64,000 bases of DNA, taken from NCBI RefSeq assembly GCF_900078545.1, contig NZ_FLLS01000002.1:1311404-1375403 (forward strand), written 5' to 3'. The notes under the pieces were generated by a model that was not told the DNA's origin, made no database searches, and worked only from the letters and a program-made list of their open reading frames with translations. This DNA is from Olegusella massiliensis. GTDB lineage: Bacteria; Actinomycetota; Coriobacteriia; Coriobacteriales; Atopobiaceae. Below, piece by piece: positions 1 through 64,000 of this stretch (positions are counted from its first letter, which is position 1; the number at the start of each line of letters is the position of its first letter). Both the position numbers and the translations under genes were made by a program.

Positions 1-188
1 CAGGCCAAAATGCCCGTAACGATGGATTTGCCCACGCCGCCCTTACCAGAAACTACGCCGATAACATGCTTTATGCGACTGTACTCGTTGGTCTTAAAAT
101 AGAAAGACTCCTGGGGAGCCTTGCCAAAGGTTGCCTCAACCTCACGACGTAGCGCCTCTTCCTCTTCGGGCGTCATTTCATCTGCCAT
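1..188 (-). CDS. Mrp/NBP35/ApbC-family P-loop ATPase (5' part only)
   Basis: Only the first 62 codons are inside the window; the gene runs off the left edge. The start is ATG at 188-186. After about 40 residues of acidic lead-in, the protein reaches the deviant Walker A motif VSGKGGVGKS, which is typical of the MinD/Mrp/NBP35 group. Family members bind a labile Fe-S cluster and carry it to apo-proteins, and this fits the Fe-S theme of the window (suf operon at 43.9-49.4 kb). The C-terminal CXXC motif that would separate Mrp from other MinD-like ATPases is not visible, so the exact subfamily is inferred from the motif and the lead-in. Confidence 0.8.
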   Translation of the reverse strand, partial: MADEMTPEEEEALRREVEATFGKAPQESFYFKTNEYSRIKHVIGVVSGKGGVGKSIVTGILA

Positions 189-287
189 GAAGTATCCTCT
201 CTCGGTAACTTTCATCAATGCTTTAATCCTACCCGCTTTACAGGTACATCACTCAAGCAAAACGAGCTTTATGTGACTTTTGGGCAT

Positions 288-2444
288 TTAGACAAGGCTA
301 CCAAAGTCTCGGTAGGAGAGATAATGCAGTTCTTGCAGGGTTTTTGCAGCTGCGTTGTTTGTATCCTCGTTGAGGTCATGCCAGGTACCTTTAAGATCGC
401 AGTAGCCAAACAGATTGAATCCGATGAGTTGATCGCGGGCTCCAAGCTGGGCTTTTTGATGTGGTGTGAGTGGCATGCCTATCTGCTCAAGGCTTTGCGC
501 GGCAAGGTCAGAAGCACTTGCGACGTGGTTTTGTGCTGCTTGGCTGCTGCCTGCGACTTGGTAGTTTGCCCAGATGAGGTAGTCACTTTGATATAGGCGC
601 TCTTCATGCGTTACCGTGTCTTCGCCAGTATAGAGAGCATCATTGATGACATTGGAAAAATAGGGCTGATGATCACCAAAAAAGACAAGCAAAACGGGGC
701 GGTCGAGCTTGCGTAGCTGGCTGACAAAGTCTTTAAGAGCCCGATCGGATTCTCCAATGCAAGCAAGGTATTCTTTGATGAGGCAATTGGTGTTGTCATC
801 GAGCTTGGCATTGCCAAAGTCTGCGTATGGCATCATTTTGTCGGCGGGAATACCACCTTGGTTGTAGCCACTGTGATTTTGCATCGTGACCGTAAAAATA
901 AATTGTGGCTGCTCGCCAGATTGCAGTATGTCCAAAATCTTGTCGTAGCACGCTTCATCACTCACAGCATTGTGGAAACTCTTAGCATCCTTAAAATCGT
1001 CAATATCGTAGAAGTGCTCAAAACCCATGCCCTTATAGCTGCGATCGCGATCCCAATTTGAAGCGAGATTGGGATGCAGAGCCACACAACGATAGCCCTG
1101 CTTGGCAAGCTGACGGGGCAGAGTTGCGACCTTCGTGAAATCATAGAGGGTGTAAGGGTATTTGCCGTTACCCACAAACGCCATGGATTGCCCGGTAAGA
1201 AATTCAAATTCGGTGTTGCACGTGCCGCCACCATTGACGGACACGGCGAGTTTGCCACGCCTGAGGACATCGGAAAAACTCTGCTTGAACCACTCGGGTC
1301 CCAGGTAGCCACCAAAATCGTCGTAGAGCGTAAGGTCGGTAAAGGTTTCATTCATGACAACTACGATGGAAGGCTTTTGCTCTTTCCACTGTGCCTGAGC
1401 TGCAGAAAGTCCGGGGTTTTTGTCTGCGTTTTTTTCGTAGCGCCCAATGAGCTCGCTTTCCGCTTTTTTGGCGGCTTCGACAGAATATCCCGCTGGTTTT
1501 TTAATGGGAAGATCTTGAGCTTCGGCGATAAAAGAAGGCAGGAAGCAGTACTTTTTGTGATCAAGAAGCTGCCACTCCCACCAATATTCGACCTTGATAT
1601 GCAATTGATTTTGGTAGTTAGGGACCAGCAGCATAAAGGCAAGAGCAAGGGCCGCCAGCCCCGCTGCACTCCAATGACGCAAGAGACGAGAAGCAAGATG
1701 TGTGTGGCTCTGCTCGTGATACAGAAGTGAGCAGCAGAAAATACCCAATGCTGCACAGCTAAAGCCGAGGAGCATAGGTGCTTCGAGTTGGTAGTTGTAG
1801 CCTCCACTTACTGCTGCAGCAGTGCCTGCTGCATAGAGGTCACCTATGCTTAATACGCTACCCTTGAACGTCAGTACAAAGCCCTGCACCATTCCAATAC
1901 AAGTAAAAGTGATCACGCCGAGAGCAAGAGCAAGCCCTGATCCCAAAAAGAGTTGGTATATCAGGATTAAAACGAGCAGTATGAGCAGTAGTTCCAATGC
2001 TGCAGCATGTGGCAGGACAAAAGGAAAAAAAGAATTACAGCTGAGTTCAAGTGCATACAAGGTGCTGATACAAATCCAGAGCAAAAGTTTTGCTTGCACA
2101 CTGAGCCAACTCTTTTTTCCGCGGAGTTTCTCGTGTTCGATTTGTTGTTCGTAAAGTTGTGGCGCAATAAGACGACGGCGCAGACTTGCATGTCCGCAAA
2201 ACCATAGGGTATAAGCGCTAATTGCAGCGATGAGGACGCTATCGGTATAAGGCCAAACCAGCAGGCAAGCAGCAATTATTCCAGCTAAGACAGCAAATAG
2301 ACCAGACCAGAGGGTATCGCTTACACGTGGTAATTGCGTATGGTTTTGTTTGTCTGGATGACGATGTGCTTTTGTTATTTCTGCGCAGAGTACGACTGCG
2401 GATGCCGTGAAGGCTGCGGCAGAGATGAGCGCTTGCGGTGTCAC
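288..2444 (-). CDS. LTA synthase-like phosphoglycerol transferase (sulfatase-fold membrane protein)
   Basis: A 718-residue polytopic protein with several hydrophobic segments in the first ~280 residues, followed by an extracellular alkaline-phosphatase/sulfatase-fold domain. Family motifs are visible: MNETFTD near residue 364 (metal-binding Glu), GGGTCNTEFEFLTG near 405 (the Thr is the expected nucleophile) and FFGDHQP near the C-terminus. Known members transfer glycerol phosphate from phosphatidylglycerol to teichoic acid or modify other surface glycans. The start is GTG at 2444 and overlaps the stop codon of the upstream lysozyme gene by GTGA, so the two genes are translationally coupled. 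Which polymer it modifies cannot be told from the sequence. Confidence 0.85.
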   Translation of the reverse strand: MTPQALISAAAFTASAVVLCAEITKAHRHPDKQNHTQLPRVSDTLWSGLFAVLAGIIAACLLVWPYTDSVLIAAISAYTLWFCGHASLRRRLIAPQLYEQQIEHEKLRGKKSWLSVQAKLLLWICISTLYALELSCNSFFPFVLPHAAALELLLILLVLILIYQLFLGSGLALALGVITFTCIGMVQGFVLTFKGSVLSIGDLYAAGTAAAVSGGYNYQLEAPMLLGFSCAALGIFCCSLLYHEQSHTHLASRLLRHWSAAGLAALALAFMLLVPNYQNQLHIKVEYWWEWQLLDHKKYCFLPSFIAEAQDLPIKKPAGYSVEAAKKAESELIGRYEKNADKNPGLSAAQAQWKEQKPSIVVVMNETFTDLTLYDDFGGYLGPEWFKQSFSDVLRRGKLAVSVNGGGTCNTEFEFLTGQSMAFVGNGKYPYTLYDFTKVATLPRQLAKQGYRCVALHPNLASNWDRDRSYKGMGFEHFYDIDDFKDAKSFHNAVSDEACYDKILDILQSGEQPQFIFTVTMQNHSGYNQGGIPADKMMPYADFGNAKLDDNTNCLIKEYLACIGESDRALKDFVSQLRKLDRPVLLVFFGDHQPYFSNVINDALYTGEDTVTHEERLYQSDYLIWANYQVAGSSQAAQNHVASASDLAAQSLEQIGMPLTPHQKAQLGARDQLIGFNLFGYCDLKGTWHDLNEDTNNAAAKTLQELHYLSYRDFGSLV

Positions 2445-3463
2445 TTTTTAGCTTTCTTGAGGATGGGCGTAAGATCAAGGTCAAGATCAACGGGTCCCTC
2501 AATGCCAGCTACGCTACCTGTACTGGAGTATTGCCAGATAGCCATCCGAATCGAGGTGGAGGGCATGCTGGCATACTCGGCATACCAAAAACCGCGAGAG
2601 GCGAGTTTTTCGGTATCAAAGCCCATAAGTCCACTTGCATTGCCGTAGACCATAGCAGAATAACCAGCCTCTTCAATGCGTTCACAGAAGGCAATGGCAA
2701 CAGCGGTGCGGTCGTCAAAACTCATCTCCTTAACACGTTCGGTTTTGAGGTTACCCGTCTCAAAGTCAAAGACAACAGGATAGGAGATGGTAGTGTTTTT
2801 GATGGCGTTGAGCACCAGGTCTGCTTCTTCACGAGCTTCATCAACGCTCATCGCCTGTGAGTAAAAATACACGCCAAGCTTAAGTCCTGCTGCACCTGCG
2901 TCAGCGAGGTTTTTCTCAGCAGTCTCATCCTCAGCAATTTTGCCAATATCGGCACTGCGGTAGCCTACGCGAATATAGGCAAAGTCAATGCCATCGGCAG
3001 CAACACGCTCCCAGTCGATGGCTCCTTGGTGCTGTGAGACATCGATGCCCGTATACGAGAGGGTTTTCCCGTCTGAGACATACGTGATACGGCCCTTATT
3101 GTCCGTTTTAAGCTTTGACCAGTCATAGGGGTTGTCATAGAGCTTGGAAGCATCAACACCTGCATTAATTTGGTTTTGAGTGGCGGGCGCCTGGCAAGCG
3201 ACCAGGCGAAAACCCATAATGACTGCTGCCACTACCAGTACGAGCAATACGGGTAAAAATGCAGAGGAACGCCTACGCTCATTGCGGCGACGCAGATTGG
3301 TGGGCTTGCGGCGAGCTGTGGCATTACTATGACGGGCATCAGGGCGCTGCCTTGGGGCAGAAGGAGTCGTTCTTCTTCTTGCGCGGGCAGTATTGGTGCT
3401 GATGTGTGAATGACGCTGTCTATTTCTGTGTGCTGGCGTTTGTTTACGTCTTCTGGCTGCCAA
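2441..3463 (-). CDS. Membrane-anchored GH25 lysozyme (muramidase)
   Basis: Glycoside hydrolase family 25 protein. The N-terminal ~65 residues are very rich in Arg, Lys and Ser and should be cytoplasmic. One transmembrane segment (FLPVLLVLVVAAVIMGF) follows, then the GH25 barrel with GIDVSQHQGAIDW and the acidic VVFDFETG motif, which carries the catalytic Asp/Glu pair. The frame is open to a TTG at 3598, but the best start is TTG at 3463: it sits 7 nt after a perfect GGAGG at about 3475-3471, and no comparable ribosome binding site precedes the upstream candidates (ATG at 3517, TTG at 3598). That gives 340 residues. It lies immediately upstream of, and overlaps, the LTA-synthase-like gene, so both probably act in cell-wall remodelling. 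Confidence 0.88.
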   Translation of the reverse strand: MAARRRKQTPAHRNRQRHSHISTNTARARRRTTPSAPRQRPDARHSNATARRKPTNLRRRNERRRSSAFLPVLLVLVVAAVIMGFRLVACQAPATQNQINAGVDASKLYDNPYDWSKLKTDNKGRITYVSDGKTLSYTGIDVSQHQGAIDWERVAADGIDFAYIRVGYRSADIGKIAEDETAEKNLADAGAAGLKLGVYFYSQAMSVDEAREEADLVLNAIKNTTISYPVVFDFETGNLKTERVKEMSFDDRTAVAIAFCERIEEAGYSAMVYGNASGLMGFDTEKLASRGFWYAEYASMPSTSIRMAIWQYSSTGSVAGIEGPVDLDLDLTPILKKAKK

Positions 3464-3647
3464 AAGCTCACCTCCTTGTCTACTTTGCTTTGCGCGGCTT
3501 GTGCGTACAGGCCTCATGTCTTGTTTACCAAAGGCTTCAATCCTGAAGAATAGTGTCGATGCAGAGTTCTCTCTCCTGTAGTTTAGCGCGCCTCTCAAAG
3601 ACCTGCGATATACTCACAAACCAAGACAAAGATTATGGAGGATGCTC

Positions 3648-4016
3648 ATGTCTGAAACACCTCATCATCACGAAGAAAAGCCCGCCTTGGTGTCAGATGC
3701 CGAGCTTTGTGAGCTGATAAAAGATGACGATTTAATCTATACCGCAACGCAAATTTTTGATGCGCTTTCGGATTATACGCGCTTTAGGATTTTGGGGGCG
3801 CTATCAATGGGGGAGCGCAGTGTTAAGGAACTTGAAGAGGTGTGCAATGTGTCCCAATCGGCGGTTTCACACCAGCTACGTTTGTTGCGCGACCGCGGTC
3901 TTGTGTCGGCAAGGCGCGAGGGCCAGCGTTCGGTGTATACCATTGCGGATGATCATGTAAATACGCTTTTGCGTGTCGGCCTAGAACATGCCGGCCATAC
4001 ATTTGAGGGAGTTTAG
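3648..4016 (+). CDS. ArsR/SmtB-family winged-helix repressor
   Basis: A 122-residue DNA-binding protein. ATG 3648 is preferred over ATG 3642 because GGAGG at 3637-3641 is then 6 nt upstream. The segment around FDALSDYTRFRILGAL and the recognition helix VSQSAVSHQLRLLRDRGLV match the ArsR fold. The ELCDCH-type metal site of classic metal sensors is not present (the helix reads ELEEVCNVSQSAV, with one Cys), although the His-rich N-terminus (TPHHHEEK) could bind metal. It ends 3 nt before the nucleoid-associated protein gene and is presumably co-transcribed with it. The ligand is unknown. Confidence 0.85.
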   Translation: MSETPHHHEEKPALVSDAELCELIKDDDLIYTATQIFDALSDYTRFRILGALSMGERSVKELEEVCNVSQSAVSHQLRLLRDRGLVSARREGQRSVYTIADDHVNTLLRVGLEHAGHTFEGV

Positions 4017-4019
4017 TAG

Positions 4020-5099
4020 ATGCTCAAGGTAGACCATGCAGTGTTGCATGTTTTTGATTTGGATACGGGCTCGTGCATATTGTCCGAACACGAATTAGAT
4101 TTGAGTGAACGTCAGCCGCGTTCATATGTGCAGCGTATGATGCGCAAGGCAACAAATAGCCCAGATAACAACACAGCAAAACTTGATACAGCCTCAAATT
4201 TAGGATCCGAATTATTACGGTATGCACAAGGCCTACAAACACTTGTAGATCTATCGCAAGATATTGCTCGCGAGCTGTGGGAACCACTGCGCATGAGCGA
4301 AGAAGCAACGCCCTGCGATTTGCTGGTAGCTGATTTTACTGATACTGAGGCGGCACATGCGACTTTAGGGACAAAAATTGATGTTGATGATGACGTGCCT
4401 TGGGATGATGAAAAAGAAGAAGATCGCAGTCGCCGTTTCTTGGGCATTATGTTGCTCCCGCGTAAGCGTGCCTTTGTGCATCAGCTGATGGATAGGGATG
4501 GCGTCTCGGCCAGTGGTCTTTCAACAAATGATTCTGCTTTGCCCAATCCTACACAGAAGTTATCGCACTACATGGTGGTTGATATGGATAACCTTGAAGT
4601 AGGTATCGTTGACGAGAAGATACAGCTTGCTGGCAATCCTTGTTACCTGCTTTCTCAAACCTTGCTTCGCTGCACACCAGCGCCTTCCCCGCGCAAGGTG
4701 GTAGATACGGTGGTACGTATTGCAGGCGATATTGCCGAGCAATACGGTGAGCCTGCAGCGCTTGTGATGGCGGATGCCAAAGATTATGTGACCCATAGGG
4801 CACAGCAAGATAGTGCAATTACACCGCAAGAGCTGGGTGAGCAAGTATTTGCAGATAAGCCCGAGCTTGCAAGTCGTTTTGCGGCGGCGGTGCAGGAGGA
4901 AGCTTTGCCCGAAGAAGTTCATTTGCGTGCTTCGGCAGCAAATCGTTTGGCAAAAAGTCACCGTATACGTACGGATACAGGTATCGATATTACCTTCCCG
5001 TCTGCCTATGCATCCGATCAGCACTACATTGAGTTTGCACAGGATCGTGAGGGCGGCATCCAGATTACCATCCATGCCGCACATATCGAAAATCGTTAG
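4020..5099 (+). CDS. Nucleoid-associated protein, NdpA/YejK (37-kDa) family
   Basis: A 359-residue soluble protein that begins with a short beta-rich segment (VDHAVLHVFDLDTG) and contains the family-like core KRAFVHQLMDRDG followed by HYMVVDMDNLEVGIVDEK. The full length is close to the usual ~335-350 residues. Family members bind the nucleoid; their biochemical role is poorly defined. It directly follows the ArsR gene (3 nt gap, ATG within tagATG). Assignment rests on pattern resemblance alone. The alternative is a generic nucleoid-associated-domain protein of unknown role, for example in phage or plasmid defence. Confidence 0.6.
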   Translation: MLKVDHAVLHVFDLDTGSCILSEHELDLSERQPRSYVQRMMRKATNSPDNNTAKLDTASNLGSELLRYAQGLQTLVDLSQDIARELWEPLRMSEEATPCDLLVADFTDTEAAHATLGTKIDVDDDVPWDDEKEEDRSRRFLGIMLLPRKRAFVHQLMDRDGVSASGLSTNDSALPNPTQKLSHYMVVDMDNLEVGIVDEKIQLAGNPCYLLSQTLLRCTPAPSPRKVVDTVVRIAGDIAEQYGEPAALVMADAKDYVTHRAQQDSAITPQELGEQVFADKPELASRFAAAVQEEALPEEVHLRASAANRLAKSHRIRTDTGIDITFPSAYASDQHYIEFAQDREGGIQITIHAAHIENR

Positions 5100-5207
5100 T
5101 TTTTGCTTAGTCCGTTTGGCGAGAGTTTGAAAGCAAGGTGTGTGGGTAAGTTTTATATTGGTTGTAAGAACGCGCGATGACGTGTTATTGATGAGAAATG
5201 AGAAGTT

Positions 5208-5531
5208 ATGGCAAAGCTTGAGCTTTTTTATAAATCAGATTGTCCGTGGTGTCACAAGGTCATGGATTTTATGGATGCTCACCATATTGAACTTGAGATG
5301 CACGATATTTACGCTGAAGAAGACGGCGATGCCGAACGTGCTCGCCTGATTGAGTTTGGTGGCAAGCGTCAAGTGCCCTGCCTTTTTATTGATGGCAAGG
5401 CTCTTTATGAGTCAAGCGACATTATTGATTATTTGGGTCGTGAGTTTGGCATTACTGAGGATACCGCGGCAGATACGGACGTTCCTTCGGGTACTGCTTG
5501 CTCGATTGCGGGTGGTTGTAGCTTCAAATGA
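5208..5531 (+). CDS. Glutaredoxin-like thiol-disulfide protein with C-terminal Cys tail
   Basis: A 107-residue thioredoxin-fold protein. The redox motif is CPWC at residues 12-15 (KSDCPWCHKVMDFM), and VPCLFIDG supplies the cis-Pro near residue 57. It continues through YESSDIIDYL, as in glutaredoxin/GST N-domains. An extension after residue 85 ends in ACSIAGGCSFK and adds two further cysteines. The stop codon overlaps the ATG of glycerate kinase (ATGA at 5528), so the two are probably co-translated. The reductant (glutathione or another thiol) is not indicated by the sequence. Confidence 0.85.
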   Translation: MAKLELFYKSDCPWCHKVMDFMDAHHIELEMHDIYAEEDGDAERARLIEFGGKRQVPCLFIDGKALYESSDIIDYLGREFGITEDTAADTDVPSGTACSIAGGCSFK

Positions 5532-6685
5532 GTACGCTGCCTCACCTCGATACCAAGGTTTTGATAGCCACCGATTCCTTTAAAGGTTCTGCAACCAGTG
5601 CAAAAGCGGCAGAGCTCATAGCACAAGGTGTGCAGAGAATCTGTCCACAAGCTCATGTTCGTTGTGTGCCCATCGCTGATGGTGGGGAGGGTACGGTAGA
5701 TGCGCTTTTGGCCACGCGGGGTGGCGAGCGAAGAACACTGCAGGTAGAAGGCCCTCTCGGGGGACAGATTGATGTTTCATACGGTGTTTTGTCTGATGGC
5801 TCTGCTGTTATGGAGGCTGCTTCTGCTGCAGGTATCGCCTTGAGCTCTTGTTGCGAAGAAGATGCGTTGCAGGCTTCAAGTTTTGGTCTTGGGCAGATGA
5901 TTTTAGATGCGCTTGACCGCGGGGTAGGTCGTATTTATCTAGGCTTGGGTGGTACTGGCACAAGCGATGGTGGAGCAGGCCTTGCTCAGGCGCTGGGTGC
6001 TCGTGTGTTGGCACTTGATGGCAGCGAGGTTACTCGAGGCTTAGTTGGTTTGCGTGATGCTGTGCGCATTGACCTTTCAGGTTTAGATTTTCGTCTCAAG
6101 GTAACCGAGATTGTTCTGCTGACTGATGTGACAAATCCTTTATATGGGCTTGACGGTGCCATACACGTATATGGTCCTCAAAAAGGGCTTCCCCAAGACA
6201 AGCTGGGTATTTTTGATTCGTGGATGGTACGTTACGCCCATGCGATGATGGAGTCGGTGGGTAAGGATACATCCCGCATGCATGGTGCGGGTGCTGCAGG
6301 TGGTCTGGGGTTCTGCTTGGCTGCTTTGTGTGGGGCTACTCCCAAACGTGGCATCGAAGAAGTACTTGATGCCATCGATTTTGATCATATGTTGCGCGGT
6401 GTTGATTTGGTAATTACAGGCGAGGGTCGCATGGATGCGCAAACTGCATCAGGCAAGGCTCCAGTAGGCATTGCTCGTCGAGCACGCTCTCGCGGCATCC
6501 CTGTGATTGCTGTGGTTGGCAGTCGCGCAGACGACTTGGGTGCGGTTTGGGGCCAGGGTATCGACTTGGTAATTCCTGCGCTCACAGAGCCCATGACGTT
6601 GGAGCAAGCTTGTGCCAGAACAGTCACCTCGTTGCCACTTGCTGGCGAAACTGCCATGCGTGCTTTTATGCTTGGATACCACTGA
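5528..6685 (+). CDS. Glycerate kinase (GarK/GlxK family)
   Basis: A 385-residue protein of the usual length for class-II-type glycerate kinase. It phosphorylates D-glycerate to 2- or 3-phosphoglycerate with ATP. Visible hallmarks are the N-terminal IATDSFKGSATSAKAAE, the glycine-rich GLGGTGTSDGGAGLAQALG segment and VITGEGRMDAQTASGKAP near the C-terminus. The product enters lower glycolysis just above enolase (26.2 kb). The start ATG overlaps the glutaredoxin stop. It converges with the downstream minus-strand flippase gene. Confidence 0.93.
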   Translation: MSTLPHLDTKVLIATDSFKGSATSAKAAELIAQGVQRICPQAHVRCVPIADGGEGTVDALLATRGGERRTLQVEGPLGGQIDVSYGVLSDGSAVMEAASAAGIALSSCCEEDALQASSFGLGQMILDALDRGVGRIYLGLGGTGTSDGGAGLAQALGARVLALDGSEVTRGLVGLRDAVRIDLSGLDFRLKVTEIVLLTDVTNPLYGLDGAIHVYGPQKGLPQDKLGIFDSWMVRYAHAMMESVGKDTSRMHGAGAAGGLGFCLAALCGATPKRGIEEVLDAIDFDHMLRGVDLVITGEGRMDAQTASGKAPVGIARRARSRGIPVIAVVGSRADDLGAVWGQGIDLVIPALTEPMTLEQACARTVTSLPLAGETAMRAFMLGYH

Positions 6686-6721
6686 CGCGCATGGTATTTT
6701 TTTGATGATTAGTCGGACGCC

Positions 6722-8143
6722 CTAGGCACGACGACGGATGGTGACATATTGGATGGCGAGCAAGATGAGCAAAACGCCCATCGTGACCAACGAAGCATAG
6801 ACGGCACCACGTAGTTTGAGTAAATGCACCAGGCCATATGAAACGGGCACCGAAATTGCAAAACCTAAGGTATAAAGCTTGGTTACCGCTTCTTGTTGGC
6901 GTACTACGGTAATAATCTGGTACAAAAAGTCGATAGCAGCAGCAATGCCGCCCGAGATAATCATCGCATAGATAAGGTCACCAAAACGCTCAAAGTCGAC
7001 ACCATAGAAAAAGCTCATGGCTTTGATGCCAATGACACTCATGATCACCGCCACAACGGCGGTTACGGCGGCAGTGACTCCTAGCACGGCGAGAATGATG
7101 ACATCAAAGCGCCTTCTGCCACGCGGGTCTGCCCAGACATTTGCGAGGCGAACAAGCTGTGGCTTGTAGACAAAGCCGACGGTCATGATGATGGCATGTG
7201 CAGGGAAATAAATTGCGTTGTAGTAGAGCTGGTTGTCATAGGACAAAGCACCTTCCATTGCAAATTTGGGCATGTTGTCAATAACGGCATAGAGGAAAAG
7301 TGCTGCTGCAGCTGGAAAGCATTGGATAAAGATCTCGCGAATTTCAACGAATTCAGGTGTACGTGATTTGGGCGTTTCAAGAAGCGCCAAAGGCAGCGTC
7401 GCAAAGAGAAAGCTTGCTATAGCGCCAATCAAAAGTGCCATGCTTGCTGTAGCTAAATTGCGGGTCAACAAAAGTACAGCGCTGCAGGCAATGAAGGTTA
7501 CAGATGAGCGCAACGCCTGAGAAATCCCTGCTAGGTAGAGTTTATCTTGCTGTTGTAGACGCCCTTCATAGACATCGGCTAAGGCGTCTATCATGCGGAA
7601 ACCAAAAACGCCAAAGCAAATTTGATTCATCTGATGGTCATATTGGTGCAGTGCACACCACACAACACCCACAGCAACCATCAAGGCACAAGCCAAGAAA
7701 CGCTGAATCTGATATGCCGCAAAGCTCTGCTCTTCGTGTACATCAGAAACTTGGAAGGTGCGCGCTCCGTAGTTGCCAATAAACATCAACATCATGCCAG
7801 TTACGTATGCCATCGAAAACATACCGGCGCCTTTGACGCCTACGAGCTGCGTGACTACAACTGTAAGAAAAGGAAACTCTGCACCCCAAGCAGCTAGGCC
7901 AAGCGAGTTCCAAATGTAGTCGCGCTGTGTGCGTCCTGCACCATAGAGCTCTACCGCATCGCCAAATTCGTGACGGGTAACCGATTGCAGCAAGCGGTCC
8001 CACCAACTGTTGATAATGCGTACCAAAGGTGAGGGCTTATGTTCAGCGGGACTTGGTCTGCGGGCATTACGAGCTGCACGAACGCGACGGGCTTGGGCAG
8101 CGCGAGCACGTCTTTGTTGAATAGTGGAAAATACCTTGTTCAC
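6722..8143 (-). CDS. Wzx/MATE-like polysaccharide flippase-type membrane protein
   Basis: A 473-residue polytopic protein starting at GTG 8143, with AAAGGGG about 8 nt upstream. A basic N-terminal tail of ~40 residues (Arg/Ala-rich) precedes roughly a dozen hydrophobic helices. The pattern fits the MOP superfamily (oligosaccharide/lipid flippases of the Wzx type), and there are no ABC or kinase domains. The substrate is unknown; no glycosyltransferases flank it. It is divergent from PEP carboxylase with a ~195-bp shared promoter region. A second MOP-type flippase (MurJ-like) occurs at 62.4 kb. Confidence 0.7.
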   Translation of the reverse strand: MNKVFSTIQQRRARAAQARRVRAARNARRPSPAEHKPSPLVRIINSWWDRLLQSVTRHEFGDAVELYGAGRTQRDYIWNSLGLAAWGAEFPFLTVVVTQLVGVKGAGMFSMAYVTGMMLMFIGNYGARTFQVSDVHEEQSFAAYQIQRFLACALMVAVGVVWCALHQYDHQMNQICFGVFGFRMIDALADVYEGRLQQQDKLYLAGISQALRSSVTFIACSAVLLLTRNLATASMALLIGAIASFLFATLPLALLETPKSRTPEFVEIREIFIQCFPAAAALFLYAVIDNMPKFAMEGALSYDNQLYYNAIYFPAHAIIMTVGFVYKPQLVRLANVWADPRGRRRFDVIILAVLGVTAAVTAVVAVIMSVIGIKAMSFFYGVDFERFGDLIYAMIISGGIAAAIDFLYQIITVVRQQEAVTKLYTLGFAISVPVSYGLVHLLKLRGAVYASLVTMGVLLILLAIQYVTIRRRA

Positions 8144-8337
8144 TCAAAACCCCTTTTGTATCGCTTTGTCTGGAACTGATTGTAAAGCTCCAGTTTGAGT
8201 ATGAGCGTAAATTCTGAGTTTCTTTAAGGTCAAGATAAGGTGACATGCGTGCAACGCGACAAAATCGCGCTATGGTATCTGGGCATGTGCAAAAAGCGCA
8301 ACAACTCGCGCTTACATACTGCACGGAAGGAGCAATG

Positions 8338-11049
8338 ATGCAAGAACAGGGGAGTACGGTACCCCAAGGAAAAAATGCTGCTGCACGAGCGTTTGATGCG
8401 GTAGATGTGCCCGATCAGATTAAGGACAATCTCTCGCTTTTTCTGCGTTTGGTAAGTACCATCATCAAAGAAAACGATCCAAGCTTGCTTGCAACCTTTG
8501 AGAATCTGCTTGCTGCTGAGGCGGATTTATATAACAAGAACTTAGACACCAAACAGCGCGAATCAATCTTTGAAGAAGCGGTGGGTACCATAGATTTGCT
8601 GCCGACCGAGCAAGCAACGCTGTTAATGCGTGCGTTTGCAACTTTTTTTCACTGTGCAAATATTTGTGAGGAGAGCTATCGCGTACATGCACTTAAGGCT
8701 CGCGAGGCAGAACACAAGCCTTCTGTTGAGAGTGATCCTGTCAACGAGCTGACGGTTGCTTATCACGAACTCACTCTTGAGTGTGGTAAAGAGGGAGCAG
8801 ATCGTTTGCTTGAGCGTTTAGAGTTTCATCCGGTGTTTACCGCGCATCCTACTGAGGCGCGACGCAAAGCAGTCGAAGGTAAAATTCGTCGTATTGCCGA
8901 TTTGCTTGAGGAGCGTTCACGTCTATCAGGTATTGGTTTGGTGGAAAATGAACGCCTGATGTTGCAAGAGATTGAAGCTTTGCTGCGTACTTCTCCCATT
9001 GCGCTCAAAAAACCCACACCTGTTGAAGAGGCCGATACGATTCTGGGCATTTTTGATGCGACGCTTTTTGATATGGTGCCCGAGGTATATCGCCGTTTTG
9101 ATGACTGGGCACAGGGAGATAAGGCCGGTCTGCTACCGCCTAAATGTCCCGCGTTTTTTCATCCTGGGAGCTGGATTGGCTCTGATCGCGACGGCAATCC
9201 TAACGTAACAGCCAAGGTGAGCCGTGATGTTGCTGAGAAATTCCGCGTGCACGCGCTTGAGGCGTTGGCACAGCATACCCATGATGTGGGCCGTAATATG
9301 ACACTGGATGTGTCAACAACTCCGGCATCTGCAGAGTTGCTCAATCTGTGGAATCATCAAGTTGAAATGAGCGAGGGGCTTACAAGTTCTGCTCTTGAAC
9401 GCTCGGCATTTGAGATTCATCGTGCTGTTATGCTGGTGATTTCCCAGCGTTTGCGCGCAACGGTGAGCCGTACAGCAGATGTGATGTATCCATCTGCGGA
9501 GGCATATATAGAGGATCTGCACGTGGTGCAAAGGTCGCTCGCTGAGGCTGGTGCTGTGCGTACTGCGTATGGTCCCTTACAAAAATTAATTTGGCAAGCG
9601 CAAACTTTTGGCTTTCATCTGGTTGAGATGGAGTTTCGTCAGCATTCCGTCGTGCACGCTCGAGCGCTGGCGGATATTCATGAGCATGGTCGTTGGGGAG
9701 AACGTGGCCAGCTCAATCCGATGACTCGTGAGGTACTGGATACCTTCCGTGCAGTCGCCTGGATTCAACGGCGCAATGGTGTCAATGCTGCGCGCCGCTA
9801 CATCATCTCATTTTCTAAAACTGCAAAGGATGTTGAAGCGGTCTACGAGTTGGCGCGTCTTGCTTTTGCACATGCTGAGGATGTGCCGACGCTCGACGTC
9901 ATTCCGCTGTTTGAGCAACTAGAAGACTTGCAGAATGCTGTATCAGTACTTGATGAGATGCTGCATTTACCCGAGGTTCAGCGTCGTCTTGCTCAAAATG
10001 GTCGTAAGCTTGAGGTTATGCTTGGCTACTCTGATTCTTCCAAGGATGCTGGTCCTACTGCTGCAACTTTAGCGCTGCACCAAGCCCAAGGTGAAATTGC
10101 TGCCTGGGCCGAAAAGAACCATATTGACTTAACGCTTTTCCATGGCCGTGGAGGTGCTGTTGGACGAGGGGGAGGCCCCGCAAATCGTGCAGTACTGGCT
10201 CAACCCAAAGGCTCTGTTAATTGCCGTTTCAAACTAACTGAGCAGGGCGAAGTTATCTTTGCTCGCTATGGAAATGTGGCATTGGCTCGTCGCCATGTTG
10301 AATCGGTTGCAGCAGCAACTCTGCTGCAGTCTGCACCTGCCTCTGAGTGGACCAATACAAAATCCACCGAGCGCTACTGGCCGATGGCGCGTGATTTGTC
10401 TGAGTTTTCACGCGAGCGTTATCTCGACCTGCTTGAAAGCGAGGGCTTTGCCGAGTGGTTTGCTACGGTAACGCCTCTGACTGAGATTGGTTTAATGCCT
10501 ATTGGTTCGCGTCCTGCTAAGCGCGGTTTGGGTGCCAAGTCTCTTGATGATCTGCGTACAATTCCTTGGATTTTCTCCTGGAGCCAAGCACGTGTAAATC
10601 TCGCTGCGTGGTATGGCTTGGGTACTGCTTGTGAAAAATTGGGCGACCTTGACAAACTGCGTAAAGCATATTGTGAGTGGCCACTGTTTTCGACCTTTAT
10701 TGATAATGTTGAAATGTCACTGGCAAAGACGGATAGCCGTATTGCACGTATGTATCTTGAGCTGGGCGGACGTGAAGATTTGGCAGCAAAGGTACTGGAT
10801 GAAATGATGCTGACTCGTCGCTGGGTATTAAGTATTGTTGGTGATGAGTGGCCTTTACAGCATCGCCGCGTGCTTGGTCCTGTGATTCGTATGCGTCTGC
10901 CCTTTGTGAACGTGCTTTCGATGACCCAAGCACGTGCGTTGCGGGCAGTTCGTGGCGGTAAGTTGACCGATGCTGAGCGCGAGCGTCTTATCTACTTAAT
11001 TTTGTGTACCGTATCTGGAGTCGCGGCTGGTCTACAAAATACTGGCTAA
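8338..11049 (+). CDS. ppc: Phosphoenolpyruvate carboxylase
   Basis: A 903-residue enzyme that carboxylates PEP with bicarbonate to oxaloacetate, an anaplerotic step. All signature elements are present: FHPVFTAHPTEARRKAV (catalytic His) near residue 165, GSDRDGNPNVT near 280, GYSDSSKDAG near 563, FHGRGGAVGRGGGP near 601, and the conserved C-terminal QNTG. The frame is open from 8245. ATG 8338 is chosen because GGAAGGAG ends 5 nt before it; ATG 8335 is the close alternative. Two copies of TGGCTAAGCAGA (11042 and 11057) span and follow the stop codon. Confidence 0.97.
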   Translation: MQEQGSTVPQGKNAAARAFDAVDVPDQIKDNLSLFLRLVSTIIKENDPSLLATFENLLAAEADLYNKNLDTKQRESIFEEAVGTIDLLPTEQATLLMRAFATFFHCANICEESYRVHALKAREAEHKPSVESDPVNELTVAYHELTLECGKEGADRLLERLEFHPVFTAHPTEARRKAVEGKIRRIADLLEERSRLSGIGLVENERLMLQEIEALLRTSPIALKKPTPVEEADTILGIFDATLFDMVPEVYRRFDDWAQGDKAGLLPPKCPAFFHPGSWIGSDRDGNPNVTAKVSRDVAEKFRVHALEALAQHTHDVGRNMTLDVSTTPASAELLNLWNHQVEMSEGLTSSALERSAFEIHRAVMLVISQRLRATVSRTADVMYPSAEAYIEDLHVVQRSLAEAGAVRTAYGPLQKLIWQAQTFGFHLVEMEFRQHSVVHARALADIHEHGRWGERGQLNPMTREVLDTFRAVAWIQRRNGVNAARRYIISFSKTAKDVEAVYELARLAFAHAEDVPTLDVIPLFEQLEDLQNAVSVLDEMLHLPEVQRRLAQNGRKLEVMLGYSDSSKDAGPTAATLALHQAQGEIAAWAEKNHIDLTLFHGRGGAVGRGGGPANRAVLAQPKGSVNCRFKLTEQGEVIFARYGNVALARRHVESVAAATLLQSAPASEWTNTKSTERYWPMARDLSEFSRERYLDLLESEGFAEWFATVTPLTEIGLMPIGSRPAKRGLGAKSLDDLRTIPWIFSWSQARVNLAAWYGLGTACEKLGDLDKLRKAYCEWPLFSTFIDNVEMSLAKTDSRIARMYLELGGREDLAAKVLDEMMLTRRWVLSIVGDEWPLQHRRVLGPVIRMRLPFVNVLSMTQARALRAVRGGKLTDAERERLIYLILCTVSGVAAGLQNTG

Positions 11050-11199
11050 GCAGATTTTGGCTAAGCAGACGCGAGTACGACAGCTGTGCTTGCGCCTGCT
11101 TTGTGTAGATGCTTGCCGAATCCTCTGTAAGCAAAATGGTGCGTGATGAGGTGCTGGCACAGAGGTTCTGATTATTTTTTCACGTAAAGAAAAAAATTC

Positions 11200-11227
11200 T
11201 TGCTACTCTTTAAGTTAACCTTATACT
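11200..11227 (+). promoter_or_regulatory. Promoter of feoA-feoA-feoB with TAAGTTAACC operator-like motif
   Basis: TTGCTA at 11200-11205 and TATACT at 11222-11227 are separated by 16 nt, giving a plausible sigma-A promoter. The spacer contains TAAGTTAACC at 11211-11220. Nearly the same decamer occupies the same place in two other promoters of the window (23297-23306 and 32257-32266). It resembles one half of a DtxR/IdeR-type iron box. The start codon of the first feoA lies about 55 nt downstream of the -10. Confidence 0.5.
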
Positions 11228-11285
11228 ACTATGAGTTAAGACTGGCGAACATGTCTGAAGGGGTTTCAGATGCTGAGGAGGAAAC

Positions 11286-11567
11286 ATGGAAGTCGCTATG
11301 AATAGACTAGTTTCTGAGTCCGCTTCTCCTGCGACAAGTCCCGTAGGAGCGCAACTGCCGTTGAACTTGGTGCATGAAGGTGAAACTGTTCACGTCCTTA
11401 AGTTGCATGGTGATAAAGCAACCCGCCAGCATCTCATTGAATTGGGCTTTGTTGAAGGTAGTCAAATTAAAGTTATTACTCACTCTGCATCGGGTGTTAT
11501 CGTTAATATCAAAGGTGCCAACCTGGGCATTGACTCTAACATGGCTCGGCGCATTACTACGTATTAG
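11286..11567 (+). CDS. feoA: FeoA-domain ferrous iron transport protein (first copy)
   Basis: A 93-residue protein. Residues ~25-93 form an SH3-like FeoA domain (HLIELGFVEGSQIKVI...NIKGANLGID). The N-terminal ~22 residues are an extra Ser/Ala/Pro-rich stretch not found in minimal FeoA. AGGAGG at about 11276-11281 supports the ATG at 11286. FeoA is a small cytoplasmic accessory of the FeoB Fe(II) transporter. It is the first gene of a feoA-feoA-feoB operon. A small GC hairpin (GCCACA 11575-11580 / TGTGGC 11584-11589) follows the stop and could set relative expression. Confidence 0.9.
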   Translation: MEVAMNRLVSESASPATSPVGAQLPLNLVHEGETVHVLKLHGDKATRQHLIELGFVEGSQIKVITHSASGVIVNIKGANLGIDSNMARRITTY

Positions 11568-11670
11568 GGAAAACGCCACATTCTGTGGCATTCCATAGGC
11601 GTCTTTATGAGGGAGACGTCAGATGTGTATGTTGTCGCAAAACTTGCGGCAAAATCAGGAGGGAAGAGGG

Positions 11671-11892
11671 ATGACTACTCTCAAAGATGTGAAGGTTGGC
11701 AGCAGCACTGTTGTTACCAAACTCACCGGTACAGGCGCTATCAAGCGGCGCATTATGGATATGGGCCTGACCAAGGGTACCGAAATTTATGTGCGCAAAG
11801 TCGCACCTCTAGGCGATCCTATTGAGATTACCGTGAGAGGTTATGAGCTGAGCATTCGCAAGGATGAAGCAGAAAACGTTGAGGTTGCGTAA
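11671..11892 (+). CDS. feoA: FeoA-domain ferrous iron transport protein (second copy)
   Basis: A 73-residue minimal FeoA domain (TGTGAIKRRIMDMGLTKGTEIYVRK then a C-terminal beta-rich half). The start is ATG 11671, preceded by AGGAGGG; an upstream in-frame ATG at 11623 lacks a good ribosome binding site. It is clearly diverged from the first copy, so the two FeoA proteins may have separate roles, for example one per FeoB face or one regulatory. It sits between feoA-1 and feoB, with inverted-repeat hairpins (GCCACG 11953 / CGTGGC 11969) in the gap before feoB. Confidence 0.92.
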   Translation: MTTLKDVKVGSSTVVTKLTGTGAIKRRIMDMGLTKGTEIYVRKVAPLGDPIEITVRGYELSIRKDEAENVEVA

Positions 11893-12012
11893 TTAGAGGG
11901 ACATATCAATTTTTTTGCATAAAGAGTTCGGCTCGTCTAACAAAATGGCAACGCCACGTGCCTAAAACCGTGGCAGTACGCTTTGTGCGTGCAGTAACAA
12001 GAAAGGTTTGGA

Positions 12013-14274
12013 ATGGCAGATAAGACTTACATTGCGCTTGCAGGCAACCCTAACTGCGGCAAAACCACGCTTTTTAATGAGTTGACGGGCTCTAATGGCT
12101 ATGTCGGCAACTGGCCGGGTGTTACCGTTGAAAAAAAACAGGCGCCTTGGCTTGCCGATAGAAAGATTGAGTTTGTTGACCTTCCAGGAATTTATTCCTT
12201 GTCTCCCTATTCTCCCGAAGAGACGGTTTCTCGTGATTACCTGCTGGATAGTCGCCCTAATGCGACGATTAATCTTGTCGATGTAACTAATCTTGAGCGC
12301 AATCTCTATCTCACAACGCAGGTTCTTGAGACGGGCTGCCCTGTGGTAGTGGGCCTCAACATGTGCGATTTACTCAAAGAGCGTGGTGATGTTATTGATA
12401 CCAAAGCTTTGTCTGAGAAGCTTGGTGTGCCCGTGCTAGAGGTTTCAGCTCTGCACAATCAGGGACTGGACGAGCTGGTGAAGACTGCCGTTTCTGCTGG
12501 CAAAGCTGGCAAGGCTGCTACGGGTGTCAAATGTTTCCCCGCAGATGTAGAGGATGCGCTTAGCAAGATTGCAGCTCGTATTACGGGCAAATGTGCAGCT
12601 AACTTAGTGCGCTGGTATGCCATCAAGATCTTTGAGCGCGATGCGGTAGCCGTTGACTCACTGAAGCTTTCTCAGGCAATGCTTGCTGAGCTTGATGCAA
12701 TCATATCTACGGTTGAAGCTGAGCGTGATGATGCTGCTGAAGACATCATTGCTTCTGAGCGTTACGAGTGGATTGCTGGTGTTATGGATGCCTGCGTTAA
12801 AAAGGCACCCAAAAAGCTTACGCGCTCTCAGAAGATTGACAAAATTATCACCAATCGTTTTTTGGGTTTGCCTATCTTTATGCTCGTTATGATTGGTGTG
12901 TATTGGATTGCCATCTCGACTGTTGGTACAGGAGCTACCGACTGGGTTAATGACAATCTCTTTAGCGACGGCTGGGAGCTCTTTGGCATGGCCATGCCTT
13001 CAATTCCAGCTGTTGTGACGGGCTGGCTTGAGGCAGCGGGCGCAAGTGCGCTGGTCACCAGCCTTGCAGTTGATGGCGTTGTTACAGGTGTTGGTGCTAT
13101 TTTGGGCTTTGTACCTCAGATGACCGTACTGTTTGTCTTGCTTTGCTTCCTTGAGGATTGCGGCTATATGAGCCGCGTTGCCTTTGTTATGGACCGCGCA
13201 TTCCGTCGTTTTGGTTTGTCTGGCAAGTCGTTTATTCCTATCTTGATTAGCTCTGGCTGTGGTGTCCCCGGTGTTCTTTCGACCAAGACAATCGAAAACG
13301 AGCGTGATCGCCGCATGACCGCTATGGTTACGACTTTTATTCCGTGTAGTGCCAAACTGCCCATCATTGCTCTGCTTATGGGCGCACTGATTGGTGGCGT
13401 TAAGGCATGGTGGATTGCGCCATTTTTCTATTTCCTTGGTGTGCTTGCGGTTATTGTGTCTGCCATCATGCTCAAGAAAACCAAGCCCTTCTTGGGTGAG
13501 CCTGCTCCCTTTGTGATGGAGTTGCCTGATTACCACTTCCCCTCGATTAAGTCTTGGTTCTTGCATGTGTGGGAACGCGTTAAGAGCTTTATTGTCAAGG
13601 CAGGTACCATTATCTTTGCGTCAACGGTAGTGGTGTGGTTCCTTTCCAACTTTGGTTTTGCTGGGTGGGAAGGCGGCAGCGGTGCTTTTGGGTACCTGCC
13701 TGGCATGGAGGGCGCTCCCGATGAGTTTATTGACTACTCTGTGCTTGCCACTTTCTCTGGTCTCATTGCTTGGATTTTTACACCTTTGGGCTTTGTCAGC
13801 TGGAAGGCAACTGCTATGTCCGTTATGGGACTAGTTGCCAAGGAAAATATTGTTTCTACCTTTGCCACGCTTTCGTCTTTGGGTGATGCAGGGGAAACTG
13901 ACCCCTCCATGTGGGTTGCCTTTGGCCAGATGTTTGCTGCGAATGGTGTGGTCAATACCGGCGCGATGCTTGGTTTTGTTGCCTTTAATATGCTCTGCGC
14001 ACCCTGCTTTGCTGCCATGGGTACCATCAAGCGTCAGATGGATGATATTAAGTGGTTCTGGGCAGCGATTGGTTATGAGTGCCTCTTTGGTTGGGTTGTC
14101 GGCATGATAATCAATCAGCTCTATGGTCTGATTGTTTACGGCAGCTTTGGTTTTTGGACGCTGGTGGCGTTTGTGTTGCTCGCAGCTATGTTGTTCCAGC
14201 TCTTCCGCCCGGTGCCTACGCATGAGCATAAGGACAACAAAATCCTGACAAAGCTTAGCGAGCAATCCCAGTAA
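12013..14274 (+). CDS. feoB: FeoB ferrous iron transporter (GTPase-coupled)
   Basis: A 753-residue inner-membrane protein that imports Fe(II). The N-terminal G domain shows G1 GNPNCGKTT (residues ~11-19), G3 DLPGIYSLSP (~57), G4 NMCD (~117) and an effector region (NWPGVTVEKK). A helical GDI region follows. From residue ~280 on there are multiple transmembrane segments with the Cys-containing Gate motifs (SGCGVPGVLSTKTIENERDRR and PCSAKLPIIALL). The length is typical. It is the last gene of feoA-feoA-feoB; no feoC is seen. A strong intrinsic terminator lies 40 bp downstream. Confidence 0.97.
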   Translation: MADKTYIALAGNPNCGKTTLFNELTGSNGYVGNWPGVTVEKKQAPWLADRKIEFVDLPGIYSLSPYSPEETVSRDYLLDSRPNATINLVDVTNLERNLYLTTQVLETGCPVVVGLNMCDLLKERGDVIDTKALSEKLGVPVLEVSALHNQGLDELVKTAVSAGKAGKAATGVKCFPADVEDALSKIAARITGKCAANLVRWYAIKIFERDAVAVDSLKLSQAMLAELDAIISTVEAERDDAAEDIIASERYEWIAGVMDACVKKAPKKLTRSQKIDKIITNRFLGLPIFMLVMIGVYWIAISTVGTGATDWVNDNLFSDGWELFGMAMPSIPAVVTGWLEAAGASALVTSLAVDGVVTGVGAILGFVPQMTVLFVLLCFLEDCGYMSRVAFVMDRAFRRFGLSGKSFIPILISSGCGVPGVLSTKTIENERDRRMTAMVTTFIPCSAKLPIIALLMGALIGGVKAWWIAPFFYFLGVLAVIVSAIMLKKTKPFLGEPAPFVMELPDYHFPSIKSWFLHVWERVKSFIVKAGTIIFASTVVVWFLSNFGFAGWEGGSGAFGYLPGMEGAPDEFIDYSVLATFSGLIAWIFTPLGFVSWKATAMSVMGLVAKENIVSTFATLSSLGDAGETDPSMWVAFGQMFAANGVVNTGAMLGFVAFNMLCAPCFAAMGTIKRQMDDIKWFWAAIGYECLFGWVVGMIINQLYGLIVYGSFGFWTLVAFVLLAAMLFQLFRPVPTHEHKDNKILTKLSEQSQ

Positions 14275-14313
14275 GCTTTGGTTTCATTTGGCTTGATGTG
14301 CACGTTGTAATTT

Positions 14314-14353
14314 GGAGCTGCATCAGAAGTTGATTCTGATGCAGCTCTTTTTT
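14314..14353 (+). terminator. Rho-independent terminator of the feo operon
   Basis: GAGCTGCATCAGAA and TTCTGATGCAGCTC form a perfect 14-bp stem with a GTTGA-type loop, followed by a run of six or seven T. Confidence 0.92.
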
Positions 14354-14608
14354 ATAGCTATCCCAAGTGCCGCTTGAGCAGATGGATAAGTAAGTCCTCC
14401 CGTACCAAGCATACGTATGTCTGTATCCCGCAGGGTGCTCAGGCAGAGATCCTCTCAGAGTCATTCATCGTTGCAGGCGCTCTTGTGTCTCAACTGCGTT
14501 ACAGCTGCTGCGGCCATCCTGTGCTGCGTGCATAATACTTGCATGTTCGTGCGGGTTGTCTTGGTATCAAGTTTTACCACGACAACAAGCAGCAATTTGG
14601 AGGTGCAT

Positions 14609-15574
14609 ATGAAGGCAAGAAAGATCGGCATCATCGGAGTGGGTCATGTTGGTGCTCATGTGATGTTTGATATGGCAGTCCTAGGGATTGCCGATGAAAT
14701 TATTCTTGTAGACATTAACGACAAAAAGTCTGCCTGCGAGACCCAAGATCTCTTCGATAGCTTGTCTTTGTTACCGTATCGCGTTCGTGTTCGTGTGGGT
14801 GATATTGAGGATTTGGCTGATGCTGATGTAGTGGTAAATGCCTCTGGCAAGGTCTCTCTGCTCATCGGTAGTACTGATCGTACGCGTGAGCTGCGCTATA
14901 CCATCCCCGCAGTGCATACTTGGGTTGACCGCCTGCACACGTCTGGCTTTGACGGCATATTGATCGATATTTCTAATCCTTGTGATGTGGTTACACGTGA
15001 GATTGCCTTGGGTTTGGGGCTTCCCAAAGGCCGTGTATTTGGTACAGGCACCGGTTTGGATACCGCGCGTTTGGTATCGCGCTTGGCAGAAGAGACGGGC
15101 ATCGGCCACAAGTCAATTACTGCTTTTATGATTGGTGAGCACGGGAGCGCACAGTTTTGTCCGTGGTCGTGCGTGAGTTTTGCTGGTGTGCCTTTAAGTG
15201 AGATGGCAAAACGTGACGAGAAGTTTGCCTTTGATCACGACAAGATAGAAGATCTTGCGCGCCAAGGTGGTTGGGTTACCTTTGCGGGCAAGCAGTGCAC
15301 GGAGTACGCTATTGCGTTGACGGCCGCACGTATGGCCCAGGCTGTGCTACATGATGAGAAGCTCATTATGCCTGCAAGCGCTTTGCTTGAGGGAGAATAT
15401 GGCGAGCAAGACATTTACGTGGGTATTCCTGTAGTAATTGGCGCTGGCGGTGTTGAGCAGATCCATGAGCTGCCACTAACCGCAACAGAGCTTGCGCGCT
15501 TCCACGACTGCTGCGAGAGCATTCGCACCAACATGGCGCTTGCCGATGAGTTATATCCCGAAAAGCAAGCGTAG
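14609..15574 (+). CDS. L-lactate / L-2-hydroxyisocaproate dehydrogenase-type NAD enzyme
   Basis: A 321-residue member of the LDH/MDH superfamily. The NAD-binding GIIGVGHVGAHV lies at residues 7-18. NPCDV, GTGTGLDTARL (Asp/Arg substrate pair) and GEHGSAQF (catalytic His) follow. The loop before the catalytic region reads GKVSLLIGSTDRTREL. It lacks the QKPGETR-type loop of true lactate dehydrogenases and looks like the L-2-hydroxyisocaproate dehydrogenase branch, so the substrate may be a bulkier 2-oxoacid. ATG 14609 follows GGAGG by ~6 nt; the frame is open from 14417. It has its own terminator. Confidence 0.82.
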   Translation: MKARKIGIIGVGHVGAHVMFDMAVLGIADEIILVDINDKKSACETQDLFDSLSLLPYRVRVRVGDIEDLADADVVVNASGKVSLLIGSTDRTRELRYTIPAVHTWVDRLHTSGFDGILIDISNPCDVVTREIALGLGLPKGRVFGTGTGLDTARLVSRLAEETGIGHKSITAFMIGEHGSAQFCPWSCVSFAGVPLSEMAKRDEKFAFDHDKIEDLARQGGWVTFAGKQCTEYAIALTAARMAQAVLHDEKLIMPASALLEGEYGEQDIYVGIPVVIGAGGVEQIHELPLTATELARFHDCCESIRTNMALADELYPEKQA

Positions 15575-15607
15575 ATCCAGCATATTTGAGCTGCAAGACT
15601 GACTATA

Positions 15608-15641
15608 AAGCGTGTCTATCAAATGGTAGGCACGCTTTTTA
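15608..15641 (+). terminator. Rho-independent terminator after the hydroxyacid dehydrogenase
   Basis: AGCGTGTCTATC pairs with GGTAGGCACGCT (two G-T wobbles) around an AAAT loop and is followed by TTTTT. Confidence 0.88.
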
Positions 15642-15876
15642 TCTTAAGTTTTCTATCAAGCAGAGCTTCTCAGTTATTTTGATACCTATTTTTAAAGTAT
15701 GCGCAGGGGGCTGCCGCTGGTAAAAAGACTCCTGTTTAAGAAGTGAGAAAGAGCTTAAATCATGTTACCTCTGGTATACTTATTGAGTTAGTTATAGAAA
15801 ACTTATGAGTGGGTGAGAAACAATCTTTCATTTAGAGTACTTCTCAGCCATACTCGCAGCGGAATAGGAATTGACT

Positions 15877-17604
15877 ATGGGTGATACCAGGAAAACTAAT
15901 TCCTTTATGACGCAGAAGCTCTGGGAACTCACAGCGCAGACCAGTTGCCAAAAAAGGGCAGTGGTCGCTGCAGCCATGCTTGTAGTGACAGGTGTGGTGT
16001 GCATACTTGTGCTTCAATTGCCTCAACTCAAATCTGTTCAGGCGCAGGGGAGAAGGCCTGTTACCACTTTAAGCACCAAGCAAAACAATGCCACGCAAAG
16101 CGCTGTCGCCACCCAAGCTGACTTTTCACAAGCAACAATACCTCAGGAAAAGTCCGAAACCGTAACAGTACAAGCGGCTCCTGATGGTAGTTTTCACGAT
16201 ATACGTGTAGCGGTTCAGCTCACCAACCCCAGCAGTGCAAAAACCCTGCGTGACCAGTCAAATCTTTCTGAACTCGAAGAAGATGAAACGAACGCTCGGC
16301 CTACAAAAACAGCTCAAGGCCTGCTGTGGTCAAGTGGGGAGCCTACCCTCAAGTACAAAGGTAAATCCACACAGCAGCTGCCTTTTGCTCTGCGGATGAG
16401 TTATGAGCTTGATGGCAAGACAATCACTGCCAACCAACTTGCAGGCAAAAGCGGGCACGTTAAGATTTGCTACCAATTTGAAAATCTTACAAGTAAAGAT
16501 CCAAAGCACTGCGTGCCTTTTGTTGCACTTTCTGCTCTTATGCTTGATGGCGAGAAGTTCAGTAAAGTGCAGGTCAGCAATGGTAAGTCGATGGATATGA
16601 ACGAGCGTATCATGGTAGTTGGATATGCCATGCCCGGTTTGCAGGAAGGTCTTCATCTCAAAGGAGATACCCAAGATATCCCCTCATCATTCACCATCGA
16701 AGCTGATGTTAAAGATTTTGCACTTGATACTGCTGTGACACTGGTTTCAACTGATGCTCTCAATGATTTCAAGCTTGAATTTGGTGAAGATGCACGTGAC
16801 TCAATGGACAAACTTAAAGATGCCAGCTCACAGCTTACATCTGGTTCGCAGTCACTTGCTGATGGTATGGACAAGCTGAGTTCAGGTGCAGGTACTTTAT
16901 CTGATGCCATAGTAACAGCTCAAACGGGTGCATCTCAGCTCTCGGAAGGTGTGGATAGCTATACGAGTGGTGTTGATCAAGCAGCCAAGGGGGCTACAAC
17001 TTTGCAAGCTGCACTTGATGCGGCTGTAGAGGAGGCACAGTCCCAGGCGGCAGTAGCTCAGGACACTCTTTCTCAGCTGCAAACGCAGTATGCAGCAGCG
17101 TATGAAGCAGTCCTTGCCGACCCGAACCCCGAAAACCTCGCTGCACTACATGAGGCGGTCCAGGCGCTTGCTCATACATCAGGGATTGCGGGCCAGGCGG
17201 CAGGTGCAGCAGCAGCTTTACAAAATGACCAGCTTACGCAGGGCATTTCTTCGCTGAATACGGGTTTGGCTAGGCTTAGCGCTAACAGTCAGCAGCTCAA
17301 AGATGGTGCATCCCAGTTGAACGACGGTCTTTTGCAGTTAAGTGATGCGAGCGGCGCGCTTGCAAAGGGTACCGACAAGGCAGCAGAAGGATCCTCCGCG
17401 CTTGCCGAGGGCTTCTTGCAGCTCGACAAGCAGGGCATTCAGCGCATCGTCAGTCTATATGAAGACGATGTCGTTGGCCTTCGTGATCGCATAAAGTCGC
17501 TGCAAGCAGCAGGAAAACGCTATGACACTTTCAGCGGTATTGAGGCTGGCACCAAAGGCAGCGTGCGCTTTGTAATCAAGACTGCAGCCATTGGCCTAGA
17601 TTAG
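15877..17604 (+). CDS. YhgE/Pip-like single-pass protein with extracytoplasmic coiled-coil repeats
   Basis: A 575-residue protein with one N-terminal transmembrane helix (about residues 28-50) and no other clear membrane span. The middle (~60-280) is a beta-rich extracytoplasmic domain. Residues ~300-520 are built of Leu/Gly-spaced helical repeats of the form LxxGxxxLxxG, as in the coiled-coil part of YhgE/Pip proteins. ATG 15877 has AGGAA upstream; TTG 15871 is an alternative. It is followed after 7 nt by an ABC ATPase and a large FtsX-type permease, so it probably works as the periplasmic/cell-wall partner of that transporter. The cargo is unknown. Confidence 0.7.
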   Translation: MGDTRKTNSFMTQKLWELTAQTSCQKRAVVAAAMLVVTGVVCILVLQLPQLKSVQAQGRRPVTTLSTKQNNATQSAVATQADFSQATIPQEKSETVTVQAAPDGSFHDIRVAVQLTNPSSAKTLRDQSNLSELEEDETNARPTKTAQGLLWSSGEPTLKYKGKSTQQLPFALRMSYELDGKTITANQLAGKSGHVKICYQFENLTSKDPKHCVPFVALSALMLDGEKFSKVQVSNGKSMDMNERIMVVGYAMPGLQEGLHLKGDTQDIPSSFTIEADVKDFALDTAVTLVSTDALNDFKLEFGEDARDSMDKLKDASSQLTSGSQSLADGMDKLSSGAGTLSDAIVTAQTGASQLSEGVDSYTSGVDQAAKGATTLQAALDAAVEEAQSQAAVAQDTLSQLQTQYAAAYEAVLADPNPENLAALHEAVQALAHTSGIAGQAAGAAAALQNDQLTQGISSLNTGLARLSANSQQLKDGASQLNDGLLQLSDASGALAKGTDKAAEGSSALAEGFLQLDKQGIQRIVSLYEDDVVGLRDRIKSLQAAGKRYDTFSGIEAGTKGSVRFVIKTAAIGLD

Positions 17605-17611
17605 CAAGACG

Positions 17612-18379
17612 ATGGGAAACACTATGCTTGACCAGGAAATGACCAAAAATCAGTCATCTTTCACTGAGCCCTTCACAGACGCTTATGTGAGCGTCTCACG
17701 CTTGTATAAGTCCTATGGTACGGGCGATGCGCATATCACCGTTCTCGACGGTATCGAGACAAACATCAACAAAGGTGAGATGTGCGTTTTGTTAGGTCCA
17801 TCAGGCTCGGGAAAGTCAACTTTTCTCAATCTATTAGGAGGTCTTGAGCAAGCAGATCACGGGAGCATCCGTATTGCTCATACGGATATTTGCCAGCTCA
17901 ATAGACGTGATCTTATTGAATATCGTCGCCGTGAACTGGGGTTTGTCTTTCAGTTTTACAATCTGCTGCCAGACTTGACGATTCGTGAAAATGTCGAAGT
18001 GTGTGCGCATCTGAGCAAAAATCCGCTGCCCGTAGATGAGCTGCTTGACCGCTTAGGTATTAGGGCGCAGGCAAAGAAATTTCCACGTCAAGTATCGGGT
18101 GGGCAACAGCAGCGTTGTGCAATTGCTCGTGCGCTTGTCAAACGTCCAGGCTTGCTGCTTTGCGATGAGCCTACGGGTGCACTTGATTATGAAACCTCCC
18201 TTGATGTACTTGATGTACTCGAGCGCATGAACAAAGAGTTTGGTGTGACGATGGTTATCGTGACGCATAATGATGCAATTGCGCAGATGTCTGATCGTGT
18301 TATGCGCCTGCGTGAGGGCGCACTTGTGCAAGACAAACGTAATACTCAACGTCTGCACGCCTACGATTTGAGCTGGTAA
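17612..18379 (+). CDS. ABC transporter ATP-binding protein (MacB/LolD type)
   Basis: A 255-residue ATPase with Walker [10 protein letters not shown], the Q-loop [15 protein letters not shown], signature VSGGQQQR, Walker [13 protein letters not shown] and the switch His in VIVTHN. The sequence is typical of the MacB/LolD/FtsE branch that drives FtsX-type permeases. It lies between the YhgE-like coiled-coil gene and the permease with very short gaps (7 nt and 6 nt), so the three form one operon. ATG 17612 has no strong ribosome binding site; ATG 17624 is possible. Confidence 0.93.
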
Positions 18380-18385
18380 ACGCCT

Positions 18386-20749
18386 ATGTCTCCCTTAAAG
18401 CATCGCATTTTGCGACAACTCAAAAATAACTTTGGCAAGTATCTTGGAATCTTCCTGATGATGGCGTTTATGATTGCGTATATCTCGGGTTTTTTAACCG
18501 CGGCAAGTTCCATTCACACCCAACTTGTTGAATTGCCTGAGCGTTACCATCTAGAAGATGGACGCTTTACCGTAACGCACAAGTTAGATGAGCGCCAGAT
18601 GAGTGCTGCCGAGAAAGGTCGTTTTTCTTGGCTGGATCGTTTGACCCTATCTTTGGCCGAAGAGGACACAAATCTTGATAATTATGAGCAGCTTACGGTT
18701 TATCCGCTCTTCAGCCACGATCTTAAAGCGACGATTCCACATGACCCCGTCAAAAATAAGCGACCTATTAACATGCGCATTTATGCCGCGCGTGACAAGG
18801 TTAATCTGCCGCAGATTCATGTAGGGACACTGCCTAAGACCGATGATGAGATTGCCATCGATGTTACCTTTGCGCGCAACCATCAACTCAAACCTGGTGA
18901 TAGTTTTAATCTTGCGGGGCACAAGCTGCGGGTAAGCGGCACCGTGACACTGCCTGATTACACCACACTTTTTGAGAAGAATTCCGACTTTGTGATGGAT
19001 GACTTTACATTTTGTGTGGGCGTGCTGACGCCACAGGGGTATGCGGCTTTTGCAGACCAGCCCGAAACTTATACGTACGCTTATAAATTTAATACGACAC
19101 AACTCAATTTAGCGCAACGTACCACAGCCGAGAGAAACTTGCTGCGTGCACTATCACTTGCCGATGCCCATGTTACTGACCTTGTGGACGTTACATCCAA
19201 TCAAGGAGTGAACTTTGCTCCCAAGGATACTGAAGGCGATTCGCAAATGTGGCAGGTTCTTTACTACATCATTGTGATAGTTATGGCATTCATTTTTGTG
19301 GTGCTTACGCGCGCGAGCATTGAAGCCGAATCTCCCGTCATTGGTACGTTATTGGCATCGGGCTACAGACGCATAGAGCTTATGCGTCACTACGTTATTT
19401 TGCCTATGCTCGTTGCTATTGCTGCAGCTATTGTGGGAAATTTGACTCAGTTTGTCTTTATTCGATTTACCTATGACATCTATAGCAGAAGCTATAGCCT
19501 GCTGCCCTTTGACCTAAAGGTTAATCCAGGAGTTTTCTTTCAAGTAACGGTAATTCCTGTGCTCTTACTTTTTGTCATTACCGTGCTTGGCTTAGCTTCA
19601 AAACTCAAGTACACGCCACTGGCCTTTTTGCGGCACGAAGCTACGCGTGTCCGCCGAGGTCATGGTTGGCCTCTACCTGCACGTTGGCCTTTCTTTACTC
19701 GTCTGCGCCTACGTGTGTTATCCAATAACATTGGCAGCGCATTCACTATCTTCTTTGGTATCTTTGCGACAGGAATTTTGCTGATTATGGGCCTCGGCAT
19801 GATGCCAATAGTCGAGCATATGGCAGAGAAAATGGCTGATGCTATGCCCGCTCAGCATGTTTATACTCTGCGTCGTTCTGTAGAGTTGCCCGCTGAGGAC
19901 GCAGCACTCGCATATCAAGCAGAAAAAGTTGAATTTGCAACTCTTCAGGTTTCCAAAAAATGGAATTGGGGCCCGATGGATATTACCACCTACGGCATTG
20001 ATGCTCAGGGCCCTTATTGGAAGGATTTTGATGTACGTGATGGAAAAGTTGTTATTGGTGGTGGGTTAGCACAAAAGTCTGACCTTGCCGTGGGTAGCAC
20101 ACTTGCATTGCGTGACGCTTATCAGGACAAAAATTTCTCGGTAGTCGTCTCGGCAATTAGTGATAATAAAATCGATACGAATGTATATATGAGTCGTGAA
20201 AAGCTCAATGAACTGCTCGGCAACAAGGCAGTAGATTTCAATGGTTGGGTATCCAATAAAGATCTGCATTTTGACAAATATGATGTGTTGTCTGATTTGA
20301 CGCCAGACGGTGCGGGTAAGATGGCTGACCAGATGCGTGCATCGATGGGTAGCATGATGAACTTAATCGTATCAGCAGCGCTTATTATTTATGCCATTGT
20401 GATTTATTTGTTATCAAAAACAGTGCTTGAACGTAGTTCACGTGCAATTTCTCAACTCAAGGTATTTGGTTACCGCAGTGGTGAGTTAAGCCGTGTGTAT
20501 ATCCATGCAATTAGCCTGTGCGTGATTTTGTCGCTGATATTGACAGTTCCTGTAATAAAGCTTGCCTTTACAGGGATTTGCGAACTGATCTTTATGGATT
20601 ACGATCTTGCGCCCGAGATTGTATTGCCGCCCATGCTGTATGTACAGTACATACTCATTGGCCTCAGCTGTTATGCGGTGGTAGCCATTGCCAATCATGT
20701 GCATTTGTCGCGTGTGCCGTTAGCTGTTGCACTCAAGAGTCAGGAGTAA
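18386..20749 (+). CDS. Large FtsX/MacB-type ABC permease
   Basis: A 787-residue permease with one N-terminal helix (about residues 15-38), a long extracytoplasmic domain (~40-280), a block of FtsX helices (~290-420), a second extracytoplasmic domain (~470-650) and a final FtsX block (~655-770). This is the duplicated-FtsX architecture of Gram-positive exporters that act on antimicrobial peptides or lipoproteins. It pairs with the ATPase just upstream (6-nt gap). There are no neighbouring two-component genes, unlike classical bacitracin-type modules. The substrate cannot be named. Confidence 0.88.
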   Translation: MSPLKHRILRQLKNNFGKYLGIFLMMAFMIAYISGFLTAASSIHTQLVELPERYHLEDGRFTVTHKLDERQMSAAEKGRFSWLDRLTLSLAEEDTNLDNYEQLTVYPLFSHDLKATIPHDPVKNKRPINMRIYAARDKVNLPQIHVGTLPKTDDEIAIDVTFARNHQLKPGDSFNLAGHKLRVSGTVTLPDYTTLFEKNSDFVMDDFTFCVGVLTPQGYAAFADQPETYTYAYKFNTTQLNLAQRTTAERNLLRALSLADAHVTDLVDVTSNQGVNFAPKDTEGDSQMWQVLYYIIVIVMAFIFVVLTRASIEAESPVIGTLLASGYRRIELMRHYVILPMLVAIAAAIVGNLTQFVFIRFTYDIYSRSYSLLPFDLKVNPGVFFQVTVIPVLLLFVITVLGLASKLKYTPLAFLRHEATRVRRGHGWPLPARWPFFTRLRLRVLSNNIGSAFTIFFGIFATGILLIMGLGMMPIVEHMAEKMADAMPAQHVYTLRRSVELPAEDAALAYQAEKVEFATLQVSKKWNWGPMDITTYGIDAQGPYWKDFDVRDGKVVIGGGLAQKSDLAVGSTLALRDAYQDKNFSVVVSAISDNKIDTNVYMSREKLNELLGNKAVDFNGWVSNKDLHFDKYDVLSDLTPDGAGKMADQMRASMGSMMNLIVSAALIIYAIVIYLLSKTVLERSSRAISQLKVFGYRSGELSRVYIHAISLCVILSLILTVPVIKLAFTGICELIFMDYDLAPEIVLPPMLYVQYILIGLSCYAVVAIANHVHLSRVPLAVALKSQE

Positions 20750-20907
20750 GACACGTAACCTTAAGGCCGGTAGTGTAAGTTGCTGAGGAACTGTTTTTGA
20801 TTGCTTTTGTGAGGGAATGCGCACATGCACCCGTGTGTTCATGGCAACAAATTGCACCAAAGGTTAAAATAACGTGCTATTCGATTTGTCAGATCCGAGG
20901 GGGACCT

Positions 20908-22314
20908 ATGCTGACGACCCTCTTTCTTCTTTCAATTGCTTTGCTTGTAGCGTTTCTTGCGCCGATTGTTGCAAGCATCATTCCTGGACGAGCAGTACCT
21001 GAGGTCGTGCTTTTGGTATTTGCAGGTGCCATTTTGGGTAGATGGCTGCCGATTGCAAACGATACAGGTATGGAATTTTTTTCCGAACTTGGCATGGCAT
21101 TCCTCTTCTTGATGGCAGGTTTTGAAATTGAGCCAACAAAGATGTCGGGAAAGATGACCCGTCATGCCCTGCTTTCGTGGCTGGTATCGTTGGGGCTAGC
21201 ATTACTTTTTATTCAAGGCATTTCTTCTGTTCGTTTTTCGGGAGTAGCGGGCTATGCTTTTGCAATTGCACTAACCACCACGGCATATGGCACACTTGCG
21301 CCCATCATGCGCGAGCGCGGGCTGCTTGGCACGCGCGTGGGGAAAGCGGTCACGACATATGGTGCACTGGGCGAAATATTGCCCATTGTTGCGATGGCTT
21401 TTTTGTTGTCAACACGTGATCATATGGCGACCAGTGTGCTGCTACTGTTTTTTATAGTGATGTGCGTGCTCATTGCGACGTTTCCTTTACGCGCAAGAAA
21501 ACTTGGAGGCAAATTACAGGCATTTTTGCAAAGCAATGCGGCAGCTAGTACTGAAGCGGCTGTACGTGCTGTTACTTTGCTTTTGGTTTTCCTCGTATTT
21601 TTGGCAGAACGTTTGGGCTTTGATGCAGCATTAGGAGCATTTGCAGCAGGCTTTACCTTGCGTGGTCTTTTGCCTACGGGCAACGATCATCTTGAGTTGC
21701 GCTTGCGTGTGATTGCGAGTGGCTTTTTGGTACCCGTGTTTTTCTTTGTATCCGGTGCGACAATTGATTTGGCTGCGGCGTTTGCGGATTTGAAACTACT
21801 TTTTGGCTTCATTGCTTTGCTTGTGCTGGTGCGTGGAGTGGTAATAGGAATTTCCTTAAATATGTGTTCTGAAACGCGTTCAATGAGTTGGCAAGAAAAG
21901 TTTTCCGCTGCGGCATACTGCACCATGGCTTTGCCTTTAGTGGTTGCGGTTACACGAATTGCAGTAAATAGTGGCGCAATGGGGGTTTCTGAAGCATCAG
22001 TGTTGGTCACGGCAGGTGCATTGACAGTGTTGCTAATACCAATTCTTACCTCATTGGTGCGCGTTACCAGCGCTACTCATCCTGTAGAAGCTGCTCGTGA
22101 AATTGCAGCTCATGAGCCGGTTTGGGAAGTTATTGAGCAGCACCGTTTGGAGTTGCGTCGAGAAGAACAGCATCTCAGAGATCTGCGTCGCCATGCGCGC
22201 AAACATAAGATCTCCTCGACTGATTATTTGGCAACGGGTCATTTGCAGAGGGATAAACAATTTGGCGAAAATGCCCGGCGCCAATCACATTCACAGCGAA
22301 TAGATTCAGACTAA
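20908..22314 (+). CDS. Kef/NapA-type cation:proton antiporter (CPA2)
   Basis: A 468-residue membrane protein with ~12 hydrophobic helices of the Na_H_Exchanger fold, including GFAAGFTLRG-like and LERL(G)FDAALGAF segments around the ion-binding region. A hydrophilic ~70-residue C-terminal tail is rich in Arg/His/Glu and lacks a KTN/RCK nucleotide-binding domain. ATG 20908 follows GAGGGGG at ~8 nt; the frame is open from 20797. It lies in a same-strand run between the ABC operon and the ZIP gene and probably has its own promoter. Confidence 0.88.
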   Translation: MLTTLFLLSIALLVAFLAPIVASIIPGRAVPEVVLLVFAGAILGRWLPIANDTGMEFFSELGMAFLFLMAGFEIEPTKMSGKMTRHALLSWLVSLGLALLFIQGISSVRFSGVAGYAFAIALTTTAYGTLAPIMRERGLLGTRVGKAVTTYGALGEILPIVAMAFLLSTRDHMATSVLLLFFIVMCVLIATFPLRARKLGGKLQAFLQSNAAASTEAAVRAVTLLLVFLVFLAERLGFDAALGAFAAGFTLRGLLPTGNDHLELRLRVIASGFLVPVFFFVSGATIDLAAAFADLKLLFGFIALLVLVRGVVIGISLNMCSETRSMSWQEKFSAAAYCTMALPLVVAVTRIAVNSGAMGVSEASVLVTAGALTVLLIPILTSLVRVTSATHPVEAAREIAAHEPVWEVIEQHRLELRREEQHLRDLRRHARKHKISSTDYLATGHLQRDKQFGENARRQSHSQRIDSD

Positions 22315-22411
22315 TGCGCAGTCGAGGGTAAAGCATTAATGTAGGCGGGTATACTTTCGCCAGAATTATGAGCGAGGCTTTGTTCTCGTTTTGCTATGGA
22401 GGTTTGCTACT

Positions 22412-23194
22412 ATGGACTCTGCAATTGTTATTGGTGTGCTCATTCCCTTTTTAGGTACATCGCTGGGCGCAGCGTGCGTCTTTTTTATGCGCAACAATCT
22501 TTCCGATACTGTAGACCGAATACTGACTGGCTTTGCTGCGGGCGTTATGGTTGCGGCATCGATTTGGTCACTGATTATTCCTGCCATTGAGGGTTCAGCA
22601 TCGTTGGGTAAATGGGCATTTTTACCAGCCTTTTTTGGATTCTGGTTGGGGATTTTATTTTTGCTCTTTTTAGATCATGTCATTCCACACCTTCATGCGC
22701 GTGCAAATGAAGCAGAAGGTCCTGTTTCTAATCTGCGCCGTACCACAATGATGGTGCTTGCCGTTACCATGCACAATATCCCTGAGGGAATGGCCGTTGG
22801 AGTTGTTTATGCAGGCATGGCACTTGGTGGAGCAGGAATTACTGCCTCTGCTGCGGCTGCACTTTCTTGGGGTATTGCAATTCAGAATTTTCCCGAAGGG
22901 GCCATTGTATCGATGCCTTTGCACGAAGAAGGGGAGAGCAAACTCAAAGCATTTGCGTTGGGTGTGCTGTCTGGTGTGGTAGAACCCATCGCTGCAGTTA
23001 TTACTCTGTTTGCAGCAGAACAAGTCGTTGTTATTATGCCCATCCTGTTGTCTTTTGCGGCGGGTGCCATGATGTATGTTGTGGTAGAAGAGCTGATCCC
23101 AGAAATGAGCGCGGGCAAGCATTCTAATGTTGGCGTGCTGGCATTTGCTCTCGGCTTCACTATTATGATGGCGCTTGATGTCGCTTTGGGTTAA
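22412..23194 (+). CDS. ZIP-family divalent metal transporter (ZupT/GufA type)
   Basis: A 260-residue protein with eight predicted membrane helices. The two metal-site motifs are clear: MHNIPEGMAVGV near residue 119 and NFPEGAIVSMPL near 158. Family members import Zn(II), Fe(II) or Mn(II). A His-containing cytoplasmic loop (HVIPHLHARANE) lies between helices 3 and 4. ATG 22412 is favoured by ATGGAGG ~9 nt upstream; TTG 22391 is an alternative. A minor hairpin in the ~95-bp gap from the antiporter may reduce read-through. Confidence 0.92.
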   Translation: MDSAIVIGVLIPFLGTSLGAACVFFMRNNLSDTVDRILTGFAAGVMVAASIWSLIIPAIEGSASLGKWAFLPAFFGFWLGILFLLFLDHVIPHLHARANEAEGPVSNLRRTTMMVLAVTMHNIPEGMAVGVVYAGMALGGAGITASAAAALSWGIAIQNFPEGAIVSMPLHEEGESKLKAFALGVLSGVVEPIAAVITLFAAEQVVVIMPILLSFAAGAMMYVVVEELIPEMSAGKHSNVGVLAFALGFTIMMALDVALG

Positions 23195-23286
23195 GGCTCG
23201 AACCGTTTGACTGTCGTTTGATGATTTGAAGTTCCTTAGGTGTTGCCGGCTTGGTCCGGAACAATTTCACTAGGGAAAACTAAGAG

Positions 23287-23315
23287 TTGACCCAAATAAG
23301 TAAACCATGTATAAC
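23287..23315 (+). promoter_or_regulatory. Promoter of DUF3793-flavodoxin with TAAGTAAACC spacer motif
   Basis: TTGACC (23287-23292), a 17-nt spacer and an extended -10 (tgTATAAC, 23310-23315) form a near-consensus promoter. The spacer holds TAAGTAAACC (23297-23306). The promoter at 32247-32275 has almost the same spacer and the same -10, and the feo promoter carries TAAGTTAACC at the equivalent place. Just downstream is an inverted repeat, TATAAC / GTTATA with a 6-nt gap, that overlaps the -10. Confidence 0.65.
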
Positions 23316-23356
23316 TATCTTGTTATAAGTAAGCGTTAGTTAACAAGGGAGAGGGC

Positions 23357-24118
23357 ATGGGAGACTCACTTTTGCTGGGCACGTGCTATCATCCTGAGGT
23401 GCTCAATAGCTTTGCCAGCTCAAATCCCGATTCTAACGGTGAAAGTATTCATCAACATGAGAAGACTGAAGCAGCGCTCGCTCGTGAGCTCGTGGGTCGT
23501 CTTGTAGTGGGAGCAGCGGGGGTTATTTCTGGGATAAAACCAGCATCTTTAGTAAATTATGTCCCCCATGTTCTTGAGTTAAATGGAACTCATCCGCGTG
23601 CAGCACGTGCAGCAGAGCGCAAAGCTATTTGCTGTTGTGCGCGAAATCTCGTTCGCTTTGGCTTGCGTTTGATTGTGCTGGATCGTCGTGGTGGTAGAGT
23701 AGTCCTCTTTATATATCGTCCCTGTGCTTTGAAGCAAGTACTTACTGATTCTAAGGTGTGTTCTCTGCTTACTGCTACAGGTTACGATATTCGTTCGCTT
23801 GACACGGTGATCTCTACCCTGCGCCAGCGTATGGCAAATTACTATGGTGCAGCCACTCATTGTGCGGCAAGCTTTCCGCATGAAGTTGGTCTTTTGCTGG
23901 GTTATCCCGCTGAAGATGTTCGAGGTTTTATGGCTGGCAAAAAAGAAGTATGCCGAGGCCCTTGGAAAGCTTATGGCGACGTAAAAGCTGCACAAGCTCG
24001 CTTTCACTGTATTGCCGCCTGCGAACGGCATTGTCGTGAGCGCTTTGCTGCAGGTGAGTCCTTTGCAGAATTGCTTGCTCAGCCAAGTGTTATGCACATT
24101 CTACAGTCTGTCCTGTAA
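23357..24118 (+). CDS. DUF3793 family protein
   Basis: A 253-residue cytoplasmic protein of unknown function. The C-terminal half carries the family hallmark FPHEVGLLLGYPAEDVRGFM. It is cysteine-rich for its size, with clusters around CCCARN and AACERHC, which may bind metal or an Fe-S cluster (inference). ATG 23357 follows AGGGAGAGGG. A flavodoxin gene begins 79 bp downstream; this linkage is common for DUF3793 and suggests a shared, iron-linked role. The promoter upstream shares its operator-like motif with the feo operon. Confidence 0.8.
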   Translation: MGDSLLLGTCYHPEVLNSFASSNPDSNGESIHQHEKTEAALARELVGRLVVGAAGVISGIKPASLVNYVPHVLELNGTHPRAARAAERKAICCCARNLVRFGLRLIVLDRRGGRVVLFIYRPCALKQVLTDSKVCSLLTATGYDIRSLDTVISTLRQRMANYYGAATHCAASFPHEVGLLLGYPAEDVRGFMAGKKEVCRGPWKAYGDVKAAQARFHCIAACERHCRERFAAGESFAELLAQPSVMHILQSVL

Positions 24119-24197
24119 TGACCATAGTAAGTAGGTTATTTGGTATCAATTCGCACACGCGAGGTACATGTCGAGAGTCCTTTGATTGGAGAAACAA

Positions 24198-24608
24198 ATG
24201 AGCAAACTGGCAGTTGTGTATTGGACAATGACTGGCAACACCGAAGCTATGGCCCAGGCCGTAGCTGAAGGTGCGACCGATGCAGATGTTATTGCTGTCG
24301 CCGACTTTAGTGCTGATAAAGTTGCAGACTATGATGCTTTTGCGTTTGGCTGTCCTGCGATGGGCGCAGAGGAGCTTGATACTGACGAATTCGAGCCTGT
24401 TTGGGATGAGTGCTGTCCTGAGTTTGGTGACAAGCCGGTTGCTCTGTTTGGATCTTATGACTGGGGTACTGGCGAATGGATGGAGACTTGGAAGTCCCAT
24501 GCCGAGGAGGCTGGTGTCCAGGTGGTTGATACCGTTATTGCCAACCTCGAGCCTGATAATGATGTAATTGAGGCTTTGAAGAATCTAGGCGCAAAGCTCT
24601 CTGCCTAA
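24198..24608 (+). CDS. Flavodoxin
   Basis: A 136-residue FMN-binding electron carrier. The phosphate-binding loop is TMTGNTEAMAQAV near residues 9-21. The isoalloxazine loops are near FGCPAMGAEELD and FGSYDWGTGEWMETW. ATG 24198 follows TTGGAGAA. Flavodoxins replace ferredoxin under iron limitation, which fits the DUF3793 neighbour, the shared promoter motif with feo, and the Fur-family gene immediately downstream on the opposite strand. A bidirectional terminator separates it from fur. Confidence 0.93.
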   Translation: MSKLAVVYWTMTGNTEAMAQAVAEGATDADVIAVADFSADKVADYDAFAFGCPAMGAEELDTDEFEPVWDECCPEFGDKPVALFGSYDWGTGEWMETWKSHAEEAGVQVVDTVIANLEPDNDVIEALKNLGAKLSA

Positions 24609-24649
24609 AGGCTGTTTAACGCTGAGATAACAAAACATATCTATCAATC

Positions 24650-24686
24650 AAAACGGCAGGTGTGCTTATGTCATGCCTGCCATTTT
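24650..24686. terminator. Bidirectional terminator between flavodoxin and Fur-family genes
   Basis: AAAACGGCAGG and CCTGCCATTTT flank a short loop; the A-run and T-run give a U-tail in both directions. It lies between two convergent genes. Confidence 0.75.
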
Positions 24687-24750
24687 GGTAAAAGTTTCTG
24701 CCATGTTTGCAGTATTGAGCGTAGCTATATTATTTGTTGTGCTGTTTTGT

Positions 24751-25176
24751 CTAATCGTTCTGCTTTGCCATGCATTCTTCGCAGGTGCCATAAAACACGG
24801 TCTGCCACGGATCAATCCTAAATCCATGCTCTTTTTCGATATGCTCGCGAATTCCAGATAGCTCATCACAGTGCAGGTGAATGAGCTTGCCACATTCGCG
24901 ACAAAGACAGTGAAAACAGGCTGGCTCGTCGTGATTGTTCTGATCGCCCACGTATTCATAGCACGCAGCACAACCACGAGCATCAGGCATTTTATGTACC
25001 TTACCCTCACCCTCAAGTTGTGTAAGCGTACGATATACCGTTGCAACACTGGTAGCATAGCCGTCCTCAGCAACGCTTTGGACAAGAGCTTGGGCAGTGA
25101 TATGATTGCCAGCATTTTTTTGAAGTGCAGAAAGAATTGCGTCACGTTGTTTGGTTTTGTAGCGCTGCCTTGCCAT
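24751..25176 (-). CDS. Fur-family metalloregulator
   Basis: A 141-residue protein with an N-terminal winged helix (KQRDAILSALQKNAGNHITAQALV...ATVYRTLTQLEGEGKV). The C-terminal metal/dimer domain is rich in His/Cys (HDEPACFHCLCRECGKLIHLHCDEL) and ends with CEEC, so it has the two CXXC pairs of the structural zinc site. Fur, Zur and PerR cannot be separated by eye. The start is ATG 25176, preceded by GAAGG; the longer open frame to 25260 lacks a ribosome binding site. It is convergent with flavodoxin and divergent from the YcxB-like gene. Confidence 0.9.
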   Translation of the reverse strand: MARQRYKTKQRDAILSALQKNAGNHITAQALVQSVAEDGYATSVATVYRTLTQLEGEGKVHKMPDARGCAACYEYVGDQNNHDEPACFHCLCRECGKLIHLHCDELSGIREHIEKEHGFRIDPWQTVFYGTCEECMAKQND

Positions 25177-25331
25177 ATTTGCCTTCAACTTTCTAGTTAT
25201 CACACGACAAATTTTAGCGGTTGAATCGTTGAATTTGAAAACGGTTTCATATCGTAGCACGGCGTAAGATTAGCTAAACTAAAACAAGCAACTCTTTGCA
25301 TAATTCGTATATGCCAAAACGGGGAGTTCTT

Positions 25332-25859
25332 ATGGTTAGCATTGATATGACAATTGGCCAAGAAGAAAAAGATGTACTGCTTGAGTTGTCCTTGCGTTTT
25401 CCAATATACAAAAGTCGCATATCTAAGGTTCGTATTTTTGTTGCAGTAGCCGCAGTAGCATCATTTGTTTTTGTGCTGTTAGACTACGGATTTTGGTTTC
25501 GAGTATTAATGGCAGCTGCAACCATATTTTTTGCTTGGTATGCCGCAATAGGTTACAAGTGGGTATACGGCAGGAGTTTTAAGAAAATGCAGCGTTCGAT
25601 GGACGAACGTTTTGTGTCAAACAAACGTCACTATGAACTTGATTCACAAGGTATCACTTCTACTTCTCAGGTGGGTAAGGCTCAAAACAACTGGGATGCA
25701 TTTGAGGTTTGGGGAATCTATCACTCCTATGTATATATTCGGCGTTTTGACGGTGGCATAGTGCTACTTGACCAACGACTGCTGGTTGATAGCGAGCGGG
25801 AAGAGCTTTTTGACATACTAAAAGCTTCGGGCGTTTCGCGCGAGTCTGAGGCGAAATAA
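25332..25859 (+). CDS. YcxB-like membrane protein
   Basis: A 175-residue protein with two adjacent transmembrane helices (about residues 37-75) and a C-terminal cytoplasmic domain (RHYELDSQGITSTS...WGIYHSYVYIRRFDGGIVLLDQR) of the YcxB-like type. Function unknown. ATG 25332 follows GGGGAG. It stands alone between the divergent Fur-family gene and the enolase upstream region. Confidence 0.6.
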   Translation: MVSIDMTIGQEEKDVLLELSLRFPIYKSRISKVRIFVAVAAVASFVFVLLDYGFWFRVLMAAATIFFAWYAAIGYKWVYGRSFKKMQRSMDERFVSNKRHYELDSQGITSTSQVGKAQNNWDAFEVWGIYHSYVYIRRFDGGIVLLDQRLLVDSEREELFDILKASGVSRESEAK

Positions 25860-27468
<1,609 letters not shown>

Positions 27469-27513
27469 GCTAACGAGGATTGGACGTTCTGCTTACGTAA
27501 GCAAAGTAGTACA

Positions 27514-27548
27514 AACCGCGGGTGCCTTTGTTGGGCTCCCGCGGTTTT
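27514..27548 (+). terminator. Rho-independent terminator of enolase
   Basis: CCGCGGG and CCCGCGG form a GC-only stem around a ~12-nt loop and are followed by TTTT. Confidence 0.88.
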
Positions 27549-27729
27549 GCTTGTCTGAGCAATACATGCCAGCTTTTCCGAGTCCAAAGGCATATGCGAT
27601 CTTTTGCGATGAAGCTTTATTACCGTTTCCACCTCATATAGGCAATGGCATCAGACGCGCGTTTTGCTTATATGCTCAATCTAAGCATGACTAAGTATCC
27701 GATTATATTACGGTCAAATGGTTGGTGAG

Positions 27730-28266
27730 TTAGCCGGCACTGCCTTCTGTCTCTGAGTCGCTTGAGATGGTCATAGGAATATTTGCTATCTTGTCGATAG
27801 GGCGCAACTTACCATCACCAAAATCGATATATATCAGACCGGCACTCTGGTTATTTGGCATGCCCATATCAAAGGAGTAGGCAAGATGTGCTTTGCCGTC
27901 CGTGCCTCCATCATCACGATGCAGAATATATATGTTGGGATCTTGGGTGGCTTCTACCGTGCCGTTAATCTGCTTTTCATCTTGGGGATTTGCCTGCCAA
28001 GTGATTGTGCCCGTTTTTTTATCAGGATGAGAAAAGCTTACCGATGTTTGTGTATCGCCTTCAAAGGCGCCAGGATATTTTGTAGGAGTGCCGTGGCTTT
28101 GATATGTTCCCGTCAGTTTGAAGCCCTCTTTTGAAGCGATAACGTAGGCTTGGGCTTCTTTTTGTGCTTTGGCCATAAGTCCTGCAAGTATGCCTACGAC
28201 AACAAGGAGCAGCACAATAATTATCTCGCGCCAACGCCGCTTGAGGAATTTGCCCATATTTTTCAT
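27730..28266 (-). CDS. Single-pass membrane-anchored protein of unknown function
   Basis: A 178-residue protein with a basic N-terminus (MKNMGKFLKRRWRE), one transmembrane helix (IIIVLLLVVVGILAGLMA, residues ~15-32) and an extracytoplasmic domain of ~145 residues with YQSHGTPTKYPGAF and beta-strand-like segments. There is no lipobox. Its start has GAGGAT upstream. It lies downstream of ferritin on the same strand, but a terminator separates them. No family was recognised. Confidence 0.55.
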   Translation of the reverse strand: MKNMGKFLKRRWREIIIVLLLVVVGILAGLMAKAQKEAQAYVIASKEGFKLTGTYQSHGTPTKYPGAFEGDTQTSVSFSHPDKKTGTITWQANPQDEKQINGTVEATQDPNIYILHRDDGGTDGKAHLAYSFDMGMPNNQSAGLIYIDFGDGKLRPIDKIANIPMTISSDSETEGSAG

Positions 28267-28377
28267 TATGAGATCCTCACATTCTTAAATGAACGAGAAA
28301 TCGTCGTGAGCCGAATTAACGCTTCGGCATAGTGTACTACAGGTACTGTGGCACGTAGCTCTGCTTGACTGTGTATG

Positions 28378-28414
28378 AAAAAAGCCTAGGAGTCGATGTG
28401 ACGTCCTAGGCTTT
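28378..28414 (-). terminator. Rho-independent terminator of ferritin
   Basis: Read on the minus strand, AGCCTAGGA and TCCTAGGCT form the stem, followed by TTTTTT (the A-run at 28378-28383). Confidence 0.88.
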
Positions 28415-28467
28415 GTTTGTGAACAAGCAGATCGTGCGTGCTGCATGTCATCGCGTGCAAGTAAAAC

Positions 28468-28983
28468 TTACATTGGCAGAGTAGGAGCAACAAAAGTTCT
28501 CGTTTGGTATTCGCGATCCAGCGCAAAGAGACCTTGTGGCGTGGTGCCGAAGAGCTTCATGTTAGAAATCACCTCGGCAGCCTGGGCCTCTTCTTCGCCC
28601 TGCTCTTTGATAAACCAATCCAGCATCTGCATCGTGCGGAAGTCATTAACCTCTTTGGCAGTGGCATAGCAGTCATTGACAAGTGAGGTGACATATTCCT
28701 CGTGTTTGAGGCCCTCTTCCAACGGCTCAAGATCGTTCTCAAATGTCTTGGTGGGCTCCTCAAGAGCAGACATCTTGACATTCACACCGTTATCAAGGAG
28801 GTAACGGCGCAAAATCTTGGCATGAGCAACTTCTTCTTGAACCTGAATCATGTACCAGTTGGCAAAACCCTTAAGACCGCGCATCTCATAATAATCCGCG
28901 AAAGTTAGGTAGTAATACGCCGACCACAGCTCCCTGTTGATTTGATAATTGAGTTTCTCGGCGACCTTTGCATCGAGTGCCAT
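28468..28983 (-). CDS. ftnA: Ferritin (bacterial non-heme, FtnA type)
   Basis: A 171-residue four-helix protein that oxidises and stores iron. Ferroxidase ligands are in place: NRELWSAYYYLTFADYYE (helix A Glu), VQEEVAHAKILRRY (the Glu-Glu-x-x-His helix B motif) and KEQGEEEAQA (helix D). There is no heme-ligating Met pattern, so it is ferritin rather than bacterioferritin. It is monocistronic with its own terminator. With Feo import and the Fur-family regulator, it completes an iron uptake-storage-sensing set. Confidence 0.95.
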   Translation of the reverse strand: MALDAKVAEKLNYQINRELWSAYYYLTFADYYEMRGLKGFANWYMIQVQEEVAHAKILRRYLLDNGVNVKMSALEEPTKTFENDLEPLEEGLKHEEYVTSLVNDCYATAKEVNDFRTMQMLDWFIKEQGEEEAQAAEVISNMKLFGTTPQGLFALDREYQTRTFVAPTLPM

Positions 28984-29146
28984 AGCAGTCCTTTCCTTGT
29001 GATGGGTGCATTACTGAGTACATATTTGATATACCCTGTATGCCTTTAAGATTTCTCCAGATTTTTGAACTAAATATTTTGTCGATTTTTTTATAACTTG
29101 CGCAGAGCTGAGGTACAACGGTATATAGACAAAAAGATGAACGGAG

Positions 29147-30541
29147 ATGGCTGGTGTGACGGTAAGCAGTCCAACATTACAGGCGGATGAGGAAGCAACA
29201 CAGCGCAAGCGAGAAGAGATGCTCACTCAGCCCATAGGTCCCCTTATCTTGCACCTAGGCGCACCGTCAGTGGTTGCGAACATCGTAACAACCATTTATA
29301 ACCTTGCTGATTCATTTTTTATCGGACAGATTTCGACTGCCGCAGAAGGCGCTGTGGGTGTGGCATTTTTTGTCATGACCCTTATCCAAGGTATAGGTTT
29401 TTATTTTGGTCAAGGTACGGGCAATGCATTAGGGCGCTACCTTGGCAAAGATGAGCGTGAACAGGCGCAACGTATGGCAACAGCAGGGCTTGCGTTGTCA
29501 TTTGGTTTTGGCGTGATTCTAGCTGTGGTTGGAACGATTTTACTTGAACCAATATGTCGTCTAGCAGGGGCGACTGAGACCATATTGCCGCATGCAAAAG
29601 CTTATATGTCCCTCATATTAATTGGCGCACCATGGATGGCAGCCTCGCTGACAACAAACTTCCAGCTGCGTATGGAAGGCGAGTCGTTCTGGTCGATGGT
29701 GGCCTTAGTTACGGGAGCTGTATTGGATTTTTTGCTTGATCCGATTTTTATTTTTGTGTTGCATATGGATATCGCTGGTGCAGCCTTGGCGACGATTATC
29801 TGTGAATTGATTAGCTTTTTGATGATTGTGATTTCGTCACAAAAATTGGGTGTAGCACCGTATGACTTTAGACTGCTGAAGATTGATGGCGATTTGTTGC
29901 GAGAAATTAATAACGGAGGTTTGCCTTCACTTGCACGTCAGATGGTATCAGGCGTGGCAACAGTTGCGCTCAATCATGCTGCGCAGCCTTTTGGTGATGC
30001 GGCTATTGCGGCGATGGCTATTGTGTCACGCGTTTCGAGTGTGGGGAATTATGTGCAGATTGGTATTGGCCAGGGTTTTCAGTCGCTATGCGGTTACAAC
30101 TATGGGGCAGGTAGAGGAGATCGTGTGCGCAAAGGCTATTTCTTTGCGGTGCGTGCCTGCATAATTGCAGTTGCTGCGGTGAGTGCACTGGTGTTTGTTT
30201 TTGCGCCACAAATTGCAGCTGGCATGCGTAACGATCCCGAGGTAGTTGCAATTGCAACGGTAGCTTTGCGTTTTCAAGCAATAACTTTACCGATTACCGG
30301 CATTGCAATGATTACGAATTTTATGTTGCAAACGACAGGACGTATGTGGCGTGCCCTTTTCTTGGGCCTGGCGCGTCTGGGCATTGTGCTGGCCCCCATG
30401 GTCACGCTGCTGCCATTAGTATTTGGCCTGTTAGGTGTTGAAATGGCACAGTCAGCTGCAGACGTGGTGACCGTATGCATTGCCATTCCGATGGCTCGAA
30501 CAGCACTGCGTGAGTTGGGTGTGGTGCAGCCAGTAGAGTAA
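29147..30541 (+). CDS. MATE-family multidrug/Na+ efflux transporter
   Basis: A 464-residue protein with 12 hydrophobic helices in the two MatE halves. It shows GTGNALGRYLGKD and GIGQGFQSLCGYNYGAGR, the internal-repeat signature (Q-x-x-x-G-Y-N-Y-G-A). It probably exports cationic compounds using Na+ or H+. GGAG lies at 29143-29146, so ATG 29147 is too close and GTG 29156 (9 nt away) may be the real start. It converges with the PF06541 gene (5 bp apart). Confidence 0.93.
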   Translation: MAGVTVSSPTLQADEEATQRKREEMLTQPIGPLILHLGAPSVVANIVTTIYNLADSFFIGQISTAAEGAVGVAFFVMTLIQGIGFYFGQGTGNALGRYLGKDEREQAQRMATAGLALSFGFGVILAVVGTILLEPICRLAGATETILPHAKAYMSLILIGAPWMAASLTTNFQLRMEGESFWSMVALVTGAVLDFLLDPIFIFVLHMDIAGAALATIICELISFLMIVISSQKLGVAPYDFRLLKIDGDLLREINNGGLPSLARQMVSGVATVALNHAAQPFGDAAIAAMAIVSRVSSVGNYVQIGIGQGFQSLCGYNYGAGRGDRVRKGYFFAVRACIIAVAAVSALVFVFAPQIAAGMRNDPEVVAIATVALRFQAITLPITGIAMITNFMLQTTGRMWRALFLGLARLGIVLAPMVTLLPLVFGLLGVEMAQSAADVVTVCIAIPMARTALRELGVVQPVE

Positions 30542-30546
30542 AACTT

Positions 30547-31473
30547 TTAATAGGATTCTAGATTTTGGAATCGATTTGCAATGAACTGATCGGTATAGTG
30601 CGTGTCTATCCACACTTCAAAAGCATTTGCAGGTGGAATTCCCATTTCGCGTGAGACCTTTCGATCAAAACAAAATATAGTCATCCAAATGTCAAGGCTG
30701 AGATAGGTTGCCAACAGTACGATAAAGACGAGCTGTCGCTTTGAATGAAAAGTGCCAATGGCATAGAGTAAGTTTGGCATGATGGTACGTGTCCAGATAA
30801 GACCAAGCAGTCCCCAGATAACAAGAAAACGCCAGGCCACATAGGGTGTGATGTGGTCAGGAAGATAGATATAGGTCCAAGAGCGTGCATGGATGAGGTG
30901 CTCCATACCCCAGCCAGTGATTTGCTCGAGTGTACCGCCGATAATGGCTCCCGAGAGAAATATCTGCAGGTTATTGGCATGGTGGCGGCGTAGAAAATAT
31001 GCGTTGAAAGTGAGCAAAACCGCACCAAAACCGTAGAGCGGTGAAAATGGTCCCCATACGAGTCCAACACGACTTTGGGTGAGCCCAGCTGTAATGAGCA
31101 TCCAAATTTCTTCCAATATCAGTCCCAAAATGCTACACAGGAAGAAAATCATGATGGCTTGCCACCAACCGATGGGCGTGGCATCAAGAAACTCCTCGCG
31201 CAGATCGCGCACGACATCATTTACGCGACGTCGTTGCTCACGCGAAAGGCGAGGGCTTCTAAGAGTGTAGAGCGTCTTGCGCGTGCCACGCGCTTGTCTC
31301 CAAGCACGTGCCGTAGCAATCTGGATTTGAATGTCTTCATCAAGTTTTTTGTTGGCGCTTAGGCGGTCAAGCTCTTTTCCGCCGCCGAGCCAGTTCCAAA
31401 AGTTGCGAATGAGCCAAGCGATTAGCTTGAGGACCTCAAGTAAAACAACGAGGCCGATAATAGTCCAAAGCAC
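30547..31473 (-). CDS. Putative ABC-transporter-type membrane protein, PF06541 (DUF1113)
   Basis: A 308-residue protein starting at GTG 31473, with AAGGAGAGG upstream. There is an N-terminal helix, a charged cytoplasmic stretch (~30-95) and then about six membrane spans. The hallmark GLVWGPFSPLYGFGAVLL and the later GGTLEQITGWGMEHLI match the PF06541 family, annotated as putative ABC transporter permease although no ATPase is linked to it here. Function unproven. The stop is 5 bp from the convergent MATE gene. Confidence 0.75.
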   Translation of the reverse strand: MLWTIIGLVVLLEVLKLIAWLIRNFWNWLGGGKELDRLSANKKLDEDIQIQIATARAWRQARGTRKTLYTLRSPRLSREQRRRVNDVVRDLREEFLDATPIGWWQAIMIFFLCSILGLILEEIWMLITAGLTQSRVGLVWGPFSPLYGFGAVLLTFNAYFLRRHHANNLQIFLSGAIIGGTLEQITGWGMEHLIHARSWTYIYLPDHITPYVAWRFLVIWGLLGLIWTRTIMPNLLYAIGTFHSKRQLVFIVLLATYLSLDIWMTIFCFDRKVSREMGIPPANAFEVWIDTHYTDQFIANRFQNLESY

Positions 31474-31540
31474 AACCTCTCCTTACTTTTTGGTCTTGAG
31501 TATTTGGATGAGTGAATGCTGCGTTGGTGTGCTTGTGTTG

Positions 31541-32053
31541 CTAGAGATAGCTAACCGTTTCGGACAGCGGCTTGCGTAACTCATGATTTTTGAGAGGAAC
31601 GCCATCTGCTGCAGCATGTCCTAAATCAAGTAGAGCCACAGGTACGTACTGCTTGGGCAAGTCAAAAATCTGCTGGGTTTGCTCAGGGTTAAAGAGATTA
31701 ACCCAGCAGCTGCCCAAACCTTCGTTTGCTGCAGCAAGCATCATATGGGTGGTCACAATTGCTGCATCCTCAGCCCCTGAATCCTGGGAGCTTTGTGGAT
31801 AGTGGAAGACAGCATCGGCGTCGTAACACACCAACAAGACGATAGGGGCACCGTACCTGCAAGGCGTTATTTCGTCTACTTTGGCGAGAGCGTCAGAACT
31901 CTTGAGCACATAGATGCGCTGCGGCTGACTATTTTTTGCAGTAGGCGCAAGACGACCTGCCTCAAGAACAACTGCAAGCTGCTGATCATCGATTGGGGTG
32001 TCGGTGTATGCCTTGCAAGAGAAGCGAGCTTGTGCGAGTGAAAGAAAGTCCAT
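31541..32053 (-). CDS. Nitroreductase-family FMN oxidoreductase
   Basis: A 170-residue small nitroreductase. The N-terminal SLAQARFSCKAYTDTPI is the RRSxRxF-type FMN phosphate motif region. LEAGRLAPTAKNSQPQRIYV is the typical A-P-(S/T)-(A)-x-N-x-Q-P segment, and the C-terminal PVALLDLGHAA is conserved. The start ATG has AAGGAGATG upstream. It probably reduces quinones or nitro-compounds with NAD(P)H. It stands alone and is separated from the DUF1113 gene by ~65 bp. Confidence 0.9.
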   Translation of the reverse strand: MDFLSLAQARFSCKAYTDTPIDDQQLAVVLEAGRLAPTAKNSQPQRIYVLKSSDALAKVDEITPCRYGAPIVLLVCYDADAVFHYPQSSQDSGAEDAAIVTTHMMLAAANEGLGSCWVNLFNPEQTQQIFDLPKQYVPVALLDLGHAAADGVPLKNHELRKPLSETVSYL

Positions 32054-32219
32054 AATGTCATCTCCTTTTTGCCGCTTTAGTTAGCTTAGCAAATTGGGGT
32101 GATGTATCTGTTGTTTGATAAGAAAAAGTGCGGGGAGGATAGGGGAGAGGTAACGAAGAGCTGCAGTGGTGAAAGGCTGCATATTTATAGAACAGCTCTT
32201 CATATGAAAGCCCTCCTCA

Positions 32220-32241
32220 ATTCCTACTAATTTTTAGGAAT
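32220..32241. promoter_or_regulatory. Inverted repeat upstream of the small-protein promoter
   Basis: ATTCCTA (32220-32226) and TAGGAAT (32235-32241) are a perfect 7-bp dyad with an 8-nt centre, ending 5 nt before the -35 box at 32247. It is a candidate regulator site and does not look like a terminator, since no U-tract follows. Confidence 0.4.
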
Positions 32242-32246
32242 AATGC

Positions 32247-32275
32247 TTGACAGCAATAAGTAACCCATGTATAAC
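32247..32275 (+). promoter_or_regulatory. Promoter of the 27-residue peptide gene with TAAGTAACCC spacer motif
   Basis: Perfect -35 TTGACA (32247-32252), 17-nt spacer, extended -10 tgTATAAC (32270-32275). The spacer is nearly identical to that at 23293-23309 (15 of 17 positions) and contains TAAGTAACCC. Such spacer conservation is not needed for a promoter and therefore suggests a bound regulator. Confidence 0.7.
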
Positions 32276-32305
32276 TTTTATTGTCAAAAACAGAAGGAGG
32301 CTAAG

Positions 32306-32389
32306 ATGATTCAAGCAGTAATTTTTGCAGTAGCTGTAAGCGTCTTGGGCCTCGCGATTCATAATTTTTGTTTGAGACAAGTTGTTTAA
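32306..32389 (+). CDS. 27-residue hydrophobic small protein
   Basis: A short ORF from ATG 32306 to TAA 32389. It encodes an almost wholly hydrophobic peptide (MIQAVIFAVAVSVLGLAI, then HNFCLRQVV), i.e. one membrane span with a basic end and one Cys. AAGGAGG ends 5 nt before the ATG, and a consensus promoter 30 bp upstream and two hairpins downstream make a complete transcription unit of ~200 nt. It is too short for standard gene callers. The shared promoter motif with feo and DUF3793-flavodoxin suggests an iron-linked small membrane protein (inference); a type I toxin or a dual-function sRNA is possible. Confidence 0.65.
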   Translation: MIQAVIFAVAVSVLGLAIHNFCLRQVV

Positions 32390-32400
32390 ACCTGGCTGAG

Positions 32401-32423
32401 GCTGTGGACCCTCTCCCCACAGC
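32401..32423 (+). other. Hairpin after the small-protein gene
   Basis: GCTGTGG (32401-32407) and CCACAGC (32417-32423) form a 7-bp stem, 12 bp after the stop codon and before the terminator. No U-tract follows, so it is a transcript structure and not a terminator. Confidence 0.6.
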
Positions 32424-32438
32424 GATAAGCCCTTCATA

Positions 32439-32481
32439 ACCGCCGACGTTCCCCCTTTCTTGCGTCGGCGGTTTTATTTTT
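32439..32481 (+). terminator. Rho-independent terminator of the small-protein unit
   Basis: ACCGCCGACG pairs perfectly with CGTCGGCGGT around a pyrimidine-rich loop; TTTTATTTTT follows. Confidence 0.92.
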
Positions 32482-32630
32482 GCTGAGGTTTTGGGATATA
32501 GGCAAAAAAGTGTCTGATTGTATTTCTTATATATGGCAGATAAGAAAATCTATCTCGGAGCAGCAGCTGTTAAGTATTTTGTCAAGGAAGTTGCTGCTTA
32601 TAAATATAGTAAGAATATCAGAGGATAGCT

Positions 32631-32860
32631 ACCCCTCTTCGCTCTGAGGGCCGATGTGCGCCATTGCCCCGTTTTTGAGTCTCAGTGTTTTCGCTGGTAA
32701 AAGACCTATTTTGAAAGGCAGCTTTTTTCCCGTGTTTTGCCGCACCTTTTAGTTTTAACAAACTCGCTGATAGACGACGTACGCCCGTATTTCAAACATA
32801 AATATCTTATCCAATAACAGCTCTAAATGGCGCACATCGGCCCTCAGAGCGAAGAGGGGT
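32631..32860. mobile_element. MITE-like element with 35-bp perfect inverted repeats
   Basis: Positions 32631-32665 and 32826-32860 are perfect reverse complements over 35 bp (ends ACCCCTCTTCGCTCTGAGGG). They enclose a 160-bp AT-rich centre without a convincing ORF. ATCAGAGG occurs on both flanks (32617-32624 and 32864-32871) and may be an 8-bp target duplication, although it is separated from the repeats by 6 and 3 nt. The element lies in the long gap between the small-protein unit and the zinc-ribbon gene. It carries no transposase, so mobility would need one in trans. A long stem-loop RNA is the alternative. Confidence 0.55.
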
Positions 32861-32992
32861 GTAATCAGAGGTTTTCTACCGAGTGGTTTTGCTTGATTGA
32901 AATCTGACCTAAACTGAGGTTGGGATAGGTTTGCGTCTATGTTTAGGCAAGCAGGACGAGGCGCAGATTGACAGTCCAAAACACCTTGCAGC

Positions 32993-33787
32993 TTACCAGT
33001 CACTGCTCCAGTCAGTATCGCTGCTGTCCCAGCCGCCAAAATCAATATCCCAATCGTCATCGTCCCAGTCGTCGTTATTCCAGTCATCATCACTGGTGTT
33101 GGACTCATAGCGCGGAACGTTTGAATCGGATAAGTCCGAGGTATTCTTGCCTTCAAAATACTCATCGGCGTTGTCTTCCAGTTGATCAGGTACATCAGAA
33201 GCAGAGGTCCAGTCGTTACCAGTTGTTTGGTACCAACCACGATCGTAGTAGTAATAGTTGTTGTTATAACGGTAGTAACCCTTGCTGTGCGTGCCGGTAG
33301 ACATTATCGCTGCGGCAATGGTGACAATGAAGACGATAACGATGATGATGAGGGCTAAGACAATGTTTTTTATGATGTTTGCTTTGTTGGAGCTGCCTTG
33401 GTGTCGCTGGGATTTGCCGCTCTGCTTACGATCCAGAATTTCAGAGCGCATTTTTTGATAAATTTCATTGACGGCATATGCTTCATCGTCGCCTGAATAA
33501 CGAATGACGCGAGAGCCATCGGCTTTGTTTTTATAGACAATAAAATTGCCATCCGTCGGGTTTTTGTAAATGCCAAAAGCACGAGGCTCCTTGTAGTCCT
33601 GTCCAATGAAAAAGCGCATCTTTTCCAGCGGAAGCTTGTGCGCATGGGCAAAGGCAAGCAGCTCTTCAATGGTCTTTGGCACGCCGTGGCCGCTGCGGGT
33701 CATATGCTCGTTTGGCGCTCCGCAATATGGGCAGCGTTCGTCAGTCTCATCGATGTAGTTGTCGCAAAAATCGCATTTAACCTTCAT
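32993..33787 (-). CDS. Zinc-ribbon, single-pass membrane protein with Asp/Trp-rich tail
   Basis: A 264-residue protein. The N-terminal zinc ribbon is CDFCDNYIDETDERCPYCG (two CXXC pairs). A ~100-residue cytoplasmic region follows (FIGQDYKEPRAFGIYK...FIVYKNK), then one membrane helix (IVLALIIIVIVFIVTIAAAIM), a Tyr-rich stretch (YYRYNNNYYYYDRGWY) and a C-terminal run dominated by Asp, Trp and Ser. ATG 33787 is preferred (AGGAGG 7 nt upstream) to the open frame up to 33865. Function unknown; the architecture resembles zinc-ribbon sensor/scaffold proteins. The acidic aromatic tail is unusual. Confidence 0.65.
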   Translation of the reverse strand: MKVKCDFCDNYIDETDERCPYCGAPNEHMTRSGHGVPKTIEELLAFAHAHKLPLEKMRFFIGQDYKEPRAFGIYKNPTDGNFIVYKNKADGSRVIRYSGDDEAYAVNEIYQKMRSEILDRKQSGKSQRHQGSSNKANIIKNIVLALIIIVIVFIVTIAAAIMSTGTHSKGYYRYNNNYYYYDRGWYQTTGNDWTSASDVPDQLEDNADEYFEGKNTSDLSDSNVPRYESNTSDDDWNNDDWDDDDWDIDFGGWDSSDTDWSSDW

Positions 33788-34024
33788 GTGGCAGCCTCCT
33801 CGATGAAGTCCTAGGGGCGCGGATGTGGTGCATACTTGAGAATAAGTGTATCCTAGCTCAGCCAAAGCGTGTAAAGCCGTTAATGTTGCGCACGCGAATG
33901 TTTACAAATTGCACGTAGGCGTATCGCGTTAGAATAGATATGTGCATTACCTGCGCAAATTCGGCGCGTATTGCGTTGGCTGGCGTGGAAAATGTCTCGA
34001 CACAGATGAGGCATAGGAGGAGCT

Positions 34025-36208
34025 ATGACATCTGCACTAAAAACCGCTGCTTGGATTTCGGGACCTGAGTTTGACTATGGTTCAGATAATGCGGGTTACT
34101 TTGATGAACATCACAATCATATTGTAAAAACCGATTTTGACTGCGATACGCCCAAGGGAGCGACGTTGGAGATTGCTTCGCTGGGTTACCGCGTGGCACG
34201 CATCAATGGTCAGCGTGTTGGCAAAGACGAACTGGCGGGGGCGTGGACGCGTTTTGATAAGTTAGTTTATTTTGATCGCTACGATATTTCTGATTTGTTA
34301 GTAGCGGGCAAGAATAGCATTGAAATAGAGCTAGGTAATGGCTGGTATAACCCTGCTCCCATTTTCCTGCAAAGCAAGCAGAGCCTGCGCGATAGCTTAT
34401 CGGAAGTTGGTACGCCTCAGGTATTGGCAGCGGTTGTTGCTGCCGATGGCACGACGTTGACCTGCACTGATGCAAGCTGGATTTGGCGTGAGGGGCAGCT
34501 GACCTTCAACAATCTCTATCTGGGTGAACATCGTGACCTAGGATTTGAAGGAGTAGAGCGAGGCGCGGTTGTTGCACGCCCCAACACGCGCGTGTTAGCA
34601 CCGTCAGTAGTGCCTGGTTGCTCGCGAGAAGGTGTGGTGATGCCAGGCGCAGCACGCGAATTTGCTGATGGCATTTTGATTGATATGGGTCAGATGATTG
34701 CAGGCATCATTGAGTTTCATTTTCATGCATGTGCCGGTCAGAAGGTTACCATCAACTACGCTGAGCAGCTCGATGAGGAAGGTAGACTACTCTTTGCTGC
34801 AAATGAGCTTATTCAGCAGGACATACTGACTTGCACTGAAGGTAAGAATTTCTTTACCAATGAATTTTGTTGGCATTCCTTCCGCTATGCCTTCGTTGAA
34901 GGGCTTGCTATGGAGGATTTTGAGCGCTTTGATGCCTACTATGTGCATACGGCCCTCATCCAGACGGGAGATATTGTCACAGATAACGCCTCTTACCAGC
35001 AATTATTTGATGCTGCGCGCCGTACAAAGTTAAACTGCATCCATGGTATTTGGGAGAACAGCGCGTTCGACCGTTTTGGCTACGGTGGCGATATGGCGGC
35101 GCTGTTCAATTCGAATGCGTTTCTTTTTGATACAGAAGGCCTGCTGGACAAGACACTGGGTGATTTCTCGCGTGATCAAACTGCACGAGGTGGTGTACCG
35201 GCTACAGTGCCTGGAGTTGGTGTTGGGACTGCGTGCCCTGCGCCTGGAGAAGGCCCCCTGTTATGGCAGCTTGCCTATCCCTATTTGGCTGTTCGAGCAG
35301 ATCAGTGGTATGGCAGGAAAGATCTGCTTGAGCGTGAATGGCCCCAGTTAGAGCGCTTCTCTCAGTATTTATTGAGTTTTGATCCAGCTGAACTTGCCCA
35401 GTTTTGTCTAGGCGATGTAGGTGGCATCAGCGATAGTGAGGGTGAGACACCCGACCGTGAGTTTGTTGGCTGGTGTGCGATTTTTTGGGCTTTGAGTTGT
35501 GTAGATGAGGTTGCCAATCGCCTCGGCAAGCAAAACCAAACACTCGAGGCAGCTATCGAAAAGCTGCACAAACAAATTGTTGAGCGCTTTGCCCATGCTG
35601 ATGGCAGCTTTGGTGATGGTACGCAGACCTCATATGCTTCTGCGGCGGCATTGGGTTTGGGAGACGGGCGTAAGCTCAGTCATAAACTGGCAGAAGCAAT
35701 TCGTGCAAATGATGGCGTTGTGAGCTGCGGCATGTTTGGCTCGGTGCTTGCTTTTGATATGCTCAATCGTTTTGGATTAGATGAGTTTGTTGAAGGCTGG
35801 CTGCTGCGTGAACAGTCCCCAAGTTTCTTGGATATGCTATCTGAGGACTCTGGTTCGCTTAAAGGGGTCTTTGGGGGCCATATTATCTCGCGCAACCACG
35901 CGATGATGTCGGGTTATGTGCAGTGGATGGCACAGGCACTAGGCGGCATACGTGTGGCAGATGATGCGCAGGCTGCAAATCACCTCGTGATTTCACCTTT
36001 CTTCTCGCCAAAGACTAACAGTCTGACCTGCTCGTATGTGACTCCTCGTGGACAGGTATGCGTGAGTTGGGAACGGCAGGCAGCAGGTATTGCGCTGACG
36101 GTGACTGTGCCTGCGGGGACGGCGGCAGATGTTTGGGTTGACGGTGCTATCAACACACTTCCTGCCGATGATGCGCCAATAACGCAAGCTTTTCTCATCG
36201 AAGCCTAG
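34025..36208 (+). CDS. GH78-like alpha-L-rhamnosidase family protein with altered active-site motif
   Basis: A 727-residue protein without signal peptide. N-terminal beta domains (residues ~30-240, including YLGEHRDLGFEGVERG) resemble the carbohydrate-binding part of bacterial alpha-L-rhamnosidases, followed by an (alpha/alpha)6 catalytic domain and a C-terminal beta domain (LVISPFFSPKTNSL...YVTPRGQVCVSWE). The usual GH78 signature DCPxRxERLGWTGD is here NSAFDRFGYGGD near residue 345: the final Asp is kept, the first Asp/Arg are not obvious and the Glu is Asp. Specificity is therefore uncertain. AGGAGGAGCT precedes the ATG. It appears monocistronic. Confidence 0.7.
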   Translation: MTSALKTAAWISGPEFDYGSDNAGYFDEHHNHIVKTDFDCDTPKGATLEIASLGYRVARINGQRVGKDELAGAWTRFDKLVYFDRYDISDLLVAGKNSIEIELGNGWYNPAPIFLQSKQSLRDSLSEVGTPQVLAAVVAADGTTLTCTDASWIWREGQLTFNNLYLGEHRDLGFEGVERGAVVARPNTRVLAPSVVPGCSREGVVMPGAAREFADGILIDMGQMIAGIIEFHFHACAGQKVTINYAEQLDEEGRLLFAANELIQQDILTCTEGKNFFTNEFCWHSFRYAFVEGLAMEDFERFDAYYVHTALIQTGDIVTDNASYQQLFDAARRTKLNCIHGIWENSAFDRFGYGGDMAALFNSNAFLFDTEGLLDKTLGDFSRDQTARGGVPATVPGVGVGTACPAPGEGPLLWQLAYPYLAVRADQWYGRKDLLEREWPQLERFSQYLLSFDPAELAQFCLGDVGGISDSEGETPDREFVGWCAIFWALSCVDEVANRLGKQNQTLEAAIEKLHKQIVERFAHADGSFGDGTQTSYASAAALGLGDGRKLSHKLAEAIRANDGVVSCGMFGSVLAFDMLNRFGLDEFVEGWLLREQSPSFLDMLSEDSGSLKGVFGGHIISRNHAMMSGYVQWMAQALGGIRVADDAQAANHLVISPFFSPKTNSLTCSYVTPRGQVCVSWERQAAGIALTVTVPAGTAADVWVDGAINTLPADDAPITQAFLIEA

Positions 36209-36365
36209 TTTGCGCCTGAGATCTGCTTGCCTACTTATCCACTAAGCGCGCTCATTTTGTCAGCAATGAGCGCGATATGCCTCGTGTATTTGTGCAGTTG
36301 GTGAAAGCTCATCAAGGTAAACGGTGTCATCGCCTAGATGCTTGGGTTTAAGTCCTGCTGCATGG

Positions 36366-36974
36366 TTATGCGCTATAGGGGTGCTGCAGTGTCTCCATGT
36401 CCTCTGCGTTGACCAGCCAGCACTTCATCGGAGAGGCTAGTGCGCAATCGGCGGCATTGAAGATGGCAAGGCCACGTGCGCTCATGACCGCGCGGTACCA
36501 GTGGCGAATCTGCCCCTGTCCCTCGTTGAGCAGGCTCCTCACGACGCTTGGCGTAAGGAGGGGCTTTTCATGGGCCTGCTTTTCGTCGAAGAACTCAGAG
36601 AAGAAGACATAGTCGGGGCACTTGTTGGCTTCGACCATCTGAGTGATGAGCTCGTCCACGTTGTCGAAGAATCGCTCCGCGTTGTAGAGAAGACCCCTCC
36701 TGGCATCGGGGGTCGAGCAAATCTTTTCGACTTCCGTCAAGGCGACGGAACGCATGTATCTCGTCACACGAATTCCGCCGTCATCGAAGAGGATGAGTCT
36801 GTCACACTCCTTGCAGTGCCAAACATCAGACTTCTCGCCAGGGACGTAGTCTAGGTCGAAAAACGCCTCGCTGTCGGCGAACTGGTCCATAAGGGTGGAT
36901 GAAACGAAATACCAGACGTTGTCGTGATCGTTCTCGCGCACGTCGTTTCCACAGAGGCACCCAATGTGAGACAT
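36366..36974 (-). CDS. Cys-rich protein of unknown function
   Basis: A 202-residue soluble protein. Metal-binding-looking pairs are CLCGN near residue 6 and WHCKECDRLILFDDGG near 52. The centre (FFDNVDELITQMVEANKCPDYVFFSEFFDE) is aromatic and acidic. AAGGAGCGCGAG-type purines precede the ATG. Codon use is more GC-rich than in the neighbours, and no partner gene lies close. It may be an accessory or immunity-type protein, but no family was recognised. Confidence 0.5.
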   Translation of the reverse strand: MSHIGCLCGNDVRENDHDNVWYFVSSTLMDQFADSEAFFDLDYVPGEKSDVWHCKECDRLILFDDGGIRVTRYMRSVALTEVEKICSTPDARRGLLYNAERFFDNVDELITQMVEANKCPDYVFFSEFFDEKQAHEKPLLTPSVVRSLLNEGQGQIRHWYRAVMSARGLAIFNAADCALASPMKCWLVNAEDMETLQHPYSA

Positions 36975-37345
36975 AGCTCGCGCTCCTTCCTTGATAGTGT
37001 GATGAATGCCAATAAATTCAGAAGGAGCCCCTCGCGCAGTGCTTGGTTCTGGTGGAAAACGGATAGGGGAAGCCCAAATCGATAATCCCTTCCGCTCATT
37101 ATGTCTTCGTTTGAGTGCGCGACGTCCTTAATGAATAGCTTACATCCTTTGCCACGCTCCACAACTGGTTGCTCATGTAGCGTAGTGTGGCGTTTTCATG
37201 ACTCGGGTTTCTGGCAGCAGATGGACTGCTATTCCAAACTCCACAGATAAAAAACACTCATGTTTGCAAGCATTGCAAATAATCCTATATCCTCATCTAC
37301 CTGCGAGTTTGCGATGGACTGCGGGGGCGGTATAATGGCATCGAC
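36975..37345. other. Gene-free stretch before the TPP riboswitch
   Basis: No supported ORF. A loose inverted repeat GCCAC (about 37149) / GTGTGGC (about 37187) is followed by GTTTTC, a weak terminator candidate on the plus strand. The 3' end holds the thiamine-operon promoter. Confidence 0.4.
37309..37336 (+). promoter_or_regulatory. Promoter of the thiamine-precursor uptake operon
   Basis: TTGCGA (37309-37314), 16-nt spacer and a perfect TATAAT (37331-37336), about 10 nt upstream of the TPP aptamer. Confidence 0.75.
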
Positions 37346-37431
37346 AAGGGGGGCTGGCGCACGCCGGCTGAGATTGGGTCCACTGCGACCCTGACCCGTA
37401 GACCTGATCTGGGTAATGCCAGCGTAGGGAC
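37346..37431 (+). ncRNA. TPP riboswitch (THI element) aptamer
   Basis: The conserved CTGAGA (37368-37373, after GCCGG) and the ACCTGATCTGGGTAATGCC core (37402-37419) are both present with the expected spacing. The P1 arms GGCTGGC / GCCAGC close the element. A terminator hairpin follows directly, so TPP should stop transcription before the uptake operon. Confidence 0.96.
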
Positions 37432-37442
37432 CAGCGTATACG

Positions 37443-37472
37443 AAGGGTCCCGCAATGGCGCGGGGCCCTTTT
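37443..37472 (+). terminator. Riboswitch-controlled terminator
   Basis: AAGGGTCCCGC and GCGGGGCCCTT form the stem, followed by TT and further pyrimidines. It lies 12 nt after the TPP aptamer and 23 nt before the first start codon. Confidence 0.8.
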
Positions 37473-37494
37473 CCTGCGCCGGAAAGGAGAGCAG

Positions 37495-37833
37495 ATGAAC
37501 TGCTCTGTAGCAATTCAGTATCTTCCCATGGATACCACGAGCGATGAAGAAACTTGCCGTGTGGTAGATGCGGTCATCGCCTACATTGATTCGACAGGGC
37601 TGGACTACTTTGTTGGTCCCTTCGAGACTGCCATCGAAGGCGATTACGACGCGTGTATGGAGTGTATCAAGCAGTGCCAGTTGGTAGGTGCCGCTGCGGG
37701 CTGTGGGCATGTCATGACTTATGTCAAGATCAATTACAAGTCCACAGGTGATGTCATGTCCACCGAGCACAAAGTGGGCAAATATCACGCGGATGACCCT
37801 GAGTTTGCTGCGGTCAAACAGTCCGCTGCGTAA
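37495..37833 (+). CDS. Thiamine-binding YkoF/MTH1187-like protein
   Basis: A 112-residue ferredoxin-fold protein (MNCSVAIQYLPMD...VVDAVIAYIDSTGL...VGPFETAIEGDYDACMECI). YkoF-type proteins bind thiamine or its hydroxymethylpyrimidine part in the cytoplasm. It is the first gene of the TPP-riboswitch operon, 22 bp after the terminator, with GGAGAG upstream. The ABC permease gene follows after 10 nt. Confidence 0.88.
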   Translation: MNCSVAIQYLPMDTTSDEETCRVVDAVIAYIDSTGLDYFVGPFETAIEGDYDACMECIKQCQLVGAAAGCGHVMTYVKINYKSTGDVMSTEHKVGKYHADDPEFAAVKQSAA

Positions 37834-37843
37834 TTGTCAGCTC

Positions 37844-38626
37844 ATGTTTAATTTCTCAAGCAAAGCCCAACGTCGGCGTCTTGTGGTGCCTAGCATAGCC
37901 ATCATTGGCCTGCTTGCCTTTTGGCAACTTGCCTGCTTAGCGGGATGGGTGCCCAACTTTATGCTGCCCAGTCCCATTCAAGTGGTCCAAGCGCTCATCT
38001 ACGATGCTGCTTTGCTTGCAAGCCACTCAATAACGACGCTGATAGAAGCGGCGTTAGGTCTTGTAATCGGCGTGGCGCTGGGTTTTGTGGTTGCTGTGCT
38101 GATGGATCGCTTTGAGACGGTTGCACTAGCGCTCAATCCCTTGGTAACGATTAGCCAAACGGTGCCAACGATTGCCATTGCGCCTCTGTTAGTGCTGTGG
38201 TTTGGCTATGGCCTTGCGCCAAAAGTTATCCTCATTGTTATCTCGACCTTTTTTCCGATAACTGTGTCACTGGTTGCAGGATTTCGTTCGGTAGATCCTG
38301 ACCTCATCGCACTTATGCGTACGATGGGTGCCTCGCGGATGCAAGTGTTTATCAATGCAAAGCTACCTGCTGCGCTGGAGTCTTTCTTCTCTGGACTGCG
38401 TATTAGCGCTACCTACGCCATTGTCGGCGCTGTTATTGCCGAGTGGCTCGGTGGTTTTGCGGGGCTTGGCGTTTATATGACTCGTGTCCGCAAGTCATTT
38501 TCGTATGATCGAATGTTTGCCGTAATTCTTCTTATCTCAGCTTTGTCGCTGCTACTCATGAGAGCTGTTGATCTCATGCAGCGATTGGTAATGCCTTGGC
38601 TTAAGGCAGAAAGGAACGACCAATAA
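37844..38626 (+). CDS. ABC permease for thiamine precursor (ThiX type)
   Basis: A 260-residue BPD-transport permease with about six membrane helices. The EAA loop reads EAA-like in RTMGASRMQVFINAKLPAALESFFSGLRIS. ATG 37844 begins right after the YkoF-like gene; earlier in-frame starts would overlap that gene deeply. Its last base overlaps the start of the binding-protein gene (TAATG). With the NMT1/THI5-like binding protein and ATPase it forms a pyrimidine/thiamine-precursor importer. Confidence 0.92.
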   Translation: MFNFSSKAQRRRLVVPSIAIIGLLAFWQLACLAGWVPNFMLPSPIQVVQALIYDAALLASHSITTLIEAALGLVIGVALGFVVAVLMDRFETVALALNPLVTISQTVPTIAIAPLLVLWFGYGLAPKVILIVISTFFPITVSLVAGFRSVDPDLIALMRTMGASRMQVFINAKLPAALESFFSGLRISATYAIVGAVIAEWLGGFAGLGVYMTRVRKSFSYDRMFAVILLISALSLLLMRAVDLMQRLVMPWLKAERNDQ

Positions 38627-39675
38627 TGAAGCACATCAAATTTTCTCAGGGTATTTCTCGCCGTAATTTTCTAGCCGCTAGTGCAACTGCGGCAGGCAGC
38701 CTAGCGCTTGCCGCCTGTGGTGCTCATGCGGAAAAAGAACATGCGACAAACGGTTCTAGTGCAGCTAAAAAAACAACAAAGCTCACCTTTTGCTTGGATT
38801 ACACACCCAACACCAATCACACGGGCATCTATGTTGCCGCTGCAAAAGGTTACTTTGCCGATGAAGGTCTCGAGGTGGAGATTGTCCAGCCTGCCGAAGA
38901 TGGCGCTGACGCAATGATTGGTACGGGTCAGGCTCAGTTTGGCGTGTCTTATCAGGACTATATTGCTAACGATATCGCCGGAGGTAATACAGGCATTACT
39001 GCAATCGCGGCGATGGTACAGCACAATACCTCAGGCATTATGTCTCGTAAGGAAGATGGTATTACTCGTCCCAAGGCGTTGGAGGGCCATAAGTACACTA
39101 CCTGGGAGATGCCCATCGAAAAAGCCACTATGAAGCAAGTCGTCGAAAAGGATGGGGGAGATTGGTCCAAGGTATCCTTGGTACCCTATACCACCAATGA
39201 CGATGTTGCGGGTCTTCAGTCAAAGATGTACGACGCCGTGTGGGTATACGAAGGCTGGGCCGTACAACAAGCTGCGCTGCAGAAGGTCGATGTGAACTAC
39301 TTCTCCTTTATCTCAATCGATGAGACCTTTGACTACTACACGCCTGTTATTGCAGGTAACGTTGACTATATGAAGAAGAATGCTGAAGTTACCAAGGCTT
39401 TTTTGCGTGCAGTCAAGAAGGGCTATGAGTTCTGTGTTGACCATGCAGATGAGGCGGCAGATATTTTGTGCAAGCAGGTACCTGAACTTGATGCTGACTT
39501 GGTAAAGAAGAGCCAAGAATTCCTTGCAGGCCAGTATACGGCTGATGCTACGAGCTGGGGCGTTATTGATTCTGCTCGTTGGAGCGGCTTTTATAAATGG
39601 CTCAACGATAACCAGTTGGTAGAAAAAGAGCTTGATGTTAATGCAGGCTTTGATACTCAGTACCTCGAGGCATAA
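38626..39675 (+). CDS. NMT1/THI5-like substrate-binding lipoprotein (ThiY type)
   Basis: A 349-residue ABC substrate-binding protein. The signal peptide has a twin-Arg (SRRNFLAASATAAG) and a lipobox ending LALAAC at Cys-26, so it is probably a Tat-exported lipoprotein. The mature part starts LTFCLDYTPNTNHTGIYVAA, the THI5/NMT1 family signature for N-formyl-4-amino-5-aminomethyl-2-methylpyrimidine or HMP binding. Overlap with the permease stop shows tight coupling. Confidence 0.94.
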   Translation: MKHIKFSQGISRRNFLAASATAAGSLALAACGAHAEKEHATNGSSAAKKTTKLTFCLDYTPNTNHTGIYVAAAKGYFADEGLEVEIVQPAEDGADAMIGTGQAQFGVSYQDYIANDIAGGNTGITAIAAMVQHNTSGIMSRKEDGITRPKALEGHKYTTWEMPIEKATMKQVVEKDGGDWSKVSLVPYTTNDDVAGLQSKMYDAVWVYEGWAVQQAALQKVDVNYFSFISIDETFDYYTPVIAGNVDYMKKNAEVTKAFLRAVKKGYEFCVDHADEAADILCKQVPELDADLVKKSQEFLAGQYTADATSWGVIDSARWSGFYKWLNDNQLVEKELDVNAGFDTQYLEA

Positions 39676-39677
39676 CT

Positions 39678-40493
39678 ATGAGTTCTGCAGCTTTTGAAAA
39701 CGCTTCTGTTTTTGTGGATGATGTTACGGTGGCGCCCGCTCTAAAAGCGCAGCATCTGAGCCTATCTTGGGATGACTCACACGTTGTTGTAGCTGATGTA
39801 AATATTACAGTGAGTGCTGGCGAAACTGTCTGCATGGTGGGGCGTTCAGGCTGTGGAAAAACTACGATTTTGCATGCTTTAGCTGGTCTTACACGACCTT
39901 TAGAGGGGCAGATTTTGCTTCACGGGAAAGATGTGACGGGCATTCCAGGTCATGTGAGCTACATGTTTCAAAAAGATTTGCTTATCCCCAGCAAACGGGT
40001 GCTGGACAATGTGTGTCTGCCGCTAACGCTTAAAGGCATGAGCAAAGCGGCGGCACACAAGCAAGCACGACCGTTGCTGGGGCGTTTTGGTTTGGCTGAT
40101 ACTGAGGATAAGTGGCCATCGGAGCTCTCGGGTGGCATGCGCCAGCGCGCTGCTTTTTTGCGCACATACCTGATGGGCAATGATGTAATGCTGCTGGACG
40201 AACCGTTTTCGGCGCTTGATGCAATTACCCGCAAAGACCTACGCGAATGGTTTGTGTTGACAAGTCGAGAGCTTGGTGTGGCAGCGCTGATGATTACCCA
40301 TGATGTAGACGAAGCAGTTGCCTTGGCAAGTAGAGTGTATGTGCTGGGCGGCAATCCATCTGCAGGAAAACCAAGCCATATTTTGGGCGAGGTTTTGGTA
40401 CAGCGCGAGAGCGGGTCGAGTGACGCTGACTTTGAGCTCACGTCCGCTTTCTTGGAAGCAAAGCGCGCGGTTCTCGCCCTGCTTAATAGCTAA
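39678..40493 (+). CDS. ABC ATPase for thiamine precursor (ThiZ type)
   Basis: A 271-residue ATPase with Walker A GRSGCGKTT, signature LSGGMRQR, Walker B VMLLDEPFSALD and switch MITHDVDEAV. It follows the binding protein by 2 nt and is the last gene of the operon. It resembles the nitrate/taurine/THI5-class (SsuB-like) ATPases. The whole operon lies under control of the TPP riboswitch. Confidence 0.92.
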   Translation: MSSAAFENASVFVDDVTVAPALKAQHLSLSWDDSHVVVADVNITVSAGETVCMVGRSGCGKTTILHALAGLTRPLEGQILLHGKDVTGIPGHVSYMFQKDLLIPSKRVLDNVCLPLTLKGMSKAAAHKQARPLLGRFGLADTEDKWPSELSGGMRQRAAFLRTYLMGNDVMLLDEPFSALDAITRKDLREWFVLTSRELGVAALMITHDVDEAVALASRVYVLGGNPSAGKPSHILGEVLVQRESGSSDADFELTSAFLEAKRAVLALLNS

Positions 40494-40837
40494 TTTACTT
40501 TTCCATCTGTTGTTTGAGGAGCCTGCGGAGCAGTACAACAAAGCAGTAGGAAAACGATTACTTCATAGAGCCAAAAGGACCATGAGGCTTGGCTCCATGG
40601 AGGATACGTAGCTGTGGACATTGATAGCAATAGTCGCTAAAAGCCTGGATCGATAAAAACACAAAAGGCAGCCCCGTAATAGCTCCTTGCGAGAGCTTAT
40701 TTTTTGTGTCCACAGAGCTTGATAAAATACTACCTAAGCGGCCAAGTTCGTGTGTCATGCTTTGTAAAAGGCAAGTTAATGTCTAGGTTTTAGGACCGCG
40801 TAGATTTGCATAGGCGGTTTGAGAAGATAGGGGAGTC
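40494..40837. other. Gene-free stretch after the thiamine operon
   Basis: No ORF with a convincing ribosome binding site. A weak terminator-like hairpin (AGCTC / GAGCT at about 40680-40700, followed by TTATTTTTT) may end the thi operon. Confidence 0.45.
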
Positions 40838-41440
40838 ATGGTAGCCAAGAGAGAAGAATCGCATTTCTTTGCCCTGCTTTCTCGATTAAAGTATATTGAC
40901 CGTTGGGTCTTGATGCGCTGTTCGCGTACGGAAAATCTTTCTGAACATTCGCTGGAAGTTGCGATGATTGCTCATGCGCTTTGCGTGATTGGTAACGTGC
41001 GCTATGGTCGCAATCTCAATTCCGAGCGAGCGGCGTTGGTGGGCATGTATCATGATGCATCCGAAATTATTACTGGTGATATGCCAACACCGGTAAAGTA
41101 TCGTAACGGTCAGCTGCGCGATGCATATCACCAGGTAGAGGCTGAGGCAGAAGATGAGCTATTGGATACGCTGCCCGAGGATTTGCGCGATGAGTTTGAA
41201 CGAGTATTTCGTTTTGGCGCAGATGACAAGCTGATGTTGCGTCTAGTCAAAGCGGCAGACAAACTATCTGCCCTTATCAAATGTGAGGAAGAAGAGCGTA
41301 GTGGTTCGGGCGAGTTTGCGACCGCTGCAGCTTCCACACGTCAGAAACTTGAAGAGATGGCACGAGAGCTGCCCGAAGTGCGTGACTTTATGGAAGAGTT
41401 TTTGCCTAGCTATGGCCGTACCTTAGACGAGCTTCTTTAG
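40838..41440 (+). CDS. HD-domain 5'-deoxynucleotidase (YfbR family)
   Basis: A 200-residue HD-phosphohydrolase. It shows MRCSRTENLSEHSLEVAMIA (first His), GMYHDASEIITGDMPTPVKY (the HD pair and the YfbR-specific stretch) and a later LVKAADKLSALIKC (distal Asp). YfbR removes phosphate from deoxyribonucleoside 5'-monophosphates. It overlaps the convergent membrane-protein gene by 4 nt at the 3' end. Confidence 0.9.
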   Translation: MVAKREESHFFALLSRLKYIDRWVLMRCSRTENLSEHSLEVAMIAHALCVIGNVRYGRNLNSERAALVGMYHDASEIITGDMPTPVKYRNGQLRDAYHQVEAEAEDELLDTLPEDLRDEFERVFRFGADDKLMLRLVKAADKLSALIKCEEEERSGSGEFATAAASTRQKLEEMARELPEVRDFMEEFLPSYGRTLDELL

Positions 41441-42387
41441 TTTGAGCTGCTAGAGGTATTTGTTTGGTTGTCGCCGGTACCGCTCTTACTCGTATCTGTT
41501 TCTGTAGAAGAAGTGCCGGCGTCAGACTTGTCGTGGTTCTGCTTATCCTCGCTTGGATTGGTCTTGTGAGGATCACCATTTGCAGTATCAGAACTGCCGC
41601 TGTCGTTGTTTTCGCCATCATTTCCGCTTGGGTGGTCGTTTTCGTTCGTCTTTGCGGGGTCGTCAGTCTTGTTGGGGTCTGTTGAGCCTGTCGTCTTGTT
41701 GTCTGTCGTAGTGGCAGTATTTGCATTTTCGTTAGCTTTTTGCTGAGTGTCTGCTGAGTTGTCCTGCTCGCGTGTGTCTGGCTTGGTGTAGGTTGATGGT
41801 ATCAATACAGTTTTGGAGCCAAGGCCCTCACCTGCTGTGACAAGTGAAATTATTCCAGCTGTTATTGCGAGAGCTAGTAATGCTGCGGCAATGGCTACGC
41901 CTAGACGACGCCAGGCCAGCTTGTTTGTGCGTGCAGCTGCGGCTTGGCGGATAGAATGTGGAGCTATAGGAGTTCCTGTTGTTGCATGGGAATGTGGGCC
42001 AGTTTTGTCTGAAAGAGTGAGTGGGCGCTGTTGTACTACAGTGTGATCCATTGCAGGCTCAGACATAGCCACAGTCGCATCGCTGCAGGTGGAATCCGTG
42101 TTTTTCTCAAAAGGCGAAAAAGTTGTAGGTAAAGAAACATTCTGCAGCTTAGCTGCCGAACGATGAATGATTTGCTGGTAAATCTGACTTGCAAAAGATG
42201 AGGCAGCCGCTGCAATTATGGTACCGATAAGAGAGCCTGCAACGCCAATTTTGGTTGAAAGTATGAGCGCTGTACCTGCTGCCATTGCACTTGCAAATAC
42301 TGTCGCAAAGGAAACCTCGCCAAACAAGCCTTTCTTTTCGCCAGAGTTGGCAGCTGCGGCATTGACATCGTTTTTCTTGTAAGCCAT
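41437..42387 (-). CDS. Membrane protein with long Ser/Thr/Asp low-complexity tail
   Basis: A 316-residue protein. The N-terminal part has two hydrophobic segments (VSFATVFASAMAAGTALILS and AGSLIGTIIAAAASSF), then a cytoplasmic-looking linker, a third helix (LGVAIAAALLALAITAGIISLV, near 170) and ~110 residues rich in Asn, Thr, Asp, Ser and Lys. No enzymatic domain is visible; the tail resembles surface-exposed spacer sequence. Overlaps the yfbR-like gene end-to-end by 4 nt. Confidence 0.55.
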   Translation of the reverse strand: MAYKKNDVNAAAANSGEKKGLFGEVSFATVFASAMAAGTALILSTKIGVAGSLIGTIIAAAASSFASQIYQQIIHRSAAKLQNVSLPTTFSPFEKNTDSTCSDATVAMSEPAMDHTVVQQRPLTLSDKTGPHSHATTGTPIAPHSIRQAAAARTNKLAWRRLGVAIAAALLALAITAGIISLVTAGEGLGSKTVLIPSTYTKPDTREQDNSADTQQKANENANTATTTDNKTTGSTDPNKTDDPAKTNENDHPSGNDGENNDSGSSDTANGDPHKTNPSEDKQNHDKSDAGTSSTETDTSKSGTGDNQTNTSSSSN

Positions 42388-42684
42388 AGCTATTGAAGTG
42401 CCTCCTCAAGGTTAGTCGTCTTGCTCATTTTCCCGAATTGGCCTCGGTTATACCAGTCAAGCTAAAATTCTTGGCAGAATTACACGAAAAGCTAATTGCC
42501 CTTGCATGTTTTCGTCAAAACTTTCCCTAGCTTAGCATCCCAAAAATTGGCCTCTCTCTGGTCTTGCTCATAAGACTTTCTAGAAAAGCAGTGCCCAGCT
42601 GACAAATGCGGACGTTTAAAGACGGATTGGCTGGTAAAATGTTTTGTAGGACGTGTTCGGTAGTTGCGACATTAGGAGGCACAC

Positions 42685-43557
42685 ATGCTTGTCAACGCAA
42701 CACAGATGCTCCAAAACGCTGAGAAGGGCCACTATGGCATCGGCGCATTCAACACTAACAACCTCGAGTGGGCAGACGCCATCATCACGGCTGCTGAGGA
42801 GAAGCAGTCTCCGCTGATTATTCAGTGCACCAGTGGCGCCATGAAGTGGCAGGTTAGCTTCAAGGTTGTTTCTGAGATTGTGCATCAGATCGTTGAGGAT
42901 AGGAAGATTACCGTTCCTGTTGCTTTGCATCTTGACCATGGTTCGTATGAGGCTTGCTTTGATTGCATCGAAGCTGGCTTTACCTCCGTTATGTATGACG
43001 GCTCTCATGAGGCTGACTTCCAGACCAACCTCGATCGTACCGCTGAGATTGTGAAGCTTGCTCATTCCAAGGGCATCTCTGTTGAGGCCGAGGTCGGTGG
43101 CATTGGTGGTACTGAGGACGGCGTTACCGCTCAGGGCGAGCTTGCTGACCCCGAGCAGTGCAAGCAGATTGCTGATTTGGGCGTTGACTTCCTCGCTTGT
43201 GGTATCGGTAACATCCACGGTCTGTACCCTGATAATTGGGCTGGCCTGAGCTTTGATCGTCTTGCCGAGATCAAGGCTGTTGTTGGCGATTTGCCTCTCG
43301 TTCTCCATGGTGGCACAGGTATTCCTGTTGACCAGATCCAGAAGGCAATTGCTAACGGCGTTTCCAAGATTAATGTCAACACTGACCTTCAGGTGGCCTT
43401 TGCTAACGCTACTGCTAAGTACTGTGCTGAGCATCCTGGCTTTGATGACAAGGCATTCGATCCTCGTAAGCTCCTCAAGCCTGGTCGCGAGGCTATTGCT
43501 ACCCGCACCAAGGAGCTCATTGACGAGTTCGGTTCTGCAGGTAAGGGCTGGGCATAA
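42685..43557 (+). CDS. fba: Class II fructose-1,6-bisphosphate aldolase
   Basis: A 290-residue Zn-dependent aldolase. Motifs are FNTNNLEWADAI, VALHLDHGSYEAC (metal-binding His), GGTEDG (the EDG of class II enzymes), HGLY, HGGTGIP and INVNTDLQ. It cleaves fructose-1,6-bisphosphate into triose phosphates; the length suits the class IIA/B short type. TAGGAGG lies 7 nt upstream of the ATG. It is monocistronic with its own terminator. Confidence 0.95.
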   Translation: MLVNATQMLQNAEKGHYGIGAFNTNNLEWADAIITAAEEKQSPLIIQCTSGAMKWQVSFKVVSEIVHQIVEDRKITVPVALHLDHGSYEACFDCIEAGFTSVMYDGSHEADFQTNLDRTAEIVKLAHSKGISVEAEVGGIGGTEDGVTAQGELADPEQCKQIADLGVDFLACGIGNIHGLYPDNWAGLSFDRLAEIKAVVGDLPLVLHGGTGIPVDQIQKAIANGVSKINVNTDLQVAFANATAKYCAEHPGFDDKAFDPRKLLKPGREAIATRTKELIDEFGSAGKGWA

Positions 43558-43633
43558 GTTTTTGCTGCGTATGCCAAGACGAGCGTATTGCTTGTGCTCT
43601 GATGACGTATTGCTGCATGTAAGCGTGATGGTT

Positions 43634-43666
43634 AAAAGGAGTCAACCTTCGGCTTGGCTCCTTTTT
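43634..43666 (+). terminator. Rho-independent terminator of the aldolase gene
   Basis: AAGGAGTCAA and TTGGCTCCTT pair (one G-T, one internal mismatch) around a TTCG tetraloop, followed by TTT. Confidence 0.85.
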
Positions 43667-43925
43667 ATGCTGACTATTTTTTAACAAGTGGCGTCGACGA
43701 CACTCAAAAAGAACAAACCGTAGATGTCGAGTAGGCTGCACACTTCAGATGGGAAGCAGGGCAGGGAAGCGGAACACAAACCTCAGATGGGAGGCATGCC
43801 ACAAACCACAGATGGTTCGAGTTTCGGACGTAGCCAGCATAAAACCGCAGGTCAGATTTTCTTCTAAGTCGAGAAATGAACCATCTATCGAAATTGTGGC
43901 AGTATCAAAATTGTGACTATGCGGG

Positions 43926-43948
43926 AAAAGGTGACGTGTTCATCACCA
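43926..43948 (-). terminator. Probable terminator of the suf operon
   Basis: On the minus strand GGTGA and TCACC form a short stem followed by TTTT, 20 bp after the Rrf2-gene stop. Confidence 0.5.
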
Positions 43949-43965
43949 TAGCGGGAGGTTTTTGC

Positions 43966-44427
43966 CTAGCAGTCGATGTGGTTGATCTGGGTGTTAGCAG
44001 GATGTGCTTCGGATCCGCCCGTAGGTAAAATGTCTGCCAAAGTTTTACCGTCCAAATACTCAGCGGTGACCTGGCCGAGACCTACCCATACTTTTACCGT
44101 AGGACAATCAAAAACCTGCGGGCAAATCTCATCGCGGGTACACTGTAAACACGCTACCGGCGCCAGAGAACCCTCGGCAGCACGCAATATTTCGCCGATG
44201 GTGTATTCCTCGGGTTTGCGTGTCAAACGATAGCCGCCGCCCTTACCGCGCTGACTATCAACGTAGCCTGCTTTGTGCATGAGCGCAATAACCTGCTCAA
44301 GATACTTACGTGAGATCTTTTGCCGCTCAGACACATCCCCAAGCGAAATCCATCCTTCATGCGTTGCCAAATCGCTCATTGCGCGTAAGGCATAGCGCCC
44401 CTTGGTGGAGAACATATTTGCAGCCAT
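43966..44427 (-). CDS. Rrf2-family Fe-S-type transcriptional regulator (IscR/SufR-like)
   Basis: A 153-residue regulator. The winged helix is FSTKGRYALRAMSDLATHEG...ISRKYLEQVIALMHKAGYVDSQRGKGGGY. The sensing region carries three clustered cysteines (CLQCTRDEICPQVFDC, four counting the first), compatible with a [2Fe-2S] cluster as in IscR. It is the last gene of sufC-B-D-S-U, two nt after sufU, so it probably gives feedback control of the operon by cluster status (inference from gene order). Confidence 0.9.
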   Translation of the reverse strand: MAANMFSTKGRYALRAMSDLATHEGWISLGDVSERQKISRKYLEQVIALMHKAGYVDSQRGKGGGYRLTRKPEEYTIGEILRAAEGSLAPVACLQCTRDEICPQVFDCPTVKVWVGLGQVTAEYLDGKTLADILPTGGSEAHPANTQINHIDC

Positions 44428-44429
44428 GG

Positions 44430-44864
44430 CTAGTCCCCCTTTTCCAGCATTTCTTCAAGCGTGCGCCACGCCAATTCTGCACATTTTACACGCGCAGGCA
44501 TATGCGAAATATCCTTCAAGCTCGCTGCATCTTCGAGTAGAGCAAGTTTGTCAGGATCAGCTTCGGTGCCACGTACCATGTCCATAAACAAGCGACACAA
44601 CTCGATTGCTTGTTGGGGTGTTTTGTCTGTTATAAGGTCAGCCATCATATCAGCTGATGCCTGGCTGATTGCACAGCCACTACCCTGATAAGCTGCTTCC
44701 TCAATTACTCCGTCACTGCCGATTTTGACGGAAAATACCAGGTCATCACCACAGCTCGGGTTAACACCTTCATGGGTGTGTGTGGGGTTGTCCATCTGAT
44801 ATTTGTAGTCGGGATGGGCAACATGGTCCATGAATGCGGCATTGTAAAGATTAACGGTTTCCAT
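44430..44864 (-). CDS. sufU: SufU Fe-S scaffold / Zn-dependent sulfurtransferase
   Basis: A 144-residue NifU-N/IscU-fold protein. The conserved Cys residues are in NPSCGDDLVFSVKI, GSGCAISQASADMM and IELCRLF, the SufU three-Cys pattern with the GCAIS motif. SufU receives sulfur from SufS via its zinc site. It overlaps the end of sufS by 14 nt. Confidence 0.94.
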   Translation of the reverse strand: METVNLYNAAFMDHVAHPDYKYQMDNPTHTHEGVNPSCGDDLVFSVKIGSDGVIEEAAYQGSGCAISQASADMMADLITDKTPQQAIELCRLFMDMVRGTEADPDKLALLEDAASLKDISHMPARVKCAELAWRTLEEMLEKGD

Positions 44865-46116
44865 GGAATACCTGCCAAACCTGTTTTAGGCCTTCGACCA
44901 GGCGGTCGATATCTGCCTTATCGTTATAAAAAGCAATACTTGCGCGACTGGTACTTGACACACCCAGCTCAATCAAGAGTGGCTGAGCACAGTGATGACC
45001 TGCACGAATACAAATGTCTTGCATATCAAGAATAGAAGCGACGTCGTGTGGGTGCACGTCTCCTACGTTAAAGGCAACCGAGCCTAGGTGACGCCTGCCA
45101 TCGGTAGGGCCGATGATATCGATAAAGTCGAGCGCTGCTAGTTGATCGGTGAGGTAGCGTGCCAGCAGACGTTCGCGCGTCTCAAGAGTATTCCAGCCTT
45201 TTTCTTCCAAGTAGCTCAAAGCTGCATTTAGAGCATAACTGCCTGCAGCGTCTTGTGTGCCCGCCTCAAATTTTTGAGGCACAGGAGCCCATACAGCATC
45301 AGTTTCGCTAACGGAGTCAATCATCTCGCCACCAGTCAAGAAGGGCGGCATGACATCGAGTAGCTCTGCTTTGCCCCAAAGGACGCCAACACCCATAGGA
45401 CCGCACATTTTGTGAGCCGAGAAAGCAAGCAGATCACATCCAAGTTTGCGCACGTCAACAGCTATATGCGGTACGGACTGTGCACCGTCGACGACCATCT
45501 TTGCACCCATGGCATGTGCTCGTGCAGCAATCGCGGCAATGTCGTTTTCGATGCCAAGTACATTGGAAACCTGTGTAACCGAGACAATCTTTGCACGTGG
45601 ACCAATCTTGGCCTCAATTTCGGCGGGCGTGATGCGAAAATCCTCATCAAGTCTCAAAAATACCAACTTTGCACCAGTCTCGCGGCAAATCTGTTGCCAA
45701 GGAATGAGATTGGAATGATGCTCCATAATCGAGACGACTACCTCGTCACCTGGCTGTAGAAGCAGATGTCCCAACGAACGTGCAACAAGATTGAGACTTT
45801 CAGAAGCATTCCGCGTAAAGATAATCTCATTAGCCTGCGGGATGTCCTGTTTGTCCACAGCACCAATAAAACGCGCGACATGCGCCCGCGTCTCAGCGAT
45901 AGACTGCGTCGCGTCAACCGACAGGCGATACAGGCCACGTAAGGGGTTTGCATTCATCGTCTCATAGAATTTGCGTTGTGCATCAAGCACGCAAGCAGGA
46001 CGTTGTGCCGTTGCAGCGCTATCCAAAAAGACCAGTTGGGGATTGTTGGCCAGCAGAGGGAAATCCGCCTTATAAGGGTTTTGCTCAATGAGAGCGAGCT
46101 CATCAGCATTCAACAT
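44851..46116 (-). CDS. sufS: SufS cysteine desulfurase
   Basis: A 421-residue PLP enzyme that removes sulfur from cysteine. Visible features are LDSAATAQRP near the N-terminus, VSIMEHHSNLIPWQ, VDGAQSVPHIAVDV, the PLP-Lys motif FSAHKMCGPMGVG and the active-site Cys in RAGHHCAQPL. Group II (SufS-type) by the short Cys loop. It starts directly after the sufD stop (TAA-ATG). Cysteine may come from the cysK-cysE pair at 53-55 kb. Confidence 0.96.
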   Translation of the reverse strand: MLNADELALIEQNPYKADFPLLANNPQLVFLDSAATAQRPACVLDAQRKFYETMNANPLRGLYRLSVDATQSIAETRAHVARFIGAVDKQDIPQANEIIFTRNASESLNLVARSLGHLLLQPGDEVVVSIMEHHSNLIPWQQICRETGAKLVFLRLDEDFRITPAEIEAKIGPRAKIVSVTQVSNVLGIENDIAAIAARAHAMGAKMVVDGAQSVPHIAVDVRKLGCDLLAFSAHKMCGPMGVGVLWGKAELLDVMPPFLTGGEMIDSVSETDAVWAPVPQKFEAGTQDAAGSYALNAALSYLEEKGWNTLETRERLLARYLTDQLAALDFIDIIGPTDGRRHLGSVAFNVGDVHPHDVASILDMQDICIRAGHHCAQPLLIELGVSSTSRASIAFYNDKADIDRLVEGLKQVWQVFHGNR

Positions 46117-47202
46117 TTAAGCCTCCTTGCTCTCGTCAAGCTCGTGTGCGACCTCAGTGCCTAAAATGGCTTCCGCTCGTCTGACGGCGGCAGCATGTAA
46201 ATCCTCGGAGGGTGCATTGATGATTGCATCATCAAAGATTGCACGGACAAAAAGCGCCTCTGCTTCCTCGCGAGAAAGACCACGGGCAGCAAGGTAGTCC
46301 AGCTGCTCGGGACTCACCGAACCGATGGTGGCTCCGTGATTGCCCTGGACATCATCTTCATCACAAAGTACCGTTGGCAGCGTTTTGTTGACAATATCGT
46401 TGCCAGTCACCAGTACCGTTTCGGATTCGTTGCCTTTGGCATCTTTTGCACCGTGAATCAAATCAATGGTCTGGCGCAAAGTTTTTTTGCCAGCATCGGC
46501 AAGGACACCCGTTGCGTGCATCTCAGAGCGGCTATGGCGACCGCACATACGACATAGCTGATTTACGTCAAGCAGATCGTCTCCGCTTACGTGGTAGCGC
46601 ATGGTTAGATCCAAGCGGCTGGATTGGCCCGCAAGCTTGCACCCAAAACCAAATGCGACCTTTTTGCCACCCAAAGCGTATTGGCGTACCGAAATCTGTG
46701 CGTTTTCATTGGCAAAAATGCCCACAGTTTCGATGTGTTGTCCTTCAACGGCGACAAGTTCAGTTAATTGCAGTTTGGCGCCGCGCTCAACATAAATGCG
46801 GGTAAGTGCTGCTGATGTCAGGTCCGATTTGGTGGCATTGCTGTTATTTGGCGAGCTTGCGGTGTCAGCAGCGACCACAGTCACCGTTGCGCGCGATCCC
46901 GCGCGTAGCATCACCGCGGTATTGGCAATATGTCCTGCAGAAACGTTAATAACGATGGGTTCGCTGCGTGTGGTATTGCGTGGCACTTCAATATAGTGAC
47001 CATCGCCTGCAGCAGCTGCAATCCACGTAGCTGCCTCGCTGCCTGAACCCGTCTCGACACTATCAAAGATGCGCGGCACTGCTTCGTAGACTTTGCCTGT
47101 TGCGTTAGGTGTGGGCACATCAAATTGCACATCGTTAATGCGCAAATAGTTCCAAGTTTCAGCAACAGGTACGTTGACGTGCGAAAGAGTTTGCATATCC
47201 AT
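46117..47202 (-). CDS. sufD: SufD subunit of the SUF Fe-S assembly complex
   Basis: A 361-residue beta-helix protein with the SufBD fold. The C-terminal half carries the family signatures LNQL-like DLLDVNQLCRMCGRHSRSEMHATGVLAD and HGATIGSVSPEQLDYLAARGLSREEAEALFVRAIF. It forms SufBC2D with the two upstream genes. The start overlaps the sufB stop (TAATG). Confidence 0.92.
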   Translation of the reverse strand: MDMQTLSHVNVPVAETWNYLRINDVQFDVPTPNATGKVYEAVPRIFDSVETGSGSEAATWIAAAAGDGHYIEVPRNTTRSEPIVINVSAGHIANTAVMLRAGSRATVTVVAADTASSPNNSNATKSDLTSAALTRIYVERGAKLQLTELVAVEGQHIETVGIFANENAQISVRQYALGGKKVAFGFGCKLAGQSSRLDLTMRYHVSGDDLLDVNQLCRMCGRHSRSEMHATGVLADAGKKTLRQTIDLIHGAKDAKGNESETVLVTGNDIVNKTLPTVLCDEDDVQGNHGATIGSVSPEQLDYLAARGLSREEAEALFVRAIFDDAIINAPSEDLHAAAVRRAEAILGTEVAHELDESKEA

Positions 47203-48611
47203 TAGCCGATTGCCCCCTCCATCTCGAGTTTGATCAGGTTGTTCATCTCGACCGCATACTCAAGGGGGAGCTCCTTGGACACGGGGTTAGCAAAACCATT
47301 GACAACCATTGTGCGAGCTTCTTCTTCGCTACATCCACGGCTCATCAAATACAAAATAGTGTCATCAGAAATGCGGCCAATGGTGGCTTCGTGGCCCACC
47401 TGTGCAGAGCTACAACGTACATCCATTGCTGGGATGGTGTCTGAGCGACTGATATCGTCAAGCATCAGTGACGAGCAGCTCACAGATGCACGAGCGCGTT
47501 CAGCTTTGCGACCAATGACAACGGAGCTGCGGAATGTGTTGATGCCACCGTCTTTTGAGATTGACTTGGTTTCGACCGATGCGGTGGTATCGGCGCCCTG
47601 CAGGATAACCTTGCAGCCCGTATCGAGATCTTGATTTTGACCAGCAAAGGTGATGCCGGTGAACTCAACACTGGAGCGGTCACCCTTCATAATCGAGGTG
47701 GGGTAGAGGTAGGACACATGGCTACCAAAACTACCCGAAATCCATTCCATTTGTGAATCGGCACCCACTGTGACACGTTTGGTGTTGAGGTTAAACATGT
47801 TCTTTGACCAGTTTTCGATGGTCGAATAACGCATGTGTGAGTGGTTGCCAACAAAGATTTCAACCGCGCCAGCATGAAGGTTTGCGGCATAGTATTTTGG
47901 TGCTGAACAACCCTCAATAAAGTGCAGGTTAGTATCATCTTCGCAGATAATCAGCGTATGTTCGAACTGTCCTGCACCCTGTGCATTGAGGCGAAAGTAA
48001 CTTTGCAGTGGATAATCTACCGTGATACCGCGTGGCACATACACAAAAGAGCCGCCTGACCATACCGCGTAGTGCAGCGCAGCAAACTTGTGGTCACGAG
48101 GCGGAATCAACGTGCCAAAGTATTGCTTAACCAGCGGCTCGTATTCGCTGTGAAGCGCATCTTCGATGGTAGTGTAAACAACGCCTTGCTTTGCCATCTC
48201 TTCTTTCATGTTGTGATACACGATTTCGGAATCATACTGGGCACCTACACCAGCGAGACTCTCGCGCTCTGCTTGCGGAATGCCTAAACGCTCAAAGGTA
48301 TCTTTGATGTCTTCAGGCACTTCTTCCCAGTTGCTAGCCTGCTTGGTTTTAGGCGAGACGTAGGTTGAGATATGACTCATGTCGAGCCCGCTTGTATCTG
48401 GGCCCCAATTGGCCGGCATCTCGAGATTTTGGTAGGTTTCTAGCGCGTCCAGGCGCATTTGCGTCATCCACTCGGGCTCATCTTTTTTGGCCGAGATAGA
48501 GCGCACAATTTCGGGGGTCAATCCATCGGCGTAACGCTCGTAGCCCTCTTCTGATTTGGTGAAGTCATACAGTGAGCGGTCAACGTCTTGGACCTGTGTC
48601 CTTTCTGTCAA
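47202..48611 (-). CDS. sufB: SufB subunit of the SUF Fe-S assembly complex
   Basis: A 469-residue protein, the expected size. It contains the SufB signatures (WEEVPEDIKDTFERLGIPQAERE, GSFVYVPRGITVDYPLQSYFRLNA, MNLIKLEMEGAIG at the C-terminus). TTG 48611 is chosen as start: it lies just after the sufC stop (48615-48613), and the translated N-terminus (TERTQVQDVDRSLYDF) fits the family. The open frame to 48686 would overlap sufC by 73 nt. Confidence 0.95.
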   Translation of the reverse strand: MTERTQVQDVDRSLYDFTKSEEGYERYADGLTPEIVRSISAKKDEPEWMTQMRLDALETYQNLEMPANWGPDTSGLDMSHISTYVSPKTKQASNWEEVPEDIKDTFERLGIPQAERESLAGVGAQYDSEIVYHNMKEEMAKQGVVYTTIEDALHSEYEPLVKQYFGTLIPPRDHKFAALHYAVWSGGSFVYVPRGITVDYPLQSYFRLNAQGAGQFEHTLIICEDDTNLHFIEGCSAPKYYAANLHAGAVEIFVGNHSHMRYSTIENWSKNMFNLNTKRVTVGADSQMEWISGSFGSHVSYLYPTSIMKGDRSSVEFTGITFAGQNQDLDTGCKVILQGADTTASVETKSISKDGGINTFRSSVVIGRKAERARASVSCSSLMLDDISRSDTIPAMDVRCSSAQVGHEATIGRISDDTILYLMSRGCSEEEARTMVVNGFANPVSKELPLEYAVEMNNLIKLEMEGAIG

Positions 48612-48612
48612 G

Positions 48613-49398
48613 CTACTCACCGCCCTCGGCGCTTGCATTGGCCGCGTTTTCAAAGCGCTCAAAGCCGTTGCGGTCGATATCATCAATCAAAGAAGCAGGA
48701 CCTTCGGCAACAAGTTGGCCTCTGACCATGACATGGGTGTGATCCACATCAAGACGCTCGAGGATGCGGGTGTTGTGTGTAATCATAAGCAGTGCGCCAT
48801 CGCAATCTTTGCGATAGGCTTCAATGCCACGAGATACAACGGAGAGTGCGTCTACATCGAGACCCGAGTCAGTTTCGTCAAGAATTGCCAGTTTGGGACG
48901 AAGCAGCAGAAGCTGTAGCATCTCGATTTTTTTCTTCTCGCCACCCGAAAAGCCTACATTGAGTTCACGGGTGAGAAAACCCTGATCCATGCTCAGCTGG
49001 TCGCAAATCTCACCGACGCGCTGGCGGAACTTGCGAGCGTTCATTTTGAGCTCGGGGCGCATCTGGGTAATGGTGCGCAAAAACGAGTACAAAGGCACGC
49101 CAGGTACCTCGACAGGTGCTTGATAGGAGAGGAAGATGCCAGCGAGACTACGCTTGTTGGCAGCTTGCTCGGTAATATCAACACCATCAAAAATAATTTG
49201 GCCATCCGTGATTTTGTAGGTGGGATCGCCCATGATGACGTGACCCAACGTAGATTTTCCTGCGCCATTGGGTCCCATCAGGACATGGGTTTCGCCTGAT
49301 GCCACTTCCAAGTTGGCATGATGGAGGATCTGCTTGTCCTCGGTGCCGGCGGAAATATTACGCACACTGAGGAGTGTGCCATGAGTTGTGTCGGACAT
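48613..49398 (-). CDS. sufC: SufC ATPase of the SUF complex
   Basis: A 261-residue ABC-type ATPase. Walker A GPNGAGKST, signature FSGGEKKKIEM (SufC-specific), Walker B LAILDETDSGLDVDAL and switch MITHNTRILERL are all seen. It is the first gene of the sufCBDSU-rrf2 operon. GGAGAG precedes the ATG, and the promoter probably lies ~230 nt upstream. Confidence 0.96.
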   Translation of the reverse strand: MSDTTHGTLLSVRNISAGTEDKQILHHANLEVASGETHVLMGPNGAGKSTLGHVIMGDPTYKITDGQIIFDGVDITEQAANKRSLAGIFLSYQAPVEVPGVPLYSFLRTITQMRPELKMNARKFRQRVGEICDQLSMDQGFLTRELNVGFSGGEKKKIEMLQLLLLRPKLAILDETDSGLDVDALSVVSRGIEAYRKDCDGALLMITHNTRILERLDVDHTHVMVRGQLVAEGPASLIDDIDRNGFERFENAANASAEGGE

Positions 49399-49812
49399 AA
49401 ACGTCTCTCCGTTCGTATAGCTGCAGCCAGATGTAGCAATTCACGCGAGTTAAATCCGGTTCTTGCGGTATCGTGCTGCTGCTTCCCTCCCTCGAAGAAA
49501 ATGCTCCTGTTCGAGCAATTTCTTTGTGGAAACTCTCCGCGCTCAAGCGTCGCTCTTATGGCGCGTGCTTGGTTGAACTTCCTTTGTAGAAAAGCTCTTA
49601 CCTAAAGAGGTTCCCCTTTTTCTTCTAAATCATACTAGCTGAGGGGTATTTAAACTGAAAGAGAATATTTGGCTTTTTTGAACTCCTACACAAGCTTCAA
49701 TTGCAACTTTTTATAAGTGGTCTCATCGTTTTTGTGTCAACAAATACAAAATCGCGGTCCTACCAACAGATTATTCACGCTAGAGTTTTATATGAACAAA
49801 AGGAGGATCGCC
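49399..49812. promoter_or_regulatory. Divergent control region of the suf operon and a lipoprotein gene
   Basis: On the minus strand, TATGAT (about 49635) is the best -10 and would give a ~230-nt leader for sufC; the -35 is poor, and a GGGGT/ACCCC-rich segment (TACCCCTCAGCTAG) occupies the spacer. This arrangement would suit an Rrf2 regulator. The leader has GGATTTAACTCGCG-type sequence but no complete T-box or riboswitch. The plus-strand side leads to the lipoprotein with AGGAGG at 49801. Confidence 0.4.
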
Positions 49813-50541
49813 ATGCTTGCTCATAATCGATTTGAATTGGTGGGTGTAGGAAAGCAGCTGGTAACGGCTGCTTTGATGGCTGTGCTCGCAGGCTCTTTGA
49901 TGGCATGCAGTGGTGGTACAGCAAAAAATATCCCTGCAGAAACAGGTGAAATAGGCTCTCAAGCTGCAGAAAGTTCAGCTAGCAAGAAAGATGCAGCTCA
50001 TAGCGATAATAGCGATAAATCTGATACTACTGTTAGCCAAGAGAGCAAGGATGCCTCTGCTGAAGGCTCAAATGCAACAACAAAGACGGTATCTACCGAA
50101 GCATATGCCAACAAAAAATATGGCTTTACCTTCGATTCATCGTTTTGTAACGACCTCAAAAAGTTGGATGAAACCGAGGATTCGGTGCATTTTAACAGCA
50201 AAAATTGGGAAATGGATCTTGTTGCGCAGGCAAAGGAAAATACTGCTCATCTCGGAGCTTCGGCAGTGGCTGATACTTATACCAAGTCAGCGGATAGTTC
50301 AATGGAGCCCGATGTTTTGGTAGATGAAGGCGACAACGTCTCATACTGTCTGGTAGTTCAGGCTGAAAAGGATAAAGATGGCAAAGCAATCGTTGTCGTT
50401 TATATTTCTTATGTGGGCTCAGGCAGTATCCAAGGTCTGCGTGCAAGCTTTCCCGCAGAAAAATATGCGAATTTAAGCGAGGAGCAAGCTCAGCAGCTTG
50501 TGGCATCTTTCGTTCCAGGTGATTTAAAGGCGCGCCACTAG
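49813..50541 (+). CDS. Secreted lipoprotein with Ser/Asp-rich linker
   Basis: A 242-residue protein starting at ATG 49813 (AGGAGG 6 nt upstream). The signal peptide ends at the lipobox SLMAC (Cys near residue 35 of the frame). A Ser/Thr/Asp/Lys low-complexity linker (~70 residues) leads to a ~120-residue globular part (KKYGFTFDSSFCNDLKKLDETED) that ends KARH. No family was recognised; the globular part looks like the stress-type secreted domains of the PsbP/MOG1 fold (weak). It is divergent from the suf operon. Confidence 0.6.
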   Translation: MLAHNRFELVGVGKQLVTAALMAVLAGSLMACSGGTAKNIPAETGEIGSQAAESSASKKDAAHSDNSDKSDTTVSQESKDASAEGSNATTKTVSTEAYANKKYGFTFDSSFCNDLKKLDETEDSVHFNSKNWEMDLVAQAKENTAHLGASAVADTYTKSADSSMEPDVLVDEGDNVSYCLVVQAEKDKDGKAIVVVYISYVGSGSIQGLRASFPAEKYANLSEEQAQQLVASFVPGDLKARH

Positions 50542-50711
50542 AAAAAGAATAAATGCTGCCAAGCATAGGCGCCGCATGACATAAAGATTATGAGAACGTA
50601 ACGCTTCCATGTCAGCTCGTAACAAATCCGTCTCTATTCACAAAGCTGTGCGATAGTTTCCAGAGCAATCGTGTGATTGCAAACTGCAATGATAGAGAGA
50701 ATAGAGGACGT

Positions 50712-51794
50712 ATGAGTCGCGTATACAATTTCAGCGCAGGGCCAGCCGTGCTACCGGAAGAAGTTCTCTCATCTTGCCAGTCTGATCTGCTTGATTATCG
50801 TGGCTGTGGTATGTCCGTTATGGAAATGAGTCACCGTTCGGCTGTTTTTCAGGAGATTCTCGATGAAGCCGAAGCCAATCTTCGCGAGCTCCTTGGCGTT
50901 CCTGATAATTATAAAATTCTGTTTCTCAGCGGCTCAGCGCATCACCAGTTTGCGGCTGTGTGCATGAACCTTATGAAAAACCGCGTGGCTGATTACATCA
51001 TCACTGGTCAGTGGGCTAAAAAGGCCTATGCAGAAGCCAAGCTATTTGGTCAGGTAAATATAGTAGCAAGCAGTGAAGACGCAACATTTAGCTACATTCC
51101 TGACTGTTCAGAGCTTGCAATTGATGAGAATGCTGATTTTGTTTATATCTGTGAAAACAACACCATCTATGGCACAAAATTTCACCAGCTGCCATGTACT
51201 CGCGGCAAGATTTTGGTTTCTGATGTATCGAGCTGTTTCCTCTCGGAGCCAATGGATATTTCTCGGTATGGTGTCGTTTATGGCGGCGTCCAAAAAAATA
51301 TTGGCCCAGCAGGCATGACTATCGATATCATTCGCGAAGACCTTATCCGCGATGATGTTTTGCCCGGTACTCCAACCGTAATGAAGTGGAAGACCCAGGC
51401 AGATAAGGGATCTCTCTACAACACGCCTAATTGCTGGGATATTTATGTCTGTGGTCTTGTCTTTAAGTGGCTCAAAAAGCAGGGCGGACTTGCAGCAATG
51501 AAGCAGCTCAATATTGAAAAAGCCCAGCTCCTTTATGACTTCCTTGATGCATCATCGTTGTTTAAGGGTACGGTCCGTACAAAGGATCGCTCTCTTATGA
51601 ATGTGCCTTTCATAACGGGGGACAAGGCGCTCGATGCAGAATTTGTAAAGCAGGCAAGCGCTGCGGGTCTTGTCAATCTCAAAGGCCATCGTAGCGTCGG
51701 CGGTATGCGCGCCAGTATCTATAATGCGATGCCCAAGCAGGGCGTTGAAACCTTAGTCAAATTTATGGGCGACTTTGAACGTGCACATAAATAG
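50712..51794 (+). CDS. serC: Phosphoserine aminotransferase
   Basis: A 360-residue PLP aminotransferase. It starts RVYNFSAGPAVLPEEVL. The PLP-Lys lies in YGGVQKNIGPAGMTI near residue 200, and HRSVGGMRASIYNA near the end is the family C-terminal motif. The usual GGAS-type loop reads FLSGSAHHQFAAV here. It makes 3-phosphoserine from 3-phosphohydroxypyruvate. The start ATG 50712 follows AGAGGAC. serA is 74 bp downstream. Confidence 0.95.
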   Translation: MSRVYNFSAGPAVLPEEVLSSCQSDLLDYRGCGMSVMEMSHRSAVFQEILDEAEANLRELLGVPDNYKILFLSGSAHHQFAAVCMNLMKNRVADYIITGQWAKKAYAEAKLFGQVNIVASSEDATFSYIPDCSELAIDENADFVYICENNTIYGTKFHQLPCTRGKILVSDVSSCFLSEPMDISRYGVVYGGVQKNIGPAGMTIDIIREDLIRDDVLPGTPTVMKWKTQADKGSLYNTPNCWDIYVCGLVFKWLKKQGGLAAMKQLNIEKAQLLYDFLDASSLFKGTVRTKDRSLMNVPFITGDKALDAEFVKQASAAGLVNLKGHRSVGGMRASIYNAMPKQGVETLVKFMGDFERAHK

Positions 51795-51868
51795 GGTGTT
51801 TACCAGTAAAGGTCAGAGCGCGATTGGTCGCAACAAAATGTGTTGCAACAAACATAAGGGAGATTTGT

Positions 51869-53041
51869 ATGAAAGACCGCAAGGTTTATTGTCTCAATGC
51901 AATTTCTGCTATCGGTACAGATAGTTTCCACACTGGTTATAGTCTTACTGATCAGCTAGATGATGCCGCAGGCGTTATGGTGCGTTCCGCAAAAATGCAT
52001 GACATGGCATTTCCACCCAGTCTACGTGCTATTGCTCGAGCGGGTGCGGGTATCAATAATATCCCGTTAGAACGTTGTTCGGAAGCAGGCATTGTTGTCT
52101 TTAATACTCCTGGTGCCAATGCAAATTCTGTCAAGGAACTTGTGCTTGCGGGCATGCTGCTCGCATCGCGCGACCTACTCGGTGGTGTTGCGTGGGTGCA
52201 AGACAATGCGTCCGATCCTGCTATTGCCAAGTCTGTCGAAAAGGCAAAAAAAGCCTTTGCAGGTCATGAAATAGCAGGTAAAACCCTTGGTGTTGTTGGT
52301 TTGGGCGCCATTGGTTGGCGTGTAGCAAACGCCGCCATCGACCTTGGTATGAAGGTCATGAGTTACGATCCTTACATGTCGCTCAGCAGTGCATGGCATT
52401 TGAGTCCACAGGTAGGCAATACCTCTGATCTAGGTGAGCTTGCTGCGCAAAGTGACTTTTTGACGGTACATGTACCTGCAGGTGACAAGACAAATAAGAT
52501 GATTTCAGCCGATATCATTGCTCGCATGAAGCCAGGTGCAACTTTGCTCAATTTTGCCCGCGATATCGTGGTGGATGAACAAGCAGTTGCAGAAAGTTTG
52601 CAGGCAAAAAAGTTGCACAAATATGTGACTGACTTTGCAAATCCCCTGACGGCCAACCTACCTGGAGCAATTGTTTTGCCACACCTCGGGGCTTCTACCG
52701 AGGAAGCAGAAGATAACTGTGCAGTCATGGCAGCACAGCAGCTTCAGAACTACCTTGATAACGGTGATATCACCAATTCTGTTAATTTCCCCGCTATTGA
52801 TTTAGGTGTTTGTGAAACTGCATCTCGCGTATGTGTATTGCATCGCAATGAGCCTAATATGCTGTCGCAAATTACAGGCTTTTTTGGCAAAGCAGGACTC
52901 AACATCGAAAATCTTGCCAACAAGAGTCGTGGTAGGTATGCGGTGACGTTGCTGGATATTGATGAGACGATGCCGCATGATACGGCGGAGCGCCTGGGAG
53001 ATATTGCTGGAGTTCTTCGCGTGCGTCGTATTGAAGGTTAG
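51869..53041 (+). CDS. serA: D-3-phosphoglycerate dehydrogenase (short ACT form)
   Basis: A 390-residue enzyme for the first step of serine synthesis. The catalytic domain has the Rossmann motif GVVGLGAIGWRVANAA near residue 145, the Arg-containing RAGAGINNIP and the His in LPHLGASTEEAE. A C-terminal ACT domain (residues ~320-390) allows serine feedback. It lacks the ASB domain of long SerA. GGGAG precedes ATG 51869. serB was not seen. Confidence 0.94.
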   Translation: MKDRKVYCLNAISAIGTDSFHTGYSLTDQLDDAAGVMVRSAKMHDMAFPPSLRAIARAGAGINNIPLERCSEAGIVVFNTPGANANSVKELVLAGMLLASRDLLGGVAWVQDNASDPAIAKSVEKAKKAFAGHEIAGKTLGVVGLGAIGWRVANAAIDLGMKVMSYDPYMSLSSAWHLSPQVGNTSDLGELAAQSDFLTVHVPAGDKTNKMISADIIARMKPGATLLNFARDIVVDEQAVAESLQAKKLHKYVTDFANPLTANLPGAIVLPHLGASTEEAEDNCAVMAAQQLQNYLDNGDITNSVNFPAIDLGVCETASRVCVLHRNEPNMLSQITGFFGKAGLNIENLANKSRGRYAVTLLDIDETMPHDTAERLGDIAGVLRVRRIEG

Positions 53042-53111
53042 TTTACAAGCAGAGCGTGCTATCAGTAGAGCAGAGCTGTGCATGATTGTGACGCACAAAG
53101 CAGCAATATAT

Positions 53112-53146
53112 AACGCGCGATTCACCTTTGGGTCGCGCGTTTTTTG
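53112..53146 (+). terminator. Rho-independent terminator of serC-serA
   Basis: AACGCGCGA and TCGCGCGTT form the stem with a ~10-nt loop and are followed by TTTTT. Confidence 0.9.
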
Positions 53147-53320
53147 TTACATAAGAGGATATTCATACGTCACAAGTAGGAATTAAGGGTATAGTGACTC
53201 GGTAGCAAATACGTCGCTTGTGGGTGAACAACACCGTTGTTTTATCTACGTGCGTCGGGATGAGCATTGCCGAATCAGGGGAGATTTGACCTGCTCATTT
53301 GTGTGGAAGAGGAGTACATT

Positions 53321-54235
53321 ATGGAGATTGCAAATCGTGTAGAAGGCCTTATTGGCTCTACGCCTCTTATTGATTTGTCAACCCTTACATCTAACAGCTC
53401 TGCTCGTATTCTCGGTAAGTATGAGGCCAAAAATCCTGGTGGATCTATCAAAGACCGCGTTGCGCTTTTCATGCTCAATGCAGCCGAAAAAAGTGGCAGT
53501 CTTGCTCCTGGCGGCACCATTATTGAGCCCACCTCGGGCAATACCGGCGTTGGTCTTGCCATGCTTGCTGCCGCTCGAGGGTATCACCTTATCTTGACGA
53601 TGCCCGATACAATGAGTATTGAGCGTCGCCGTCTTGCTGCAAGCTATGGTGCAGAGATTGTCCTTACACCAGGCGCTGAGGGTATGGTAGGTGCAGTCAA
53701 CAAGGCTGAGGAGTTGCACTCAACAATTCCTCACTCCATTATTGCAGGTCAATTTTCCAATCCTGCCAATCCGCAGGCACATTACGAGACTACGGGCCCC
53801 GAAATTTGGCGTGATACTCAGGGAAGCGTTACAGCAATTGTGGCAGGTGTGGGCACGGGGGGCACGATTTCTGGTGCTGCTCGCTATCTTAAGGAGCAAA
53901 ATGCCGGCATTCAAGCGATTGCTGTCGAGCCTGCAGAATCTCAGGTGCTCGCGGGTAAACCTGCTGGTCCTCATAAAATCCAAGGCATTGGTGCCAACTT
54001 TGTCCCCAAAAACTATGATGCACATCTTATTGACGAGGTGCTTTCAGTAACATCTGCACGCGCCATTGAGGTAAAAAAACTTCTTGCAGAAAAACTTGGT
54101 TTGCTTGTGGGTATTTCCTCAGGGGCCTCGGTAGCTGCTGCTTTGGAACTTGCCTCTCGCAAAACCTATGTTGAGGCAACTATTGTTGCCATTTTGCCTG
54201 ATACTGGTGAGCGTTACCTCTCAATGGAGTTCTAA
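53321..54235 (+). CDS. cysK: Cysteine synthase A (O-acetylserine sulfhydrylase)
   Basis: A 304-residue PLP enzyme. The Lys lies in NPGGSIKDRVALFML, and TSGNTGVGLAM and VGTGGTISGAARYL are the substrate and phosphate loops; ISSGASVAAAL is near the C-terminus. GAGGAG precedes ATG 53321; the frame is open from 53267. It is followed after 2 nt by cysE, so they form an operon and probably a cysteine synthase complex. The CysE C-terminus here does not end in Ile. Confidence 0.96.
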   Translation: MEIANRVEGLIGSTPLIDLSTLTSNSSARILGKYEAKNPGGSIKDRVALFMLNAAEKSGSLAPGGTIIEPTSGNTGVGLAMLAAARGYHLILTMPDTMSIERRRLAASYGAEIVLTPGAEGMVGAVNKAEELHSTIPHSIIAGQFSNPANPQAHYETTGPEIWRDTQGSVTAIVAGVGTGGTISGAARYLKEQNAGIQAIAVEPAESQVLAGKPAGPHKIQGIGANFVPKNYDAHLIDEVLSVTSARAIEVKKLLAEKLGLLVGISSGASVAAALELASRKTYVEATIVAILPDTGERYLSMEF

Positions 54236-54237
54236 GC

Positions 54238-54996
54238 ATGGCACCAATTACCCCAGCTCCCATCAACGCAAGTGCGCCAACGACTGAAGGCGTGCCCCTG
54301 CGTCAGCTGATGCGCGAGGATCTTGATGCTGTGTTTGCACATGATCCTTCTGCAACTTCGCTTTTCCGTGCACTGATGTTTTCGGCGGGCTTGCGTATCG
54401 TTTGGGCCTATCGTTGGCAGCATTGGTTGTGGCAGCATGGACATACGTTTTTGGCCCGCCTGTCACATCGTCGTACCCGCCGTCGTTATGGCTCGGATAT
54501 CCATCCCGCTGCTTGTATTGGACGTCGTTTTGCTGTGGATCATGGTGTGGGTGTGGTCATCGGCGAAACTGCCATTGTGGGAGATGATTGTCTTGTCTAC
54601 CAGGGTGCGACCTTGGGCATGACAGCAAAGAATTTTGCCGCAACAGGCAAACGACATCCCACCGTGGGTGCAGGTGTACTCATCGGTGCAGGTGCCATTG
54701 TGTTGGGCGATATCACGATTGGTGATCGCTCCAGCGTTGGAGCCGGTTGTGTTGTAGTCAAACCCGTGCCTGAAAATTCCACCGTAGTGGGGATTGCGGC
54801 GCATGTCATTGGCGATCGTCGGACATGTCCGGCAGACGATGCTAATTGGGGCGTTTTGCTGCGCACGAGCCCCGAGCTTCAAGCTCGTCTTGACGCTGTG
54901 AGTCGCGAGTTTGGCGTAGAAAAACAGAGCGTATCACCGCAAACTATCGCAGCTGCCGATTGCAACTGCCCCCAAGTAGACAGGGTGGCACAATAG
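54238..54996 (+). CDS. cysE: Serine O-acetyltransferase
   Basis: A 252-residue hexapeptide-repeat acetyltransferase. An N-terminal helical part (REDLDAVFAHDPSATS) precedes the left-handed beta helix with DIHPAACIGRRFAVDHGVGVVIGETA and RHPTVGAGVLIGAGAIVLGDITIG. The active His pair is in DHG and GKRHPT. The C-terminal tail has three Cys near the end (AADCNCPQVDRVAQ) and differs from the SATase Ile-tail that docks in CysK. It acetylates serine, which links serC/serA to cysteine. Confidence 0.94.
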   Translation: MAPITPAPINASAPTTEGVPLRQLMREDLDAVFAHDPSATSLFRALMFSAGLRIVWAYRWQHWLWQHGHTFLARLSHRRTRRRYGSDIHPAACIGRRFAVDHGVGVVIGETAIVGDDCLVYQGATLGMTAKNFAATGKRHPTVGAGVLIGAGAIVLGDITIGDRSSVGAGCVVVKPVPENSTVVGIAAHVIGDRRTCPADDANWGVLLRTSPELQARLDAVSREFGVEKQSVSPQTIAAADCNCPQVDRVAQ

Positions 54997-55107
54997 GGAA
55001 TCTGTGCTGTTCTGCTTAGTTGCTAAAATTTAATAAGAATTCATCACGATTTGTCCTTGGGCATCTTGTGCGATGTCGCAAAGACAGGTAGATAAGTGAG
55101 GCGCCGT

Positions 55108-58017
55108 ATGGCTTCGGAAAGCATTGTTATTCGCGGAGCGCGTGAGCACAATCTGCGCGATATCAACGTCACCATCCCTCGCGACAAGCTTGTGGTTATT
55201 ACCGGCTTGTCGGGATCGGGTAAGTCAAGTTTGGCCTTTGACACTATATATGCCGAGGGTCAGCGCCGCTATGTCGAGAGTCTTTCTAGCTATGCGCGCC
55301 AATTTTTGGGACAGATGGACAAGCCCGATCTCGACTCAATTGATGGCCTATCGCCAGCTGTTTCCATCGATCAAAAAACCACCTCACGCAATCCCCGCTC
55401 CACCGTGGGTACAGTTACAGAAATCTATGATTATCTGCGTCTCCTCTATGCACGCGTGGGTGTGCCTCACTGTCCTGAGTGTGGCCGCGTCATCGAGCGT
55501 CAGACTACCGATCAGGTATCAGATAAGGTTCTCGAGGCAGGTATGGGCCGTCGTGCCTACGTACTGGCACCTGTGATTGTGGGCCGCAAAGGTGAGTACA
55601 CCAAGCTTTTTGAAGATCTGGCCAAAGAAGGTTTTTCGCGCGTGCGTGTTGATGGCGAAATTCGTGAGCTTGGTGGAGAAGAAATTCGTCTGGACAAGAA
55701 GTTCAAGCACAATATTGAGGTCGTAGTAGACCGCGTTGTTATCAAAAAAAATTCACTTGGGCGTATCGCTGAAGCTGTAGAACAAGCAACGCGTCTTGCG
55801 GAAGGGAGGGTAGCGTTTTACCTCCTGCCTCAGCGCGATGCACCCGAGGGTAGTGAGGGCGATTTGCTGGAGTACTCTCTTGATCTTGCCTGCCCCATTC
55901 ATGGTCATTCTATTGGTGATTTGCAGCCGCGCGATTTTTCTTTCAATGCACCGTATGGCGCCTGTCCTGACTGTGATGGTCTAGGTACAAAGCGTATGGT
56001 GGATGCTGAAGCATTGATCGAGGACCCCAGCTTGTCTGTAGCAAGTGGGGTTTTTGGCAGCATCTTTGGTCATTCTAATTACTACCCGCAGATTTTGGCT
56101 GCGGTATGTCGCCATTTTGATGTTGATCCTGAAACTCCTTGGCAAGACCTACCAAAAAAAGTGCGTACTGCTCTGCTTGATGGTACAGGATCAACCAAGA
56201 TTCACGTAGACTACCATACGCGTGATGGTCGTGATACCAATTGGTCGATTCAATTTTCTGGTGTGCGTTCGATTCTTTTTGACAAGTATCAGGAGACGAG
56301 CTCAGATACTATGCGCGCACAATTGGATCGATATATTCGCGAGATATCTTGCCCTACGTGTCACGGTGCGCGACTCAAGCCCGAGTATCTTGCGGTGACT
56401 ATTGGCGGCAGTAATGCAAAGGGTGAGGGTGTGCCCGAGCGCAATATTTGGGAACTCTGCGAGCTTTCTTGTAAGGATGCTCTGACGTATTTCCGAGGTC
56501 TGCATTTGACGGAGCGCCAGCAGCTCATCGGAGCCCCTATCGTGAAGGAAATCCTTGCACGCCTGCAATTCTTGGTGAATGTGGGCTTGGATTATCTGAC
56601 GCTTTCTCGTGCAGCAGCAACGCTATCTGGTGGCGAAGCCCAGCGTATTCGTCTGGCAACCCAAATTGGCGCGGGTCTGATGGGCGTGCTCTATATTCTT
56701 GATGAGCCATCGATTGGCCTGCATCAGCGTGACAATGACCGCCTGATTGCAACGTTAGGTAACCTGCGCGACCAAGGTAATACGGTTATTGTGGTTGAGC
56801 ATGACGAGGACACGATACGTGCGGCAGACTATGTTATCGATATGGGTCCTGGTGCTGGAGAAAATGGCGGCGGAGTTGTTGCTGCAGGTACGCCAGCTGA
56901 AATTGCTGCTAACCCTGACTCGTTGACGGGAGCCTATCTTACTGGCAAGCGGATGGTGGCACTGCCGGAGGGTCGTCGCAATCCAGGTCGTGGTGCACTT
57001 AAAATCACGGGTGCAACGGCCAATAACCTCCGTGGCGTTAATGCTAAAGTCGAGTTTGGCACGCTGACGCTGGTGACAGGAGTGTCTGGTTCGGGCAAAT
57101 CTTCGCTGGTTACAGATACTTTGGCACCTGCACTCACCAATGCGATTCAGCGTAGCAAACGACCTGTGGGTCCTTATCGCAAACTTGAGGGTGTAGAAGA
57201 AATCGACAAGGTTATTGATATCGACCAATCACCTATTGGGCGTACACCTCGTTCAAATCCTGCAACCTATATTGGACTTTGGGATGATTTACGTGCACTT
57301 TTTGCTTCGACTCCTGAGAGTCGTGCGCGTGGTTACAACCCAGGACGTTTTTCTTTTAACGTATCGGGTGGTCGCTGCGAGGCCTGCAAGGGTGACGGTC
57401 AAATCAAGATTGAGATGAACTTCTTGCCCGATATCTACGTGCCTTGCGAAGTGTGTCATGGCAAGCGCTACAACCGAGAGACTTTGCAAGTTCTCTATCA
57501 TGGCAAGTCAATCTCGGACGTGTTGGATATGACGGTGACCGAGGCATTGGCGTTTTTCTCGGCCATCCCAAAGATTAAAAACAAGCTCAAGACGCTCTAC
57601 GATGTGGGTTTGGGTTATGTACATCTGGGTCAGTCCGCAACAACCTTATCCGGTGGTGAGGCTCAGCGCGTAAAGCTGGCAAAAGAGCTGCATCGCCAGC
57701 AGACGGGACGCACTTTTTACATCCTTGATGAGCCGACAACAGGTTTGCATTTTGAGGACGTGCGTCAATTGATCGATGTATTGGAGCGCCTGGTAGATGC
57801 AGGTAATACGGTGCTTGTCATTGAGCATAATCTTGATGTAATCAAAATGGCAGATCGTATTATCGACCTTGGACCAGAAGGCGGAGCTGATGGCGGTACG
57901 GTTGTTGCTTATGGCACGCCCGAACAGGTGGTACAGGTGCCCGAGAGCTATACCGGCAAGTATTTGGCACCCATCCTTGAGCGCGACCGTGCTCGTATGA
58001 AAGCAAAGAAAGGGTAA
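55108..58017 (+). CDS. uvrA: UvrA excinuclease ABC subunit A
   Basis: A 969-residue protein, near the usual length. It has two ABC modules with [14 protein letters not shown] and [14 protein letters not shown] Walker A motifs, two TLSGGEAQR signatures, and zinc-binding Cys motifs CPECGRVI and CEACKGDGQ ... [10 protein letters not shown]. It recognises damage in nucleotide excision repair. ATG 55108 follows GTGAGGCG; GTG 55096 is an alternative. uvrB/uvrC are not in the window. Confidence 0.97.
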
Positions 58018-58046
58018 GTGTTGCGGTACGGTTATATGAGAGATTT

Positions 58047-58106
58047 ATGAGAGACATTACCGCTAGAGACACTACTGCGAAAGACACTACCGCTTTGCTT
58101 AGCTAG
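58047..58106 (+). repeat. Three 15-bp tandem repeats forming a 19-codon open frame
   Basis: Units at 58051, 58066 and 58081 share GAGACACTACCGCTA with few differences. In the frame from ATG 58047 they encode RDITA-RDTTA-KDTTA followed by LLS and a TAG at 58106, so the 15-bp unit preserves the frame. The stop lies a few nt before the ribosome binding site of the YbaK-type gene. It is either a small leader peptide or a minisatellite; there is no strong ribosome binding site. Confidence 0.5.
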
Positions 58107-58114
58107 GGAGTTAC

Positions 58115-58612
58115 ATGGCAAAAAAAGACAAGGTTCAAAAAACAAATGCGATGCGTGAACTGGATCGTGCGGGTATTCGTTATGAGGCGCTCGAGCTTGA
58201 AGGCGAAGAAGATATCTCGCGCGGTTTGGGCGTGCGCATGGCACATGAAGCTGGCGAGGATCCCGATTCGGCGTTCAAGACTTTGGTTTGTGTGGCACCG
58301 TCGGGAAACCATGTTGTGTGTTGCATTCCCGTCGCACAGGAGGTTGATCTTAAAAAAGCCGCAGCTGCAGCTGGAGAGAAATCTCTGACGCTTTTCCCTT
58401 GGCGGGAGCTGGAGGGTTTGACAGGGTATGTGCGCGGAGGTTGCTCTCCTATTGGTATGAAGCGGCAGCTGCCAACCTTGATTGATGAGACGGCCCAACT
58501 ATTTGAGCGCATTTCAGTGTCGGGCGGGCGGCGTGGCCTGTCTTTGATGGTAGAGCCAGACGCGTTGCTTGACTTCCTTGGAGCAAGCTACGCCGATATC
58601 ACTCGTGTATAG
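58115..58612 (+). CDS. YbaK/EbsC-type aminoacyl-tRNA deacylase
   Basis: A 165-residue single-domain editing protein of the YbaK family, which hydrolyses mischarged Cys-tRNA(Pro). It has FKTLVCVAPSGNHVVCCIPV and the GYVRGGCSPIGMKRQLPT loop, the family G-G-x-S-P motif, with the conserved Lys in the FKTLV segment. TAGGGAG precedes ATG 58115. It is 97 bp downstream of uvrA, likely co-transcribed, with the minisatellite in the gap. Confidence 0.93.
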   Translation: MAKKDKVQKTNAMRELDRAGIRYEALELEGEEDISRGLGVRMAHEAGEDPDSAFKTLVCVAPSGNHVVCCIPVAQEVDLKKAAAAAGEKSLTLFPWRELEGLTGYVRGGCSPIGMKRQLPTLIDETAQLFERISVSGGRRGLSLMVEPDALLDFLGASYADITRV

Positions 58613-59031
58613 GCAAGAATTGCGTATATGCATGACCTAGGTCGTTGCTTTCCGTGTTACTTTCTGCTGAGAATTGCTTGCGGTTTGTGCCGGCACTTCA
58701 AAATTAGATAAGTTTTTATCTGATACTCTATATCTGATATAGTTGATTAAAACATTTATACTTGGTCAGCTATAGCGCTACTTGGAATTACGAATAAATT
58801 CTTGTATAGCTGCAATTAGATAGGGGATTGCTTTTATTATCGAAACGATGATAACTGCAACAATTATAAAAACCAAGATTTCAGGCATGTGATTACCTAT
58901 CTATCCGAGGTTTACATTCGTTTGCATACATTTGGTTTGTCCTGTTTATCAACATCCTTACGACACAGTATAGTTGAACCAAATTTATTCCCAAACATGA
59001 ATCAAGGGCGTATCTATCAATGTGTTCTGTC
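58613..59031. other. Gene-poor stretch around the small membrane peptide
   Basis: It contains a perfect GACCTAGGTC palindrome (about 58635), repeated ATCTGATA-type segments (58710-58745) with the short hairpin AGATAA / TTATCT, and the 36-residue ORF annotated separately. The sequence is AT-rich compared with its neighbours. Confidence 0.4.
58778..58888 (-). CDS. 36-residue membrane peptide
   Basis: ATG at 58888-58886 to TAG at 58780-58778. The peptide is a single membrane helix (MPEILVFIIVAVIIVSIIKA) with a charged/amphipathic end (AIQEFIRNSK). This shape recalls Fst/Ldr and other type I toxin peptides or small accessory membrane proteins. The upstream ribosome binding site is modest (AGGTAATCAC). 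It lies ~145 bp downstream of the Fic gene on the same strand. No antisense RNA was identified. Confidence 0.45.
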   Translation of the reverse strand: MPEILVFIIVAVIIVSIIKAIPYLIAAIQEFIRNSK

Positions 59032-59637
59032 TTACAGATATTCAGTCTTATAGCTTGTATATCCTTCGTAATGATAGCTTGCATCAATACCTTTCATGTA
59101 CACGTCTCTATCAGAGATGGCATACGTTAGAGCTTCATGCAAGACGTGTTTGATTTCGATATCTCGGATAGGGCTACGTTCCATTGCGAGAAGATAATCT
59201 TCTTTATTGACCTTACTCCAATCAATTACCTGGCCAAGATTCTCCTTGAGCATTAAATCGAGCCAAATCCTAGTAGAACGCCCGTTTCCTTCACGAAACG
59301 GATGAGCAGCATTCATTTCGACATACTTCTCAACTATTTCATCAAAAGATTCCTGAGGCATTTTCTCAATATTTGTAAGACTTGTTTCAAGATACATAAC
59401 AGGAGCGAATCTAAAGCTTCCCTTGGCGATATTTACTGTACGAATTCTTCTCGCAAATTTATACACATCTTGGAAAAGGAAAGCATGAATCTTTTGAAGT
59501 GACTCGACTGTTCCTGGGATAAGCGTATCTAGGAATCCGCTCTCGAACATCTCAAGAGCTCGCTTTTTACTCAAGCGCTCCTCTTCGCGAGCAAGCTCTG
59601 CTTCTTCTGTGAGATGGAGTTTATTTTCTAAGATCAT
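59032..59637 (-). CDS. Fic-domain AMP transferase, C-terminally autoinhibited type
   Basis: A 201-residue Fic protein. The catalytic motif HPFREGNGRSTR near residue 112 is complete (His, Arg, Gly/Asn loop), so it should be active as a nucleotidyltransferase. A C-terminal SYHYEG (S-x-x-x-E-G) near residue 187 matches the inhibitory-helix motif of class III Fic proteins, for which no separate antitoxin is needed. The target is unknown. The start is ATG 59637 without a strong ribosome binding site. Confidence 0.9.
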   Translation of the reverse strand: MILENKLHLTEEAELAREEERLSKKRALEMFESGFLDTLIPGTVESLQKIHAFLFQDVYKFARRIRTVNIAKGSFRFAPVMYLETSLTNIEKMPQESFDEIVEKYVEMNAAHPFREGNGRSTRIWLDLMLKENLGQVIDWSKVNKEDYLLAMERSPIRDIEIKHVLHEALTYAISDRDVYMKGIDASYHYEGYTSYKTEYL

Positions 59638-60162
59638 AGATTCATATTTCCTTATACAAATAACTTTTTGAGGAAGGATTACTTCATATTCCTGAGTATA
59701 TCCAACTTACACAAGTGAGGGATGATGAATAAAGCGTAAAGAGGAGGCTGAAGTGGTTTTTCCGGACCATCCAAAACCACTTTAGATTAAGAGAATTGCG
59801 CAGGATTGCATTATTAGATATCGACATCCAAGGGTATTGTGGCGTAGGTCAACTGATTTGTAGAGTAAATTTCTTGTCATAGGAAGAAATAAAGCCGCTA
59901 CGTAGATAAAACTACTCAAGCTGTCCTAAAAATAACCCATCTGAGTACATATGTTCAGATAATCTAATTTTAATTACGTTTCAAACAATACTATTCCAAG
60001 TGTTTATGCGAACGAGTAAGAACTTGAAATAAAGGTACTCTTTGGATATTGAATGTGAAAAGGATAGGTTTTAGTGTCCGCATAAGTTGTTAGAGTTGAG
60101 AAATAGAGAGTTCAGGTGTTTCAAGTTAGCCAATTGCTGCTACAAAGGAGCTGAAACAAGCA
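59638..60162. other. Gene-free AT-rich stretch upstream of fic
   Basis: It contains an inverted repeat AAGTGGTTTT (59751) / AAAACCACTT (59773) around a 12-nt centre that itself holds GGA / TCC. No ORF with a ribosome binding site is seen before 60163. Low GC suggests acquired DNA. Confidence 0.4.
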
Positions 60163-60384
60163 ATGTTGTATGCACACTCAAATATGGCAGCAACCAAGAA
60201 ACAGGAGAAGGTGCTTAGTGCGCTAGGCATTCCAAGCGACCTATCGTCCCTTACAGATGACCAATGGTTTGATGCCGAATCAAAGCTGAGCAGCGAACTA
60301 CAGATGCGCGGTATTTCTGACGGTGGGCTGAACGAGTACGGCAAAATTTGTGATGCGCTTCTATTCGAGTTATCCCAAGTCTAA
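60163..60384 (+). CDS. 73-residue hypothetical protein
   Basis: A small soluble protein with a helical C-terminal half (ALGIPSDLSSLTDDQWFDAESKLSSELQ, then GGLNEYGKICDALLFEL). AAAGGAG lies 12-13 nt upstream of ATG 60163; an internal ATG at 60184 is possible. It is acidic with two Trp/Cys positions and has no recognised family. A long hairpin follows the stop. Confidence 0.5.
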   Translation: MLYAHSNMAATKKQEKVLSALGIPSDLSSLTDDQWFDAESKLSSELQMRGISDGGLNEYGKICDALLFELSQV

Positions 60385-60409
60385 ACATTGACCGCGTGAG
60401 CTACCTTTT

Positions 60410-60463
60410 AACCTCCCTTCTAGTTGCTGAGATAAGCTCAGCACACAAGAGGGAGGTTTATTT
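60410..60463 (+). terminator. Long hairpin: terminator and/or ribosome-binding-site sequestering structure
   Basis: CCTCCCT (60412-60418) pairs with AGGGAGG (60450-60456), and a nested TGCTGAG / CTCAGCA stem fills the loop; TTTATTT follows. It could end transcription of the 73-residue gene. The 3' arm is also the perfect ribosome binding site of the next small ORF, so the same structure could block its translation. Confidence 0.6.
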
Positions 60464-60586
60464 ATGCTGGAAGACCCCACTAAGGGCGAGGAGACCACCA
60501 AAGACCCCGAGGGCGGCGAGGTTAGTGCAGACTTTAAAGCTTACAAAACCTCTACCGAGCGTAAGAAAGTTGAACTCAAGCTTTGA
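60464..60586 (+). CDS. 40-residue highly charged small protein
   Basis: ATG 60464 lies 7 nt after GGGAGG (60451-60456); the stop is TGA 60586. The peptide is mostly Glu, Lys, Asp and Thr (MLEDPTKGEETTKDPEGG ... TERKKVELKL) and hydrophilic. The ribosome binding site is locked in the preceding hairpin. A short perfect hairpin AACTCAA / TTGAGTT overlaps the stop codon. No family was recognised; the near-consensus ribosome binding site is the main support. Confidence 0.42.
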   Translation: MLEDPTKGEETTKDPEGGEVSADFKAYKTSTERKKVELKL

Positions 60587-60596
60587 GTTGTCAGTA

Positions 60597-60625
60597 ATGC
60601 TCCCCGCACACGTGGGGATGATCCT
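60597..60625 (+). CRISPR. Solo type I-E-like CRISPR repeat, copy 1 (degenerate)
   Basis: A 29-nt segment with the hairpin CTCCCCGCACACGTGGGGAT and end GATCC, like the I-E repeat of actinobacteria (CTCCCCGCGC-CGGGGAT). It is 184 nt upstream of copy 2, i.e. close to three canonical repeat-spacer units, but no intermediate repeats remain. Confidence 0.5.
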
Positions 60626-60681
60626 GACACTTGTGGGACGTGTCAAGCTCAAGTTCGAAGGTTGTGATACGGTAAACAAGA

Positions 60682-60724
60682 GCCTATTGCCACGTCGTAT
60701 GCGAGACGATAGGCCCATTTTTAT
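60682..60724 (+). terminator. Terminator-like hairpin after CRISPR-like copy 1
   Basis: GCCTAT (60682) with ATAGGC (60709), and inner CGTC / GACG, form an asymmetric stem followed by CCATTTTTATTT. Confidence 0.6.
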
Positions 60725-60780
60725 TTGCGCTCAACAACTGCGAACCTTTAACAACGCGCAGTCGTGCGTTAGAACAAACG

Positions 60781-60809
60781 CTACTCCCCGCGCACGCGGG
60801 GATAATCCC
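60781..60809 (+). CRISPR. Solo type I-E-like CRISPR repeat, copy 2
   Basis: 29 nt: CTACTCCCCGCGCACGCG, then GGGATAATCCC. It is the best copy, with a perfect CCCCGCG / CGCGGGG hairpin typical of I-E repeats and the canonical 29-nt length. It is followed by 32 nt and then a strong terminator. Confidence 0.62.
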
Positions 60810-60839
60810 TCAGCTGGTGTGTGGTATAAAGGAAGTGAG

Positions 60840-60885
60840 GCGGAACCCGGACTACAACTGGTCCTTTTGGTTCCGCTTTCTTTTT
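60840..60885 (+). terminator. Rho-independent terminator between CRISPR-like copies 2 and 3
   Basis: GCGGAACC (60840) / GGTTCCGC (60869), nested GGAC / GTCC, then TTTCTTTTT. Repeat copy 3 begins right at the end of the T-run. Confidence 0.85.
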
Positions 60886-60912
60886 CTACTCCGCGCACGC
60901 GGGGATAATCCC
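60886..60912 (+). CRISPR. Solo type I-E-like CRISPR repeat, copy 3 (2-nt deletion)
   Basis: CTACTCCGCGCACGCGGGGA then TAATCCC, identical to copy 2 except for two missing C. The next 32 nt are antisense to a tRNA-Trp anticodon region. Confidence 0.6.
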
Positions 60913-60944
60913 ACCCGTCTACGGTTTTGGAGACCGTCACTCTG
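60913..60944 (+). other. 32-nt spacer-like segment antisense to tRNA-Trp (CCA)
   Basis: On the minus strand, ACGGT-CTCCAAA-ACCGT (60937-60921) is a perfect anticodon arm with CCA at 34-36, U33 and A37, as in tRNA-Trp. The match to a typical tRNA covers roughly D-stem 3' half to variable loop, about one spacer length. T-arm and acceptor are absent; they are replaced by the CRISPR-like repeat. Confidence 0.55.
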
Positions 60945-60991
60945 TCGTTTAACTAAGCGGGTGTTTGGGTCTTGGCTGATTAACTGGGTAA

Positions 60992-61109
60992 AAAGGTGCT
61001 ATAAGACTTGCAATTTGTTAAAGGGTGCTTATTGAACCCGCTGTAAGTAAAAGAGTTTTTATCGAACCTTCTACAGCCAATAAGGTGTATATCGAATCAC
61101 CTATGGGGT
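60992..61109 (+). repeat. Four degenerate 30-bp tandem repeats
   Basis: Units begin at about 60992, 61020, 61050 and 61080 with the pattern AAAGGGTGNTTATCGAACC. From 61025 the last three encode VLIEPAVSKR, VFIEPSTANK and VYIESPMGCR, so the period is codon-preserving. A stop codon precedes the frame. It is probably the remnant of a repeat-containing gene. Confidence 0.5.
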
Positions 61110-61174
61110 GCAGGAGGAGGATATTAGAAGGGGAGTGCAGAAGGAAGGTGCATGCGCCATTCCCTCCACACACC

Positions 61175-62302
61175 TTACTTGCTCAACCTCGATTTTGTTT
61201 CGGGGCGAATATGCTCAAAAATCGCAGGAGCACCTTCACGCTCAGATTCGGCGAGGTCGGCTTCGCTGCGTACGGTCCATGTCATCATACGTGCGCCCAT
61301 TAGACGCGTCGCTAACCACACAAAGAGATTGTGTCTGTCGGCAAACTTGTATGCAATGTAGTCTGGTCTACCCATCACATTGCACAAAAGCCAAGACTGT
61401 CCTACACGTAAAGGCAAACCGTACTTCTCGGTACCAAGATCGAGCAAAAAATCCTCGCTTAGCTGTCCGCGCAACACGCCAGGACGGTGGCGACGTAACC
61501 ACCACAGCACACGAGTGTCAAAACTTTGGATGCAGTAATCTACATCGTATCGGTCAAGCGTGAGCATTACCAAACGTACGAGGTCAGCGTAATTAGTAAC
61601 GGTAGTCTTGAGCTCGATTAGCACTGGTGCACAACGGTGCTTAGTCTGAGGATCAGTATCAAAGAGTGCAATGGCCTGCGAAAAAGTGGGAATCTGTTCA
61701 TCGGTGTCAAGCAGGCGATATTCGCAGAGCTCCTCGTGGGTGAGTTGCTCGACAAAACCCGCACGACCACATACGCGCTCAAGGTCAGAGTCATGTACAA
61801 CGACAGGTACATTGTCTTTAGTGAGACGAACATCCATCTCGACACCATAGCCAGCCTCAGCTGCAGCACGAAATGCGGGCAGGGAGTTTTCGGGCACAAG
61901 ATTTGCCCAATCGCTGACATCGTCTTTCCACAGCGGTGGAGCTACCACGGCATCGGGGCTCTTGGTGATTACCTTGTCGGTGAACTGTACAATCTTATCG
62001 GGGAACTGCATGATGCCGTCACCTTTGCCGACACCCTTAAAGGGGTCTCCTGCCATACCTTTGGGGTAAGCCTGCGCTGAGGGCGGCACATCAAAAAGCC
62101 CGCGATGTGCGTAGCGGTGCTTCTCGATTTCCTTCCACTTGGCGGTTGTTTGCCAGTCGCGTCTACGTGGGGCAACAAAAAACGCCGCAGTTCCTATGAC
62201 ACCTATCGCAGCAGCGCCAGCCTTTAGCAGAGCGCGACGCCCCTCCGATGTGAGGTAGGGCTTGTGATGCTTCAAAAATGATGAGATAGCATTCTTTGAC
62301 AT
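61175..62302 (-). CDS. Glycerophosphodiester phosphodiesterase family protein, membrane-anchored
   Basis: A 375-residue protein with a basic cytoplasmic start, one transmembrane segment near residues 24-45 (RRALLKAGAAAIGVIGTAAF) and an extracytoplasmic GDPD domain. Active-site motifs are RYAHRGLFD near 65, PENSLPAFRAAAEAGYGVEMDVRLTKD (catalytic Glu and metal ligands) and VVHDSDLERVCG. An insertion of ~45 residues separates the first two motifs. It hydrolyses glycerophosphodiesters or teichoic-acid-type polymers. AAGGAGAGCTC precedes the ATG. Confidence 0.92.
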   Translation of the reverse strand: MSKNAISSFLKHHKPYLTSEGRRALLKAGAAAIGVIGTAAFFVAPRRRDWQTTAKWKEIEKHRYAHRGLFDVPPSAQAYPKGMAGDPFKGVGKGDGIMQFPDKIVQFTDKVITKSPDAVVAPPLWKDDVSDWANLVPENSLPAFRAAAEAGYGVEMDVRLTKDNVPVVVHDSDLERVCGRAGFVEQLTHEELCEYRLLDTDEQIPTFSQAIALFDTDPQTKHRCAPVLIELKTTVTNYADLVRLVMLTLDRYDVDYCIQSFDTRVLWWLRRHRPGVLRGQLSEDFLLDLGTEKYGLPLRVGQSWLLCNVMGRPDYIAYKFADRHNLFVWLATRLMGARMMTWTVRSEADLAESEREGAPAIFEHIRPETKSRLSK

Positions 62303-62411
62303 GAGCTCTCCTTCCAGGCTGTATTCTTAGCATCTTAGTGCGTTTTTGTCGAGCGCGCCCGTCTCAGCGGTCGATGGTTAAAATAGGAACATAACGTCTC
62401 GAAAGGACCTT

Positions 62412-64000
62412 ATGGCTGCCAAGCATCTAAGACAAACATCTGCCACCGAGCTGGCTCGTCGTTCCCATCACAATCATGCAGCTTTGCCACCAGCACATAT
62501 GGTGACAGAGAAGCGGGATGTGCGTGTTGCAAAAGCCACTCGGGCTACGGTGGATACGGTCAAGCAAAACCCAGAGGATAGTATCTCAACTGAGGTAGCC
62601 GTAGGGCGCTCAGCCGCGCTGATGAGTGTGCTTGTAGCTATTAGTCGTATTACAGGATTTTTCCGTACCTGGGCGCAGGCTTTTGCGCTGGGCACTTCTC
62701 TTTTATCTAGTTGCTATACCGTGGCCAACAATCTGCCAAATCAGCTCTACGAACTGGTAATCGGCGGCATGATTGTGACAGCGTTTTTGCCAGTCTACCT
62801 GTCAGTTAAAGAGCGCTCGGGTCGCGAGGGCGCAAACGCTTATGTATCCAATCTGCTTTCTATTGTGTTTTTGCTGATGGCAGCGCTCACGCTGCTGTGT
62901 ATTGGCTTTGCGGGGCAACTGGTCTATCTACAATCGGCAGGTACCAATCAAACACAGATGGTCGATGCGGTTTGGCTTTTTCGCTTCTTTGCAGTGGAAG
63001 TGCTGTTGTATTGCTTGTCATCTGTCGCCTCGGGCGTGCTTAATGCCGAGCGGGATTATCTGTGGTCAAATGCTGCCCCTATCTTTAATAATTTCATCAC
63101 GATTGCTTCGTTTTTGTTGTTTGCTGCGCTACAGTCAACCAACTTGCCCTTGGCCATGCTTGCCCTCGCGCTGGGTAATCCCTTGGGTGTATTGGTACAG
63201 GTTGTCATGCAAATTCCCAGCCTGCGCCGCCATAAGGTGCAGCTTAGTTGGAGAATCGACCTACATGACCCAGCGCTCAAAGAGACATTGGCTATTGGCA
63301 TACCCACCCTTATCACGACAGGCTGCGCTTTTGTGACGGTTTCAGTTATGAACTCCTATGCACTGATGGCTCTGCCCGACCAGGGTAGTTCGGTGCAGTA
63401 TTACGCGCGTCTGTGGTACACCCTGCCGTATTCGGTGCTTGCAATTCCTGTGACTACAACGATGTTTACCGAGCTATCAGATATGTATGCGCGGCGCGAT
63501 ATGACCAGCTATGTACGCGCTTTTACCAAAGGAGCAGGGCAGATTCTTTTTACCTTGCTACCCTTTATGATGTATCTCATCGTGTTTGCAGGACCTTTGA
63601 TGCAACTGCTGCGTTTAGGTGCATTCGACAGTGAAAGTGCCAATATTACAGCGTACTACCTGCGTTTCTTGGCTTTGGCATTGCCTTTCTTTGGTCTATC
63701 GACCTTCTTTCAAAAAGTATTTTCCTCAATGCGTCGCATGCTGAGCTTTGCTTTGGTCAATGTGGCGGCATCGGTGGTACAGGTGGCCTTTACCGCGATA
63801 TTAACCCCCATCATAGGTATTGCGGCGGTGGCCTTAGGTTCGGCTGCGTTTTACTTTTTTATTGATTTGCTCGCTTTTGTACTGCTGTACCGTGAGTTGG
63901 GTCACATTGGCATGCGTGAGCTCGTAGGCGCCTCCGTGTGGTCAACGGTTCTTGGCGTTATTGGGGCAGCTGTAGGCTACTTTGCCAACATGCAGTTGGT
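62412..64000 (+). CDS. MurJ/MviN-type lipid II flippase (3' end missing)
   Basis: 529 codons are inside the window and the gene runs off the right edge. After an unusual ~70-residue hydrophilic N-terminus, the first MOP helices start at VGRSAALMSVLVAISRITGFFRTW, then the MurJ motif NNLPNQLYELVIGGMIVTAFLPVYL. Later SYALMALPDQGSSVQYYARLWYTLPYSVLAIP matches the conserved central region. It flips the peptidoglycan precursor, or a related lipid-linked glycan. ATG 62412 follows AAAGGAC. It is divergent from the GDPD gene, with ~110 bp in between. Confidence 0.9.
   Translation, partial: MAAKHLRQTSATELARRSHHNHAALPPAHMVTEKRDVRVAKATRATVDTVKQNPEDSISTEVAVGRSAALMSVLVAISRITGFFRTWAQAFALGTSLLSSCYTVANNLPNQLYELVIGGMIVTAFLPVYLSVKERSGREGANAYVSNLLSIVFLLMAALTLLCIGFAGQLVYLQSAGTNQTQMVDAVWLFRFFAVEVLLYCLSSVASGVLNAERDYLWSNAAPIFNNFITIASFLLFAALQSTNLPLAMLALALGNPLGVLVQVVMQIPSLRRHKVQLSWRIDLHDPALKETLAIGIPTLITTGCAFVTVSVMNSYALMALPDQGSSVQYYARLWYTLPYSVLAIPVTTTMFTELSDMYARRDMTSYVRAFTKGAGQILFTLLPFMMYLIVFAGPLMQLLRLGAFDSESANITAYYLRFLALALPFFGLSTFFQKVFSSMRRMLSFALVNVAASVVQVAFTAILTPIIGIAAVALGSAAFYFFIDLLAFVLLYRELGHIGMRELVGASVWSTVLGVIGAAVGYFANMQL

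Follow-up and report, generated by a model that had tools for sequence, protein, structure and literature searches.

A palindromic operator at iron-uptake and related loci of Atopobiaceae, and a putative, apparently undescribed family of small RNAs

Genes and promoters of the window

The window, which is the whole stretch of 64,000 nucleotides of Olegusella massiliensis DNA that was analysed, includes the ferrous iron genes feoA and feoB, an ABC/FtsX operon, a DUF3793 gene followed by a flavodoxin gene, a Fur-family regulator gene, an enolase open reading frame and a short unit at 32.3 kb (Table 1). The genome that contains the window (G000) is 1.81 Mb in two contigs, and its closest sampled relative, G001, is 83% identical in DUF3793 and 91% identical in FeoB, values from which the genome is taken to be that of an Atopobium-like species.

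Table 1. Coordinates of genes, promoters, operators and RNA features in the window, with operator ranks from the genus-excluded matrix
Feature	Position	Strand	Evidence or remark
feo operator O1, AAGTTAACCTTATACTACTA	11212..11231	+	Rank 7; kept in G001, variant in relatives
feo operator O2	11233..11252	+	Rank 9; kept in G001
feoA	11286..11567	+	Pfam
feoB	12013..14274	+	Pfam
Operator before ABC/FtsX operon	15762..15781	+	Rank 6; kept in G001
Second operator before ABC/FtsX operon	15785..15804	+	Rank 5; kept in G001
ABC/FtsX operon	15871-20749		Pfam
Sigma-70-type promoter, DUF3793-flavodoxin	23287..23315	+	Sequence, pattern match
DUF3793-flavodoxin operator O1, AAGTAAACCATGTATAACTA, over spacer and -10	23298..23317	+	Rank 2 of 63,981; kept in G001
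DUF3793-flavodoxin operator O2, just 3' of predicted start	23327..23346	+	Rank 4; kept in G001
DUF3793 gene	23357..24118	+	Pfam PF12672, E 3.8e-40
Flavodoxin gene	24186..24608	+	Pfam PF00258
Fur-family regulator gene	24751..25260	-	Pfam PF01475
Weaker second enolase site	26043-26062		Rank 8
Operator before enolase	26087..26106	+	Rank 3; kept in G001
Enolase open reading frame	26152-27468		eno with operators and small RNA also in relatives
Sigma-70-type promoter, small RNA/peptide unit	32247..32275	+	Sequence, pattern match
Operator of small RNA/peptide unit, AAGTAACCCATGTATAACTT	32258..32277	+	Rank 1; kept in G001
Predicted small RNA, ~199 nt (start set from the -10, end at T-run)	32283..32481	+	Fold z -4.1
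27-codon open reading frame with Shine-Dalgarno, inside small RNA	32306..32389	+	Similar frames in G001, G002, G004
Conserved RNA module	32388..32481	+	z -6.5, covariation, covariance-model match 32388-32479
First hairpin of RNA module, loop ACCCUCUCC	Loop 32408-32416	+	
Terminator hairpin of RNA module, C-rich loop 32450-32461	32438-32473	+	

The DUF3793-flavodoxin promoter consists of TTGACC (23287-23292), a 17-bp spacer and TATAAC (23310-23315), with TAAGTAAACC at 23297-23306, and the promoter of the 32.3-kb unit has TTGACA (32247-32252), a 17-bp spacer and TATAAC (32270-32275), with TAAGTAACCC at 32257-32266. The feo promoter has TTGCTA (11200-11205), a 16-bp spacer and TATACT (11222-11227), with TAAGTTAACC at 11211-11220. 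A preliminary description had pointed to an operator-like ten-mer, TAAGTWAMCC, in these three iron-related promoters, and all three copies were found on reading the sequence. The DUF3793 and peptide spacers agreed at 14 of 17 positions rather than at the 15 given there, and the feo copy, which had been placed at almost the same offset, was present behind a weak -35 element in a spacer one base shorter.

The bare ten-mer was not enriched, as six exact copies occurred genome-wide versus nine of the reversed pattern, and the seven copies in the window with one mismatch allowed were at the level of shuffles. Three of the six exact copies were the promoters described above and the other three, by our reading of their positions, lay within open reading frames or at the 3' end of one. 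The ten-mer was ruled out as a stand-alone motif on this basis, and significance rests instead on the full palindrome. The composite pattern TTGAC-N4-ATAAGTAAMCC-ATG-TATAAC, with up to three mismatches, was found in two places in the genome versus none for the reversed pattern, and these matches were confined to the DUF3793 and peptide/small RNA promoters.

A palindromic operator and its targets

Twenty-three DUF3793 upstream regions were collected from relatives and 22 were used for motif training, with the G012 region left out because no site was seen near its DUF3793 gene; the sites in G012 instead precede the upstream enolase. Unseeded expectation maximization on the 22 regions returned WAAGTTARCYATGGWTTACT with a log-likelihood of 207, compared with 61-66 for three shuffled sets. 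The operator is a palindrome of approximately 20 bp, AAGTTARNCATGGYTAACTT, with the core TTARC-N4-GYTAA. The spacer element of the preliminary description is real but represents merely the left half of this inverted repeat, which extends through the -10, and what had been called an extended -10 is its right half. At the DUF3793 and small RNA promoters the right half reads TGTATAACT, so that the extended -10 there is operator as well as promoter.

A symmetric, seeded matrix of 14.8 bits was built from 18 regions of other genera, with those of the genus itself (g1) deliberately excluded. The nine best of the 63,981 window positions all precede five operons, and all nine are conserved in G001. 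Two copies are frequent, at distances of 21 bp before feo, 23 bp before ABC/FtsX, 29 bp before DUF3793 and 44 bp before enolase, and span the -10 and the predicted transcription start. At the level of sequence, the operator, its conservation and its targets are clear.

A regulon pattern search, in which palindromes were counted twice, matched 29 places in G000 versus 14 for the reversed pattern and 24 versus 31 in G001, and AGTTAR-N6-YTAACT with one mismatch was no commoner than its reversed control. Weak single matches were not counted as targets because the motif-only search matched its reversed control and, since the counts were near those of reversed controls, conservation in G001 rather than number is the evidence for wider targets, the two genomes being close. 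Pattern search and Pfam pointed to sites in both genomes at ZinT-ZnuA (1250526, with a second G000 site at 1250480) and at ABC exporters (1159994 and 203210). Others present in both were located at a TetR gene accompanied by an ABC exporter (82085; 82805), at a methyltransferase gene (557237) and beside a short cysteine-containing open reading frame (197979), which by eye we take to be of the FeoB-associated type. The proposal of a common repressor for iron promoters is supported as to a shared operator and, probably, a single metal-dependent repressor. The regulon extends beyond three units and, with ZinT-ZnuA, ABC exporters and enolase among its members, is not related to iron alone. The ZinT-ZnuA target fits zinc as well as iron.

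Three other loci had no strong operator of their own in the window scan. These were a ZIP metal transporter gene (22391-23194) directly before DUF3793 and beside a Na/H exchanger, a ferritin-like gene (28468-28983, minus strand) and an Rrf2 regulator with a NifU-like gene (43966-44864, minus strand).

Distribution of the operator

A matrix score of at least 13 was reached in 46 of 52 regions before feoB, one from each of 52 genomes, compared with five of 118 length-matched control segments, three of the five being promoters of DtxR genes. Because some of these genomes had also supplied DUF3793 promoters for training, this test is independent by gene and not by genome. Most genomes of the order contain both DtxR and Fur. 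At a shuffle p of 0.05 or below, a liberal threshold that 17 of the 118 control segments also reached, the feo site was present in 33 of 36 genomes with both regulators, in all twelve with DtxR and without Fur, in none of one with Fur and without DtxR, and in two of three with neither. Both DtxR-minus genomes with a site are, or probably are, contig breaks: in G055 the DtxR gene behind feoB is cut short by the contig end (N-terminus, E 1e-32), and in G057 the contig ends at the end of feoB while its family mate G041 has DtxR. The remaining DtxR-minus genomes among those tested, G026 and G036, had no feo site.

Outside Coriobacteriia, 39 of 63 DUF3793 loci reached p 0.05 (25 reached a score of 13) versus 15 of 16 inside, and the sites beyond the class suggest that the operator probably predates it. 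In these other classes the site was present at p 0.05 or below in five of seven DUF3793 loci with a Fur-like neighbour versus five of nine with a DtxR neighbour. Three DUF3793-feoB loci of Planctomycetes (Thermoguttaceae; L240, L260 and L261) carried a related palindrome, AATTTAG-N6-CTAAATT, near position 5125 and directly before a DtxR gene, and two of the three reached p 0.05.

A predicted small RNA at 32.3 kb

The 32.3-kb unit had been described as encoding a 27-residue peptide, and while that open reading frame is present the predicted transcript carries a conserved structured RNA as well. The predicted 199-nt transcript folded better than all shuffles, and prediction and covariation both indicated single-stranded C-rich loops and an intrinsic terminator. 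A covariance model built from ten sequences gave 24 matches among 60 relatives, of which 21 had at least one (E 0.01), and was matched in 83 of 140 genomes of the family (E 1e-4). Across 23 aligned copies, 92.6% of cells paired and 12 of 13 pairs changed on both sides, values obtained from an alignment fitted to the model, which favours structure; none of 500 shuffles reached the observed values and slid controls were 27-71% paired. Helix 1, a helix distinct from the terminator, had changes on both sides in all six of its pairs.

For 19 of the 24 model matches an operator lay no more than 230 bp upstream, with one more at -245 in G004; the same held for 17 of 19 further RNA loci from other genomes, usually with two copies, and 28 of 6000 random 245-bp segments reached a score of 15. 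The matches in G018, G020, G024, G028 and G029, together with the first one of G030, are at DUF3793 promoters that had served for matrix training; the remainder of the 24 and all 19 further loci were independent. Sequence comparison shows how the RNA is structured and that it is tied to the operator; the transcript and its targets are what we infer. In several Olsenella the module sits between the operator and DUF3793. The operator-less matches in G012, G014 and G077 lie directly after an enolase gene, which is preceded by two strong operators in G012, by one weaker operator in G014 and by none in the stretch read for G077. Five loci of one genus have the order operator, small RNA, enolase, and with this association in relatives an operator before the window enolase becomes understandable. 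Three model matches occur within approximately 7 kb in G087 (C43:3093, 4524 and 9998) with several strong operators in the stretch (L390), and one locus of G029 (L324) combines DUF3793 and enolase similarity in one open frame of ~570 codons, either a fusion or a frame artefact.

No Rfam covariance model matched positions 32100-32700 up to E 1, and at the gathering score the TPP riboswitch was the only Rfam match in the window and four relatives. The TPP riboswitch of the window (37337-37448, 58 bits) precedes an ABC transporter whose binding protein is NMT1/THI5-like.

The open reading frame with its Shine-Dalgarno sequence was present in four of five sampled genus members, G000, G001, G002 and G004 (27, 27, 31 and 31 residues), and missing from G003, and a scan of 12-60 codons found no conserved form in other genera. 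Its first 18 codons are identical in G000 and G001, and G002 and G004 differ by four synonymous and seven amino-acid changes, several of them I/V. These features suggest that the frame may plausibly be translated. The peptide had no Pfam match, on which ground a FeoB-associated protein was rejected.

A search for Shine-Dalgarno sequences complementary to the C-rich loop found nine places in G000 versus one with the reversed pattern and 14 versus two in G001, and eight and 13 of these loci, respectively, were translated. No visible enrichment for iron proteins and no metal theme were seen in the two genomes. The frames include some that by eye we take for serine hydroxymethyltransferase, for threonyl-tRNA synthetase and for a GntR regulator; one frame, in G001 alone, has by the same reading an Fe-S-like cysteine motif.

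Candidate regulators and alternative explanations

The genome has a single DtxR-family gene (C2:1011106), which is outside the window and encodes a 155-residue protein with PF01325 and PF02742, the DNA-binding and metal/dimerisation domains, above the cut-off. The Fur gene of the window is likewise the only Fur match in the genome. Among the feoB-type matches listed, and by our own reading, at least 15 genomes had a DtxR gene no further than 2.5 kb from a feoB-type gene, and two had a Fur gene so placed. Three of 29 DtxR promoters scored at least 13, all three above 21, and the matrix scan found no strong site in the G000 DtxR promoter. Universal DtxR autoregulation was rejected for this reason. 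After three Fur loci without a readable start had been removed, one of 25 Fur promoters reached 13 (at 13.1) and none reached 15.

The one-dimer IdeR box, TTAGG-N4-CCTAA, is described as two 5-bp inverted repeats with 4-bp spacing (PMC8464063). As in the IdeR/DtxR box of that description (TTAGGTTAGSCTAACCTAA), the operator has TTA-rich inverted 5-bp repeats spaced 4 bp and is found in metal-uptake promoters; its repeats read TTAGS, but the fifth base is C rather than the G of TTAGG and its AAG/CTT extensions are conserved. Unlike the 19-bp double-dimer form, the sites are separate tandem palindromes and not overlapping dimers. The likeness to half of a DtxR/IdeR box rather than a Fur box noted in the preliminary description probably holds as to type; the palindrome is complete. 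The DtxR-family repressors of these genomes are short (mostly ~135-170 residues), unlike IdeR/DtxR. In the G000 protein, Asp30, Cys126, Glu129 and His130 align with Asp8, Glu99, Glu102 and His103 of BsMntR. This Asp/Cys/Glu/His mix is the one described for PgMntR (PMC4805248) and would allow Fe, Mn or both as the metal; from repressors of the PgMntR/BsMntR/TroR type the protein differs by having no FeoA domains and low similarity to solved members (best 49 bits). The TroR of T. denticola is reported to respond to both Fe and Mn (PMC2628430).

The Fur-family protein encoded beside the flavodoxin gene could instead bind the palindrome and repress the same units, as its gene, the sole Fur gene of the genome, adjoins the DUF3793-flavodoxin operon in G000 and G001, and in some Clostridia a Fur-like open reading frame occurs beside DUF3793 and a site. 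We consider this unlikely, as the site is not restricted to genomes with a Fur gene; the twelve Fur-minus DtxR-plus genomes that keep the feo site include G002 and G004 of the same genus, Fur promoters lack scores of 15 or more, and the palindrome is not a Fur box of the usual 7-1-7 form, for which the best window match is elsewhere. Fur is thus disfavoured as the common regulator inside the order, and outside the order the neighbouring gene does not discriminate. A sensor for zinc, or for a broad range of metals, that belongs to some other family, such as a MarR/AdcR-like protein, would account for ZinT-ZnuA and ABC exporters among the targets, and AdcR-type boxes also contain TTAAC/GTTAA half-sites. 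Such a sensor is distinctly improbable given that the most conserved targets are feo, flavodoxin and DUF3793, that the AdcR box as generally known has a different spacing and that gene neighbourhood favours DtxR.

Likeness between promoters could also arise by descent, with the two 29-bp promoters of DUF3793 and the small RNA being a recent duplication of no regulatory meaning. The two are far more alike than either is to feo, and in Olsenella the small RNA is directly before DUF3793, but the palindrome persists before genes unrelated to one another, and throughout the order, amid differing flanks, so that this reading is scarcely tenable. The 32.3-kb unit might be a small-protein gene with a terminator, its RNA conservation reflecting just terminator and leader structure, as the strong Shine-Dalgarno, the presence of the frame in most genus members and the I/V and synonymous changes would suggest. 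That would be surprising, because most other copies lack such a frame yet retain the operator, the hairpin with the C-rich loop and the terminator, and because the pairs changed on both sides include all those of helix 1. A DtxR-family repressor is the best candidate for the protein that would bind the operator; the repressor, its metal and the direction of control are what we infer from these comparisons.

Proposed model and significance

We give a probability of roughly three in four to the overall explanation, in which a metal-loaded DtxR-family repressor controls the palindrome and through it the iron-uptake and related genes and the C-rich small RNA. When Fe, or Fe and Mn, is plentiful the loaded repressor would occupy the palindrome over the -10 and the start and block RNA polymerase, and metal shortage would release it. 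Release would switch on feoAB, flavodoxin/DUF3793, the ABC/FtsX operon, ABC exporters, ZinT-ZnuA, enolase and the small RNA. By analogy with known small RNAs, its two C-rich loops may then pair with the Shine-Dalgarno sequences of other messages, which would be shut down and metal saved, and in this genus the RNA would also carry the short open reading frame.

The third unit looks like a metal-repressed small RNA of the FsrA/IsrR kind. FsrA and IsrR are described as Fur-repressed C-rich RNAs that pair with Shine-Dalgarno sequences (PMC9410917), and the shared features as given there are a promoter of a metal regulon, here a putative one, stem-loops with C-rich loops and a Rho-independent terminator. 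The RNA described here differs in having no Rfam relation found, in its probable DtxR control, in the short open reading frame in the genus and in its association with the enolase and DUF3793 genes. In Mycobacterium tuberculosis the RNA MrsI is predicted to be controlled by IdeR (PMC9410917) and resembles it by description alone as an Actinomycetota small RNA predicted to be under a DtxR-family repressor. The odds seem about even that these loci belong to a family of C-rich small RNAs, hitherto undescribed and repressed by DtxR, for metal sparing in Atopobiaceae, serving sometimes as the leader of an enolase or DUF3793 message or as its 3' end and in Atopobium having a dual function with a hydrophobic peptide of 27-31 residues.

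No earlier description of a Coriobacteriia iron operator was found in open-licence PMC literature, nor, mostly as judged by listing, of this palindromic operator and small RNA, and the sole mention of DUF3793 in that literature looks unrelated. The analysis places DUF3793 in what would be a metal-starvation operon. For the Coriobacteriia, which are common gut and oral bacteria, it yields an operator that can be read from sequence, together with the candidate members of a metal-control regulon. With a proposed small RNA family that looks undescribed and has strong covariation, an iron-sparing response in the class would become directly testable.

Follow-up and report, generated by a model that had tools for sequence, protein, structure and literature searches.

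CreA/CreR guide RNAs are repeat-like, are encoded beside a cas operon and act through the effector of that operon. Another kind of repeat-like element is found in prophages, whose solitary repeat units, two of them of the I-E type, were shown to block CRISPR immunity and are known as RNA anti-CRISPRs (Racrs; Camara-Wilpert et al. 2023, PMC10651486). For most of these solitary repeat units, though not for all, the host carries the cognate CRISPR subtype, while the SRUFinder rule takes a unit as solitary when there is no second repeat within 100 bp (PMC10651486). Finally, CRISPR mini-arrays carried by phages are a known phage strategy (reviewed in PMC11656645).

Here, we examine three I-E-like repeats that lie within 316 nt of one another in the window, i.e., the whole stretch of 64,000 nucleotides of Olegusella massiliensis DNA that was analysed. 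These repeats (copies 1–3) alternate with two terminator-like hairpins:

60597-60625, + strand: repeat copy 1, I-E-like, 29 nt (ATGCTCCCCGCACACGTGGGGATGATCCT)
60682..60725, + strand: terminator-like hairpin 1, weak; stem 60682-60714, then CCATTTTTATTT; T-rich tail to 60725
60781-60809, + strand: repeat copy 2, I-E-like, 29 nt (CTACTCCCCGCGCACGCGGGGATAATCCC)
60840..60885, + strand: intrinsic terminator 2, strong; stem 60840-60876 (GCGGAACC...GGTTCCGC), tail TTTCTTTTT
60886-60912, + strand: repeat copy 3, I-E-like, left arm of the stem shortened by a 2-nt deletion (CTACTCCGCGCACGCGGGGATAATCCC)

The nearest Racr subtype to the window copies is that of RacrIE1 and RacrIE2 (PMC10651486). As with Racrs, the hairpins are of the I-E type and lie outside of arrays, with no cas genes nearby, in DNA that is probably prophage-derived and in a family with I-E systems, whereas the window differs by its three divergent copies in 316 nt, its one strong and one weak terminator, its broken phage and its I-E-less host. 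Considered against the features by which Racrs are recognized, the copies are intergenic and match known CRISPR repeats in both sequence and hairpin (2–3 changes from the I-E array repeats in the order and, for copies 1 and 2, 7-bp hairpins). Moreover, copy 1 is solitary with respect to the 100-bp rule (155 nt to copy 2), while copies 2 and 3 are not, since they are only 76 nt apart and SRUFinder would thus call them an array; as for a host with the cognate subtype, no Cse1 is encoded in the genome. Because copies 2 and 3 break the 100-bp rule, because a promoter is not evident and because the host is without I-E, we do not claim formal Racr membership for copies 1–3, whose anti-CRISPR activity is putative.

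The other two systems compare as follows. Phage mini-arrays resemble copies 1–3 in comprising a handful of repeats in viral DNA (presumably viral, for the copies) that lacks cas genes, but the intervals of 155 and 76 nt seen here are not spacers, the repeats are non-identical and no protospacer match was found. With CreA/CreR, the window has in common a repeat-like RNA sequence outside an array, but the effector to be guided is missing: the genome does not encode that of type I-E, and the local I-C operon has been deleted.

Repeat divergence and terminator-like hairpins

A preliminary description had reported three I-E-like repeats starting at 60597, 60781 and 60886, i.e., with starts 184 and 105 nt apart, and a direct scan confirmed both their positions and their spacing. 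All three fold as hairpins, copies 1 and 2 with stems of 7 bp and copy 3, which spans 27 nt with its 2-nt deletion, with a stem of 6 bp. The core pattern CCGC-N4-GYGGGGATRATCC has three matches in the window, all corresponding to copies 1–3, against an expectation from composition of about 3e-5 per window, and no further I-E-like repeat was found when the whole 1.81 Mb genome was searched. Among the matches obtained elsewhere, a one-repeat match in G004 was dismissed as not being a repeat (handle GATCCTCG), while two solitary matches were set aside as not comparable, one (G009) being a near-perfect palindrome and the other (G023) appearing coding-like by eye.

Copy 1 represents one variant of the repeat, copies 2 and 3 another. 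Between copies 1 and 2, 6 of the 29 positions are different, five of the six differences falling outside the stem and the sixth keeping the stem as a G-U pair. In the I-E arrays of relatives, the within-array repeat distance averages 0–1.4, and pairs differing at six or more positions reach at most 0.8% (array orientation; badly decayed array repeats are excluded from this test by its strict stem pattern). In phage repeat clusters, a distance of the size observed between copies 1 and 2 is usual. Regarding the other hallmarks of an I-E array, i.e., near-identical repeats of 29 nt, spacers of ~32 nt giving a 61-nt period and I-E cas genes in the genome, the window shows 6/29 differences and a deletion in copy 3, intervals between repeats of 155 and 76 nt, and a genome without Cse1. 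Furthermore, no degenerate repeat occurs at 61-nt steps around the copies in the window.

A terminator had also been described after each of copies 1 and 2. The one after copy 2 is firm: it begins after a gap of 30 nt, the stretch comprising copy 2 and terminator 2 has a folding z of -4.7, and a simple scan detects the inner stem. In contrast, hairpin 1 is weak (folding z of -1.6 for its stretch) and goes unreported by the simple scanner. Folding and scanning the region yielded no terminator after copy 3, and scans of IMG/VR with both terminator sequences returned nothing. We agree with the preliminary description that simple array decay leaves the terminators unexplained. Three features argue against the simple decay of an array, namely the irregular intervals, the 6/29 divergence and the strong terminator that separates copy 2 from copy 3, and an ordinary decayed I-E array fits copies 1–3 poorly.

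The copies are located between genes, in that the only frames running across them (170 aa on the + strand and 86 aa on the - strand) are unsupported and overlap both repeats and terminators. Solitary repeat units are expected to have a promoter within 250 bp upstream; the best promoter-like sites in the 110 nt upstream of the copies score no better than random stretches. Rfam and ARAGORN revealed no known RNA over 59.7–61.2 kb, the match to Chlorobi-1 in Rfam being due to chance (12.5 bits vs. a cutoff of 50). Elsewhere in the window, a TPP riboswitch (37337-37448) scores above the Rfam gathering threshold.

Phage remnants in the scar of a type I-C locus

The close relative used here is Atopobium sp. 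oral taxon 810 F0209 (hereafter F0209), in which the flanks are about 90% identical. At exactly the same place, F0209 has a complete type I-C locus, composed of cas3, cas5, cas8c, cas7, cas4, cas1 and cas2 together with an array in which a 32-nt repeat, unrelated to copies 1–3, occurs about nine times; in this draft assembly, cas3 is on a separate contig, so that its adjacency to cas5 is presumed. Five features of the window delimit the site or fill it:

59832..60182, + strand: upstream DNA and first 20 nt (MLYAHS) of the lost I-C cas3, 86% identical to F0209 into its intact cas3
60163..60384, + strand: 73-aa ORF, the cas3 start fused to a short ORF, sitting where F0209 has the small ORF that precedes its scaffold gene
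60464..60586, + strand: truncated start of a phage scaffold gene (MLEDPTKGEETTKDPEGGE) that continues as an unrelated 3' portion, with the stop codon ~11 nt before copy 1
60913..60968, - strand: tRNA-Trp(CCA) remnant (D-arm and anticodon-arm part), broken where copy 3 begins
60973..61044, + strand: right-hand limit of the variable stretch, again similar to F0209 (88% identity)

The start of the lost cas3, at about 60163-60182, forms together with the DNA upstream of it the left edge of a deletion scar, beyond which other sequence follows. Since the window matches the DNA upstream of cas3 and its first codons and then jumps, its genome appears to have lost both the I-C operon and the array, taking the F0209 state as ancestral; no I-C repeat remnants were found in this genome. 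The comparison documents that, of two sister genomes, one has lost an entire type I-C locus. It also qualifies the earlier statement that cas genes are lacking, which is correct for the repeat stretch itself but overlooks the cas3 start at its left. Likewise, a relative with an ordinary array here, which the preliminary description had regarded as an argument against its own proposal, does exist in F0209, but this array is of type I-C and built on a different repeat, so that the argument applies only by half. Copies 1–3 are absent from F0209.

Several other elements border the scar. Directly to its left, a Fic/DOC family gene (Pfam E 1.1e-12) occupies 59032-59637 on the minus strand. At the right edge, units of about 30 nt (TGCTTATTGAACC...) are repeated in a degenerate tandem over 61021-61107, and copies related to them are dispersed, in many places of F0209 and in at least one other place of the window's own genome. 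In F0209, an apparent IS110-type transposase insertion (L007 11403-12783), absent from the window by inspection, separates the phage remnant from GDPD.

Inside the scar, the stretch 60391-60521 shows 90% DNA identity to F0209, and the scaffold start of the window aligns with the F0209 scaffold (0/1000 shuffles). The scaffolds of F0209 and of another relative, G030, are homologous by alignment, the latter having a head scaffolding PHROG match. In F0209 (L057 4852-7226), a truncated minor head protein of phage type (PHROG 581, E 1.8e-12) comes directly after the last I-C repeat, and then a small ORF and the scaffold start; the 73-aa ORF of the window shows no significant homology to this small ORF and has no Pfam or PHROG match. 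The following stretch, 60522-60972, which contains copies 1–3, is without counterpart in F0209. Towards its right end, the tRNA-Trp remnant shares 87% identity, over 55 nt, with a tRNA-Trp-like sequence adjoining phage head genes in G060, and neither ARAGORN nor Rfam reported an intact tRNA or RNA gene at this remnant. Copies 1–3 are thus flanked by the scaffold remnant on one side and by the tRNA-Trp remnant on the other, and the occurrence of these head-gene and tRNA-Trp pieces in the I-C scar points to a phage-borne origin.

An intact phage carrying the cluster of copies 1–3 was found neither in INPHARED, PLSDB and IMG/VR nor in 140 family genomes. Exact IMG/VR scans for the repeats returned no element resembling copies 1–3 in a related phage, and the repeat region had no DNA match in INPHARED and PLSDB at E 0.01. 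Similarly, the minor-head fragment of F0209 has no relative in IMG/VR, and its scaffold none among phages.

Phage repeat clusters and the origin of the copies

Four phage or viral records contain clusters that we consider candidate Racr loci. In Streptomyces phage ZL12 (L147 1430-1580), three divergent I-E-like repeats precede a terminator-like hairpin, and in Streptomyces phage Ignacio (L145 490-700), four such repeats stand right before a gene. The faecal phage record MT837197.1 (L148 1500-1600) has two of them and a textbook terminator behind, and so does, with a terminator, an IMG/VR contig (L102 10990-11100), where the cluster is maybe outside the phage side of an integration site. Some other viral matches (PIS 136, L055) correspond to ordinary arrays. 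As in the window, all four clusters consist of 2–4 divergent I-E-like repeats with irregular spacing and, in ZL12, MT837197 and L102, a terminator-like hairpin follows the repeats. They differ by their gaps of about 20–36 nt and by the single terminator that closes the cluster, whereas in the window copies 1 and 2 are each followed by a separate hairpin.

Our preferred reading, which we hold with about even confidence, is that copies 1–3 are the fossil of a Racr-like cluster once carried by a phage, made up of I-E repeat units that were solitary or formed a mini-array, and now embedded in a prophage and CRISPR scar. In its favour are the occurrence of the repeats at this place only, the leftover phage DNA on both sides, the strength of terminator 2, the distance between copies 1 and 2, the four phage or viral clusters and the solitary units of prophages that block CRISPR immunity (PMC10651486). 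In addition, I-E effectors occur in 9 of the 61 family genomes, and the I-E array repeats of these relatives show 2–3 changes from copy 1 and are close also to copy 2. The repeats most likely arrived with a virus, as decoys against bacterial immunity, which makes them a plausible addition to an already known type of element. While the phage was intact, each repeat would have given rise to a short transcript that stopped at the terminator of this repeat or at the following one. The Cas6e of an I-E host would have bound the hairpin of the repeat and cleaved it, and the cleaved product would have tied up Cas6/Cas7, leaving fewer working Cascade complexes. What the analysis shows are the repeats, one strong terminator, the phage-remnant setting, the absence of cse1, a divergence unlike that of an array and I-E systems in family relatives, from which we infer such past transcription, Cas6e binding and anti-CRISPR action. 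In the present genome, the element is probably inert, because the phage is in fragments and the target system is absent. Against this phage-decoy reading stand the promoter scores at background level, the host without I-E, the failure to find an intact phage, the interval of only 76 nt for which SRUFinder would call copies 2 and 3 an array, and the alternative offered by G030 (see below).

A more specific version of the phage-decoy reading, which we regard as doubtful, is a multi-unit Racr locus, in which several divergent decoys, each with its own terminator, would have enabled one phage to block I-E systems that differ in their variant of the repeat, in contrast to the units described to date, which are single. 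If the repeats did come with a phage, the locus adds an Atopobiaceae-phage decoy cluster and provides a search signature, i.e., divergent CRISPR-like repeats plus intrinsic terminators, which is also present in three other phage or viral records. The main use of the locus lies in this signature and in its pointing to odd arrays with phage fragments.

Array ends with phage DNA and other alternatives

The main alternative, albeit a somewhat less likely one, is that the copies are a trailer-end relic of an old I-E array with phage fragments in spacer positions, in which case the repeats would be host-derived and mark the junctions, while the terminators and the tRNA would come from phage DNA. That the window site is itself a lost CRISPR-Cas locus is in line with such a relic, and G030 (L058 6860-8760; C1 about 868860-870760) offers a model for it. 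There, an intact I-E array ends in a repeat, followed by 1.4 kb of phage DNA (beginning of the major capsid gene, scaffold, small ORF and head-gene end), by a solitary, slightly different repeat, and by a second, phage-like segment (truncated ORF, terminator and intact tRNA-Gln). This trailer end resembles the window in having phage scaffold-region DNA beside I-E repeats, a terminator and a tRNA, and its layout makes the phage-decoy verdict less certain. However, G030 has a full array with I-E cas genes, and its repeats are antisense to the phage genes, whereas those of the window are sense, so the two structures are not the same. With regard to the idea that such segments entered as phage-derived spacers, no AAG motif was seen by eye at one G030 junction.

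When G030 is considered along with F0209, where the last I-C repeat directly adjoins truncated phage head genes, it follows that phage head-region DNA recurs at the far end of arrays, in two species and two CRISPR types; it is also found beside the I-E repeats of the window. Two relatives without cse1 also carry I-E repeats. In G035 (L060 about 9640-9680), a single I-E repeat abuts a fragment preceding a phage terminase large-subunit gene. In G032 (L059 about 9300-9520), a truncated I-E cas3 is fused to three decaying I-E repeats; this is ordinary, textbook decay, which lends weight to the array-relic reading. Several observations nevertheless go against a relic in the window: the locus lost here was of type I-C, with an unrelated repeat, copy 1 is too unlike copies 2 and 3 for one array, no degenerate repeat appears at 61-nt steps, at least two separate insertions are needed, and the orientation is opposite to that in G030.

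That the copies were instead a phage mini-array, the spacers of which would have guided the I-E system of the host against competing phages, is improbable. Such use of mini-arrays is a known phage strategy (PMC11656645), and the 30 nt from copy 2 to its terminator are close to one spacer length, but the intervals between the repeats are not spacer-sized and, at E 0.01, the region resembles no phage or plasmid record.

Even less probable is a working small-RNA locus of the host, CreA-like or otherwise regulatory, with one short transcript per repeat. Repeat hairpins that are kept and one strong terminator speak for it. The preliminary description had suggested a small-RNA role on the model of CreA, and a small-RNA origin was indeed worth testing. 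It had proposed to look in the complete genome for cas genes and for an intact array with the same repeat; this search revealed no cse1 (the type I-E effector gene) and no further repeats, and placed the sole cas1 gene within a type III-A locus, about 86 kb past the right end of the window, whose repeat is unrelated to copies 1–3. With no cse1 and only a III-A cas1, a CreA-type regulatory role in the host is unsupported; in addition, the locus is absent from the sister genome F0209, its promoter signal is at background and it is surrounded by broken phage genes. The III-A array of the window's own genome (L097 16466-17945) has about 20 repeats, including a duplicated block of four repeat-spacer units.

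Finally, GC-rich hairpins are common as terminators and the I-E-like match in G009 may be one of them, but the idea that copies 1–3 are such hairpins by chance, with no relation to CRISPR, has a negligible probability and is contradicted by the counts, with none elsewhere in the genome and three within 316 nt where 3e-5 were expected.
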